From contig JAFBAF010000103.1 in assembly GCA_019247895.1 (NCBI GenBank), forward strand, positions 1 to 54,513: a stretch of DNA of 54,513 bases. The letters are read 5' to 3'. This DNA is from Parafilimonas sp. (GTDB taxonomy: Bacteria; Bacteroidota; Bacteroidia; Chitinophagales; Chitinophagaceae). The stretch's first letter is position 1. Each line of letters starts with the position of its first letter. This document shows, piece by piece, positions 1 to 54,513 of the stretch. Under the pieces are notes generated by a model that was given only the letters and a program-made list of their open reading frames with translations, was not told the origin of the DNA and ran no database searches. The translations under genes and the position numbers were made by a program.

Positions 1-151
1 CAAGCCCAATATGATTTTCCAAAACCTGGTGCGCCAGCCTTTTTACGGTTAAGCTTATTTGTTTTTGGGTAAGATTTGATTTCAATAGTTTTAGTTTATC
101 AGTATGAAATAGACTGAGCTTTTTAATAAATTAATTGCAACATATAAGCAC

Positions 152-1189
152 TTACATAATTTCCCAAACCTCTTTCCCTCTTAAAAGCTTATCCAAATCA
201 CCGGCGCCTTTTGATGCAATGGTTTCCTGAACCTGCATTTGCAAAACGTCTTCGTAACAAGCACGTTTTGCTTCATAAAAAACCCCAAACGGGCGAGGCA
301 AATGACTTTCCAATTTAGGATCATCGAACATGCGCACTAATATCTGAGCCTTGTAAAAATCAAATTCATCATGTATCCATATATCATCAAGATACGCGTT
401 TACCCCAACCTCAACTACAACCGGTTTAAACCCATCGAGCTTAATACCTTTGTTTTTGTTTGCACCGAATAACAATGGTTTGCCGTGCTCTAAAAACAAA
501 GCTTCATCTGCCTTGCTTGATTTTTCAGTAAACACTTCAAAAGCACCATCATTAAAAATATTGCAGTTTTGATATATTTCCAGAAAAGATGATCCCTTAT
601 GTTTATGAGAACGTGCAAGCATTTCCTGTAAGTGCTTAGGGTCGCGATCCATACTGCGTGCGACGAATGTTGCATCTGCACCCATCGCCAAAGCTAATGG
701 ATTAAAGGGATGATCAATACTGCCTAACGGTGTGCTTTTAGTAATCTTCATTTTTTCAGACGTTGGCGAATATTGTCCTTTTGTTAAACCATAGATTTGG
801 TTATTGAACAATAAAATATTTACATCAAAATTCCGTCGCAATAAATGAATGGTGTGATTGCCGCCAATACTTAAACTGTCACCATCGCCGGTTACAATCC
901 ACACACTTAATTCAGGTCTTGTAGCTTTTAATCCGCTGGCAATAGCAGTTGCACGACCATGAATGGAATGCATGCCATACGTGTTCATATAATATGGAAA
1001 CCGGCTGCTGCAACCGATGCCGCTTATAATAACAATGTTTTCTCTCGGCACGCCAATAGTTGGCATTACTTTTTGCACCTGCGCTAAAATGGAATAATCA
1101 CCACAACCGGGGCACCAGCGCACTTCCTGGTCGGTGGCAAAATCTTTTGCAGTTAAAGTTGGCGCGTCATTCGCTACTACACTATTCAT
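152..1189 (-). CDS. 2-oxoacid:ferredoxin oxidoreductase, beta subunit (TPP-binding)
   Basis: 345 aa ORF; WCPGCGDYSILAQ, GIGCSSRFPYY and VTGDGDSLSIGGNH TPP-binding motifs typical of KorB/PorB. Confidence 0.93.
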   Translation of the reverse strand: MNSVVANDAPTLTAKDFATDQEVRWCPGCGDYSILAQVQKVMPTIGVPRENIVIISGIGCSSRFPYYMNTYGMHSIHGRATAIASGLKATRPELSVWIVTGDGDSLSIGGNHTIHLLRRNFDVNILLFNNQIYGLTKGQYSPTSEKMKITKSTPLGSIDHPFNPLALAMGADATFVARSMDRDPKHLQEMLARSHKHKGSSFLEIYQNCNIFNDGAFEVFTEKSSKADEALFLEHGKPLLFGANKNKGIKLDGFKPVVVEVGVNAYLDDIWIHDEFDFYKAQILVRMFDDPKLESHLPRPFGVFYEAKRACYEDVLQMQVQETIASKGAGDLDKLLRGKEVWEIM

Positions 1190-1287
1190 AAAATTTTAAT
1201 TATTGCAAAATTAAGGATTGTTGCCGTTAAGCGTTAACAGAGAACTGTTAACCGATTTATATAACTTGCGAACTGAAAAAACATATT

Positions 1288-2754
1288 ATGGAAAATACAT
1301 TATACGATTTTGGAATGATCGGTATAGGTGTAATGGGAAGTAATTTTTTGCTGAACATGGCCGACAACGGATATAAGGTAATTGGCTTTGACCTTGATGC
1401 AACCAAAGCAAAAAAACTTGAAGATGAAGCAACACCCGGTACAACTGTAAAAGGTGTAGTTACATTAGAAGAAATGGTGAAGCAGTTAGACAAGCCACGC
1501 AGAATTATGATGCTTGTGCCTGCGGGAAAACCTGTTGATAATGTAATTGAAAACCTTTTGCCTTTTATTGAAAAAGATGATGTAATAATTGACGGTGGCA
1601 ACTCGCATTATGTTGATACTTTAAAACGTGTAAATTATTTAAACGGAAAGGGCATTCATTTTATGGGGATGGGTGTGAGCGGTGGCGAGGAAGGAGCAAG
1701 AAAGGGTCCGAGCATTATGCCTGGCGGAGATTTGGCAGCATGGCAAAGAGTACAACCGATGCTCGAAGCCGTTTCAGCAAAAGTAAACGGTGAACCTTGC
1801 GTTGCTTATATGGGCAAAGGTGCTGCCGGTCATTATGTAAAAATGGTGCATAACGGAATTGAATATGCCATTATGCAATTGATAAGTGAAGTATATGATC
1901 TTTTAAAAAGAGGAATTGGTTTGGATAATGATGAACTCGCCGATATTTTTAAAAAATGGAATGAAGACGAACTGCAATCTTTTTTAATTGAAATAACAAG
2001 TGAAATATTTTTAAAGAATGATGGCGATACAAAAGCAAGATTGGTTGATGTGATCTCAGATAAAGCGGGTTCAAAGGGAACAGGCAAATGGACATCACAA
2101 GATGCAATGGAATTGCCTGTTGCTGTGCCAACAATTGATATTGCAGTTGCCATGCGCACACTTTCAGGTTTTAAAAACGAAAGAATTGCTGCTGCAGAAT
2201 TGTATCACCCAAAAAATAAAGATTTAAAAGGTGGCAAGAAAGAAGACATTCTAAAAATAAAAGACGCTTTATATTTTGCCACTATTATTTGTTACGCACA
2301 AGGCCTTTCCATGTTGTATAACGCTTCAACAGAATTAAATATGGATATTCCGCTGGGTGATGTTGTAAAAATCTGGAGAGGCGGTTGCATTATTCGCTCC
2401 GCTTTGCTGGAAGATTTTTATAAAGCATTTAAAAAAGATAAGGCGCTTTCAAATATTTTATTAAGCAAACACACTTCAAAACTTTTAAAGAAAAAAGAAA
2501 AGCATATACGTGCTGTTATAAAACTTGCAATGCAAAGTAAAATTCCTGTTGCAGGCCTAATGAGTGCACTCTCCTATTTTGATGCATATTGCACTGAACG
2601 TATGCCAACCAATTTAATACAGGCACAACGTGATTATTTTGGAGCACATACTTATGCAAGAATTGATAAAGAAGGAATGTTTCATACAGAATGGAATGAA
2701 GAAGTTGTGCAGGCAGATCACGCACACGCACAAACGGAGAATCCAAAGCATTGA
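1288..2754 (+). CDS. gnd: 6-phosphogluconate dehydrogenase, decarboxylating
   Basis: 488 aa; IGVMGSNFLLNMADNGYKVIGFD Rossmann motif, FMGMGVSGGEEGARKGPSIMPGG, KMVHNGIEYAIMQLISE. Confidence 0.96.
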   Translation: MENTLYDFGMIGIGVMGSNFLLNMADNGYKVIGFDLDATKAKKLEDEATPGTTVKGVVTLEEMVKQLDKPRRIMMLVPAGKPVDNVIENLLPFIEKDDVIIDGGNSHYVDTLKRVNYLNGKGIHFMGMGVSGGEEGARKGPSIMPGGDLAAWQRVQPMLEAVSAKVNGEPCVAYMGKGAAGHYVKMVHNGIEYAIMQLISEVYDLLKRGIGLDNDELADIFKKWNEDELQSFLIEITSEIFLKNDGDTKARLVDVISDKAGSKGTGKWTSQDAMELPVAVPTIDIAVAMRTLSGFKNERIAAAELYHPKNKDLKGGKKEDILKIKDALYFATIICYAQGLSMLYNASTELNMDIPLGDVVKIWRGGCIIRSALLEDFYKAFKKDKALSNILLSKHTSKLLKKKEKHIRAVIKLAMQSKIPVAGLMSALSYFDAYCTERMPTNLIQAQRDYFGAHTYARIDKEGMFHTEWNEEVVQADHAHAQTENPKH

Positions 2755-2809
2755 TTTTTTAATTCATCGGCTATAATTTTTTTGATTCTGTTGTTTTAAT
2801 ATAACAAGA

Positions 2810-4351
2810 ATGAATTTTTCCGGTGGGAGTTACAAGAAAAAAGTACTGATGTTTATAACAGTCATCGGGCTTTTAAGGCTTGTGCTGGCATTTATAATTG
2901 AATTAGGAAATGATGAAAGTTATTACTGGTTATATAGCCAGCATTTAAAATCAAATTATTTTGATCATCCTCCGTTAATCGCATTATGGATAAGAGCTGC
3001 AACGCTAAACTTATCTCTGCAAAATTATCCCGGTTTTATACGTTTGGGTTGTGTGATCAGTTGCAGCCTTGCAACATGGTTCATGTATAAATGTGTTGCT
3101 GCGTTAACCACTGAAAGAGCCGGATGGTATGCCGCATGTTTATACAATGGATTTTTTTATACCGGCGTAACCGCAGGCATTTTTGCTTTTCCTGATGCAC
3201 CGCAAATGTTGTTTTGGACATTGAGCATGTATCTTATCGTTCGTATTACACAAACTGAAAAGAGTTGGAAGTATTGGTTGTTATTTGGCATTGCCAGCGG
3301 GCTTTGCATTATGAGCAAAATACATGGTTTATTTATTTGGATCGGTTTAGGTTTCTATATAATTTTTTACAAAAGAGTTATTTTACGTAATGTAAGATTA
3401 TATGTTGCGCTTGCTTTAAGTGTTGCAATATGTTTACCGATTTTGTTTTGGAATATTCATTACAATTTTCTTACGTTTAAATTCAACGGGCCAAGAATTA
3501 GTGTTGATGAACATACGATTGGTTTGAAATATTTTTTAAACGAATTGAATAATCAAACATTTAAAAATAATCCGCTAAACGTTTTATTTATTGCGCTTGG
3601 ATTAGTAGCTTTAAAAAAACATCGCATTCAATCTTTACCTGCTTTAACCATTTTTAATTTTGCCGGAATATTACACATCGCCATTCTATTATTTATTTCA
3701 TTATTCAAACTTACACTGGCGCATTGGAGCGGGCCGGCTTATGTTGCGCTTTTGCCAATGGGTGCAATTTATCTTGATGAAAAAATAAAAAAGAAACCAC
3801 AATTATTAGCGGGCTTAAGTGCGGCAATGCATGTTTGCGTGTTGTTGTTTTGCGTATGGTTCATTAATTATTTTCCCGGCACTTATGGTGTACATTCTGG
3901 AAGATATATTGGATTAAGCGATTTTAGTCTTGATCTATATGCATGGAAATCTTCCGGTGAAAAATTTGACAGCGTTTATTCATCGTATCAGCAAAAAAAT
4001 ATTATTCCTGCAAATACACCAGTTATTTGTAATGGCTGGTGGGGTGCACATATTGAATATTATTTCTGCAGGCCGCAACATATAAATATGATTGGTTTAA
4101 GCAATATCATGGACATACATGAATATGCATGGATAAATAATATAAGAAAAGATTCTGTGAATATGCAACGTGCATTTTGTGTGGTGCCTTCAATTGGCTA
4201 TTATAATTTCAGGAAAACTTACAGGCCTTATTACAGCCATGCAGATAGCATAACTACAATACACGTATATCGTGGTAATAAACCTGCGCAAAATTTTTAT
4301 GTTTATCTTTTATCAGGCTGGAAAGGAGGCAATATGCCTTTAGAACAATAA
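2810..4351 (+). CDS. Glycosyltransferase family 39 / ArnT-like membrane protein
   Basis: 513 aa multi-TM protein; N-terminal NDESYYWLYSQHLKSNYFDHPPLIA (DE motif and YFDHPP typical of GT39/PMT family). Confidence 0.85.
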   Translation: MNFSGGSYKKKVLMFITVIGLLRLVLAFIIELGNDESYYWLYSQHLKSNYFDHPPLIALWIRAATLNLSLQNYPGFIRLGCVISCSLATWFMYKCVAALTTERAGWYAACLYNGFFYTGVTAGIFAFPDAPQMLFWTLSMYLIVRITQTEKSWKYWLLFGIASGLCIMSKIHGLFIWIGLGFYIIFYKRVILRNVRLYVALALSVAICLPILFWNIHYNFLTFKFNGPRISVDEHTIGLKYFLNELNNQTFKNNPLNVLFIALGLVALKKHRIQSLPALTIFNFAGILHIAILLFISLFKLTLAHWSGPAYVALLPMGAIYLDEKIKKKPQLLAGLSAAMHVCVLLFCVWFINYFPGTYGVHSGRYIGLSDFSLDLYAWKSSGEKFDSVYSSYQQKNIIPANTPVICNGWWGAHIEYYFCRPQHINMIGLSNIMDIHEYAWINNIRKDSVNMQRAFCVVPSIGYYNFRKTYRPYYSHADSITTIHVYRGNKPAQNFYVYLLSGWKGGNMPLEQ

Positions 4352-4355
4352 ATAT

Positions 4356-5327
4356 TTATTTAACTTCTGTAGATTTTACATCAACAATTTCCATATCAAA
4401 AACAAGATTAGAATATTCAGGAATGTCTTCGCCCATTGCCTGCGAACCATAACCAAGCATTGCGGGAATTAGTATTTTTCCTTTTCCGCCTTTGCCGAAA
4501 TAAGGTAGCGCTTCTTCCCATCCTGCAATAACCGTATGTTTCCCTACAGCAACATCTATCGGATCTGTATGACCCTTTGAGCTATCCATATTTGTATCGA
4601 AAACTTTACCATTTAGTAAGTAACCTTTATATTTAATTGAGGCAGTTGTTCCTGAATCTGCTTTCATGCTTGTATCGCCTGCATTTTCAATCATAACATA
4701 CACTCCATTGCCAACCAGTTCGCCTTTAATATTATTTTGTGCCATGTATGCTTCAATGTCTTTCACTTCTTTTGCTTTTTCAACATCAGACTCTGCCTCG
4801 TAATCAGTTTGTACCGCGCTGTCTGATTTAAAAACCGCTAATAATTTTATATGACAATTTATGCGGCTTCCTTTTTTAAATACTTCACTGTAATCAGGGA
4901 GCACTTTTCTTTTAACTAAGGTGTCTACGCTTACAACGGCAATTGCACTATCTCCAACACTCAGCTTAGGAACTATTTCCATAAATGAATACTGCACATT
5001 TTTACCGGTATCAACAGGCGAATAAGAAGGCATTCTTCCTGAGCTTTGCAGCAAACTATCTTTTGCACCTATAGTATAAGAAAAACGAAACTTCACAAAC
5101 TCGCCTGCTGCAGGTTTCGCGCCGCCGCTGCCCGGGAAAATTTTGTATTGCAAACCTGATTTTGTTTTTAATAAGCCTGCATTTATTTGCGGCGATGTAT
5201 GTGTTTGGTTTGTAGTATGCGTTTGAGTTTTGGTTTGTGTTTTCGTTTGTGCATTCAAACATTGTACAGAACACAAAAACATTAAAACAAAAATCAACGG
5301 GCTTTTAAGGCGAAATTTTTTTGTCAT
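4356..5327 (-). CDS. FKBP-type peptidyl-prolyl cis-trans isomerase (signal peptide, T/Q-rich linker, two FKBP-like segments)
   Basis: 323 aa; C-terminal GTTASIKYKGYLLNGKVFDTN...VIAGWEEALPYFGKGGKGKILIPAMLGYGSQ. Confidence 0.92.
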   Translation of the reverse strand: MTKKFRLKSPLIFVLMFLCSVQCLNAQTKTQTKTQTHTTNQTHTSPQINAGLLKTKSGLQYKIFPGSGGAKPAAGEFVKFRFSYTIGAKDSLLQSSGRMPSYSPVDTGKNVQYSFMEIVPKLSVGDSAIAVVSVDTLVKRKVLPDYSEVFKKGSRINCHIKLLAVFKSDSAVQTDYEAESDVEKAKEVKDIEAYMAQNNIKGELVGNGVYVMIENAGDTSMKADSGTTASIKYKGYLLNGKVFDTNMDSSKGHTDPIDVAVGKHTVIAGWEEALPYFGKGGKGKILIPAMLGYGSQAMGEDIPEYSNLVFDMEIVDVKSTEVK

Positions 5328-5556
5328 TGATAAATCTTTTTATCTATTTTAAAAGAGCGGCAAAGTACAGGTTTTTTTGGTTGTAAAATCCCTGTTTCGG
5401 CTTAAATTAGGTTTTGCTTAGCATGTGAACATAAGAGAATTATCCCGCAATTTTACCGTTTATAAAAAGCACTATAAAAGATTCCGGCAGTCTTTTATTT
5501 TTACTTCTCCAATCTTACCAGTCTCCATCTTAACCAGCCATTTAAACAAAAATTTT

Positions 5557-5940
5557 ATGCAACGTATTTCATTTGCTGTATTATGCAATCTCTTCTTGCT
5601 GTGCCTTACTGTATCGTGTAATTTTCCTCATCATGGAGTTGCGATCCAGGTAAGTGAGTCTGGGCATTATTATACAATGAACGCATCTTTTGATCCTGAT
5701 GAAACAAACAAAGTGGAAAAATATATGAATTATAAGATTGGAGACGCAAGTAATATGTCATTTACCAACACGCGTATTGATGGACAGCTTTCGCTTGATG
5801 ATCACACTACATTTTATATAAAAAAATTTCCCGGTTATTTAAAAATTTTATTAGATAAAGAGAAAAATTCCGTAGAATCTTTTTATCGGATAAAAGAAAT
5901 GTGCGACGGCATTAAAACAGTTATTACCGATCAGCACTAA
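5557..5940 (+). CDS. Putative lipoprotein of unknown function
   Basis: ORF opens at 5425, but internal ATG at 5557 gives a signal peptide with lipobox MQRISFAVLCNLFLLCLTVSC. Confidence 0.6.
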   Translation: MQRISFAVLCNLFLLCLTVSCNFPHHGVAIQVSESGHYYTMNASFDPDETNKVEKYMNYKIGDASNMSFTNTRIDGQLSLDDHTTFYIKKFPGYLKILLDKEKNSVESFYRIKEMCDGIKTVITDQH

Positions 5941-5951
5941 GCTTCTTTTCT

Positions 5952-6305
5952 TTATATATTTTGCCCGAATGTGAGCAAGTTGTTATCAGGATCAAGCATA
6001 GAAAATTCTTTTTGCTTCCATGGTTTGATTTCTAAGTGCCCTGCCGGATGTATAGAAAGCTTCTTATCTAACATTGATTGATAGAGTGTACCAATATCGC
6101 TTGTTCTTATATACACTTGTCCATAATTTTCTTTTGGATCAAGTTCTTTAAATTCAAAAAAATGTATTTGAATACTGTCTTTTTTAATCATTAGATATCC
6201 ATTATAATCATTTCCAAACTGCTGAAAGCCCAGTTTATGGATGTAAAACTCTTTGGTAACAGTTTTATCACGCATTGGCAATTTCGGATTAACATCAGTA
6301 AGCAT
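5952..6305 (-). CDS. VOC-family (glyoxalase/bleomycin resistance-like) protein
   Basis: 117 aa; PMRDKTVTKEFYIHKLGFQQ...DSIQIHFFEF...MLDPDNNLLTFGQ. Confidence 0.85.
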   Translation of the reverse strand: MLTDVNPKLPMRDKTVTKEFYIHKLGFQQFGNDYNGYLMIKKDSIQIHFFEFKELDPKENYGQVYIRTSDIGTLYQSMLDKKLSIHPAGHLEIKPWKQKEFSMLDPDNNLLTFGQNI

Positions 6306-6437
6306 GTTTTAAAATTATGTTTAAATGTAAATTAGTTTTTTGAGTATAAAAACGCTTGCTGCTGCCACAATATTTTTTTCTGAATCAATAAAACATTTTA
6401 AAAAAAACACTCACTTTGTACATTGCAATATAAAGCA

Positions 6438-7265
6438 ATGGGTATTATTTCTTTTATATTAATAGTTGCCAATGTAATTATTTCTTACCATGGGTTTAAA
6501 AACAGCACATTCTATAATAAATATAAGTTTAGAGTTGATGCTGTGCTGTTTTATAAAGATTATAAAAGGCTTTTTACATCAGGCTTTTTACATGTCAACT
6601 GGATGCATCTCATCTTTAACATGCTGGCCTTATATTTTTTCAGCGGCTCACTTGAATTATATTTAGGGCCTGTAAGGTTTCTTCTTATTTATTTTTCAAG
6701 TCTTATCGGCGGCGACCTGCTTTCGCTTTTTATTCATCGTAATGACAGGGATTATGATTCTGTTGGCGCATCTGCTGCTGTAAACGGAGTTTTATTCGCA
6801 TCAATCGCTTTGTTCCCCGGTATGCAAATAGGATTACTGTTTTTACCAATTGGCATTCCCGCATGGTTGTTCGGGCTTATCTATGTTTTGTATTCTATTT
6901 ATGGAATTAAGTCAAGAAAAAATAATATTGGCCACGATGCGCATTTAGGCGGCGCATTAATAGGATTAATTGTGGCTATAATAATGCAACCGTCATCGTT
7001 AATAAATAATACATGGGCAATTGTAATAATTCTGCTGCCATCTGTTTTTTTTATTTACATGATCATTACACGGCCGCATATATTGCTTATTGATAATTAC
7101 TTTTTCAACAAACATTCAAATGCCATTACAGTTGATCATAAATACAATATTGAAAGAACGAACAAACAAAAAGAAATAGATAAAATACTTGAGAAGATAC
7201 ATACAAAAGGCATGAAAAGTTTAACTGAGAAAGAAAGGCAAACGCTGGAAAAGTATTCTAAATAA
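6438..7265 (+). CDS. Rhomboid family intramembrane serine protease
   Basis: Track starts at TTG 6423; ATG at 6438 likely. HVNWMHLIFNM, SVGASAAVNG (GxSx), HDAHLGGALIG. Confidence 0.88.
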   Translation: MGIISFILIVANVIISYHGFKNSTFYNKYKFRVDAVLFYKDYKRLFTSGFLHVNWMHLIFNMLALYFFSGSLELYLGPVRFLLIYFSSLIGGDLLSLFIHRNDRDYDSVGASAAVNGVLFASIALFPGMQIGLLFLPIGIPAWLFGLIYVLYSIYGIKSRKNNIGHDAHLGGALIGLIVAIIMQPSSLINNTWAIVIILLPSVFFIYMIITRPHILLIDNYFFNKHSNAITVDHKYNIERTNKQKEIDKILEKIHTKGMKSLTEKERQTLEKYSK

Positions 7266-7273
7266 ACAATATG

Positions 7274-7705
7274 TTACTCTTTATCATTAAAATTCTCAGT
7301 ATTTGTTTCAACAGGTTGCTCAAACTCTTTTTCACAATTAAAGCAGTGCCATATTTGTTGCAAGCCAATCGCATAATTACCAAACATCCATGTAAGCACT
7401 GAGCTTATTATATTTGAAGCTTTGCGGTTTGAAGTTATGTATTCAATGTTATGACTGCCGCAATACGGACATGCAAAGCTTTTTCTTTTTATCTCTTTTA
7501 AAGCGGATAATATTTCTGTCGCCTTGTCAACATCTTCATCCAAAACCATAAGCTTTATTCCGCCAATTGCGTTAGCCCATACTGGATTAATGGTGGCAGT
7601 ATTTTCATCTTTAAGCCAGCAACGAATACCGGCTTCTTCCATTCTGCCAAGCATAAGGTTAGCATCAATATAATTACCGAAGGTTTCGAGTATTTTAAAA
7701 TCCAT
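7274..7705 (-). CDS. DUF2007-like putative signal-transducing protein with zinc-ribbon C-terminus
   Basis: MDFKILETFGNYIDANLMLGRMEEAGIRCWLKDENTATINP plus CPYCGSHN...CFNCEKEF. Start trimmed from 7738. Confidence 0.75.
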   Translation of the reverse strand: MDFKILETFGNYIDANLMLGRMEEAGIRCWLKDENTATINPVWANAIGGIKLMVLDEDVDKATEILSALKEIKRKSFACPYCGSHNIEYITSNRKASNIISSVLTWMFGNYAIGLQQIWHCFNCEKEFEQPVETNTENFNDKE

Positions 7706-7761
7706 TGTTTTGGTTTGAATGTAATATAGAATAAACAAATCACTAAAAACTGTACATCACC

Positions 7762-8550
7762 TTACATTCCCGGCAATTTCATGCCTGATTGTTTTAAACC
7801 ATTTACTATCTTTTCCTGCAACGCATATTTTGCATCATTAAAACCATGTGCTGCAGCCCATACATTTATTAACAGTTTGTAACCGTCCGGTTCAAGTGAA
7901 GAAACAACAATCCTGTGCGCAGGATCAGTTAATAAATCTTTCGATGAGAGAATTACGTTTTCAATTTGCTTTTTTACCTGGTCAATATCAACACCATAAT
8001 TAAATTTTAATTCAATATCTATTCGCCGTGTTCCTTTCCTGCTAAGATTAACTATAAGCTCGTTGGAAAGTTTGCTGTTAGGTACAATAATGGTTTTATT
8101 ATCATAAGAAATTACGACAGTATAAAATAACTGAATAGAAGATACCACACCTTCCTGGCTTTGTGTAACAATGTTATCGCCGATTTTATATGGCCTTAAT
8201 AAAAGTATTAAAACACCACTTGCAAAATTTTGTAAAGTGCCTGATAATGCAAGCCCCGCCGCCACGCCGAACGATGCAATAACTGCCGCAAATAATGTTA
8301 ACCGGATACCTACTATTTGCATAAGCAACAAAACCAGCAGCACTTGTAATAGAAGAGAAATTAAACCCTGCAGAAAAGGGCGTACTTGTTCAAATCTTGG
8401 TGCACGAAAAAACCTTGCTGACCATTTTCTTAACAGCTTTATCAGCCATTCACCAACAAAAAATACAATTATCGCAATAAGAATTTTTGGCCCGTGTATT
8501 ATAACCCATTGATATGCCAGGCTATAAAAATCATTGAATCCTTTGTTCAT
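7762..8550 (-). CDS. MscS-family mechanosensitive ion channel
   Basis: 262 aa; GVAAGLALSGTLQNFASGVLILLLRPYKIGDNI, IIVPNSKLSNELIVNLSRKGTRRID. Confidence 0.94.
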   Translation of the reverse strand: MNKGFNDFYSLAYQWVIIHGPKILIAIIVFFVGEWLIKLLRKWSARFFRAPRFEQVRPFLQGLISLLLQVLLVLLLMQIVGIRLTLFAAVIASFGVAAGLALSGTLQNFASGVLILLLRPYKIGDNIVTQSQEGVVSSIQLFYTVVISYDNKTIIVPNSKLSNELIVNLSRKGTRRIDIELKFNYGVDIDQVKKQIENVILSSKDLLTDPAHRIVVSSLEPDGYKLLINVWAAAHGFNDAKYALQEKIVNGLKQSGMKLPGM

Positions 8551-8654
8551 AACAGCAGCAAAACAGAAAAAATTGCGCCACTGTTTAATTGTTGAATGTT
8601 TACAGCAATATTGGCTGTAAATTTTTGTTTTTAAGATGCCCGAACCTGTAAAAT

Positions 8655-8975
8655 TTACGTATTAAAAGCCGGTTTACCATTCACCTTTTCATATTCATCA
8701 ATTGCTTGTTTAATGGCTGAATTAAATGCAGGCTCAGCATGAACTAACCATTTGTCCTCACCGTCATTCAACCATTTTCCTTCCTTTGTTTTAAGTAAAC
8801 GGTATTCGCTTATATCATGTGCGGGAATTACTTCAACTATGTAAGCAATCTTTTCTTCATCATTAAATTTTTTTGAAGAGAAAAGATCCATGAAACTTTT
8901 TTTGTCTTTTTTCCTGATGCCGGTTTTTACATTTCCCTGCCTGTTGTTAGGCAGTGTAATAAAATATTGAGCCAT
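8655..8975 (-). CDS. Conserved hypothetical protein
   Basis: 106 aa ORF with coding-like composition; no family recognised. Confidence 0.6.
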   Translation of the reverse strand: MAQYFITLPNNRQGNVKTGIRKKDKKSFMDLFSSKKFNDEEKIAYIVEVIPAHDISEYRLLKTKEGKWLNDGEDKWLVHAEPAFNSAIKQAIDEYEKVNGKPAFNT

Positions 8976-9233
8976 AAATTCTGTACTTTTTAGGTGAAAT
9001 AAAAGTAAAAACGAACGGGCTGTGCATTTTGTTACTTATGCTGAGTGGCAATTAATAAGGATTATTGGATTATCAGCTGTCACAAATCAATTGCAATCTT
9101 TTATGATTACGCTTTTATTCATTAAGTAAAAATGATGTTCAATAAGAATGTTTTTGCAAATAGTGCAGTGTTTGCCACTTTCCTTGAAAAAAGAATGTAA
9201 AGCATTTACCGAGGCAAACAAACCAATAATGCA

Positions 9234-9310
9234 AGACAAAGTAATCAAAGAATTTAAGGTAAACATGAACGCCCCGCGCACTGCCTTGCCAACGCCTCCT
9301 TCAGCAATAT
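9234..9310. repeat. Decayed copy of the intergenic repeat core found at 17516-17583
   Basis: GTAATCAAAGAATTTAAGGTAAACATGAACGCCCCGCGCACTGCCTTGCCAACGC vs GTAACCAAAGAAAAATCAAGGCAAACATGAACGCTCCGCGCATTTGCCTTGCCAACGC. Confidence 0.7.
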
Positions 9311-9437
9311 TCTTAGGTAAGAGCAAAACAAACAAAGAACATTACATTGTTATAAGCATGCACGATTCTTGCAGCTTTCCACTTAATCTTCGCAAAATTT
9401 GAGAGAAATAATATCTTTCAACATTACAAAAAATATA

Positions 9438-10397
9438 ATGATGGCTACAAGAAGAAAATTTCTGCAACAATCAGGCACTATTGCATTAACAGGTTTACTG
9501 TTACCACGTTTTGGCAGTGCCAATTTCTTTGAGAAGAAAGCAGCAATGCCTGTAGGCCTTCAGTTATATACGCTTGGCGATTTGATGACCACTGATGCAA
9601 AAGGTACTTTGCAAAAATTAGCCGCTATCGGTTATAAAGAAGTGGAAAGTGCAGGATCGTCAAAAGGAAATTTTTATGGTTACCGGCCAAAAGAATTTGC
9701 GGCTATGGTAAGTGATGCTGGTTTGCACTGGCGTTCTGCGCATGTAGGTGGCGCACCTTTTACAGCCTCGCAGATTATGAAGATGGCCAAAACAGCAGAA
9801 GATTCAGCAAGAATAAAAGGCTACATAGAAAAAATGAAAGATGCGCCCAAGCCTTTAAATCTTACTGATAATTATCAGCAGCTTGCTGATGATGCTGCAG
9901 AAGGTGGTTTAAGTTATCTGGTTTGTTCAAGTATTCCTGTAAGCACTTTAGATGAAATTAAAATTGCAGCTGATGTTTTCAGCAAAACCGGGGAAGCATG
10001 TAAAAAGAACAATGTTCAGTTCGCATATCACAATCATGTTACAGAATTTGATGAAATAGAAGGCTATCGCCCCTTTGATTATATTCTTAACAATACAGAC
10101 AAGGACCTGGTAAAAATGGAACTTGATCTTGCATGGGCAACCAAAGCCAAACAAGATCCTGTCGAATTATTTAAACTGCATCCAGGACGTTACCCATTAT
10201 GGCATGTAAAAGATCTTGATAAAGCTACTATGCAACCTGCTGAAGTTGGCAGCGGTGCTGTTGACTTTAAACGCATTTTTGATAATGCACAATTATCAGG
10301 AATGAAATACTTTTTTGTAGAACAGGACGGAGCGCCGCAGCCATTGCAAAATGTTACCAATAGCTATAATTATTTAAATAAGATGTTGAACACTTAA
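9438..10397 (+). CDS. Sugar phosphate isomerase/epimerase (xylose isomerase-like TIM barrel), Tat-like signal
   Basis: MMATRRKFLQQSGTIALTGLLLPRFGSA signal; FAYHNHVTEFDEI...MELDLAWATKAKQDPVELFKLHPGRYPLWHVKDLD. Confidence 0.88.
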   Translation: MMATRRKFLQQSGTIALTGLLLPRFGSANFFEKKAAMPVGLQLYTLGDLMTTDAKGTLQKLAAIGYKEVESAGSSKGNFYGYRPKEFAAMVSDAGLHWRSAHVGGAPFTASQIMKMAKTAEDSARIKGYIEKMKDAPKPLNLTDNYQQLADDAAEGGLSYLVCSSIPVSTLDEIKIAADVFSKTGEACKKNNVQFAYHNHVTEFDEIEGYRPFDYILNNTDKDLVKMELDLAWATKAKQDPVELFKLHPGRYPLWHVKDLDKATMQPAEVGSGAVDFKRIFDNAQLSGMKYFFVEQDGAPQPLQNVTNSYNYLNKMLNT

Positions 10398-10600
10398 AGA
10401 ATGTTGGCAGAAATTTTATACAGATGTTATAAGCTTTCTTAATTATCGTACGGCAACATATAAGTATGTTCATACGCTAACTTTATTCATTAACCGGGAA
10501 GCTTTTTTTTACACTCAATTTTAAAACTTTTTGAACTGCTTGTAATAACTATCGCATGCGCGTATATGCGAATCATCGTATATTCAAGTTAAACATCTAA

Positions 10601-11851
10601 CTAACTTTTCTCTTCCCAAACCTGCACCAGGTTTACCAGCACTTCAACAGATTTTTCCATGTCCCGCACTCCTATCCATTCATGCTTGCTGTGTATTGCC
10701 TGCATCCCTGTAAAAAGGTTCGGGCAGGGCAAGCCCATAAAACTTAAGCGGCTTCCGTCAGTGCCGCCACGTATGGGTTCATTCTCTATTTTTTTCAATC
10801 CTGACCGCCTGTATGCTTCTTTTGCATAGTCAACTACATGCGGATGATATTCCAGCACTTCCTTCATGTTGCGGTATTGTTCTGTTACTTTAAATTCCAT
10901 AGTGGCTTTGGGATGATTCTGCAAAACTTTTTCAGCGATCTTTTGCAAACGTTCTTCATACTTTGCAAGATTAGCCGTATCAAAATCACGAACAATAAAA
11001 TCAATCGTTGCGCTTTCAGCAATACCATTTATTGCAACAGGATGCACAAAGCCTTCGCGCTTTTTAGTTGTTTCAGGGCTCCATTCTTTTGTTGGCAATG
11101 CTGCTACAATTTCTCCTGCAATTTTAATGGCATTCACCAGTTTGTTCTTTGCATAACCGGGATGAGCAATTACTCCATGAATAGTTATACGCACACCATC
11201 AGCGCTAAAGGTTTCATCTTCAATTGTGCCTGCTTGTCCTCCATCCAATGTATATGCGTAATCAGCACTTAACTTTTTCAGGTCTACCTTTGCGGTGCCC
11301 TTTCCAACTTCTTCATCAGGTGTAAATAAAATTTTTATCGTACCATGTTTTATTTCGGGATGAGTTACCAAATAGTTCGCCATATCCATAATTATTGCAA
11401 CACCGCTTTTATCATCAGCGCCCAATAATGTTAATCCGCTTGCTGTAATAATATCATGACCAATATGTCTTTTTAAATAATCATATTCTCTTTTTGAGAT
11501 CACTTGTGTTTCATCGTCAGGCAGCGTAATTTTTTTTCCATCATAATTTTTATGCAGAATTGGTTTTACAGCAGTTCCGCTGCAATCAGGTGCGGTATCA
11601 ACATGGCTGCAAAAGCATATTGCAGGTACATGCTTATTTACATTGGACGGAATAGTTGCATATACATAACCATGTTCATCAGCATGCGCATCAGGCAAAC
11701 CCATTTGCCGTAATTCGGCGGCAAGCAGGTTACTTAGTTCTTTTTGTTTTTCTGTTGTTGGATTTGTGTTGCTTTCCGGATCGCTTTGCGTATCAATAGT
11801 AACATAACGAATAAATTTTTCTGTAACTGTGTGCTTATAATTGTGTATCAT
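10601..11851 (-). CDS. pepT: Peptidase T (tripeptide aminopeptidase)
   Basis: RYVTIDTQSDPES, HVDTAPD, GADDKSGVAIIM, FTPDEEVGKGT, GGTDGSRLSFMGLPCPNLFTG. Start trimmed from 11872. Confidence 0.95.
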   Translation of the reverse strand: MIHNYKHTVTEKFIRYVTIDTQSDPESNTNPTTEKQKELSNLLAAELRQMGLPDAHADEHGYVYATIPSNVNKHVPAICFCSHVDTAPDCSGTAVKPILHKNYDGKKITLPDDETQVISKREYDYLKRHIGHDIITASGLTLLGADDKSGVAIIMDMANYLVTHPEIKHGTIKILFTPDEEVGKGTAKVDLKKLSADYAYTLDGGQAGTIEDETFSADGVRITIHGVIAHPGYAKNKLVNAIKIAGEIVAALPTKEWSPETTKKREGFVHPVAINGIAESATIDFIVRDFDTANLAKYEERLQKIAEKVLQNHPKATMEFKVTEQYRNMKEVLEYHPHVVDYAKEAYRRSGLKKIENEPIRGGTDGSRLSFMGLPCPNLFTGMQAIHSKHEWIGVRDMEKSVEVLVNLVQVWEEKS

Positions 11852-11945
11852 CTTCTGTATTTGTTGGTACAAATAAACAGCTTATATAAATTATTTTATC
11901 ACAAAAAAATTTAATCCTAATTTGGGTTAATCAAAACTTTGCTAT

Positions 11946-12497
11946 ATGAAATTATTTGTCGGTTCCATTATTGGCGCAGTTATTATTTTTATTTGTCAAT
12001 TTCTTTCATGGGGTGTGCTTGGTACGCATTACCCTGCACAACAATATACAACCAAACAGAATGAGATTCTATCTTATCTGAGTACACAATTCGACTCAAG
12101 CGGCGGCTATCTTCTGCCTGCCACGCCTAAAGGCGCTTCGCAGGATGAAATGAAATCGCTTGCAGAAAAATCTATGGGCAAACCGTGGGCACAGATATTT
12201 TATCATAAAAGCCTTGATTCAAACATGGGTTTGAACATGGCGAAAAACTTTGTAACCAATTTTATCATGGTGTTGTTTTTCTGCTGGATCATTTCAGGTT
12301 ATACCTCGAATTCGTTTGCCAAAACTTTATTGGCTGCTTTGCTTGTAGGGTTAATTATTTTTCTGCATGCAAGTTATACAGAACATATTTGGTATGAAAC
12401 ATTTGACCTGCAGGCGCATTTGGCTGATTACATTATTACATGGGGATTAACCGGTGTGTGGCTTGGCTGGTGGCTAAACAGGAGAAGAAGAGTTTAA
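11946..12497 (+). CDS. Hypothetical multi-TM membrane protein
   Basis: 183 aa; N-terminal TM then C-terminal TM helices ending VWLGWWLNRRRRV. Confidence 0.75.
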   Translation: MKLFVGSIIGAVIIFICQFLSWGVLGTHYPAQQYTTKQNEILSYLSTQFDSSGGYLLPATPKGASQDEMKSLAEKSMGKPWAQIFYHKSLDSNMGLNMAKNFVTNFIMVLFFCWIISGYTSNSFAKTLLAALLVGLIIFLHASYTEHIWYETFDLQAHLADYIITWGLTGVWLGWWLNRRRRV

Positions 12498-12530
12498 ATG
12501 CTGAATGTTATATGCACCGATTGAAAACAA

Positions 12531-12558
12531 CATCAAACATTCAACATTAAACAGTTAC
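12531..12558. repeat. Degenerate heptanucleotide tandem repeat (CATCAAA CATTCAA CATTAAA CAGTTAC)
   Basis: Read directly; 22 of 23 bases match the string at 54471-54493 in lpxB. Confidence 0.7.
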
Positions 12559-12560
12559 AA

Positions 12561-13019
12561 TTACGGCATTATAATCAAAGGGCTTTTTCCTTTAAGATCT
12601 ACCAGTTCAATATCAAAAATTAAATCCTTCCCGGCAAGCGGGTGATTTGCATCTAATATAATGGCTTCTTCATTTATATCAGTAATTGTTACCGGTAATT
12701 CCTGGCCATTTTCTGAATGCATGTTTAGTGTCATTCCAACCTCAGGTTCAATATCGGGAGGGAAATTGGAGCGGGGAAATTCTATCACCATTTCTTCCTG
12801 TCTTTCGCCATAAGCATCTTCTGCAGGAATAGAAATTGTTTTTTTATCACCAACAGACATTCCGGTAACACCATCATCAAAGCCTTTTATTACCATTCCA
12901 CTACCTACTTCAAACTCAAGTGGCTGGCGGCCCTGGCTGCTGTCAAAAGTTGTTCCGTCGTCAAGCCTGCCGTGATAATGTACTTTTACTTTGTCGCCCT
13001 TTTTTGCTTGCTGAGTCAT
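12561..13019 (-). CDS. SlyD-like FKBP-type peptidyl-prolyl isomerase
   Basis: [51 protein letters not shown]...[20 protein letters not shown]. Confidence 0.94.
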
Positions 13020-13147
13020 AAATTATATTTTGTATGAAATGGTAAACGAGTTGCTAAGTTTAGTGAACAGGTTAGCGCGGCAAAAATAATGGTTTAATAA
13101 TTTATGTACAATAACGCTATGGTTCCGAATGATAATTTAACAAGTAC

Positions 13148-14416
13148 CTATTTTTCGGGTTGGTAACTACCCCGGATTAATAGCCGCAAATTCTGGTCAT
13201 AAGTAAAATATTTATATAACCAGTTAATGAATATCTGCAAGCGATTTTTAACACCTAATATCAGCACAATATGTACACTCATCCATATAACCCAAGCTAT
13301 CCATCCGCCTAAATGCAACTTTGGCTTTGGAATATCAACCACTGCAAGATTTCTTCCGACTGTTGCCATTGTGCCTTTATCATGATATTCAAATTCATTT
13401 TGCAAGTGTTTATTACCATTAACCTGGTGCTTTAAATTAACAGCGAGGTTTTTTCCCTGGTTAATTGCAACATTTGCCAACTGCGGATGCCCATGCGGAT
13501 ACTTTGGTGTTTCCATGTAAGCAATATCACCTATAGCATAAATATTTTCTGTGCCGATTACTTTATTATAACGATCAACCTTTATGCGATTGCCTTTCAC
13601 AATAAGCGAAGCATCTATTCCCTCCGGAACATTTCCTTTTACACCAGCTGCCCAAAGCAATGTTTTTGTTTGCAGGGTTTCTCCTGTTGATAAGGTTACA
13701 GTGGTGCCGTCATAATCTTTTACAACCGTTTTTGTTTTTACAGTTACACCTAATGCAGTAAGATATTTACAACTCTGCTCACTGCTTTTTTCACTCATGG
13801 CGCCCAACGTTTCGGAGCTTCCTTCCACAAGTAATATTTTCATTTTTGAAAAATCAAGCTCAGGATAATCTTTTGGCAAAATATATTTACGCATTTCTGC
13901 AATAGCGCCGCTTAATTCAACACCTGTTGGTCCGCCGCCAACAACTACTACTGTCATCCGAGCCTGCAATTCTTCGTCTGTTTTGGCAATTAACGCCCGT
14001 TCAAAATTTTCGATGATATGATGCCGCAATGCCAATGCTTCAGCAGTTGACTTCATTGGAAAAGAACTTTGCTGAATTTTTTCATTACCAAAAAAATTTG
14101 TTGTGGCACCTGTTGCGATTACTAAAACATCGTAACTAAAATCACCGATATCTGTAATAATTTTATTTTCTGCAGAAATAATTTGTTGTAATGATGTTAC
14201 ACGGAAACGAACATTGTTTACTTTTTGAAATACCTTGCGTACAGGAAACGAGATATTGCTTGCATCGAGACCGGCCGTTGCAACCTGGTAAAACAATGGC
14301 TGAAACTGGTGATAGTTATTCTTATCAATCAATAAAACATCAATCCCTTCCTGTTTGGCTAAAGATCGTGCAAGTCTTAAACCTGCAAACCCGCAGCCTA
14401 TAATAATTACACGCAT
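13148..14416 (-). CDS. ndh: Type II NADH:quinone oxidoreductase (NAD(P)/FAD-dependent)
   Basis: IIGCGFAGLRLARSLAK, VVVGGGPTGVELSGAIAEM, ENIYAIGDIAYM, QLANVAINQGKNLAVNL. Confidence 0.93.
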   Translation of the reverse strand: MRVIIIGCGFAGLRLARSLAKQEGIDVLLIDKNNYHQFQPLFYQVATAGLDASNISFPVRKVFQKVNNVRFRVTSLQQIISAENKIITDIGDFSYDVLVIATGATTNFFGNEKIQQSSFPMKSTAEALALRHHIIENFERALIAKTDEELQARMTVVVVGGGPTGVELSGAIAEMRKYILPKDYPELDFSKMKILLVEGSSETLGAMSEKSSEQSCKYLTALGVTVKTKTVVKDYDGTTVTLSTGETLQTKTLLWAAGVKGNVPEGIDASLIVKGNRIKVDRYNKVIGTENIYAIGDIAYMETPKYPHGHPQLANVAINQGKNLAVNLKHQVNGNKHLQNEFEYHDKGTMATVGRNLAVVDIPKPKLHLGGWIAWVIWMSVHIVLILGVKNRLQIFINWLYKYFTYDQNLRLLIRGSYQPEK

Positions 14417-14573
14417 GTATTAATTTTTTTCATTGCAAATATTGCGCAAACATATAAGCAAAAATGTCAGCGCTTTATTCTACGTAAGAGTATATACTTA
14501 TTGTCAATTTCCGTGCTCAAATTCTTTTTTAACAGCATGGCTTTGTATCTTTCCCTTTCTAAAAATCACAAAC

Positions 14574-15626
14574 ATGATCCACCGCCGGCGCCTGTTACAG
14601 TTAGGAACATTAGGAATAAGTTCGATGATCGCTCCGAAAATTTTCGCTGCAAGCAAAAGAATCATTTCAGCTAAAAAACCATTGGTCATTTCAACATGGG
14701 ATGCTGGCATAAATGCCAATAAAGCAGCATGGGATGTTTTAAAAAAGAATGGACGCGCATTAGATGCTGTTGAATCCGGCGTGATGGTTACAGAAGCTGA
14801 AAAAGTAAATTGTTGTGTTGGCCTGAATGCTTATCCTGATCGCGACGGACATGTAACACTTGATGCTTCAATAATGGATGAACATGGCAATGCCGGTGCC
14901 GTTTGTTTTTTGGAAAGAATAAAACATCCAATATCTGTAGCAAGACGTGTTATGGAAAAAACACCTCATGTATTGCTTGCCGGAAGTGGTGCGCAACAAT
15001 TTGCAGTGGAGCAAGGCTTTCCGCTGGAAGAAGATAAGCTAAGCGATGAAGCAAGCAAAGCTTACGATGAATGGCTGAAAAAATCAGAATACAAACCGGT
15101 AATAAATATTGAAAATATAAAAGGGCAAAATGCCTTTGCGCCTACACGATTAAAAAATGGGGCATTAAATCATGATACGATTGGTATGATTGCGCTTGAT
15201 GCACAGGGCAATTTAAGTGGCAGTGTTACCACAAGTGGATTAGCATTTAAAATGCGCGGCCGCGTTGGTGATTCTCCTATTATTGGCGCAGGGTTATTTG
15301 TAGATAATGAAGTTGGTGCCGCGGCTTCAACAGGTGTTGGTGAAGAAGTGATAAAAGTTTGCGGAACGCATATTGTTGTTGAGGCAATGCGTAGCGGCAC
15401 TACGCCTGAAAATGCATGCAAACTTGCAGTTGAAAGAATTATGAAAAGGCATACGCTGCAAGAGCTCCAAAATATACAGGTTGCATTTATTGCGATTGAT
15501 AAAAATGGGAATTACGGCGCTTACGCTATTCAAAGTGAATTTAACTATGCTGTATGTTATGCAGATGATTATAATAATTTGATTGATTCAAAATATTTCA
15601 TGAAGGCGCCGCCAAATCATGGTTAG
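14574..15626 (+). CDS. N(4)-(beta-N-acetylglucosaminyl)-L-asparaginase (glycosylasparaginase, Ntn hydrolase), Tat-like signal
   Basis: MIHRRRLLQLGTLGISSMIAPKIFA; autocleavage motif NHDTIGMIALD; RVGDSPIIGAGLFVDNEVGAAASTGVGEE. ORF opens at 14433. Confidence 0.92.
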   Translation: MIHRRRLLQLGTLGISSMIAPKIFAASKRIISAKKPLVISTWDAGINANKAAWDVLKKNGRALDAVESGVMVTEAEKVNCCVGLNAYPDRDGHVTLDASIMDEHGNAGAVCFLERIKHPISVARRVMEKTPHVLLAGSGAQQFAVEQGFPLEEDKLSDEASKAYDEWLKKSEYKPVINIENIKGQNAFAPTRLKNGALNHDTIGMIALDAQGNLSGSVTTSGLAFKMRGRVGDSPIIGAGLFVDNEVGAAASTGVGEEVIKVCGTHIVVEAMRSGTTPENACKLAVERIMKRHTLQELQNIQVAFIAIDKNGNYGAYAIQSEFNYAVCYADDYNNLIDSKYFMKAPPNHG

Positions 15627-15643
15627 ATTTTTATTGTTGCATC

Positions 15644-16159
15644 ATGAAGATTCATGAAGAATTATTAAAAGATAAAGTTTTTCTTAAAGAACATGCTTTA
15701 AAAATTGCAATTTATTCCTGTTCTTCACCAAAACATTTTAAAGCATTAATGCAATGTTTTCTTTCGGATAATTACAGGCTGGCGCAACGTGCAGCATGGT
15801 GTGTAAGCTGGGCAACCAAGAAAAATCCGGCATTCATTCAACCTTATATTAAAGATTTAGTAAAACAATTGCCGCGTAAAGATGTGCATGATGCAGTAAT
15901 CAGAAACAGTGTTCGCATTCTTCAGCAAATTGAAATACCTGCAACATTACATGGCGAATTGATGAATAACTGTTTTGCTTTTATTGAATCTCCTTCAACA
16001 CCGGTTGCTATAAAAGCTTTTTCGTTAACTACGTTATTTAATCTTTCCAAAACTTATCCTGAAATAAAAAATGAATTAAGGCTTGTAATTGAAGAAAGGT
16101 GGAATAATGAAACAGCTGCTTTTAAAAGCAGGGCAAAACAAATATTAAAAAAGATCTAA
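15644..16159 (+). CDS. HEAT-repeat-like hypothetical protein
   Basis: 171 aa all-helical pattern (NYRLAQRAAWCVSWATKKNPAFIQPYI...). Confidence 0.65.
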   Translation: MKIHEELLKDKVFLKEHALKIAIYSCSSPKHFKALMQCFLSDNYRLAQRAAWCVSWATKKNPAFIQPYIKDLVKQLPRKDVHDAVIRNSVRILQQIEIPATLHGELMNNCFAFIESPSTPVAIKAFSLTTLFNLSKTYPEIKNELRLVIEERWNNETAAFKSRAKQILKKI

Positions 16160-16177
16160 AAAGAATTAAAAATAATA

Positions 16178-16666
16178 ATGGAGAAGGTTGTAATAAGAAA
16201 AGTAATTGAAACAGATAATGCAGTACTTGCTTCATTAATCAGAAATGTGTTTGAAGAATATGATGCACCAAAGCAAAACACTGTTTATTCTGATCCGACC
16301 ACAAATGATCTGTTTAGGTTATTTCAACAGTCTCGTTCTGTACTTTTTGTTGCTTTATTTGATGACAAGATCTGCGGATGTTGCGGTATTTATCAAACAG
16401 AAGGTTTACCTGAAAACTGTGCAGAGCTTGCAAAGTTTTATTTATTAAAAGAAGCAAGAGGAAAAGGAATTGGCAAACAATTAATGCTGCAATGTTTTCA
16501 ATTCGCTAAAGAAACGGGTTATACAAGCCTTTATATTGAAAGCTTACCGCAATTCTCAACAGCAGTAAGTATGTATGAAAAATATGGATTTACAAGAATT
16601 GATCAACCACTTGGAAATTCAGGCCATATATCATGCAATATCTGGATGCTTAAAAAACTTAACTAA
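16178..16666 (+). CDS. GNAT family N-acetyltransferase
   Basis: CAELAKFYLLKEARGKGIGKQLMLQCFQFAKETGYTSLYIES...YEKYGFTRI. Confidence 0.93.
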   Translation: MEKVVIRKVIETDNAVLASLIRNVFEEYDAPKQNTVYSDPTTNDLFRLFQQSRSVLFVALFDDKICGCCGIYQTEGLPENCAELAKFYLLKEARGKGIGKQLMLQCFQFAKETGYTSLYIESLPQFSTAVSMYEKYGFTRIDQPLGNSGHISCNIWMLKKLN

Positions 16667-16775
16667 GCTTTTTTACCTGCTTAACTTTATTTAAATCCTT
16701 AACAACCTTTTTTACAACCAAGCGGTTTAATTTTTGTTATTACTTCAATATTAAACAACCTTAATAAAAAACACT

Positions 16776-17480
16776 ATGAAATTTTATGTGCTGTTAATTG
16801 CGTGCTTGTCTGCATGTATGTTATCTTATGCTCAAATGAATGCTCCAACATCTTATGAAGCCGATAAAAGCTTACAGTTTTACATTGGGCTTGGCGGTGG
16901 ATACAATAACTATAAAAACTTAAATGCAAGTTTTGAAAATGCAGACTTACCGGCAGTTGGAAAATATGCTTTGCTGACTACGCTTGAAGCAAACATTCGT
17001 AACAAAAATTTATTGATCGGGTTAACCGGCAATATGGGTGCATCATTCAGAAAACCAGATCATTTTAACGTGCTCCTCAATTTTAACCCGCAGGTAAATG
17101 TTGGATATTATATTGTGAATGATAAAAAATTTCACTTTGCGCCGCAGGTTGGCATCGGCGCTTATTCATCTTCTGTGAATATTGAACAAAAAGATAATGC
17201 CGGCGATTTTAATGATGTGCTTGCAAATGGTAATGCCATAAGCATTAATCAAAATGTTGCAGCGTTAGATTTTTGCCTGCGGTTTGATTTTGCAGATTAC
17301 ACTAAACCACAAACCGGCGCCACAAGTATTAAACTTGGGTATAAGCATGGACTAAGCAAACGCGGCTGGGGCATTGATGCAACAAGCAATTCAACAATAA
17401 ATAATTCTCCTGAAGATCGCGTTAGCCAGTTTTATTTGCAATTTTTAGTTGGAGTTGCGTTACAAAAACCAAAGCATTAA
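16776..17480 (+). CDS. Putative outer-membrane beta-barrel protein, unknown function
   Basis: Signal peptide MKFYVLLIACLSACMLSYA; GLGGGYNNYKN...FHFAPQVGIGAYSS alternating pattern. Confidence 0.65.
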   Translation: MKFYVLLIACLSACMLSYAQMNAPTSYEADKSLQFYIGLGGGYNNYKNLNASFENADLPAVGKYALLTTLEANIRNKNLLIGLTGNMGASFRKPDHFNVLLNFNPQVNVGYYIVNDKKFHFAPQVGIGAYSSSVNIEQKDNAGDFNDVLANGNAISINQNVAALDFCLRFDFADYTKPQTGATSIKLGYKHGLSKRGWGIDATSNSTINNSPEDRVSQFYLQFLVGVALQKPKH

Positions 17481-17482
17481 AT

Positions 17483-17832
17483 GTTACTTTCTTTATCTTG
17501 ATACAAAGAAAGTAACCAAAGAAAAATCAAGGCAAACATGAACGCTCCGCGCATTTGCCTTGCCAACGCTCCCTCTGTGCAATTGGTGAAGTAATAATTA
17601 TTATGGTTAACGATTAACAATAAGGCCAATTTCATTACATAATCCATATTCATAAAAAATAAAGCTCGATTGCTGAAAAATCTTTAGCACAAAAGCTTAA
17701 TCAGGCGAATGAAAAAAAGTGCTGAAATCGAAGATCCGCAAAGACAGATGAAAAACAAATACGCACTTTGCAATCTCTTTTTTTCTTGAACTTTTTTGGT
17801 TACTTTTTTTCTCTTGAAAGAAAAAAAGTAAC
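17483..17832. repeat. MITE-like intergenic repeat with hairpin-containing inverted ends
   Basis: Left end GTTACTTTCTTT..AAAGAAAGTAAC (17483-17516); right end GTTACTTTTTTTCT..AGAAAAAAAGTAAC (17799-17832); ends are inverted relative to each other; internal stem CAAGGCAAA/TTTGCCTTG. Confidence 0.7.
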
Positions 17833-17894
17833 AGAACTGTAATTATGCAATAGATATATTTCCTTTTATCTTTATCGCTTAAAAAACCATTGCC

Positions 17895-18731
17895 ATGATG
17901 AAGAAATTAGTACTTTCTATTGCACTTGCAACAATTCTATTTTGTTTTAGCAAAGCGCAAAATCTAACTACGCCGCAAATTTCAACAACTGAAGAAATCA
18001 AGCAGAACTTTGGTTTATCACAAATTGAAGTTTCGTACTCAAGACCTGGCGTTAAAGGCCGCAAAATATTTGGTGATCTTGTGCCTTATGGCAAAGTTTG
18101 GAGAACAGGCGCAAACAATGCTACAACAATCACTTTTGGAGATGATGTAACTATCAACGCAACAAAAATACCTGCCGGTAAATATGGTTTGCTAACTATT
18201 CCCGGTGAAAGCGAATGGACTGTTATCATTACAAAGCAGACTGATGTTACCAATGCTTCTGCATACAAACAAGACCAGGATGTGTTGCGTATTCCTGTTA
18301 AACCTTACACGCTTCCTTTTCCTATTGAAACATTTACCATAAGTTTTAATGACATTACCAACAATAGTTGCAAACTGGAATTAATGTGGGACAATATTTA
18401 TGTGCATGTACCAATTACAACAGATGTTGATACAAAAGTGATGGCACAGATAAAAGATGTAATGAATAATGACAACAAGCCATATTTTGGAGCAGCAGTT
18501 TATTATATTGAAAACGGTAAAGATCTAAACCAGGCCGTTGAGTGGTTGGATAAAGCAATCGCTCAAAACCCTGATGCATATTACATGTATTATCAAAAAG
18601 CAAGAGCATTGGCAAAGCTTGGCAAGAAACAAGATGCGATCACAGCATCAAACAAATCTATTGAGCTTGCAAAACAAGCAAAGAACGATGACTATGTTGC
18701 ATTGAATGAGAAGCTGCAAAAAAGCTTGTAA
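17895..18731 (+). CDS. DUF2911 domain protein with C-terminal TPR-like repeats
   Basis: ISTTEEIKQNFGLSQIEVSYSRPGVKGRKIFGDLVPYGKVWRTGANNATTITF; NPDAYYMYYQKARALAKLGKKQDAITA. Confidence 0.88.
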   Translation: MMKKLVLSIALATILFCFSKAQNLTTPQISTTEEIKQNFGLSQIEVSYSRPGVKGRKIFGDLVPYGKVWRTGANNATTITFGDDVTINATKIPAGKYGLLTIPGESEWTVIITKQTDVTNASAYKQDQDVLRIPVKPYTLPFPIETFTISFNDITNNSCKLELMWDNIYVHVPITTDVDTKVMAQIKDVMNNDNKPYFGAAVYYIENGKDLNQAVEWLDKAIAQNPDAYYMYYQKARALAKLGKKQDAITASNKSIELAKQAKNDDYVALNEKLQKSL

Positions 18732-18737
18732 CACATT

Positions 18738-19811
18738 TTGAAAAGAACAATTCACACGGGCATTATTGGCTTTGGTGTTGGCGGCAATACTTTCCATGCA
18801 CCTATAATTGCTACTACACAAGGCTATGTAATCAGTAAGATTCGCGCAAGAAAAGAAAGCGAGGTAAATCTTGCAACGCAACGTTATCCTCACGCAATCA
18901 TTACTAATAATTCAACTGATATTATTGATGATCCGCAAATTGATTTGGTTGTAATTGCAACGCCAAACCATTCGCATCATTCATTAGCAAAACAAGCTTT
19001 GCTTGCAGGAAAGCATGTTGTGGTTGATAAACCTTTCACTATTACAACTGCTGATGCAGATGATCTTATACAAATTGCAAAAGAAAATAACAGGATACTT
19101 TCTGTTCATCATAACCGCCGTTATGATAGTGATTACAAGACGATAGAAAAACTATTAAATGCAAATTTGCTTGGGAGGTTAGTTGAATTTGAAAGTCATT
19201 ATGATCGTTTCAGAAATTATTTGCGGCCCGGCGCATGGCGTGAAAAAGATGAACCCGGCGCCGGGATCTTATATGATCTTGGTTCGCATTTAATTGATCA
19301 GCCGCTCGTTTTATTTGGATTTCCTGATGCAATAACTGCTGACATTCGTGTGCAGCGCGAAGGCGCAAAAGCAACCGATAATTTTGAATTGATATTGCAT
19401 TATCAAAATTTGAAAGTAACATTAAAAGCAGGCATGTTGGTTAGTCAACCGTTGCCAAGATATATTTTATTAGGTGATAAAGGCAGCTTTATAAAATATG
19501 GTTTAGATGTGCAGGAAGTTGCGTTAAAAGCAGGCTTGGATCCGCATACCAAAAATGATTGGGGCATAGAACCGGAAAGCGTTTGGGGCAATCTTGCAAC
19601 TGATATAAATGGAATAAATTTTACCGGTAAAATACAAAGTGAAGCTGGAGATTATCGCGGTTATTATGTAAATGTGCGTGATGCAATTACTGAGAATAAA
19701 CCATTAGATGTTACCCCAGAACATGCACGCAACATTATTCGTGTGATTGAGCTTGCCATAAAAAGCAATGATGAAAAAAGAACGATTGAATGTAACGGTG
19801 CGTTTATTTAA
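18738..19811 (+). CDS. Gfo/Idh/MocA family oxidoreductase (TTG start)
   Basis: TGIIGFGVGGNTFHAPII, VVIATPNHSHHSLAKQALLAGKHVVVDKPF, GAGILYDLGSHLIDQ. Confidence 0.93.
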   Translation: MKRTIHTGIIGFGVGGNTFHAPIIATTQGYVISKIRARKESEVNLATQRYPHAIITNNSTDIIDDPQIDLVVIATPNHSHHSLAKQALLAGKHVVVDKPFTITTADADDLIQIAKENNRILSVHHNRRYDSDYKTIEKLLNANLLGRLVEFESHYDRFRNYLRPGAWREKDEPGAGILYDLGSHLIDQPLVLFGFPDAITADIRVQREGAKATDNFELILHYQNLKVTLKAGMLVSQPLPRYILLGDKGSFIKYGLDVQEVALKAGLDPHTKNDWGIEPESVWGNLATDINGINFTGKIQSEAGDYRGYYVNVRDAITENKPLDVTPEHARNIIRVIELAIKSNDEKRTIECNGAFI

Positions 19812-19816
19812 GTGAT

Positions 19817-20650
19817 TTACTTTTCAACTGCAATAATCCCATTTTTTTCAAAATTTATTTTATGTTGTTTGTATAGCGCACCAAGCGTCATCTTAAAAGT
19901 TTTCTTGCTCATACCAAAAAAATCATAAATATCTTGAGGGTCGCTTTTATCGTAATAAGGTAAAAAATTATTGTGTTCTTTTAACAAGCGCAATATTTTT
20001 TCTTCTTCCTTTTCAACACGTGCGTAACCGGGTTTATCAAGCACCAAATCTATTTTATTATCGGCACGAATAGTTTTAATAAAACCTTTTAATTTATCAC
20101 CAACCTGTAAGTTGCGGTACACCTCATTTGCATGCAACAAACCACTGTGCTTATTATTAATGATCATCACAAATCCCAAATCACTTTTACGCTGAACATA
20201 CAATTCAACTTCATCCATTTCCTTAACCGTTAATACATCGTTGCTTATTTGTTTTTCTATTTTTTCTGTTGCGGCAATTCGGCCTGTTTGTTCATCAATA
20301 TAAATCTTTACAAGGTATTCGCCGCCTTTATGCATTGTTGTTAACTGCTGGCTCCTGGCTACAAAAATATCTTTCATTAAACCCCAGTCAAGAAAAGCGC
20401 CATGCTCTGTAGTGCTTACACATTTTAGTTGCACAATATCGCCAACAACACCGGCTGGTTTTTGTGTAGTTGCAATTAAACGGTTATCAGAATCATGATA
20501 CAAAAACACTTTTATTTCATCGCCAATACGTAAGATTTTCGGTGCAAATCTTTTAGGCAAAAGAATGCCGTCTTTACCATCATCAAGATAAAAACCAAAC
20601 TCAACCCTGCGGGAAACCTTAAGCGTATTATACATGCCAACCTGTATCAT
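19817..20650 (-). CDS. CvfB-like S1 RNA-binding domain protein
   Basis: RVEFGFYLDDGKDGILLPKRFAPKILRIGDEIKVFLYHDSDNRLIATTQKP; TEHGAFLDWGLMKDIFVA. Start trimmed from 20710. Confidence 0.87.
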   Translation of the reverse strand: MIQVGMYNTLKVSRRVEFGFYLDDGKDGILLPKRFAPKILRIGDEIKVFLYHDSDNRLIATTQKPAGVVGDIVQLKCVSTTEHGAFLDWGLMKDIFVARSQQLTTMHKGGEYLVKIYIDEQTGRIAATEKIEKQISNDVLTVKEMDEVELYVQRKSDLGFVMIINNKHSGLLHANEVYRNLQVGDKLKGFIKTIRADNKIDLVLDKPGYARVEKEEEKILRLLKEHNNFLPYYDKSDPQDIYDFFGMSKKTFKMTLGALYKQHKINFEKNGIIAVEK

Positions 20651-20772
20651 GCAAAAATTTAATGTACGTAAAGATAGTATCATCGACAGCAATAAATATT
20701 GCCCGATCACTTCAAATAAATAATAACGAAGTGATTAATTTTAGGAAATAATTCTTAAAGCAACAATTAAAT

Positions 20773-21243
20773 ATGGCAGCACGAACAAAGAAAAAGCCAG
20801 CATCTAAAGAACCTTCAGCAAAAGTTATAGCCATGCCTTTAAATAAAAATACATTTGATGAAAAACAAACTGTATTGCAACAGGCTGCAAACGCAGAAAA
20901 AAACAATGATCTTGAATTAGCAGAGGAATTATATACAAAGCAATTGCAGCAAAAAACTTTTAATCCGCCAGTTTATACGCGGTTAATGATTGTGCTGCGC
21001 AAACAAAAAAAATATAAAGATGAACTTGAAATTATAAATAAAGGACTGCAACATTTTAGAGATCAAACTTCGGAGCGCTTAACAAAAAAAGCAGGGAATA
21101 CGACAATAAAAAAGCTTAGTGACAGCCTGAATAAAAGCCTGGGATTAGTTGATAAAAAAGGAAATGCTTTTTATGAACCTGCGCCAATACCAACGTGGAG
21201 AAAAAGAAAAATAACGGTTGAAAAAAAACTAAAGAAGCAATAG
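20773..21243 (+). CDS. Hypothetical protein with TPR-like region
   Basis: 156 aa; NAEKNNDLELAEELYTKQLQQKTFNPPVYTRLMIVLRKQKKYKDELEIINKGLQ. Confidence 0.7.
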   Translation: MAARTKKKPASKEPSAKVIAMPLNKNTFDEKQTVLQQAANAEKNNDLELAEELYTKQLQQKTFNPPVYTRLMIVLRKQKKYKDELEIINKGLQHFRDQTSERLTKKAGNTTIKKLSDSLNKSLGLVDKKGNAFYEPAPIPTWRKRKITVEKKLKKQ

Positions 21244-21466
21244 TATAGTGGCCTTAATGCGCTGAAGCCAAAGCAAAGCGTTGCATTGCTTTGCATTTTC
21301 AATTAAAACATTTTTTCTGGGATAGCATTTCATTATTCCATGTTGTTATATTAAACCTTCAGTTTTTAGCATATCAATTCCAATAGAAGTAAGTACACTG
21401 CTTATAAATATTTTTATATCAATTAAATCGTTTTTTCATTTGAATACCTAATTGATCGCTTGTAAA

Positions 21467-21718
21467 TCATAGACGGGTACAAGTAGAAATACCAATAATT
21501 AAGATGATAACTACTCCTATAATTAATCCTTCCCCAAGTTCTTTGTCTTTATAGAGGTAATTTAAACCAACAAAAAACTGGATAAGTAAGTAAACGCCGC
21601 CATATAAACCCAAAGCTATTTTAACATCGAAAGGATCAGCAGCAAAAAAAATAAATATTAAGGATAATGCTGCCGCAACTGCTAAAGATAAAATACAAGT
21701 AACGAATGTCTTTTTCAA
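21467..21718 (-). CDS. Small hypothetical membrane protein (three predicted TM segments)
   Basis: 83 aa; hydrophobic segments typical of a small TM protein. Confidence 0.5.
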   Translation of the reverse strand: MKKTFVTCILSLAVAAALSLIFIFFAADPFDVKIALGLYGGVYLLIQFFVGLNYLYKDKELGEGLIIGVVIILIIGISTCTRL

Positions 21719-21775
21719 TTTTCTCTATTAAACTATAATGCTTGACCAAACGTGCAAAAATGATGTGTGTTCAAT

Positions 21776-22630
21776 TTATATTGAATGAATATAAGGCACA
21801 CTGCTTTTTAAATTTGGCAGATCCATTTCAACAAAAAAGTTTTTAACGCCGCCTGTTTTAGCAGCAGCAAAAAATTCTTTCCAGTCAATTATACCTTGAC
21901 CAACCGGCACTTCTTTTTTATCTGCTGTCCAATCAGATAAATGAGACGAAATAAATCTGCCCGGATATTTATTAAAATAATCAGCCGCTTTATAGCCAAG
22001 ATTAATTACTTCTGTTTGAAACTGCATTTTTACAAGAGAAGGATTGAAAGCTTTCATCAGTGCATCATAAATAAGTTCGCCTTCCAGCATTGCAAACTCA
22101 AATTCATGATTATGAAAACCCGTTTGTATTCCGGCGGCGTTTATTTTTTCTGCGGCTTTATTTAATTTTACCGCGGCATCCTGGTAATCTTTTAAGGTGG
22201 CAGTTTTTGGCAACCAAAATGTTGAACATATCATTTGAGTTAAACCTATGTCTTTTGCAAACTGAATGCTTGCGTCAATTTTATCGTCGGCAAATTCAGC
22301 AGAACCAAAATGGCAACTCGGACATTGCAAACCTGCGTCATTAATTGTTTTTCGAATATCGGCCGGTTTCATACCAACTAAAAATCCAAAACCTATGTCC
22401 TTATAACCTGCAGGCGAACACAATTCAATTAGTTTATAATCCATGCCGGCCATCATTTTTAAAGTGCCTGCAAAATCTTTGGCAAGCATATCTTTTACTG
22501 CCCATGATTGAAAGCCAATTGGCATATCGTTCGCTTTTGCAGCTGCCAAAATTTGCTTCGGTAACTGTGATAACAACATCGTTGCGCCCGCAGCTATTGA
22601 ACTTTTTTTAATGAAGTTTCTTCTGTTCAT
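21776..22630 (-). CDS. Sugar phosphate isomerase/epimerase, Tat-like signal
   Basis: MNRRNFIKKSSIAAGATMLLSQLPKQILA; QTGFHNHEFEFAML...FISSHLSDWTADKKEVPVGQGIIDWKEFF. Confidence 0.88.
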   Translation of the reverse strand: MNRRNFIKKSSIAAGATMLLSQLPKQILAAAKANDMPIGFQSWAVKDMLAKDFAGTLKMMAGMDYKLIELCSPAGYKDIGFGFLVGMKPADIRKTINDAGLQCPSCHFGSAEFADDKIDASIQFAKDIGLTQMICSTFWLPKTATLKDYQDAAVKLNKAAEKINAAGIQTGFHNHEFEFAMLEGELIYDALMKAFNPSLVKMQFQTEVINLGYKAADYFNKYPGRFISSHLSDWTADKKEVPVGQGIIDWKEFFAAAKTGGVKNFFVEMDLPNLKSSVPYIHSI

Positions 22631-22650
22631 CTTTTTTAATTAACAATTTA

Positions 22651-22706
22651 TGAATTGATGAATTAACGAATGGACGAATTAAATAATCCGCTAATCCGCT
22701 ATTCAA
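22651..22706. repeat. Degenerate octanucleotide tandem repeat
   Basis: TGAATTGA TGAATTAA CGAATGGA CGAATTAA ATAATCCG CTAATCCG CTATTCAA read directly in the 22631-22710 spacer. Confidence 0.6.
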
Positions 22707-22710
22707 TAAT

Positions 22711-24288
22711 TTATATACTTTCCGGATCCCAGCCTTTTCTGTAATCCCTGCTTAAATATTTATTGGCTTTATCATTATTCGTGATCTTTAAGTTAGCTGC
22801 ATCATATTGCAACACACCGTTTGATCTTAATGCAACTCCATACAAGTTCACGGCTTCAGTTAAATATTCTGCTTCCTCAAATGTTCCGGGAAATTTTGTT
22901 CCTGATTTACATGCTGCAGCAAAATTCTTCAACGGGTCCAGTTCCTCATTACCACCGCTTGTTGAGCCCTTTGTTTTATGATCATCTGCTTTCGAAGCTG
23001 AAAGTATTCTTGGATTTTGTATATTAAAGCCTGCAATAATTTTCCCTTTATCACCAACGAACATCATTCCTTCTTCTTCCAAATTTTTATTATTGCTCAA
23101 CAATTCAACCGGCGTTGGCGGCCGCATGCCGCCATCATACCAACATAAATCTACAGGCCCGCGATCTCCGTTTGCAGGATATTTAAAACGCACCATACTT
23201 GCATAAGGAAAAGCAAAATCATTATTAATTCTGAATGGAACTGAGCCATTAAAATCTACGACATGTGAGCGATATGGTTGCACATATGTTGGCGATGTAA
23301 GTTTTAATGCGTTGAAAACAGTCCATAAACTATAATGACCCATATCAGCCATGCAACCACCACCGAAATCGTACCATCCTCGAAAGACCATGTGCGTATA
23401 ATCCGGTGAATAATCACGTTGCGCTTCCGGTCCCAGCCAAAGATCCCAATTAAAACCTTGCGGAATCGGCGGCTTATCTTTTGGCAACTCTGCATACTGC
23501 GGCCACACAGGTCTGTTCGTCCAGTTATGTACTTCTAACAAAGTTCCGATTGCGCCGCTGTTTATCCATTGCATTACCTGGTCCATTGAACCGTTTGAAT
23601 CCCATGGCATAAAGTGCGTGATCACTTTACTGTTCCGGGCTGTTTCAACAACCTTTTTTGCTTCAGTTAAACGATTGGAAAGCGGCTTATGCATCAACAC
23701 GTGTTTACCACGTTTCATTGCAGCAATAGAAAGCACACCATGCAAATGATCCGGAGTCATAATTTTTACAGCATCGATATCTTTTCCTTTATCTAACAGT
23801 TCTCGTACATCTTCATAAGCATCGCAACCTTTATAGTTTTCATTTTTTTGGTTTGAATAATATTGATTAACGATGTTCTGCCCACAATCACGACCTCCGG
23901 GAATAATATTATCTCCACCAGGTTGCCATGATTTATCGTTCAACGTTTTTCTTATTTCGCTCTTTAAATAATCAGTTCCCCAATCTCTATATCCACGTGC
24001 TTCTTTGTTAGGATCACACACGGCTACAATTTGAATTTCGGGCACAGCAAGCATTGGCAGCATTTCACGCAAGCCTTCTGTGCCAGTACCAATATAAGCA
24101 AGTGTGATTTTATCGCTTGGCGCAATAAAACCTTTGCCAAGCACATGTCTTGGAACAATGGTAAATGCAGCGGCAGCTGTCGCAGTCAATTCAACAAATT
24201 TTCTGCGGTTCATTGTTTTGTTTTGAAAAGAAGAATTTTCGTTTTGAAGATTTTCTGTTGTGCTGGTTTGATTAGTTTGATTTTTCAT
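22711..24288 (-). CDS. Gfo/Idh/MocA family oxidoreductase, Tat-like signal
   Basis: NRRKFVELTATAAAAFTIVPRHVLGKGF (internal Met at 24213 also possible); IAYIGTGTEGLREML, DAVKIMTPDHLHGVLSIAAMKRGKHVLMHKPLSNRLTEAK. Confidence 0.92.
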   Translation of the reverse strand: MKNQTNQTSTTENLQNENSSFQNKTMNRRKFVELTATAAAAFTIVPRHVLGKGFIAPSDKITLAYIGTGTEGLREMLPMLAVPEIQIVAVCDPNKEARGYRDWGTDYLKSEIRKTLNDKSWQPGGDNIIPGGRDCGQNIVNQYYSNQKNENYKGCDAYEDVRELLDKGKDIDAVKIMTPDHLHGVLSIAAMKRGKHVLMHKPLSNRLTEAKKVVETARNSKVITHFMPWDSNGSMDQVMQWINSGAIGTLLEVHNWTNRPVWPQYAELPKDKPPIPQGFNWDLWLGPEAQRDYSPDYTHMVFRGWYDFGGGCMADMGHYSLWTVFNALKLTSPTYVQPYRSHVVDFNGSVPFRINNDFAFPYASMVRFKYPANGDRGPVDLCWYDGGMRPPTPVELLSNNKNLEEEGMMFVGDKGKIIAGFNIQNPRILSASKADDHKTKGSTSGGNEELDPLKNFAAACKSGTKFPGTFEEAEYLTEAVNLYGVALRSNGVLQYDAANLKITNNDKANKYLSRDYRKGWDPESI

Positions 24289-24394
24289 GATGGGGCAATT
24301 TTATTTAACAAGCAAAGTATGCATGAAGATAGTAAACTCATATTAAAGAAGATCATGTAAACATTACAATCATTTACCTCGCAGATTCATTGCA

Positions 24395-24421
24395 TAAAAA
24401 AAGCTGTCCCAATTGACAGCT
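24395..24421 (-). terminator. Rho-independent terminator downstream of the tolC gene
   Basis: Minus strand AGCTGTC-AATTGGG-ACAGCT followed by TTTTTTT; a second hairpin ATCAGCCT/AGGCTGAT at 24430-24451 precedes it. Confidence 0.8.
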
Positions 24422-24471
24422 CTATTTTTATCAGCCTATGTGCAGGCTGATGATAAACAGCAGAGAAATTC

Positions 24472-25758
24472 TTACCAGTATTTATAGCCGGTCAGCCTTG
24501 CATATTCAACTTTTGCTTCAGCTAATTGGTATTGATAACGCAATTGCGTTAATAAAGCACGTTGAAGATTTACAGCAGCATCAGTAATATCTGTGTTCAA
24601 CCCAATTCCGTTTAAATAACGGCTTGATGCAATTTGCATTGCCGTATCCGCATTCGCAATTTGCGGTTGTGTGTATTTTAGTTTTTCAATGTTGGTTTGA
24701 ATATCAGTTAACGCCTGCTGAATATTTTTTTGATAATCTTCATTTAATGTTTCCTGCGCTAACTGGTTTTGCTTTACCTGTGATTCTGCAACAGAAATTT
24801 GTTTTTTTGTTTTACCATCATAAATAGGAATTTTTAAACTTACACCACCCGCATAATTAAAACGCATTTGGGTTACAACAGGAACATAGCCATTTTTTAC
24901 ACCTGCATTTCCATTAAGTGCAACAATTGGTTTATCTGTTAAACGAACAGAATTCAGATCAGCTTTTGCCTGTTGAACCCTGTCTTGAGCAAGAATAAAT
25001 TCAGGCACCGAAGCAGCAGCTGTATTAAATGCATCCTGCGCTGTTTGAAGCGGAATATCAAAATTAAAATCGTTGCCTGCCACTTGAGAAATGCCCGCTG
25101 TGTATTGTAATAAAGTGATTTGTTTTTGAAGATTGCTTAACAAATCCTGCCTTAAATTTTCTTCTACATCAATTTGCGATTGGAGATTGAGCACATCTAA
25201 TTTTATTGCATCACCATTTTTTAATTTGCTTTCTGCGATATTTTTATTGTTGTTTAAGTAACTTAAAATACTGTCTTCAATTGTAACTGCTTTTCTAAAA
25301 TAAATAATGTTGTAATAAACAGTTGCTACCTGGCTGGCCAGTTGTGCCTGCACGTTTGCAACGTTATCGTTTGCATATTTAAGATCAGCTTTTGAACGAT
25401 CAATTGCAGCCTTTAAGCGGCCAAAATCATACAACATATACTCTGCGCCAACATTGGCATTTAAATTATTTACAGGCGCAAATTGAAAATTTTCTACATG
25501 CCCGTCGATCTGCAAAGGCAAAGTAATTTTTGGCTGCACATATTCATAGCTGCCATTCAAATCAACTGCAGGCAAATTTGTTTTTGTAACATCCAATCTT
25601 TTTTGTGCAATATCAATTTGGTTTTCTGCTTCTTTAACTCGCGGATAATAACCGAACGATTGACCAATCAAGCCCTTCAATTCATTGTTTACCGTAACCT
25701 GTGCTGATGCTAATATTGAAGCATATAATAAGATGGATGTTACGAAATACTTTTTCAT
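24472..25758 (-). CDS. TolC family outer membrane efflux protein
   Basis: 428 aa; signal peptide, EAENQIDIAQKRLDVTKTNLPAVDLNGSYEYVQP, YLNGIGLNTDITDAAVNLQRALLTQLRYQYQLAEAKVEYARLTG. Confidence 0.93.
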   Translation of the reverse strand: MKKYFVTSILLYASILASAQVTVNNELKGLIGQSFGYYPRVKEAENQIDIAQKRLDVTKTNLPAVDLNGSYEYVQPKITLPLQIDGHVENFQFAPVNNLNANVGAEYMLYDFGRLKAAIDRSKADLKYANDNVANVQAQLASQVATVYYNIIYFRKAVTIEDSILSYLNNNKNIAESKLKNGDAIKLDVLNLQSQIDVEENLRQDLLSNLQKQITLLQYTAGISQVAGNDFNFDIPLQTAQDAFNTAAASVPEFILAQDRVQQAKADLNSVRLTDKPIVALNGNAGVKNGYVPVVTQMRFNYAGGVSLKIPIYDGKTKKQISVAESQVKQNQLAQETLNEDYQKNIQQALTDIQTNIEKLKYTQPQIANADTAMQIASSRYLNGIGLNTDITDAAVNLQRALLTQLRYQYQLAEAKVEYARLTGYKYW

Positions 25759-25859
25759 TTTCCTAATTATTAATTTTTAATGATCTGCTGAAAGCCTTTT
25801 GCATATTCTGTTTAAGTGTATGATGAAAGGCGTTCATTATATAAATATTTTTCTTTGCT

Positions 25860-27422
25860 TTAATGCGCCTCAAGCATTGCTGCGTTATTACCGGGTGTTT
25901 TCTTTTTTGCTCTTAAAAAGATTACAAACGGAATTACTATTATAAAAAATAACGCTATCAGCCTGAATGTATCAAGATAAGATAGATAATAAGCCTGCCT
26001 GTCAACCTGTGCACTTAAAATGCCTAATGCAGAATGTACTGCAGTAGCACTATCTATTCCTGTGCGTATTAGATTATGTTGTATTGCAGTTTGATGATCA
26101 TTTAATACAGCCGAACCTTGTGTAAGATTGCTTACAAGATTCATGCGATGCTCTGTATAATGCTTGGCTATATAATTATTGGCAATCGCAATTCCAAAAG
26201 CGCCACCTAATTGCCGTATCATATTGTTTAATGCAATACCGGACGAATATTCCTGAGGTTTTAATCCAACAACTGCCTGGTTAATTAATGGCAACATAAC
26301 CATTGAAAGGCCTGCGGAACGCAGAAGCAGTGGTAAAAAGAAATTCCATATGCCAACATCAGGGCTAACTCTTGATGTTAGTATAGTATAAAGCGCAAAT
26401 AGAATAAAACCTGTAATAAGAAATGGAATTGCAGGTGTTCCTTTGCTCATAGATTTACCAATTACAGGCATTAGTATTATAGCAATACAAGATGGCGCTA
26501 ATAAAGATAAGCCGGTTTCATAAGCGGAAAAACCCAACACACGTTGTGCAAGTACGGGATACACAAATACAGATGTAAACAATCCGAAACCGACTACGCA
26601 GGTAAAAATTGTAGTGAATACAAGATTACGGTTGCCCATTACTCTCAGATTGACAGCAGGGTTTTTAATTCTTAATTCGCGAATGATAAAACCTGTTAAC
26701 CCTGTCGCGGCAACAACTGAACAAATGCGGATTATATTGCTGCTAAACCAATCTTCAGATTCACCTCTTTCCAATACATATTGCAAGCAACCTATGCCTG
26801 CTGCAAGAAATAAAATACCTGTATAATCAATGTACATACCTTTTTTATGCTCGCCTTCCTTCTCTTTCTTTTCAACAAATATGTAAGCAAGAATTGTAGC
26901 CAGAAAACCGATAGGAACATTAATCATAAATATTAAAGGCCAGCTGTAATGTTCAATAATATAACCACCAATTGTAGGGCCGAATGTTGGACCTAAAACC
27001 AGCCCCATGCCAAAAAGCCCCGCAGCAATTGGTCTGTCTTTTTCTGAAAATGCATCAAACAAAATTGATTGCGATGTAGAAAGCAATGCACCACCACCAA
27101 CACCTTGCACAAACCTCCAGAGCACAATTTCAACAAGACTTGTTGAGTTGCCGCACATATAAGATGCGATTGTAAAAATTATCATAGACGCGATGTAGTA
27201 ATTTTTGCGGCCAAAATATTCAGCCAAAAAACTGGTGAGCGGAATGATGATAACATTTGCAATTGCATACGATGTAATAACCCAGCTTATATCTTCAATA
27301 CTTACTCCGAGGCTGCCGGCCATATCGGTTAAGGCAACATTTACAATGGATGTATCAACAAGCTCCATTACAGCTGCCGATACGGTTGTGATAACGATGA
27401 TATATTTAGCTAATTTTTTCAT
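25860..27422 (-). CDS. DHA2 family MFS drug efflux permease (EmrB/QacA-like)
   Basis: LVDTSIVNVALTDMAGSLG...WVITSYAIANVIIIPLTSFLAEYFGRKNYY; GPTFGPTIGGYIIEHYSWPLIFMINVPIG. Confidence 0.94.
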   Translation of the reverse strand: MKKLAKYIIVITTVSAAVMELVDTSIVNVALTDMAGSLGVSIEDISWVITSYAIANVIIIPLTSFLAEYFGRKNYYIASMIIFTIASYMCGNSTSLVEIVLWRFVQGVGGGALLSTSQSILFDAFSEKDRPIAAGLFGMGLVLGPTFGPTIGGYIIEHYSWPLIFMINVPIGFLATILAYIFVEKKEKEGEHKKGMYIDYTGILFLAAGIGCLQYVLERGESEDWFSSNIIRICSVVAATGLTGFIIRELRIKNPAVNLRVMGNRNLVFTTIFTCVVGFGLFTSVFVYPVLAQRVLGFSAYETGLSLLAPSCIAIILMPVIGKSMSKGTPAIPFLITGFILFALYTILTSRVSPDVGIWNFFLPLLLRSAGLSMVMLPLINQAVVGLKPQEYSSGIALNNMIRQLGGAFGIAIANNYIAKHYTEHRMNLVSNLTQGSAVLNDHQTAIQHNLIRTGIDSATAVHSALGILSAQVDRQAYYLSYLDTFRLIALFFIIVIPFVIFLRAKKKTPGNNAAMLEAH

Positions 27423-27476
27423 GCGCTGAAGTTTAAATGTGAGATAATGAATCACTTCATTCTATACCCACATTTG

Positions 27477-28529
27477 TTATTTGGTTTTAATGCTTACATA
27501 AGCGCTCAAACCCGCACGCAGAATATTTTTATAGTCATTCACATCATCAATGCTTACTTTAACCGGAATGCGTTGTGTAACCTTTACAAAGTTTCCACTT
27601 GAATTATCAGGAGGTAACACAGAAAACCTTGCGCCGGTAGCTTCGCTTAAGCTTGCAATATTTCCTTTTAATGTAGAATCAGGATATGCGTCCAGTGAAA
27701 TTTCAACCGGCATGCCCGGATAAAATTTTCTAATCTGTGTTTCTTTAAAATTGGCAACTATCCAATACGTTGTATCATTCACTATAGAAAACAATGGAGA
27801 ACCGGCCTGCACAAACTGGCCCGCGGCAATGTTAAGCTTGCCTAATTTGCCAGATTGCGGTGCAAATATTTTTGTGTATGAAATTTTTAATTGCTGTTGT
27901 TGAATCGCTGCCGCTTTTGTTGCTAAACCGGCTTGCGCTTTTTGCAAACCAGCTTCAAGCACAGCAATGTGACTTTGAGCAGTTGATAAAACGCTTTGAT
28001 TATTTTCAGATTGTTGTTTTACCTGTTCTAAATTAAACTTACTGTCGTCTAATTGTTTTTTAGTAATTGCCTGGTCGTTATATAAGTTTTGATTGCGCTG
28101 GTAATCTTCCTGCGCCTGTTGTATTTTAATTGATGATAAACTTATGTCACCACGATTTGTATTTAATCCAATCTTTGCATTTTTTAAAGCAGCTTCAGCA
28201 TTCAAAATATCAGCTTTTGCTGATTCGTAATCTGCCTGCATTTGTACCAATTGTGTTTGTAATTCCTGGTCGTCAATTTCTACTAATAACTGGCCAGCCT
28301 TTACTGAATCATAATCTTTTACCGCAATTGTTTTTACGTAGCCGCTTACGCGTGGCAGCACGGGAGAAATCTGTGTTTCAACCTGTGCATCATCAGTAGT
28401 TTCGTGTGTAATAGCATAAGAAATCTTCGTCCATCCAAAGATGCCTGCTGCAATTACAATTACAGCGATAATAACATACCGGATTGGAGATTTTTTCTTT
28501 TTTTCTGATTGCTTGGTTTCTTGCTCCAT
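27477..28529 (-). CDS. HlyD/EmrA family secretion membrane-fusion protein
   Basis: HETTDDAQVETQISPVLPRVSGYVKTIAVKDYDSVKAGQLLVEIDD; KIFAPQSGKLGKLNIAAGQFVQAGSPLFSIV. Confidence 0.94.
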   Translation of the reverse strand: MEQETKQSEKKKKSPIRYVIIAVIVIAAGIFGWTKISYAITHETTDDAQVETQISPVLPRVSGYVKTIAVKDYDSVKAGQLLVEIDDQELQTQLVQMQADYESAKADILNAEAALKNAKIGLNTNRGDISLSSIKIQQAQEDYQRNQNLYNDQAITKKQLDDSKFNLEQVKQQSENNQSVLSTAQSHIAVLEAGLQKAQAGLATKAAAIQQQQLKISYTKIFAPQSGKLGKLNIAAGQFVQAGSPLFSIVNDTTYWIVANFKETQIRKFYPGMPVEISLDAYPDSTLKGNIASLSEATGARFSVLPPDNSSGNFVKVTQRIPVKVSIDDVNDYKNILRAGLSAYVSIKTK

Positions 28530-28543
28530 AGATCTTTTTCTAT

Positions 28544-29161
28544 TTATTTGTTTGACAGATGAGCATGCATCAATTGTTTCAAATGAGTTGATACACGCTT
28601 TTTAAATTTGTTGTCTTCGTATGGCACGTAATCGCCAGCTTTATGCATCAGCTTATTACAAAACTTTTTAGAAAGTAAAATCTGGTTTATCGTTCCTACG
28701 AGTGAAGCGATGGTTAGCTCAGGATCAACTTTTTTAAACTCACCATTTTTTATGCCGGATTCAACAATATTTTTTATGATAACTGCATTGGGATAAAGGC
28801 TGTTTACAATTGAATCCTGTAAACTTTCGCGCTGGTTAAGAATAAGTTCCTGGTGAATAAGCCGGTGAAATATGCGGTGTGTAAAAAGTCTTTCTATATA
28901 AGAATCAATAACTGCTTCTATTTTCCCGATCTGTGAAAGTTTCTCATTGTGTAATATTTCATCCAGTATTCCACGGGTGGTTGTTGATTTGTATTCAACA
29001 ATATTTTCAAAAAGTTTTTCCTTGCTTCCAAAATAGTAATTAACCATTGCTACATTTACAGAAGCTTTTTCAGCAATATCTCTAATAGAAGTGCCTTCAA
29101 AGCCTTTTTCTGCAAAAAGATGAAGCGCGGTTACCATTATTTGCTCACGTTTGTCTTTCAT
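28544..29161 (-). CDS. TetR/AcrR family transcriptional regulator
   Basis: REQIMVTALHLFAEKGFEGTSIRDIAEKASVNVAMVNYYFGSKEKLFENIVEYK. Confidence 0.95.
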   Translation of the reverse strand: MKDKREQIMVTALHLFAEKGFEGTSIRDIAEKASVNVAMVNYYFGSKEKLFENIVEYKSTTTRGILDEILHNEKLSQIGKIEAVIDSYIERLFTHRIFHRLIHQELILNQRESLQDSIVNSLYPNAVIIKNIVESGIKNGEFKKVDPELTIASLVGTINQILLSKKFCNKLMHKAGDYVPYEDNKFKKRVSTHLKQLMHAHLSNK

Positions 29162-29181
29162 GCCTTTTCAAATTCAGGGCA

Positions 29182-29218
29182 CAAAATTAAACAAACGTTT
29201 AAAATTAAACAAACGTTT
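29182..29218 (-). promoter_or_regulatory. tetR promoter overlapping a perfect 2 x 18 bp direct repeat (candidate operator)
   Basis: AAAATTAAACAAACGTTT at 29183-29200 and 29201-29218; minus strand contains TTTG-N20-TAATTTTG. Confidence 0.75.
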
Positions 29219-29237
29219 AATTAATTTTTTTTATTTT

Positions 29238-30065
29238 TTACCGGTAAGTATAGGTAACGGTTCCAAGGAGTTCCTGGTGCTTGTCGAATAAAACATCCTT
29301 CAATTTCAGGCCGCGATCATCATAAACATATTTCCAAATAATATAGTCAGACGATGCCTGCGGCACTTGTGTGAGTGAAGCAAGCATGCCTGCTTCATTA
29401 TATTCAAATACAAAATCAGGCAACATTTGTTGTGCCTGCAAATTAAAACGTACAATATCAGTTAGCTGATTTTGATTGTTATAGTAATAATAATAGTGTT
29501 CTATAAACCGGCCTTTTTTTGTCCATATTTCTTCAGTAATATTTTGCTGCGCATCCTTTTTAAAATGAACGATCGTGCTATCGGCCTTATCTTTAATTCT
29601 TATCATTGAATCAGGAGTATTGCCAGTATAAAACCATTTATGCAATTCAGTTGTATGCGTATCCATTGCAGTGTCATCAGTTTGTGTTTTCACCTGAGTA
29701 ATATTGCCTGAATTATCATATGCATACTCAACGGCAGTTAAAACATTGTCAGCACTGTCTGTTGATTTAACAAGCAAATTATTTGCGTAAGTATCAAAAT
29801 CATCAGATGTTCCGCCGGTTTCTAATTCTGTATGCGTTGTTACGAGTGTACCATTATTGGTAATTGTTTTCAAATACACGAAGCCTGTTGTTGGCGTGTT
29901 ATCAGCATCAGCGCTCGTTGCAGAAACCTCTTTAATATTATTTTTTAAAAGCGTTTGGTATAAATTATTTGATGCTTTTAAAGACACAACATCATTATAA
30001 TAAAACTGGGCAGTGCAATTACATAATATGAAAAAAAATGTTAACAGCAATAAGCTTCTTTGCAT
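29238..30065 (-). CDS. Hypothetical secreted protein, RHS/YD-like short repeats
   Basis: MQRSLLLLTFFFILCNCTAQ signal; YAYDNSGNITQVK, YYYYYNNQNQLTDIVRF, YEYNEAGMLASLTQ, KYVYDDRGLKLKDV. Confidence 0.7.
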   Translation of the reverse strand: MQRSLLLLTFFFILCNCTAQFYYNDVVSLKASNNLYQTLLKNNIKEVSATSADADNTPTTGFVYLKTITNNGTLVTTHTELETGGTSDDFDTYANNLLVKSTDSADNVLTAVEYAYDNSGNITQVKTQTDDTAMDTHTTELHKWFYTGNTPDSMIRIKDKADSTIVHFKKDAQQNITEEIWTKKGRFIEHYYYYYNNQNQLTDIVRFNLQAQQMLPDFVFEYNEAGMLASLTQVPQASSDYIIWKYVYDDRGLKLKDVLFDKHQELLGTVTYTYR

Positions 30066-30202
30066 AATTGTTCTTTGATTCAACAATAACGAAAAATGTG
30101 CGGCAAGGTATATATTGCTGCTTAAAATGCCTTGTGTATTTTTAGTGAAAATTTATAAACAACAAATTTCAGTAACTATTTATTGATTTTGCAATAACAA
30201 TT

Positions 30203-30976
30203 ATGGGATACAAAGAAAATTTTGAAAGACTGGTGGGCATAATGGATGAACTGAGGGAAAAATGCCCGTGGGATAAAAAGCAAACCATTCAAACATTGCG
30301 CTCAATGACGATTGAAGAAACGTATGAACTTGCAGATGCAATCACTGAAGAAAACTGGCAGGAAATAAAAGAAGAGCTGGGCGATATTTTATTGCACATT
30401 ATTTTTTATGCACGCATTGCGGGAGAACAAAACCAGTTTACACTAAATGATGTGCTCGAAATGATTTGTAACAAACTTATTGTTCGCCATCCGCATATTT
30501 ATGGTGAAATAAAAGTGGATAATGATGAAGATGTGAAAAAGAATTGGGAAAAAATAAAACTAAGCGAAGGTAAATTATCCGTATTAAGCGGCGTTCCTGT
30601 ATCGCTGCCGGCAATTGTAAAAGCTGCACGTATACAGGAAAAAGCAAAACAGGTTGGTTTTGAATGGAAGCAAAAAGAAGATGTGTGGTTAAAGGTTAAA
30701 GAAGAAATGGATGAACTGCAAGAAGCTATAAAAAATAATGATGCAAAAGAAGTGGAAGCCGAATTTGGAGATGTGCTTTTTAGTCTTGTTAATTATGCAC
30801 GGTTTTTGAATATTGACGCTGAAAATGCTTTAGAACAGACCAATAAAAAATTCATTCATCGCTTTAAGCGCATGGAAGTGATCGCTAAAGAAGAAAACAA
30901 GAATTTGTATGATATGAGCCTTGAGGAAATGGATTCGATCTGGAATATTGTAAAAAAAGAAAAACCCGTTAATTGA
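30203..30976 (+). CDS. mazG: Nucleoside triphosphate pyrophosphohydrolase MazG
   Basis: LREKCPWDKKQTIQTLRSMTIEETYELADAI...EIKEELGDILLHIIFYARIA. Confidence 0.96.
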   Translation: MGYKENFERLVGIMDELREKCPWDKKQTIQTLRSMTIEETYELADAITEENWQEIKEELGDILLHIIFYARIAGEQNQFTLNDVLEMICNKLIVRHPHIYGEIKVDNDEDVKKNWEKIKLSEGKLSVLSGVPVSLPAIVKAARIQEKAKQVGFEWKQKEDVWLKVKEEMDELQEAIKNNDAKEVEAEFGDVLFSLVNYARFLNIDAENALEQTNKKFIHRFKRMEVIAKEENKNLYDMSLEEMDSIWNIVKKEKPVN

Positions 30977-33900
30977 TCAAGATCATAAAACCTGCGATCA
31001 ACAAAAACGCCTGGCTTTTTTTGGCTGCGGCATGGGTTTATACATTGTCATTCATCTTCACAAATTATTTTTCATACAGTTCATCTTCACAGAAAGTCGC
31101 TTCTATTTTAAGTGAATACATACAAGGCCAGGAAAAATCTTTCAAAATTTTGTTGCATGATACCGCAACTGTTTCAGCTATAATTAATGATCATAATTCC
31201 GCCGTAAAAACACAATTGCTCAGCAACTCTCAGGGAATTTTTGCTTACCAGGTAAACGATATCGGTAATCCAATAGAAATTTTTTGGAATACAAATAAAA
31301 TGGCTGTTGAGCAACCCGATCTTTCCAAACCTGATGGCAGCTATTTGATAAATTACCAGAACGGAACATTTGAAATGGTTAAATCTTCTTTGACAAGAAA
31401 AGATGTAACTTATGTGTTTATAACCCTTATACCAATTCGGTGGCAGTATTTTATGCAGAACGAATATTTGCAGCCGCATTTTGCAGTAAGTGAAGCAATC
31501 AGTAATGATTATGAAATTGCCGCAGCCGATGAAGGTGCGCCTGTAAAAAATTCAGAGGGAAAAATTCTATTTGGTATTAAAGAAACAAACCAGGCTTACA
31601 GTGATATACCTGTTGGATTCTCCGTTTTTTTGCGTGTTATAGCGTTGGTATTTTTTCTCTTTTTTGTAAATAACCTATCCGCAGAAGTGGCAAGGCAAAA
31701 AAAATTTAAAAACGGTTTTGCATTGCTTGTTGTTTCGTTTCTAATACTCAGGCTTATCATTTACTTTTTTCGCTTCCCGTTTAATTACCAGGTTACAGCA
31801 TTGTTCAACCCGGCAATTTATCATAGCGGGGATGTAAACAGGTCGTTGGGTGATTTATTACTGAACGCGTCAATGGTTCTATGGATAATTCTTTTTTTCA
31901 GGAAAAGAGTTAAAGTAAATGCGTTGCATTCATTAAAATTATTTCCCGTTACCTACAGCATTTTAATTTATTCCTCTTTTCTTATTATTCCTTTAATCAG
32001 TTTTTATGTTGCCAACATAATCAACGGTCTTGTTACGCATTCTACTATCAGTTTTAATGCAGCAGATTTTTTCTCACTTTCCATATTTTCATTTACCGGC
32101 TTTGTCATCATTTGTATGTTGCTGTATATATGGCTATACCTAACAGGTTTGTTTGTTCAGTTAGCATCAAAAACAAAAGTCCCTGCGTTCTGGAGATTTA
32201 TTTTAACTGTAACCTGCAGCTTTTTTTTAATATCAATTCATATTTTTTCGGTTGATGTGAGATCCCTTTTAATCGTTACAGCTTTTATCTTATTGGTCAC
32301 AGGCTTTATTACTTATCGGGATAATCCTTCGTTCTCGCCATTGGTCTCTTCTCCTTATTTTATTGTATGGGCATTAATGCTAACAGCACTTGCTTCAGCG
32401 CTTATCATTTATCAAAACAATATAAAAGAAGAAAAATTAAGACTTGATACAGCAAAGATCATACAGGAACAAACAGATTCATCCGGAACTTTTTTGGTGC
32501 GGTTATCATTGAATAATTTTTCCGATGCCTTCTTAGAAAATAATTTCGGGAGGTTTAAAGATCCTTATCAAAATAAGTTTATAAAAGATAGTCTTGTTAA
32601 AAAGAACCTTTCTGCTTATCTCACAAAATATATCACCAAGGTATATGTGTTCAACAGCAACGATCAGCCGTTATATAATGAGGATTCAATAACCTACGAC
32701 GTTATAAATTCAGTGCTGGAAAACAGGGCCAAACAAACATCTGTTCCCGGCTTATATTTTTATCGCACAAAGCCTGATAACTACAATTATATTTATGTGA
32801 GAAAGATTGCAAAAGATTCTTCTTATCTCGGTTCATTATTCGTGCTTGTTCAACCCAAAATATACGAGAGTACAACACTTGTTCCTGAGCTGTTTAAACA
32901 AAACAATGATATTTCATCACTCACACAAAGTGGCTACACATTTGGAATATATGAAAATAGAAAGCTTACCAGTTCTTTCACAGGCTTTAATTTTTCCGAT
33001 TCGGTAAATGAAACACAAATTCCAAAAACAGGGTATTATTTTAAAGACTCATTGGGTTACAGCCAGCTTTGGTACAATACAGGCAATAACAAGCTGCTCA
33101 TCATCGCTAAAAAAAATAATTGGTTCTTTAACTTCACTACATTATTTGCATACCTGTTTGTTTTATTTATTGTGATTGCATTTGTAGTGCACAGCGGCAG
33201 GCTTGTATTTACAAGTGAGAGTGCGAAATTCAGTTTAAGAAATTTATTTCGTTTTAATATCCGAACGCAGGTGCAAACAACAATTGTTGGTGTAAGTATT
33301 TTATCATTTTTAATTATCGGAGTAGCTACGATATCTTTTTTTATTCTTCGTTTCAACGAAAGCACAAGCAACCAACTTATTAACACTTCACAAATGCTGG
33401 CCAGTGAAATCCAGCAAACTTTAAAGTCAGAAATTGTTCCCGGTGATGCGCTTACTGTTGATGCTGCTGATGCGGATGGTGAATTTGAAAAAAAGATATC
33501 AGATATTGCGACCATACATAATGCAGATGTAAACGTTTATGCAAAGAATGGCGTATTACTTGTTTCAACACAACCATATATTTATACAAGAGATATATTA
33601 AGCAACCGCATGAACCCGCGTGCCTTTTTTGAATTGCATTATAATCAAAGCACCCGATTTTTGCATAGGGAACAAATTGGTAATTTTTCTTTCAGAAGTA
33701 TTTACACACCTGTAAAAGATGAGAAAGATGAAACAGTTGCTTATCTCAACATTCCATCTTTAAGTACACAAAATGAATTAAAAGAAGAGATTTCAGATTT
33801 TCTCGTTACGCTCATTATTTTGAATGCACTCATTTTTATTTTCGCAGGTGCCATTGCGGTTACACTTACAGGCCGTATTACTTCGTCGCTCGAATTGATC

Positions 33901-34716
33901 GGAAGCAAAATGAAAGAAATAAAAATCGGCAGTGCAAATGAAGAAATTGCATGGAAAAGAAATGATGAAATTGGAATGTTGGTTGATGAATACAACAAAA
34001 TGGTAAAGCAATTAGAGCACAGTGCAGAAACATTGGCAAAGAGTGAGCGTGAAGGTGCATGGCGCGAAATGGCAAGGCAGGTTGCGCATGAAATAAAAAA
34101 CCCTTTAACGCCGATGAAGCTGAGTATTCAATATTTGCAACGCGCAATTGAAGAAGATACGCCAATGGCAATTGAGCTTTCAAAAAAATTAGCTTCAACA
34201 TTAATTGAGCAGATTGATCAGCTTTCTAAAATTGCAGGCGATTTTTCGCAGTTTGCAAATATCGAAAACATAAAACCTGAACGTTTCAGCCTAAGCGATC
34301 TTATTCAAAATCTTGTGAATCTTTATGAAACAGATTCGCATCTTTTAATTCAGTATCATGCAACAAATAATCACATTGAAGTGTTTTCAGATAAAGCGCA
34401 GATCAATCGCTTATTTACTAATCTTATAAAAAATGCAATTGAAGCTTCTGATGAATCTGACATTGCACGCATCCAGATAAAACAATTCACGCAAGATAAA
34501 AATGTCATCGTTTCAGTAACGGATTATGGCAATGGAATTAATGAAGCGTTGCGTACAAAAATTTTCAATCCAAACTTTACTACAAAATCTTCAGGCACAG
34601 GTTTGGGTTTGGCAATTTGCAAAGCCATTGTTGAAAAAGCAGGCGGCAAAATTTGGTTCGCCACTTCGCCCGGCGAAGGCACAACTTTTTATGTAAATCT
34701 TCCATTGGCAAATTAA
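30973..34716 (+). CDS. Large multi-TM sensor histidine kinase (HAMP, HisKA, HATPase; NtrY-like)
   Basis: 1247 aa; EMARQVAHEIKNPLTPMKLSIQYLQ, NLIKNAIEASDE, TKSSGTGLGLAICKAIVEKAGG. TTG start overlaps the mazG stop. Confidence 0.93.
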   Translation: MIKIIKPAINKNAWLFLAAAWVYTLSFIFTNYFSYSSSSQKVASILSEYIQGQEKSFKILLHDTATVSAIINDHNSAVKTQLLSNSQGIFAYQVNDIGNPIEIFWNTNKMAVEQPDLSKPDGSYLINYQNGTFEMVKSSLTRKDVTYVFITLIPIRWQYFMQNEYLQPHFAVSEAISNDYEIAAADEGAPVKNSEGKILFGIKETNQAYSDIPVGFSVFLRVIALVFFLFFVNNLSAEVARQKKFKNGFALLVVSFLILRLIIYFFRFPFNYQVTALFNPAIYHSGDVNRSLGDLLLNASMVLWIILFFRKRVKVNALHSLKLFPVTYSILIYSSFLIIPLISFYVANIINGLVTHSTISFNAADFFSLSIFSFTGFVIICMLLYIWLYLTGLFVQLASKTKVPAFWRFILTVTCSFFLISIHIFSVDVRSLLIVTAFILLVTGFITYRDNPSFSPLVSSPYFIVWALMLTALASALIIYQNNIKEEKLRLDTAKIIQEQTDSSGTFLVRLSLNNFSDAFLENNFGRFKDPYQNKFIKDSLVKKNLSAYLTKYITKVYVFNSNDQPLYNEDSITYDVINSVLENRAKQTSVPGLYFYRTKPDNYNYIYVRKIAKDSSYLGSLFVLVQPKIYESTTLVPELFKQNNDISSLTQSGYTFGIYENRKLTSSFTGFNFSDSVNETQIPKTGYYFKDSLGYSQLWYNTGNNKLLIIAKKNNWFFNFTTLFAYLFVLFIVIAFVVHSGRLVFTSESAKFSLRNLFRFNIRTQVQTTIVGVSILSFLIIGVATISFFILRFNESTSNQLINTSQMLASEIQQTLKSEIVPGDALTVDAADADGEFEKKISDIATIHNADVNVYAKNGVLLVSTQPYIYTRDILSNRMNPRAFFELHYNQSTRFLHREQIGNFSFRSIYTPVKDEKDETVAYLNIPSLSTQNELKEEISDFLVTLIILNALIFIFAGAIAVTLTGRITSSLELIGSKMKEIKIGSANEEIAWKRNDEIGMLVDEYNKMVKQLEHSAETLAKSEREGAWREMARQVAHEIKNPLTPMKLSIQYLQRAIEEDTPMAIELSKKLASTLIEQIDQLSKIAGDFSQFANIENIKPERFSLSDLIQNLVNLYETDSHLLIQYHATNNHIEVFSDKAQINRLFTNLIKNAIEASDESDIARIQIKQFTQDKNVIVSVTDYGNGINEALRTKIFNPNFTTKSSGTGLGLAICKAIVEKAGGKIWFATSPGEGTTFYVNLPLAN

Positions 34717-34853
34717 GCTTCGCTTAATAATTTCTATTGTAAACCAGCTTTTGAAATTCACTCAGCTTCGTTGTGTCACTCACTTGTACTGCAACAATAC
34801 TATTCAGCAATCGGCTTAAATTATTTGGCGCATCATTTGTTTTTTAGTTATTC

Positions 34854-35582
34854 ATGCCAGAAGGTCCGTCAATTGTAATATTAAGAGAAGAAGTACAATC
34901 ATTTAAAGGAAAAAAAATTATAAGCGTTAGCGGCAATTCAAAAATTGATTATGAGCAATTGCAGAACAAAACAATAATTGATTTTAAAAGCTGGGGGAAA
35001 CATTTTTTAGTTTGTTGCAAAGGCATTACACTACGGGTGCATTTTATGTTGTTTGGTTCTTATCGCATTAATGAAAAAAAAGAAGCGCCTGCAAGGCTTT
35101 CATTACAATTTAAAAATGGTGAGATTAATTTTTATGCTTGTTCTATAAAAATATTTACCGAAGATCCAAACGAAATATATGATTGGAGCGCAGATGTAAT
35201 GAGCGATACATGGAATGCTTCAAAAGCAAAAAAGAAATTGAAAGAAGTTCCGGATACATTGGTTGCGGATGCGTTGTTGGATCAGCACATTTTTTCCGGT
35301 GTAGGTAATATTATAAAGAATGAAGTTTTATGGAGGATAAAAGTTCATCCAAAAACGAAAGTTGGTGAGCTTCCAACAAAAAAATTAAATGAATTAATTA
35401 AAGAAGCACGCAATTACAGTTTTGATTTTTTAAAATGGAAGAAAGCTTATGTGTTAAAGAAACATTGGTGTATTCATACAAAAAAAGTTTGTCCCCGTTG
35501 CAATATTCCTGCAGATAAAGAATATGTAGGTAAAACAAACCGAAGAACTTTTTTCTGTGATAACTGCCAGGTGCTGTATTAA
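34854..35582 (+). CDS. Fpg/Nei family DNA glycosylase (endonuclease VIII-like)
   Basis: MPEGPS N-terminus, DQHIFSGVGNIIKNEVLWRIKVHP H2TH, C-terminal CPRCNIPADKEYVGKTNRRTFFCDNCQ zinc finger. Confidence 0.93.
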   Translation: MPEGPSIVILREEVQSFKGKKIISVSGNSKIDYEQLQNKTIIDFKSWGKHFLVCCKGITLRVHFMLFGSYRINEKKEAPARLSLQFKNGEINFYACSIKIFTEDPNEIYDWSADVMSDTWNASKAKKKLKEVPDTLVADALLDQHIFSGVGNIIKNEVLWRIKVHPKTKVGELPTKKLNELIKEARNYSFDFLKWKKAYVLKKHWCIHTKKVCPRCNIPADKEYVGKTNRRTFFCDNCQVLY

Positions 35583-35657
35583 GTCAATAGTAAAAATTCA
35601 AAAACCCAAAAATAAACCTCCCATAATTTTGAGTTTTTACTTTTGAATTTTGACTTT
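35581..35657. repeat. Two opposed blocks of degenerate heptanucleotide repeats between convergent genes
   Basis: Plus AAGTCAA TAGTAAA AATTCAA AAACCCA AAAATAA, then inverted block ATAATTT TGAGTTT TTACTTT TGAATTT TGACTTT. Confidence 0.65.
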
Positions 35658-36107
35658 TAGTTTAAGCTCTTCAATCAGCGGCAACTGGTAGCCGATAATT
35701 TTTTTCTTCGCTGTTTCAATATCAAACCATTCGGCTTTATCTACTTCAGGAATTTCAATTTTTTTACCGGAACGTGGCGGCCAGTCAACCCAACATAAAT
35801 TGCTTTTAATATTTGTTGTATCAAAATCTTCTTCAGCCGCAAAAGCATAAACCGTTTTATTACTTTTTGATTTTACCGGATTTAGTTCCATAAAATTTTC
35901 TGCTGAAACATTCTTTCCTAATTCTTCTTCAAATTCTCTTTTCGCAGCCGCCAATGCGTCTTCGCTGTCATCAAATTCTCCTTTAGGAATGCTCCAAACG
36001 CCAACATCTTTTTTTGCCCAAAAAGGTCCGCCCGGGTGAACCAACATCACTTCCAAAAACTTATTTTTCTTTCTAAATAAAAAAATTCCTGCACTTTTTT
36101 TACCCAT
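35637..36107 (-). CDS. NUDIX hydrolase
   Basis: GVWSIPKGEFDDSEDALAAAKREFEEELGK Nudix box. Confidence 0.93.
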   Translation of the reverse strand: MGKKSAGIFLFRKKNKFLEVMLVHPGGPFWAKKDVGVWSIPKGEFDDSEDALAAAKREFEEELGKNVSAENFMELNPVKSKSNKTVYAFAAEEDFDTTNIKSNLCWVDWPPRSGKKIEIPEVDKAEWFDIETAKKKIIGYQLPLIEELKLKVKIQK

Positions 36108-36132
36108 ATTATTCTATTAACATTTTTTATGT

Positions 36133-36163
36133 TTTGCAAGCTAATGCGTGAATATTACATTTG
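36133..36163 (+). promoter_or_regulatory. Canonical Bacteroidota promoter upstream of the carB-like ORF
   Basis: TTTG (36133-36136)-N19-TACATTTG (36156-36163), 15 bp before ATG 36179. Confidence 0.65.
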
Positions 36164-36178
36164 CGCAATTTACCTGTA

Positions 36179-37372
36179 ATGAATCAAACGCTTTCTCACA
36201 ACGAATCTGTTCCATCGAAAAAGAAAAAAATCATTGTTCTTGGCAGCGGCCCAAACCGCATTGGCCAGGGAATTGAATTTGACTATTGCTGTGTTCACGG
36301 GTTATTAGCCATAAAAGAATGCGGCTATGAATCCATCATGGTTAACTGCAATCCGGAAACAGTTTCTACCGATTTTGATATGGCTGACAAATTATATTTT
36401 GAGCCTGTTTATTGGGAACATTTATGGGAGATAATTGAACTTGAAAAACCGGATGGTGTTATCGTTCAGCTCGGCGGACAAACAGCTTTAAAGCTTGCAA
36501 AAAAATTAAATCAAAAAGGAATTAAAATCATCGGCACTTCGTTCGACAATATGGATATAGCTGAAGATCGTGGCCGCTTTAGTGATCTGTTGAAAGAATT
36601 AGAAATTCCTTATCCTGAATACGGTACTGCTTTCACTGCGGATGAAGCCATTGAAGTTGCCAACAAAGTTGGTTATCCTGTTTTGGTAAGGCCAAGTTAT
36701 GTGTTAGGCGGACAAAGAATGCGTATTGTGATTAATGATGATGAAGTTGAAAAAGCAGTAGTAAGCTTGCTGAAACATATTCCTGATAATAAGATATTAA
36801 TTGATCATTTCTTAGATCGCTGCCAGGAAGCAGAAATAGATGGCATTTTTGATGGTGAAACATTTCACGTAATGGGCGTGATGGAACACATTGAGCCCGC
36901 CGGAATTCACAGCGGAGACAGCAATGCGGTTTTACCTGCATTTAATCTTACGCCGCTTGTTGTAACAACAATGGAATACTATGCAGAGAAGATCGCAAGA
37001 GCTTTAAATATTCTCGGTCTTATCAACATTCAATTTGCAATTAAAGACAATAAAGTGTTTGTGATTGAAGCAAACCCGAGAGCGAGCCGAACAACACCAT
37101 TTATTGCAAAAGCATATCAAATTCCTTATCTGAATATTGCAACCAAAGTAATGCTTGGTGAAGTAAAATTGAAAGATCTTTCTTTTGAAAAAAGATTGGA
37201 AGGTTTTGCTATAAAAGAACCTGTTTTCAGTTTTAATAAATTTCCAAACGTTAATAAAGAACTCGGCCCTGAGATGAAAAGTACCGGCGAAGCGATCCGT
37301 TTTATAAAAGACCTCCGCGATCCTTATTTCAGGCAATTATTCAGGGAGAAAAGCATGTATTTAAGTAAATAA
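36179..37372 (+). CDS. Stand-alone C-terminal half of carbamoyl-phosphate synthase large subunit
   Basis: KIIVLGSGPNRIGQGIEFDYCCVHG at the start, VIEANPRASRTTPFIAKA, ends GPEMKSTGEAIRFIKDLRDPYFRQLFREKSMYLSK. No N-terminal half and no MGS-like domain in this window. Confidence 0.88.
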   Translation: MNQTLSHNESVPSKKKKIIVLGSGPNRIGQGIEFDYCCVHGLLAIKECGYESIMVNCNPETVSTDFDMADKLYFEPVYWEHLWEIIELEKPDGVIVQLGGQTALKLAKKLNQKGIKIIGTSFDNMDIAEDRGRFSDLLKELEIPYPEYGTAFTADEAIEVANKVGYPVLVRPSYVLGGQRMRIVINDDEVEKAVVSLLKHIPDNKILIDHFLDRCQEAEIDGIFDGETFHVMGVMEHIEPAGIHSGDSNAVLPAFNLTPLVVTTMEYYAEKIARALNILGLINIQFAIKDNKVFVIEANPRASRTTPFIAKAYQIPYLNIATKVMLGEVKLKDLSFEKRLEGFAIKEPVFSFNKFPNVNKELGPEMKSTGEAIRFIKDLRDPYFRQLFREKSMYLSK

Positions 37373-37474
37373 TGTAGACGGCTTTTCCCAATGAGCAATT
37401 TATGAAATCTTAATAAAGGCTCAAAGAGCATCGGCACAAAATTTTCATTATTATCACCATAAAAACTATAGGTT

Positions 37475-37576
37475 ATGTTGATGATTTTAGGTGGTATAAT
37501 TTGCATTGCGATTAGCGCGTACATTGTTATTATATTAACTAAAGCTCCTGTCGCTCAATCCGACGCAGAATTTTAA
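37475..37576 (+). CDS. Candidate 33-aa single-TM small protein
   Basis: ATG...TAA translates to MLMILGGIICIAISAYIVIILTKAPVAQSDAEF; too short for the supplied ORF track. Confidence 0.4.
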   Translation: MLMILGGIICIAISAYIVIILTKAPVAQSDAEF

Positions 37577-37624
37577 TTACTGGAATAAATTTTGATTTAG
37601 TTTCTTTAACTTTAAAATATTATT

Positions 37625-37882
37625 ATGCATTTTAGAACCTTTGTTAACGGCGTGCTTGTAGGAATTTTACTTGGTGTTTTATTTGCTCCGGATAGCGGCG
37701 AAGAAACACGTAAAAAAATATCCAGGAGGGCACAGGGTTTAAAAGATACTTATGATGATTTTGCTGACAATGTTTCCAATACTTATAACAAAGTAAGGGA
37801 TAAGGCAAGTGATATTGTAAGCCAGACAAAAAACAAATTGAATAGTTCGAAGGGAGAAGCAGAATCGATGTATGATATTTAA
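37625..37882 (+). CDS. YtxH domain-containing protein
   Basis: FVNGVLVGILLGVLFAPDSGEETRKKISRRAQGLKDTYDDFADN. Confidence 0.88.
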   Translation: MHFRTFVNGVLVGILLGVLFAPDSGEETRKKISRRAQGLKDTYDDFADNVSNTYNKVRDKASDIVSQTKNKLNSSKGEAESMYDI

Positions 37883-37914
37883 GGCATTTCTGTGGAAGCC
37901 TCCGTACCTGTTTT

Positions 37915-37940
37915 AAGTTCCGCTATATGCGGAACTTTTT
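37915..37940 (+). terminator. Rho-independent terminator after the YtxH gene
   Basis: AAGTTCCGC-TATAT-GCGGAACTT followed by TTT. Confidence 0.8.
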
Positions 37941-37958
37941 ATTTATACATTCGTAATT

Positions 37959-40364
37959 GTGTTTACATCAAACAAAAAACTGCTTCAAACATCTCTGCGA
38001 AAAAAAATAACACCAGGTATTTTGCTGATGTTTTTGATTTGGTTTTGTTTCTGCCTCCCTTCACAGTTGTTTATTACGCCAACCAGTTATGTTTTAGAAG
38101 ATGCAGACAGAAATCTTTTAAATGCATCTATTGCAGAAGATGGGCAATGGCGCTTTCCATTTGATGCAGATGTACCTGATAAATTTTCAAAATGCATTAC
38201 AACATTTGAAGACAAAAGATTTTTTTATCATCCGGGCGTTGATCCTATTGCATTATGCCGTGCAATTGTTCAAAATATAAAATCAAAAGATGTTGTAAGC
38301 GGCGGAAGTACAATTAGCATGCAGGTGATAAGATTGAGCCGAGGTGCAAAAAGCCGTAATATCTTCAATAAACTTATGGAAAGCATTTTAGCTGTTAGAT
38401 TGGAATGTACGCATCGTAAAAGTACAATACTCGCTTTATATGCAAGCAATGCACCATTCGGCAGTAATGTTGTTGGATTAGATGCAGCCTCATGGCGATA
38501 CTTTGGAAGACCTGCGAATGAATTAAGTTGGGGCGAAATGGCGTCATTAGCTGTATTGCCCAATGCACCATCGCTTGTGCATCCGGGAAAAAATCAACAG
38601 GAGCTTTTACGCAAAAGAAATCTTTTGTTAGACAAATTAGCTGATTCAAAAATTATTGATTCAACAACGGCGCAACTCTCCAGGCTTGAACCTTTGCCCG
38701 GCGCACCAAAACCGCTGCCGCAATTAGCTCCGCACTTATTAGACCGTTTTAAAAAAGATATTGCTATTGCAAAAGCATCATCAAAAAAAAATATTTCAAC
38801 AGAGCTTCGCACAACTGTAAACATGCAATTGCAAATACAAGTAAATAGGATTTTATATCAACATCATCAGCAATTGCAATCAAACCAAATTAATAATGCA
38901 GCCGCAATGGTGGTTGATGTTGAAACGGGAAATATTCTTTCTTATATTGGAAATATTTATCAGCCGGAAGATTCATCAATAGAAAGCCATGTTGATGTAC
39001 TTGCCAGCAAACGCAGTCCTGGCAGCACTTTGAAGCCTTTGTTGTATTGTTCTTTATTGAGTGAAGGCAGCATGTTGCCGCAACAATTAGTACCGGATAT
39101 TCCTACACAGATAAATGGTTATGCACCGCAAAATTTTGATTTGGGTTATGATGGCGCAGTACCTGCAAACTGGGCACTCGCAAGAAGTTTAAATATTCCT
39201 GCTGTAAAAATGCTGCAGCAATATCGTTATCAGCGTTTTTACAATGTGCTTAAGCAATGTGGTTTTACAACTTTAAATCGTCCAGCAGATTTTTACGGGA
39301 TGAGTTTGATTTTAGGCGGGTGCGAAATCTCACCTTATGAATTATGCGGCGTGTATGCAAGCATGGCGAGAATGTATTTACATCAGCAAAAAAATAAAGG
39401 AAGATGGAATGATGATGATTGGTTTATGCCTAATTATGGTCAACAGTCAACAGTCAACAGCCAACAGTTGAAACCTCAAAGCCAACTCTTCGATTATACT
39501 TCAATGTGGTCAACATTTAATGCAATGAATGAAGTGATGCGGCCGGGTGAAGAAGGCTTATGGAATATGTTTCAATCTTCAGAACGCATTGCATGGAAAA
39601 CGGGAACAAGCTTCGGTTTCAGAGATGGATGGGCTGTTGGTTTTACTGCAAAATATTGTGTTGTTGTTTGGGTTGGCAACACAACAGGTGAAGGCAGGCC
39701 CGATCTTACAGGCATTAATACTGCTGCACCAATACTATTTGATATTTTCAGATCATTACCAACATCGAAATGGTTTGCACCACCGCAATATGATTTTATC
39801 TATTTGCCCGTTTGTAATCAATCAGGCTATAAGGCCGGGCCAAATTGTATTGATGTTGATACAATGCTTGTTTCAAGTCATGCACAACAAGCTGCGGTTT
39901 GCCCTTATCATAAAATAATTCATGTTGATAAAACTGGAACTTACCGCGTAACAAGTAATTGCATATCGCCTTCTGACATGATCCATCAATCATGGTTTGT
40001 ATTGCCGCCTGCAATGGAATATTATTACAAACAACGACATGCAGATTATAAATCGTTGCCGCCATTTATGAGTGGTTGCTCAAATGACATTCAATCATCT
40101 TTTGAAATTATTTACCCCCAGGAAGGCGCCCAAATTTTTATTCCGAAAGAAATAAGCGGTGAAAAAGGACGCACTGTTTTTTCGGTTACCACGCGCAATA
40201 ATCAAACAAAACTATTTTGGAGCATTGATGATATTTATATTGGTGAAACAGAAAATTTTCATCAAATGGCTGTTAATCCGGCGCATGGAAAACATAGGTT
40301 AACTGTTGTTGATGAAAACGGTGAATCAGTTACAAGAAATTTTGAAATAGTAGAAAAAGAATGA
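37959..40364 (+). CDS. pbpC: Penicillin-binding protein 1C (bifunctional transglycosylase/transpeptidase)
   Basis: FEDKRFFYHPGVDP, VSGGSTISMQVIRLSRG, SKRSPGSTLKPLLY, WKTGTSFGFRDGWAVGFT, C-terminal PBP1C-like region. GTG start. Confidence 0.93.
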   Translation: MFTSNKKLLQTSLRKKITPGILLMFLIWFCFCLPSQLFITPTSYVLEDADRNLLNASIAEDGQWRFPFDADVPDKFSKCITTFEDKRFFYHPGVDPIALCRAIVQNIKSKDVVSGGSTISMQVIRLSRGAKSRNIFNKLMESILAVRLECTHRKSTILALYASNAPFGSNVVGLDAASWRYFGRPANELSWGEMASLAVLPNAPSLVHPGKNQQELLRKRNLLLDKLADSKIIDSTTAQLSRLEPLPGAPKPLPQLAPHLLDRFKKDIAIAKASSKKNISTELRTTVNMQLQIQVNRILYQHHQQLQSNQINNAAAMVVDVETGNILSYIGNIYQPEDSSIESHVDVLASKRSPGSTLKPLLYCSLLSEGSMLPQQLVPDIPTQINGYAPQNFDLGYDGAVPANWALARSLNIPAVKMLQQYRYQRFYNVLKQCGFTTLNRPADFYGMSLILGGCEISPYELCGVYASMARMYLHQQKNKGRWNDDDWFMPNYGQQSTVNSQQLKPQSQLFDYTSMWSTFNAMNEVMRPGEEGLWNMFQSSERIAWKTGTSFGFRDGWAVGFTAKYCVVVWVGNTTGEGRPDLTGINTAAPILFDIFRSLPTSKWFAPPQYDFIYLPVCNQSGYKAGPNCIDVDTMLVSSHAQQAAVCPYHKIIHVDKTGTYRVTSNCISPSDMIHQSWFVLPPAMEYYYKQRHADYKSLPPFMSGCSNDIQSSFEIIYPQEGAQIFIPKEISGEKGRTVFSVTTRNNQTKLFWSIDDIYIGETENFHQMAVNPAHGKHRLTVVDENGESVTRNFEIVEKE
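39439..39487. repeat. Heptanucleotide tandem repeat inside the pbpC coding sequence
   Basis: GTCAACA x3, GCCAACA, GTTGAAA, CCTCAAA, GCCAACT (7 units, degenerating 5' to 3'). Confidence 0.75.
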
Positions 40365-40370
40365 AAGCAA

Positions 40371-42503
40371 TCAATTTCCTTCCACCATTACATTTACTAC
40401 AGCATGTTTATCACCTGCAACAATTGAGATATAATAGTTGCCTGTATGCAAATTCGCTTTACTGATTATTGTTGAATAAACTCCTTTATCCTGCACCCTA
40501 TCTTTAATACATTTTACCAAATTTCCATTTGAATTATACAGGTTAATACTTACATGTTGTGTTGATGCAATGCTGTATGTAAGTTTACTTTCACTCGTTA
40601 AAGGATTTGGTAAAAAGGTAACCGGCAATTTTTCTTCATTGGTATTTTGCAATGATGTTATGCCGAAATCTGACAAAGGTCTTTTCCAAATACTATTTTC
40701 AAACAAACCTGCATACACATCTGTTGATGAAATGGCAAAACCAGAAGCAGAATGATTTTTATCAAAACCAGCATTTGCTTGTGTGAAGGAAAGGCCATTA
40801 TTGTTTGAGAAAAATATGCCACTGCTGTTACCAACAAAAACGTTGTTATTTAAAACCCCGATCGCAAATCCGCCACTGCCATCGGGAATGCCAGCACCCA
40901 CAGTTTGCCAGCTTAAGCCATTATTGTTTGATACAAGATTTGAAGTTGATAATGTGCCGGCATAAAAATGAGTTTTTCCATCTGAAGACATTGTTGTCCA
41001 GTCATCGCCGGTGGTTTGAAAAACAATACCCCACGCAGCAGGATTATTTATTGAACGATAAATTGCTGAAGGGCCTGTAAAGTTTTCTATGGCTGCACAT
41101 GCAACAGAATCGTTAGCAGCCACACCTGCTACATCCTTTTTATTAAGGCTGGTTGCATTCCATGTAAGTCCTGAATCAGATGAAAAAAATAATCCCTGGT
41201 CAGTACCTGCTAATACTGCATTGCTTGTTTTTGCAAACTGATGCACGCATAAAAAACCGGTGCCTTGTTGGTTTGGCAAGCCACTGGTTATATGCGTCCA
41301 TGAAATTCCATTATCTGCAGAGCGATACAAACCGTTGCCACAGGTACCTGCAAGAATTACGTTATTTATTTTAAGCAATGCAAAAATGTTTGAATTGGAA
41401 AGCGTATCTCCATTATTGGTTGTTCCAACTTTTATCCACGAATTGCCTGCATTTGCACTTTTGTAAATCCCATCACCATGTGTACCACTTAACAAAATAT
41501 TGTTTGAAAAATTTATTGCATTATCAATAGATGCGGCCGGCGGAAAACCCTGGATTGTATAATTCCAGTTGCGGCCGGAATCACCAGAATACCCGACGCC
41601 TATTTCATCATAAGCCAGCAAAAAATTATTTCCTGACCTGTAAAAATCATGCGTGAACCAGTTGCCATTGCGCATGCCACGTTGTTTTATCGGCTTCCAT
41701 GTTTTTCCAAAGTTTGAGGAGAATGACATTCCTGATCTTGTGCCTGCAATAATTACGCTATTTGCCTGCACTAAACCATCAATATTATTATTTGCCGCAG
41801 TGATTGCGTTGCTCCAGTTTATGCCGCCGTCAAACGAACGAAAAACCGATGGACCACTTGCCAGCAAAAGTGAATCATGCCTTGCAAGAAAAGATGGATT
41901 AACACCAAGTACAAAAGGTGAATTAGAATTATAGTTCCATGAATTACCATTGTCATCAGAATAAAAAACAAGGTTATCTGCAATAACAACTAAATGTGGC
42001 GGTGCATAAGCAATGTCATGAATGATGGAACTGTTCAATGCAAAGCCATTTGCATCGGTCCATGTTAAACCTTCATCCGAAGATTTATATAAACCAGCAC
42101 TTGTGCCGGCAAATAAAAAACCATTTGCAAACAAGAATGAATAAATGAATTTTTGCTCAATATCTTGGTTAGCTGCCTGCCATGTTATCCCGTTATCAGG
42201 GGAGCGAAAAACGCCACTATCAGTTCCGGCAAAAAGAAACTTAGTACTTGCTGTTAAAGCAAAAACATTTTTATCCGCAATGCCATTATTTACGGCAATC
42301 CATGATACACCATTATTTACTGACTTAAAAACACCATTTGGTGAAGTGCCTGCAAATAATGTGCTTCCACGCTGATAAAACACGTTTACACTCATGCCGG
42401 GAGGACCGCTTGTTTTTTTCCATTGAGCATTAGAACATTCAACAAACAAGACAATTACAATGACAGTAAAAAAGACTTTTTTAAAAAATGATTTGGTATG
42501 CAT
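40371..42503 (-). CDS. BNR/YCF48-like beta-propeller protein with T9SS type A sorting domain
   Basis: Repeated SxDxGxxW (SVNNGVSWIAVNNG, SADNGISWTHITSG); C-terminal LPNPLTSESKLTYSI...GNYYISIVAGDKHAVVNVMVEGN. Confidence 0.9.
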   Translation of the reverse strand: MHTKSFFKKVFFTVIVIVLFVECSNAQWKKTSGPPGMSVNVFYQRGSTLFAGTSPNGVFKSVNNGVSWIAVNNGIADKNVFALTASTKFLFAGTDSGVFRSPDNGITWQAANQDIEQKFIYSFLFANGFLFAGTSAGLYKSSDEGLTWTDANGFALNSSIIHDIAYAPPHLVVIADNLVFYSDDNGNSWNYNSNSPFVLGVNPSFLARHDSLLLASGPSVFRSFDGGINWSNAITAANNNIDGLVQANSVIIAGTRSGMSFSSNFGKTWKPIKQRGMRNGNWFTHDFYRSGNNFLLAYDEIGVGYSGDSGRNWNYTIQGFPPAASIDNAINFSNNILLSGTHGDGIYKSANAGNSWIKVGTTNNGDTLSNSNIFALLKINNVILAGTCGNGLYRSADNGISWTHITSGLPNQQGTGFLCVHQFAKTSNAVLAGTDQGLFFSSDSGLTWNATSLNKKDVAGVAANDSVACAAIENFTGPSAIYRSINNPAAWGIVFQTTGDDWTTMSSDGKTHFYAGTLSTSNLVSNNNGLSWQTVGAGIPDGSGGFAIGVLNNNVFVGNSSGIFFSNNNGLSFTQANAGFDKNHSASGFAISSTDVYAGLFENSIWKRPLSDFGITSLQNTNEEKLPVTFLPNPLTSESKLTYSIASTQHVSINLYNSNGNLVKCIKDRVQDKGVYSTIISKANLHTGNYYISIVAGDKHAVVNVMVEGN

Positions 42504-42595
42504 ACGGCAGGTTTGATATTATTAACGTAAGCTGTTAATCAAACCTTTATTAGAATAAAATGGTTGCTTTATTGATTTGCCGCTTATAAAAAGTA

Positions 42596-43615
42596 TCAAT
42601 ATTGAAAGAATATCTCGGTAGCGCCATAACCAAAACGGGGATCGTATTGGTTAATGAAAGTTTTCACTTCCTTTTTTGTTTTAAGCACTTCATGTATTTC
42701 ATCGCGTAATCTTCCTGTACCAACGCCATGTATAACAATGAAGTTTTGCAAATGATGAGCAAAAGCAAGTTCATACCATTTTTCAAATTCACGCAGCTGA
42801 ATGGTAAGAATTTCAAAATTGCTTAGCCGTTGCCAATCGCCTGTAAGTTTTTCTATATGCAGATCAACAACACTTCTGGCAGGTTCCAAATGTTCCCGGA
42901 TTTTTTCTGCTTTATATGCTTTATTTTTCTTGATGATGTTTTCAGAAAGCCCGATCTTTTCTTCAACTCGTTTTTCAGGATATACATCAAACAATTTAAA
43001 CACCATTGAAGGTTCATTTTTTTCCTTCATTTCTTCAATACGCTGAAAGAGTTGTTTTGGTTTTAATTTGATGGAAGTTTCAAAATGTTCCGCCTTTGTT
43101 TTGTCGGGTGTTATTAAACTGAAATCGAAATTAAAAGCAGGATTATCATTAAAATCGCTAAAGGCAATATCATGCAAATAAAAATCATGACGCATTAAGA
43201 TTTCGCCATTCAATTCAAATTCATCTTTGCCAAAAAAATCCTGTGTGTAATGAAACTTATAACCGCTTTTATTGTGATTAATGAGATACAGCTTAAATAA
43301 TTCAACTACGTCATCCCCAAATTCATCCATTATAAATTTTGGGATGAAGGAAAGATAAACACCTTCAGTATTTGTTTGTTGAATTGACTTTTTTTCTTTA
43401 GGAACTTCGTCAACATATCTCTTTGCCGCCTTTTTTTGCTGCTCTTGTTTTTTTGTGAAGCGATGGAAATAGGGAAAGTCAACCTGGTCAGTATAAACCG
43501 GAAAGTGAACGCCGCGTACTTCAACCAGAAGCATATTTTTATTCAGCACTTCTATAACCTTTCCTTCCTCTTTCGTATGTAGAATAATAATATCGTCGCC
43601 GGGCTGATATTTCAC
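42596..43615 (-). CDS. DUF2027 / Smr domain-containing protein
   Basis: C-terminal VVDLHIEKL...NFIVIHGVGTGRLRDEIHEVLKTKKEVKTFINQYDPRFGYGATEIFF. Confidence 0.9.
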   Translation of the reverse strand: MKYQPGDDIIILHTKEEGKVIEVLNKNMLLVEVRGVHFPVYTDQVDFPYFHRFTKKQEQQKKAAKRYVDEVPKEKKSIQQTNTEGVYLSFIPKFIMDEFGDDVVELFKLYLINHNKSGYKFHYTQDFFGKDEFELNGEILMRHDFYLHDIAFSDFNDNPAFNFDFSLITPDKTKAEHFETSIKLKPKQLFQRIEEMKEKNEPSMVFKLFDVYPEKRVEEKIGLSENIIKKNKAYKAEKIREHLEPARSVVDLHIEKLTGDWQRLSNFEILTIQLREFEKWYELAFAHHLQNFIVIHGVGTGRLRDEIHEVLKTKKEVKTFINQYDPRFGYGATEIFFQY

Positions 43616-43632
43616 AATACAAATTTCTTCAT

Positions 43633-44349
43633 TTAAAAATTAGCAAGTACATCGGCAAGGTGTAAGGCTTTCAATGTTGCCTGCTTGTTTTTTATTACTC
43701 CATCAATGTGCATTAAACAACTCATATCAGTGCTGATAATATATTCAGCATTTGTTTGTACTGCATTTGTAACTTTTTGATCACCCATTGCAACACTGAT
43801 GGCTTCAAATTTCACCGCAAAAGTTCCTCCAAAACCGCAACAGGTTTCTACATCATTCATTTCAATTAACTGCAAGCCTTTTACATTATTTAAAAGAATG
43901 CGTGGCTCTTGTTTTAAATTGCATTCACGTAATGCCGCACAGCTATCATGATAAGTTGCAGTTGCATTAAAACTTGCATTAAAATCTGTATAATGTAAAA
44001 CGTTCACTAAAAAATCGCTGAATTCGAAAATGCGGTTTCTTATTTTTTTTACTTCTGTATCGTGCGGAGAATGCCCGAATAGTTTTTCATAATAATTTTT
44101 TACAAAGCCCACACAGCTTGCACTTGGTGCAACTATATACTTATCATCGCTAAAATCTTTCAAAAATTTTTTGCAAACATCTTTTGCTTCACCCCAAAAT
44201 CCTGCATTAAAAGCCGGTTGCCCGCAACATGTTTGATTAGTATTGTATGAAATTGTACATCCTGCTTTTTCCAAAACCTTTATCATGTTAAATCCAACAG
44301 AAGGATATAACTGGTCAACAAAACATGGTATAAAGATTTGAACATTCAT
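43633..44349 (-). CDS. (Fe-S)-binding protein, LutA/YkgE-like, two CCG motifs
   Basis: TCCGQPAFNAGFWGEA; VETCCGFGGTFAVKFEAISVAMGDQKV. Confidence 0.9.
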   Translation of the reverse strand: MNVQIFIPCFVDQLYPSVGFNMIKVLEKAGCTISYNTNQTCCGQPAFNAGFWGEAKDVCKKFLKDFSDDKYIVAPSASCVGFVKNYYEKLFGHSPHDTEVKKIRNRIFEFSDFLVNVLHYTDFNASFNATATYHDSCAALRECNLKQEPRILLNNVKGLQLIEMNDVETCCGFGGTFAVKFEAISVAMGDQKVTNAVQTNAEYIISTDMSCLMHIDGVIKNKQATLKALHLADVLANF

Positions 44350-44364
44350 ACTCCACTCTGAAAA

Positions 44365-44847
44365 TTATTTTTTCAACTTTCTATTCAATGCGATCATCTT
44401 AATTGCAGTTACAGCCGCTTCCTCGCCTTTATGTCCATGCGCTCCGCCAATGCGTTCTAATGCCTGCTGTTCATCATTCACCGTAAGCACACCAAATATT
44501 GTTGGCGTATTCAATATCATATTTAATGAAACAATGCCATCCGTAACAGCTTTGCATACATAATCAAAATGCGGTGTATCACCCTTGATCACACAACCGA
44601 ACGCAATAAATGCATCTGCTTTTTGCTTGCTGTTTTCTGCATAAGCTTTTACAGCAAAAGGTATTTCAACAGCGCCGGGAACAATCAATGTTTTGCAGGG
44701 AATATTTTGTTGTTTTAAAGTGTTGATCGCACCTTTTTCAAGTTCGTCAACAATGTGTTTGTTCCATTCTGTTTTTACGATAATTACAAAGGCATCCTTT
44801 ATTTGCGGGATGCCTTTGTGCAATGTTTTATTTCCTTGTGAAGCCAT
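44365..44847 (-). CDS. ribH: 6,7-dimethyl-8-ribityllumazine synthase
   Basis: VPGAVEIPFAVKAYAE, AFIAFGCVIKGDTPHFDYVCKAVTDGI, PTIFGVLTVNDEQQALER. Confidence 0.96.
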   Translation of the reverse strand: MASQGNKTLHKGIPQIKDAFVIIVKTEWNKHIVDELEKGAINTLKQQNIPCKTLIVPGAVEIPFAVKAYAENSKQKADAFIAFGCVIKGDTPHFDYVCKAVTDGIVSLNMILNTPTIFGVLTVNDEQQALERIGGAHGHKGEEAAVTAIKMIALNRKLKK

Positions 44848-45540
44848 TTATTTAGCACTAAAATCGTTTGGAACAATACTTAAGCGATAAATATATTTAT
44901 CGGCGGAAAAACCTCTTTCAGTATTGGGATAATTTTGTTTCAATTCTTTATATAAATCCAATGCTTCGTTATTCTTGCCTAATGTTTCAAGCTTCAATGC
45001 GGCACGAAACAAATACTCACTGCTCATTGTTGCATCATCAGTAAATTCATGGGCCGCTTTCTTATAATAGTTAACTGCGTCATCGTTCTTATTCAACTCG
45101 CTGTATGCATCGCCTAAAGCACCGTAAGCCATCATCTGGATTTGTTTTGCATCTGTGCTGAAGTCTTTAAGATACTCAACAGCTTTATTAAAATTGCTTG
45201 TTCTTAAATAGCAAAGCCCTGCATAATATTTTGCAAGATTGCCAGGCTTTGTTGATCCGTAATTATTGATAACGTAAATAAAGCCGTGACTAAATTTATC
45301 TCCGTTCAATGCAAGATTTAAAGAATCTTCACGGAAATATTGCTCTGCTTTCCAGATAGCATTTTTAGCTTCTTCTTCTTTTGGAGCAACTATATAATTT
45401 TTGTAACCAAACCAACCTGCTATTAATACAATTACCACAACTATAACTGCGAGTAAAGGTTTTTGATTTTGAGCCCAGAAGCCTTTTGCTTTTAAAAGCA
45501 CATCATCTGTTTTTGCTTCATGCACATGCGTGTCAGCCAT
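44848..45540 (-). CDS. Membrane-anchored tetratricopeptide repeat protein (YfgM-like)
   Basis: N-terminal TM; AKYYAGLCYLRTSNFNKAVEYLKDF, ALGDAYSELNKNDDAVNYYKKAA. Confidence 0.88.
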   Translation of the reverse strand: MADTHVHEAKTDDVLLKAKGFWAQNQKPLLAVIVVVIVLIAGWFGYKNYIVAPKEEEAKNAIWKAEQYFREDSLNLALNGDKFSHGFIYVINNYGSTKPGNLAKYYAGLCYLRTSNFNKAVEYLKDFSTDAKQIQMMAYGALGDAYSELNKNDDAVNYYKKAAHEFTDDATMSSEYLFRAALKLETLGKNNEALDLYKELKQNYPNTERGFSADKYIYRLSIVPNDFSAK

Positions 45541-45541
45541 A

Positions 45542-45570
45542 AAAAATTAAAAATTAAAAAATTAAAAATG
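45542..45570. repeat. Low-complexity A-rich ~7 bp tandem repeat
   Basis: AAAAATT AAAAATT AAAAAATT AAAAATG in the spacer between the pdhA stop and the TPR gene start. Confidence 0.55.
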
Positions 45571-45576
45571 CAATTG

Positions 45577-46572
45577 TTAGTCAACGATAAAAGGATAATT
45601 TTTATCTGCGTAAACATCTTTGATCACTTCGCTGTCATTTGGCCAGGGGCTTTCTTCAGCGAACTTTACTGATTCTTCTACAACATTAGCAATGCGATCG
45701 TAAATTGCTTTTATTTCATTATCGGTGGCAAAATTATTTTCTTTGATCGTTTTTAAAATAAGTGCTATCGGATCTTTACCTCTATATTCTTCCAGTTCTT
45801 CTTTGGTTCTGTATTTTCCCGGGTCTGAAATTGAATGTCCTTTGTAGCGATACGTTTTCATTTCAAGCAATGTTGGGCCACCTTTTTCTCTGGCACGCTT
45901 TACAGCTCTTGCAATAGCATCGTGAACAGCTTCTGCACTCATGCCGTCAACTTTATCGCCTGGCATTTCATACGCATCAGCTAACTTATAAATATCTACT
46001 ACGTTTGATGTACGTTCAACAGATGTACCCATCGCGTAATTATTATTCTCGCAAATAAAAACCACCGGAATTTTCCAAAGCATTGCAAGATTAAATGTTT
46101 CATGTAAAACGCCCTGCCTTGCCGCACCATCACCAAAAAAGCAAAGCACAACATTATCGGTACCTTTATAATCTTCGGCAAAAGCAATCCCGGCAGCTAC
46201 ACCGATTTGTCCACCCACAATACCATGGCCGCCATAAAAAAAATGTTCTTTACTAAAGAAGTGCATACTACCGCCTTTGCCTTTTGCAAGACCGGTTGCC
46301 TTTCCGTACAATTCAGCCATGCAGGCGTTAGCGCTGGCGCCTTTTGCCAAAGCCAGGCCATGATCGCGGTAAGCCGTAATATAAATATCTTCCTGGCGGG
46401 TAGCTGTCATACATCCTGCAGCTATAGCTTCCTGGCCCACGTAGGCATGAAAAAATCCGCGGATCTTTCCAGCCATCTTATACATTTCTTCCGCTTTTAA
46501 CTCAAACTGGCGAATGAGCTGCATCAATTCGTACCAATATAAATAGGTTTCTTTTGTAAATTTTACCGCCAC
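45577..46572 (-). CDS. pdhA: Pyruvate dehydrogenase E1 component, alpha subunit
   Basis: GKIRGFFHAYVGQEAIAAG, GKGGSMHFF, FFGDGAARQGVLHETFNLAMLWKIPVVFICENNNYAMGTS, RYKGHSISDPGKYRTKEE. Confidence 0.95.
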   Translation of the reverse strand: MAVKFTKETYLYWYELMQLIRQFELKAEEMYKMAGKIRGFFHAYVGQEAIAAGCMTATRQEDIYITAYRDHGLALAKGASANACMAELYGKATGLAKGKGGSMHFFSKEHFFYGGHGIVGGQIGVAAGIAFAEDYKGTDNVVLCFFGDGAARQGVLHETFNLAMLWKIPVVFICENNNYAMGTSVERTSNVVDIYKLADAYEMPGDKVDGMSAEAVHDAIARAVKRAREKGGPTLLEMKTYRYKGHSISDPGKYRTKEELEEYRGKDPIALILKTIKENNFATDNEIKAIYDRIANVVEESVKFAEESPWPNDSEVIKDVYADKNYPFIVD

Positions 46573-46581
46573 AGCTAAAAT

Positions 46582-46680
46582 TTGAGCCGCAAATATAAGT
46601 GCAAAACAAGTTTGCTAACTATGTGAAATTGTAAAAAGCGATAAATACTGCTGTTATTTGCAAATATATTTGCGGCTCAA
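46582..46680. promoter_or_regulatory. Divergent pdhA/ccmB promoter region with perfect 16 bp inverted repeats
   Basis: TTGAGCCGCAAATATA (46582-46597) and TATATTTGCGGCTCAA (46665-46680); each arm carries TATATTTG, a TAnnTTTG box, toward its own gene. Confidence 0.7.
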
Positions 46681-47342
46681 TGGATTTTTCCTTAAAACAA
46701 ATACTGGCATTGGTAAAAAAAGATATTCTGCTTGAAACAAGACAGCAATATACTTTCTATGGTGTTTTATTGTATGTAGCGTCAACTGTGTTTATTGTGT
46801 ATTTAACCGCTGGCAATGTTGAAACACAAACATGGAGCGCTTTGTTTTGGATAGTGCAATTGTTTGTTTCAGTGAACGCAGTTGCGAAAAGTTTTTTACA
46901 GGATAGCCGCAGCCGGATGTTGTATTATTATACTATTTCAGGTGCGGTTAATTATATTATTTCCAAGATAATATTTAATACGCTGTTGATGCTGCTAATG
47001 AGTTTTTTAACCTTGCTCATTTTTATTTTACTGCTCGGCAACCCTGTTATTTATTTTTTTGAGTTTGTTTTGATAAGTTTTCTTGGTGGCGTTGGGTTAA
47101 GCCTTGTATTTACTTTTTTGGCGGCAATTGCAGCGAAAGCACAACAACAATCTGCACTTATGGCAATCATGGGATTTCCGGTTGTTGTGCCTCAGCTTCT
47201 GTTACTTGGAAAAATTTCCTCTAAAGCATTCAGCGATGCGTTGCAAAGCGGCTTGTGGCAAATGATTTTGCTTTTAATTGCGCTTGATGTTTTAATAATA
47301 TTGCTTTCAATAATCCTTTTTCCATTTTTGTGGAAGGATTAA
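46680..47342 (+). CDS. ccmB: Heme exporter protein CcmB
   Basis: 220 aa; LVKKDILLETRQQYTFYGVLLY, LFWIVQLFVSVNAVAKSF, ALMAIMGFPVVVPQLLLLGKIS. Confidence 0.92.
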   Translation: MDFSLKQILALVKKDILLETRQQYTFYGVLLYVASTVFIVYLTAGNVETQTWSALFWIVQLFVSVNAVAKSFLQDSRSRMLYYYTISGAVNYIISKIIFNTLLMLLMSFLTLLIFILLLGNPVIYFFEFVLISFLGGVGLSLVFTFLAAIAAKAQQQSALMAIMGFPVVVPQLLLLGKISSKAFSDALQSGLWQMILLLIALDVLIILLSIILFPFLWKD

Positions 47343-47348
47343 ATGAAA

Positions 47349-47381
47349 AAGGCCCCGAAGCTTAAAAAACTTCGAGGCCTT
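47349..47381. terminator. Bidirectional-looking terminator hairpin between ccmB and a convergent gene
   Basis: AAGGCCCCGAAG...CTTCGAGGCCTT with one C/A mismatch; A-tract on the left, short T run on the right. Confidence 0.7.
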
Positions 47382-47398
47382 ACAAAATAATTCACCGG

Positions 47399-49063
47399 TT
47401 AATTCTTTACAAACTTCTTTGTAAAGCTGCTTGAGCCGCTTTGCAGCACAGCATAATAAATACCGGATAATTGCGCAGAAAGATCAAGGTCAACATTTCC
47501 GTTTGGTTGCGTTAGAATTTGCTGACTAATCATTTTTCCGCTATTTGTATAAACCGAAATAGATATGTTTTGAGTTACAGGCGCATTGTATTTTATATGC
47601 AATACATCTTTTACAGGATTAGGGCTAACATCAAATGATACCTGTGTTTTAAAATTTTGAGTTTTTGCATCTGCGATAACAGGTTCACTTGTTTGTACTT
47701 GAGCAATTGGGCCTGCTGGGCTTACTTTAAATACCCAATAATCGCTATTGCCGGTATTTCCGATTGTATTAACAGCTTTATCCCCGCTTTTAGGAGAGTA
47801 AGAGCTACCTCCAAGAAGGTATTCTGTTTTACCAGAAGCTTCATAATCTACAAGTAAGTCATCCGCGCTTCCGCCCCAGTCACTTTGGTCAAGTAACTTT
47901 CCGCTCTTATCAAGCGTTAAGTTCCAGAAATCGTAGCCGCCTTTTGAATCGCTTGTTTTATCGCCTGAGATATTGGAATTAGAATAACCACCTACTAAAT
48001 AATTTCCTTTTGTATATTTTATTGAAGTAACATAATCAGCGCCCACACCACCATATGTTTTATCCCATAGAACATTGCCGGTGTTATCAATCTTTACTAT
48101 CCAATAATCTGTAATGCCTTTACAATTTTTTGATTTATTAAAAGATGCCGGGGAATTAGAATATCCACCCAAAACATATCCAACATTACCAACAAGATCA
48201 ATCGATGTTAAATAATCTGACAGGCTGCCGCCTATAGTCTTGTCCCACTGTTCGCGGCCTAATGAATCAAGTTTTACAACCCAGTAATCACCATTTCCAA
48301 AAAAATCTTCTGACTTATGGCCATATTTCGGTGAATACGAAGTACCGCCAAGAATAATGCCCCCATCTTTAGTTATTTTTGCTGTTGCAAGCGCATCACG
48401 ATTTTTGCTTCCATAAGTACTGTCATAAATTACAACACCACTTTTTTTGTTCAGCTTTACAATCCAATAGTCTGGCCACAAACTTGAACCTTCATTTGGA
48501 AGGGATTTGTCATTTCCCAATGTTGAATTGGATGAACCACATAAAAAGTACCCGGACGAAGACTCTAATACTGTTACTAACTTTTCAAATTGAATTCCAC
48601 CAACTGTATTGTCCCATATTTTATTACCAAGTTTATCCAGTTTTAGCGCCCAATAGTCAAAGCTCTCGTTAATAGCATCTTCTGTTTTTATACCAGAGGC
48701 GGGTGAGATAGATGAGCCTGCAACTAAAAAGCCGCTGTCTTGTGTTTGAATTATGGTAGGATTTAAATCCCTGTCACTTCCGCCATATGTTTTTGCCCAT
48801 TGCGTTAAACCTGTTTTACCGATTTTTACAATCCAAAAATCATATGAATCATTTATAGAGTTTTGTGTTTTATCACCGGAAATATTTGAATTAGAATAAC
48901 CGCATAGTACCATTCCGCCATCTGAAGTTTGTACCATGCCGGTAAGCTTATCAGTATTACTTCCTCCTATAGTCCGTTGCCAGGAAATTGTATTATTCTG
49001 GCTAAAGCAAGAAAGGGTTATTCCTGAAAAAAATAAGTAAAGTATGTATTTCAATTTCATCAT
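47399..49063 (-). CDS. Secreted repeat (propeller-like) protein with T9SS type A sorting domain
   Basis: Repeats WDKTIGGSLSDYLTSI...GGYSNSPAS...DYWIVKID; C-terminal VSPNPVKDVLHIKYN...GIYYAVLQSGSSSFTKKFVKN. Confidence 0.9.
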   Translation of the reverse strand: MMKLKYILYLFFSGITLSCFSQNNTISWQRTIGGSNTDKLTGMVQTSDGGMVLCGYSNSNISGDKTQNSINDSYDFWIVKIGKTGLTQWAKTYGGSDRDLNPTIIQTQDSGFLVAGSSISPASGIKTEDAINESFDYWALKLDKLGNKIWDNTVGGIQFEKLVTVLESSSGYFLCGSSNSTLGNDKSLPNEGSSLWPDYWIVKLNKKSGVVIYDSTYGSKNRDALATAKITKDGGIILGGTSYSPKYGHKSEDFFGNGDYWVVKLDSLGREQWDKTIGGSLSDYLTSIDLVGNVGYVLGGYSNSPASFNKSKNCKGITDYWIVKIDNTGNVLWDKTYGGVGADYVTSIKYTKGNYLVGGYSNSNISGDKTSDSKGGYDFWNLTLDKSGKLLDQSDWGGSADDLLVDYEASGKTEYLLGGSSYSPKSGDKAVNTIGNTGNSDYWVFKVSPAGPIAQVQTSEPVIADAKTQNFKTQVSFDVSPNPVKDVLHIKYNAPVTQNISISVYTNSGKMISQQILTQPNGNVDLDLSAQLSGIYYAVLQSGSSSFTKKFVKN

Positions 49064-49086
49064 AAAAATTTTATGTTGTTATATCT

Positions 49087-50103
49087 CTAAAATTCCCCGT
49101 TAAATTGCGGACATGTAGGTGTATAATATTGATAATGCCCGCTGTATGGTGTGCCTTGCAGTATATTTTTAAAGAAACATGCTATGTTTTGCATACAAAA
49201 TTCATCATCATAGGCAGGATGATTAGCACCGGGCAATTCGTAATAAACAGAAGGCGTTTTTTCAAGCAACAGCCGTGCATAAATTCCAGCGCCGGCATAA
49301 ATCTGCGGAGCATAATTTGTACAACCAAAGAAATATCCCACACTATCAGGCAGGCCGGAATCTTCGTCACCTTTAAATAAGATAGTTGGATAAGAACGGT
49401 AATTTGTGTCAATCACTTTATCAGAAAACACAGAACCCCACATAGCGCCAATGCCTTTTAATTTATAATCGCTGGGCAACATATTTCCTGAAGAATCCAC
49501 ACTACCTAACAATTTATATTCTCTTGGAAAATATATTTTTGCAATAGAATCATTTGTGTAAGCACTGTTTAAAACAAGTGATGCACCGGCGCTTGAACCA
49601 GCATAGAACATCGCATTTACATTCATATTGTAATCTGCACCATGTGCCTTTATAAACCGCAAACAAGCATTACCATCCTGAATGCCACGATACACAGCAT
49701 TGAAAAGGGTGGTTGTATCTGCTGTGCATTGATGAGGGTTATTTTTTATATAACCTGTCCTGTAATCAAAGGCCACCACAATAAAGCCATAATCTGCAAG
49801 CAGATCAGATAAAGATGAAACATTTGACTTATTACCGCCGGTAAAACCACCTGCATGGCAAAACAAAACAACAGGATATTTTTTATCAGAAGTTGCACCG
49901 GTAGGATAATAAATATCCATAGACAAACTATCCACCGGGCGGCCTTGCCAGTCACTTAAATTCCAGGCAAACTCAACATCTTTTAAATCTGTCAATTCAT
50001 GCGGGGCTGCAGCAACAGGCGTTGGCGGAACAGAAAGATTTTTTTGATGCAGAAAGGAAAAAGTAAAAATAAGAGGTAGTAAACTGAGCGTAAAAGTTTT
50101 CAC
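49087..50103 (-). CDS. Secreted alpha/beta hydrolase (esterase-like), copy 1
   Basis: DIYYPTGATSDKKYPVVLFCHAGGFTGGNK, nucleophile elbow AGSSAGASL, late His GANHPAYDDEF. Confidence 0.85.
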   Translation of the reverse strand: MKTFTLSLLPLIFTFSFLHQKNLSVPPTPVAAAPHELTDLKDVEFAWNLSDWQGRPVDSLSMDIYYPTGATSDKKYPVVLFCHAGGFTGGNKSNVSSLSDLLADYGFIVVAFDYRTGYIKNNPHQCTADTTTLFNAVYRGIQDGNACLRFIKAHGADYNMNVNAMFYAGSSAGASLVLNSAYTNDSIAKIYFPREYKLLGSVDSSGNMLPSDYKLKGIGAMWGSVFSDKVIDTNYRSYPTILFKGDEDSGLPDSVGYFFGCTNYAPQIYAGAGIYARLLLEKTPSVYYELPGANHPAYDDEFCMQNIACFFKNILQGTPYSGHYQYYTPTCPQFNGEF

Positions 50104-50222
50104 TGCAATAATTTAAGTTTCAAAAATAGCGTTTAATTCAATTTTATACGTGCTGCAAATCAATTTAGTAGGCTTCTTATGAAGATTAATGTGCCTGTGC
50201 ACTATTTTATTCAGCCATTAAT

Positions 50223-51233
50223 TTAATATTGTTCGCCATTGAATTGCGGGCAACTCGGTATATAATTATTATATTTTCCCGAATAAGGGTTTTTTAAAAA
50301 TAAATTCCTGAAAAAACATGCGATGTTTTCTATACAAAATTCTTCATCATAAGCACCATGACCGGCGTGGGCAAGTAAATAATACACAGCAGGTGTTTGT
50401 TGATTTTGAAGTCGGTCATAAATAGCAACGCCGGAAAAAATCACCCGGGAGCCGGGACAACTAAACATAAGGCCAGCACTATCAGGTACAGTCACATCAT
50501 CATCACCTCTAAAATACATAGTTGGAAAAGAGCGATAATTTTTATTGATCATTTTATCCGACATTATAGTTCCCCACATTCCGCCTATGCCTTTTAATCT
50601 ATAATTATTTGGCAATGTATTGCCAGAAGCATCTACACTACCTAATGATTTCAGCTGATCGTGAAAATAAATATTGGCAACAGAATCATTTGTATAAGCA
50701 GTGTTTAATGCAAGTGTGCATCCGGCACTATTGCCGGCAATAAATAATTGATTAGTATCAATATTATATTGATTGGCATTTGCCTTTATGTATCTTAAAC
50801 AGGCTTTGCAATCCTGCATCCCGCGATAGATTGCGTTAATAAGTGTGGCAGTATCACTGGTACAATCTGCCGAGCCATCGCGATTGTAACCTGTTCTGTA
50901 ATCAGGCGAAATAACTATATAACCGTAATCTGCCAGTTCATCACACATAGACGATTCGTTTGTTTTATTACCTCCCGTAAAATCACCTGCATGAATAAGC
51001 ATAACTGTAGGATAATTTTTATTCGATGTTGCCCCGGTTGGATAATAAACGTCCATAGAAAGACTATCTACTTTTTTTCCTAACCAGTCGCGAAGATTCC
51101 ATGCAAAAGGGATGTCCTTAATGTCAGTTAATTCATGTGATTTTGTAATTAGATGTTGCGGCGCATTGCTATATACACCTGCGAAAGAAAGAAAATAGAA
51201 AGTTGGCAGCAGTGTGAGTATAAAATATTTCAC
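50223..51233 (-). CDS. Secreted alpha/beta hydrolase (esterase-like), copy 2
   Basis: DVYYPTGATSNKNYPTVMLIHAGDFTGGNK, AGNSAGCTL, HAGHGAYDEEF; clearly paralogous to 49087-50103. Confidence 0.85.
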   Translation of the reverse strand: MKYFILTLLPTFYFLSFAGVYSNAPQHLITKSHELTDIKDIPFAWNLRDWLGKKVDSLSMDVYYPTGATSNKNYPTVMLIHAGDFTGGNKTNESSMCDELADYGYIVISPDYRTGYNRDGSADCTSDTATLINAIYRGMQDCKACLRYIKANANQYNIDTNQLFIAGNSAGCTLALNTAYTNDSVANIYFHDQLKSLGSVDASGNTLPNNYRLKGIGGMWGTIMSDKMINKNYRSFPTMYFRGDDDVTVPDSAGLMFSCPGSRVIFSGVAIYDRLQNQQTPAVYYLLAHAGHGAYDEEFCIENIACFFRNLFLKNPYSGKYNNYIPSCPQFNGEQY

Positions 51234-51379
51234 AGTTAAGCTTTCAAGGTTGGGAAATGCTTGCTATAACAAAGTAAAATCAATTTTTGATTGCAGTTAT
51301 GTTTTTTATTAATGTTTTGATCTTTAGTTCCCCTAATTTTGCGCCGCATTATTGTTTGCTGTAATTCAATACGTAATAA

Positions 51380-52060
51380 ATGCTACAAAGGTCATGGTGG
51401 AAAATATTATGTTTCATTTTACTGATGTACACATGCACCATGGGTTTTCTTGTAAAAGTTCCCGTATTAGATGAACGCATGCAACAAAGCGTGAGAAATC
51501 TATTCTTTCACGTGCCGATGTGGTTTTGCATGCAAACCTTGTTTACAGTTTCTGTAATTTATGCAATAAGATATTTGAATAAGCCGATGATAAAATACGA
51601 TACTTATTCAACTGAATTTGCACGAACAGGAATTGTATTTGGTATTTTAGGTTTAATAACCGGCGCCATCTGGGCAAAATATCAATGGGGTGCAGCGTGG
51701 AGCGGCGATCCTAAACAAAACGGAGCCGCTATTGCATTGCTTATTTACCTCGCTTATTTTGTTTTACGCGGTTCAGTAACTGATGAAAGCAAACGCGGAA
51801 GATTAAGTGCCGTATATAATATTTTTGCTTTTGCAATGCTTTTTCCAACAATATGGATATTACCAAGAATGACAGAGTCATTGCATCCCGGCGGAAAGGG
51901 AAGTGAAGGTAACCCTGGCTTAAATCCAAACGATACTTCACCGGAAATGGAAATGGTTTTTTTGCCCGCAATTATAGGCTGGATATTGCTCGGCGTTTGG
52001 ATCTCAACATTATTTGTGCGCTTTCGTATGTATAAAGAACGATTGCTTGAAATGAATTAA
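51380..52060 (+). CDS. ccmC: Cytochrome c biogenesis protein CcmC/CcsA (heme handling)
   Basis: NLFFHVPMWFCMQTLFTVS, GAIWAKYQWGAAWSGDPKQNGAAIALLIYLAYFVLRGSV. Confidence 0.92.
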   Translation: MLQRSWWKILCFILLMYTCTMGFLVKVPVLDERMQQSVRNLFFHVPMWFCMQTLFTVSVIYAIRYLNKPMIKYDTYSTEFARTGIVFGILGLITGAIWAKYQWGAAWSGDPKQNGAAIALLIYLAYFVLRGSVTDESKRGRLSAVYNIFAFAMLFPTIWILPRMTESLHPGGKGSEGNPGLNPNDTSPEMEMVFLPAIIGWILLGVWISTLFVRFRMYKERLLEMN

Positions 52061-52062
52061 CA

Positions 52063-52284
52063 ATGAAACAGTTTAAAAAATATTCACTCTTAAGCTTACT
52101 TTTATTTACTATAACCAGCAGTTTTGCGCAAGATGTACTGAATGGCAGTGATAAAAGCTTTATGACAGATAATGGCAAGATTAATGTTGTGATGGCGGTT
52201 GTTGTTGTAATTGTTTTAGGCTTGTTTATTTATCTCTTAAATCTTGATAGGAAAATTTCAAGACTTGAGAAAAAAAAAGAATAA
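52063..52284 (+). CDS. CcmD family protein
   Basis: 73 aa; signal peptide, then single TM VVMAVVVVIVLGLFIYLLNLDRKISRLEKK; 2 bp after ccmC. Confidence 0.8.
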   Translation: MKQFKKYSLLSLLLFTITSSFAQDVLNGSDKSFMTDNGKINVVMAVVVVIVLGLFIYLLNLDRKISRLEKKKE

Positions 52285-52337
52285 AAATTTTTCGATACAC
52301 AAAAAACAAATGTTCATTAGTTTTTAAAATAATTTAT

Positions 52338-53756
52338 ATGGCAGATCAACATTATAATTTCTTCGAAAATGTAACCAGGAGTTTTGATAAAGCAGCAAAA
52401 TTTACCAAATGGGAGACCGGCATTCTTGAACAGATAAAAGAGTGCAACTCGGTTTACCGTATGAAATTTCCTATAAAAAGAGATGACGGTTCTGTTGAAG
52501 TAATTGAAGCATATCGTGCACAGCACTCACATCATAAAACACCATGCAAAGGTGGTATAAGGTTTAGCGAGGCTGTTGACCAGGACGAAGTAATGGCACT
52601 TGCCGCATTAATGACTTATAAATGTGCGATCGTAAACGTTCCTTTTGGCGGTGCAAAAGGTGGCATCAAAATTAATCCGCGGGAATACAGTGAGTTTGAG
52701 TTGCAAAAAATCACAAGACGTTACACTTCAGAATTGGTAAGAAAAAATTTTATAGGACCCGGCACTGATGTTCCTGCACCTGATTATGGAACCGGCGATA
52801 AAGAAATGGCCTGGATTCTTGATACTTATATGGCAATGCATCCTGGTGAAGTTGATGCAATGGGTTGCGTTACAGGAAAACCCGTTGCGCAAGGTGGCGT
52901 AAGAGGAAGAAAAGAAGCAACCGGTCTTGGTGTTTTTTATGGCGTGAGAGAAGTTTGTAATATGCCGGAAGTAATGGAAAAATTAGGTTTGCCAGCAGGT
53001 GTTAAAGATAAAAGGGTGGTCGTACAGGGATTAGGAAATGTTGGCTATCATACAGCAAAATTTTTCAGGGAACATGGTGCAAAAGTGATTGCAATTGCTG
53101 AATATGAAGGCGCTATTTACAATGAAAACGGCTTGAATGAAGAAGAAGTATTTCAACACAGAAAAAACAATAAATCTATTCTTGATTTTCCGGGCTCAAA
53201 AAAATTAGATAAAAGCGGCGATGCACTGGAATTGGAATGTGATATTTTAATCCCGGCAGCACTGGAAAACGTTATTAATGCAATTAATGCAGATAAAGTA
53301 AAGGCAAAAATAATTGGTGAAGCTGCCAACGGCCCGTTAACGCCGGAAGCGGATGAAATACTTTCTAAAAAAGGAATCTTAGTTATCCCGGATATGTACC
53401 TGAATGCTGGTGGTGTAACCGTTTCATATTTCGAATGGCTGAAAAATTTAAGCCATGTGCGTTATGGAAGAATGGAAAAACGTTTCACCGAAAATCTGAA
53501 CAAACATATTCTTGGGCAAATTGAAGAACTTACCGGCAAGAATGTTGATAACCGCGAAAGAATGTTGATTGAACATGGGCCCGATGAAGTAGATTTAGTG
53601 TATAGCGGCCTTGAACAAACTATGATTGAAGCAACGCGTGAAATTATGAGTTGCTGGAAGGCAAATGAAAATATTCCTGATATGCGTACTGCTGCTTATG
53701 TTGTGGCGATCGATAAAGTTGGAACAAGCTATGCAGAACTTGGTATTTTTCCTTAA
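52338..53756 (+). CDS. Glu/Leu/Phe/Val dehydrogenase (glutamate dehydrogenase)
   Basis: KTPCKGGIRFSEAVDQDEVMALAALMTYKCAIVNVPFGGAKGGI; VVVQGLGNVGYHTAKFF; NAGGVTVSYFEWLKN. Confidence 0.95.
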   Translation: MADQHYNFFENVTRSFDKAAKFTKWETGILEQIKECNSVYRMKFPIKRDDGSVEVIEAYRAQHSHHKTPCKGGIRFSEAVDQDEVMALAALMTYKCAIVNVPFGGAKGGIKINPREYSEFELQKITRRYTSELVRKNFIGPGTDVPAPDYGTGDKEMAWILDTYMAMHPGEVDAMGCVTGKPVAQGGVRGRKEATGLGVFYGVREVCNMPEVMEKLGLPAGVKDKRVVVQGLGNVGYHTAKFFREHGAKVIAIAEYEGAIYNENGLNEEEVFQHRKNNKSILDFPGSKKLDKSGDALELECDILIPAALENVINAINADKVKAKIIGEAANGPLTPEADEILSKKGILVIPDMYLNAGGVTVSYFEWLKNLSHVRYGRMEKRFTENLNKHILGQIEELTGKNVDNRERMLIEHGPDEVDLVYSGLEQTMIEATREIMSCWKANENIPDMRTAAYVVAIDKVGTSYAELGIFP

Positions 53757-53778
53757 TCGAATAAAAATTTTGTTATTG

Positions 53779-53807
53779 AAAACCGTTGCACAGCCAACGG
53801 TTTTTTT
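53779..53807 (+). terminator. Rho-independent terminator after the glutamate dehydrogenase gene
   Basis: AAAACCGTTG-CACAGC-CAACGGTTTT TTT. Confidence 0.88.
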
Positions 53808-53882
53808 ATGCAAGCATTTACAGCTTATTTCTTTTCTTTACGTTATCAAACTCAAATAATAAACTCCCTTTAGGGTTGGGGC

Positions 53883-54513
53883 ATGAAATATTATATTATT
53901 GCAGGTGAAGCAAGCGGCGATTTGCATGGCAGTAATCTTATAAAAGAATTACAAAAGCTTGACGGCAATGCAAACATTCGCTGTTGGGGCGGCGATATGA
54001 TGCAGGCAACCGGCGCAACATTGGTAAAGCATTACTGCGATCTTGCATTTATGGGCTTTGCAGAAGTAGTGATGAATCTGAAAACTATTTTTGCTAATTT
54101 GAAATTCTGTAAACGGGATATTGTCAGTTTCAATCCTGATGTTTTGATATTGATTGATTATCCCGGTTTTAATTTACGCATTGCAGCATGGATAAACAAA
54201 CTAAAGGCTGCAAACCAAAAGCTAAAAGCCAAAACAGTATTCTATATCTCGCCGCAGGTTTGGGCATGGAAAGAAAACCGTGTGGTGAAAATGAAAAAGA
54301 ATATTGACAAGATGATTGTGATCCTTCCTTTTGAAGAAGAATATTATAAAACCAAATGGCACTGGAACGTTGATTATGTCGGCCATCCATTGGTTGAAGT
54401 TATTGATAAGTTTAAAGCCGAAAGTGTAAAGTTGAATGAAGAGCAGAACGATTCATCATCAAACACTAAACATCAAACATTCAATATTAAACAAGAAAAT
54501 AAAAACATTGTGG
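53883..54513 (+). CDS. lpxB: Lipid-A-disaccharide synthase, N-terminal part (runs off the window)
   Basis: Own translation from ATG 53883: MKYYIIAGEASGDLHGSNLIKELQKL...ILIDYPGFNLRIAAW...VFYISPQVWAWKENRV...VILPFEEEYY...VGHPLVEVI. Open to the last base; absent from the ORF track. Confidence 0.95.
   Translation, partial: MKYYIIAGEASGDLHGSNLIKELQKLDGNANIRCWGGDMMQATGATLVKHYCDLAFMGFAEVVMNLKTIFANLKFCKRDIVSFNPDVLILIDYPGFNLRIAAWINKLKAANQKLKAKTVFYISPQVWAWKENRVVKMKKNIDKMIVILPFEEEYYKTKWHWNVDYVGHPLVEVIDKFKAESVKLNEEQNDSSSNTKHQTFNIKQENKNIV
54205..54239. repeat. Heptanucleotide repeat inside lpxB (array 1)
   Basis: AGGCTGC AAACCAA AAGCTAA AAGCCAA AACAGTA. Confidence 0.55.
54464..54498. repeat. Heptanucleotide repeat inside lpxB (array 2)
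   Basis: CACTAAA CATCAAA CATTCAA TATTAAA CAAGAAA; near-identical to the intergenic array at 12531. Confidence 0.7.

Follow-up and report, generated by a model that had tools for sequence, protein, structure and literature searches.

A probable MITE-like repeat built from two structured units, and its tail module with a candidate pseudoknot, in Parafilimonas sp. and other Bacteroidota

The composite repeat and its two units

The window (the whole stretch of 54,513 nucleotides analysed here) contains a non-coding composite repeat of 352 bp, flanked by a 234-aa ORF that ends at 17480 and by a gene at 17895-18731 (Table 1). The ORF list of the window holds no ORF of at least 80 aa between 17481 and 17894, and an earlier note on this DNA saw none above the threshold of its own list. 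Both terminal hairpins which that note described are present. The left hairpin has a stem of 12 bp on the plus strand; on the minus strand the plus-strand A.C mismatch becomes a G-U pair and the stem reaches 14 bp, with hexaloop AUCAAG. The right hairpin likewise has a stem of 14 bp. The ends form an imperfect inverted repeat of 42 nt (17482-17523 / 17792-17833, 79% identity), which ranks first among the inverted repeats of the whole window. The claim of imperfect inverted ends (given as ~48 bp) therefore stands, with the correction that more is involved than a single arm present twice: the ends are the tails of two different units. No target duplication is visible at the window copy, in agreement with the same source. 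On either strand the fold of the stretch is more stable than those of its dinucleotide shuffles (z -3.5, 0/100 shuffles as good), and single units from the window and elsewhere, folded alone, give z values of -2.7 to -5.0.

Table 1. Positions of the composite repeat, its parts and a second unit in the window.
Feature	Coordinates	Strand	Remarks
Whole composite, A(-)/spacer/B(+)	17482..17833	.	352 bp; aligns through the spacer with the copy at G000:C346, 71%
Unit A: head CACAGAGGGAGCGTTGGC, P1 stem, tail module	17483..17579	-	97 bp
Hairpin 2 (S2), unit A	17483..17516	-	hexaloop ATCAAG on minus (plus 17497-17502 CTTGAT)
CTTGAT, unit A	17526..17531	-	complements hairpin 2 hexaloop (helix S1); exact core-pattern match
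P1 stem, unit A	17528..17562	-	17528-17536 pairs with 17554-17562; loop has GCGCGGAGCG
Spacer between units A and B	17580..17659	.	conservation weak
Unit B, long-loop variant (~50 nt extra in P1 loop)	17660..17833	+	covariance model R1, 94.2 bits; 174 bp
P1 stem, unit B	17711..17785	+	17711-17719 pairs with 17777-17785
CTTGAA, 5' strand of S1 in unit B	17785..17790	+	sequence
Hairpin 2, unit B	17799..17832	+	loop CTTGAA (inverted), not TTCAAG
Second A unit, degenerate	9172..9303	-	hairpin interrupted by ~48-bp foreign repeat (about 9196-9241)

The element consists of two related structured units placed head to head, A on the minus and B on the plus strand. In unit A a head (CACAGAGGGAGGCG) is followed by the stem P1 and then by a tail. 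The head of unit B is unlike that of A; it is followed by a P1 of its own, with the loop TGCTGAATAT or a long variant, and by the same tail as in A. The two ends of the element are these shared tails, and the inner parts differ. In both units the tail is a ~48-nt module made up of CTTGAN, a U-rich linker and a hairpin with hexaloop NTCAAG, which is complementary to the CTTGAN just 5' of the linker (helix S1). This helix is intact in the A copy of the window. The B copy cannot form S1, or the pseudoknot, because its loop is inverted (CTTGAA for TTCAAG), and for this reason the window copy appears to be in decay.

Distribution and covariation of the fold

A BLAST search of the host genome, as the earlier note had proposed, returned further copies with E values down to 1.5e-18, and copies were also found in most genomes of the genus and in two other genera. 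A covariance model of unit B found copies in 7 of the 8 genus genomes and 35 copies in a sister genus; none was found in the near complete genome G005. Nearly all copies are intergenic. Single A and single B units are commoner than composites, of which ~10 with the A-/B+ arrangement were found, the tails pointing outward in every one; one of them, at C346, can be aligned with the window copy through the spacer. Two observations had been named that would speak against an element. Single-copy status is contradicted by these copies, whilst copies lacking the paired ends do exist, many single units having no second end. The second partial copy reported in the window corresponds to the interrupted A unit of Table 1.

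The repeat which interrupts that unit (AAATGCGAAGCATTCATCGAGGCAA...ATGCACGAGATAAA) lies within unit arms or loops in the window and at loci L187, L197, L178 (6704-6878), L029 (3568-3709) and L182, often at the same spot of the tail hairpin, as if targeting units. It has 16 copies in the fetched loci, a biased share since these loci were picked for units. Another dispersed repeat (CTGAACC.CGATTT..GGATTAA.GGATTA.C.GGATT) is found upstream of several B units (L033, L203, L161, L164). B units also occur at the same gene positions across species (L168, L185 and L203; L030 and L186), where their P1 stems differ and are still paired.

The tail extends well past these genera. The matches listed in a pattern scan of genome contigs include several classes of Bacteroidota and one Ignavibacteriae MAG. 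At least nine unrelated heads can precede the tail, for the most part in Bacteroidota. One core match came from a Fusobacteriota plasmid of Ilyobacter. The exact core is both rare and patchy, with matches in 2 of 396 phylum genomes. The Bacteroidales form had no match in phages, and the exact core was absent from viral contigs, in which a looser core occurred twice with another head and a 16-mer of the Bacteroidales head gave unrelated matches only. The Bacteroidales head itself (L211, L222, L231) is a strongly conserved element of ~215 nt; it contains a hypervariable hairpin and may form pairings over a long range (AATTTTGGG with CCCAAAATT). Rfam gave no match for the window stretch (E up to 5) or for 12 loci with various heads, and the repeat family was not mentioned in the PMC text searched.

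The compensatory base changes expected of a structured RNA are present. Over P1 and S2 in 17 B copies, 17 pairs were changed on both sides versus 8.7 in shuffles (here and for S1 below, the shuffle values are not to be read as probabilities, since the copies are related); sliding the pairing partners destroys this covariation. Other A copies carry P1 stems of different sequence that remain paired. For the N-N pair of S1, 50 of 51 B copies match, versus 17 in shuffles; over all heads, the 149 distinct tails include 141 with a Watson-Crick pair and a further 3 with G-U. Double variants of S1 occur, such as CTTCAC/GTGAAG. A pair count that includes the pseudoknot over 35 tails agrees with the S1 covariation, only its free positions being informative as most of these tails were fetched by a pattern that fixes most letters. 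Moreover, G-U outnumbers A-C on the unit strand, by 16 to 6 in P1 and by 51 to 5 in the TCAA/TTGA helix, the latter largely from one lineage. This is therefore probably the strand that folds. Judged by these substitutions, an H-type pseudoknot or a kissing switch appears to be selected. The suggestion of a structured-RNA repeat, which had been offered as an alternative to a mobile element, thus gains support from the covariation of P1, hairpin and loop-to-flank pairing, together with the strand-specific preference for G-U.

Telomerase RNA and ENE triple helices offer known H-type pseudoknots in which a U-rich loop faces an A-rich stem. As in these, the U-rich linker and purine 3' arm of the tail stand in the required parallel order. 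Unlike in these, almost no linker separates the loop from the 3' arm, a constraint on a classical H-type fold. In each of 128 copies, three of them discordant, the C/T of the linker follows the G/A of the 3' arm; the linker/arm tract is nearly mirror-symmetric, so that parallel (Hoogsteen) and antiparallel (Watson-Crick) pairing are inseparable in this count. A triple helix of the linker with the purine arm is thus a possibility.

Mobility and alternative explanations

In the sister genus (G010), unit B lies inside elements of about 275-302 bp with a 14-bp TIR, AACGTGAGTTTTGG. Flanking repeats of at least 4 bp were found at 7 of 15 elements versus 1.9 expected (p 0.001 against shuffled flanks), and on this evidence they are apparent target duplications and the elements apparent MITEs. 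In many G010 copies (L140-L143, L146-L149) an inserted GC-rich hairpin, CCTGTCCCGGACTTGTTACGGGG, separates the hexaloop of the tail hairpin from its 3' arm; other copies there have ACGCAACC..GGTTGCC in the 5' arm. In Cecembia rubra and C. lonarensis (L324 versus L329) the element occupies an orthologous neighbourhood in opposite orientations, which would have arisen by inversion or by separate insertion. Genome G007, with the nearest ortholog of the downstream gene, has no element there; homology begins just past the element end, and the upstream gene differs. In G006 (L373), a gene judged by eye to be IS630-type transposase-like lies upstream of the ortholog of 17895-18731, where the window has the repeat. 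Neither locus is a clean empty site.

A TIR search of G010 allowing up to 2 mismatches found no TIR pair around any gene, and hence no parent IS; no transposase recurs among the neighbour genes of the units. The conserved module lies inside the elements, not at their ends, in both G010 and Cecembia, and the TIRs differ between lineages. For these two reasons the module is probably more than a transposase's end.

Taken together, we consider it likely that the stretch is a non-autonomous dispersed MITE-like element of two structured units head to head, moved in trans and dependent on its fold. It is short, non-coding and multi-copy, and it has terminal inverted repeats, which are 42 nt and imperfect in the window and take the form of the 14-bp TIR in G010. 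A transposase acting in trans would move the elements. A single strand of each unit would fold into P1 and the hairpin, whose hexaloop would pair with the sequence immediately 5' of the linker, either as a pseudoknot or as a mutually exclusive switch. This fold would be needed by a protein or would decide what becomes of a transcript. We infer that the window copy itself has been mobile. The earlier note, which proposed a MITE-like dispersed element with hairpins inside its own inverted ends, was mostly right, as the copies, the recurrent A-/B+ composites and the TIRs and apparent target duplications of the sister genus bear out. It missed that the two units have separate lives, that the tail is found phylum-wide with many unrelated heads and that the hairpin loop complements the sequence preceding it.

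The main rival to a mobile element is a functional structured RNA module, acting in cis in untranslated regions or as a small RNA, for which mobility would be secondary. We hold this to be possible, though unlikely. It would account for the compensatory changes and loop-to-flank covariation seen across the phylum, for the strand specificity of the G-U preference, for B units that keep orthologous positions in three species with P1 changed yet paired, and for a conserved module that is internal in elements with different TIRs. B copies between co-directional genes are more often sense (34 versus 14); however, this bias is weak in a wider set (31 versus 22) and is suggestive only. Moreover, the distance to starts or stops is not fixed, no target gene recurs, and the patchy presence described above, with no unit in G005, also speaks against such a role.

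An identity of the units as REP/BIME sequences, with a RAYT (Y1) transposase as their mover, is improbable. As in REP/BIME sequences, intergenic palindromes are paired in opposite orientation, here with a conserved single-strand fold, and Y1_Tnp genes exist in many of these genomes. However, none of 30 Y1_Tnp loci had a tail within ~1.5 kb. Presence is also uncoupled, since G001 (an incomplete genome) and G003 have 6-10 units and no Y1_Tnp match, whilst G005 has 3 Y1_Tnp matches and no unit. Units of about 100-300 bp (97-174 bp in the window) with no Y1 gene nearby are, finally, much larger than REPs, put at 20-40 bp in PMC3733652. RAYT/REP was rejected on the lack of flanking units at Y1_Tnp loci and on this uncoupling.

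A relic of a guide RNA or retroelement, that is a TnpB/IscB omega RNA or an RNA mobilised by a reverse transcriptase through a conserved 3' tail, is more doubtful still. The conserved 3' tail with exchangeable 5' heads does recall SINE-LINE or omega-RNA layouts, yet the TnpB domain PF07282 occurs in 0 of 7 unit-bearing genus genomes, RVT_1 is absent from G000, G003 and G007, and Rfam returned nothing. TnpB omega RNA and reverse transcriptase were rejected because their domains are absent from most or all of the bearers tested. Lastly, ordinary intrinsic terminators, alike by composition only, would also be intergenic A/T-rich hairpins, and we rejected them as the least credible candidate: no terminator-like site (a GC-rich hairpin followed by a T run) lies in 17400-17960, no T run follows the hairpin, the composite tails point outward and homology reaches well beyond the hairpins.

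Relation to known repeats and significance

Like bacterial MITEs, the element is short, non-coding, multi-copy and intergenic, and its sister-genus copies have TIRs and what appear to be target duplications. Unlike them, it has an internal fold with loop-to-flank pairing that is conserved phylum-wide, its TIRs differ between lineages and its parent IS was not found. BOX elements of Streptococcus pneumoniae and similar modular repeats may also be likened to the element: they have stable stem-loops and are presumably mobilised in trans. They differ from it in sequence and host, and for the present element the compensatory stems and a pseudoknot-type helix have been measured.

More speculatively, and with less confidence than the identity of the element itself, the tail may be an undescribed pseudoknotted, possibly triple-helical RNA or ssDNA module carried by unrelated miniature mobile elements from Bacteroidota to Ignavibacteria and Fusobacteriota. 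It would combine with interchangeable 5' heads and would be kept because a conserved host or trans-acting factor recognises the fold. We regard this wider proposal as tentative and rather unlikely as a whole.

These data describe an intergenic repeat class of Chitinophagaceae and relatives that has no Rfam match. MITE-like repeats themselves are known; what is new is such a repeat with a phylum-wide, pseudoknot-capable fold. MITEs in general have to keep their ends only, whereas here the internal fold and the loop-to-flank helix are kept across the phylum while ends and heads change. The kept fold points to a factor acting on it and gives a testable sequence signature.
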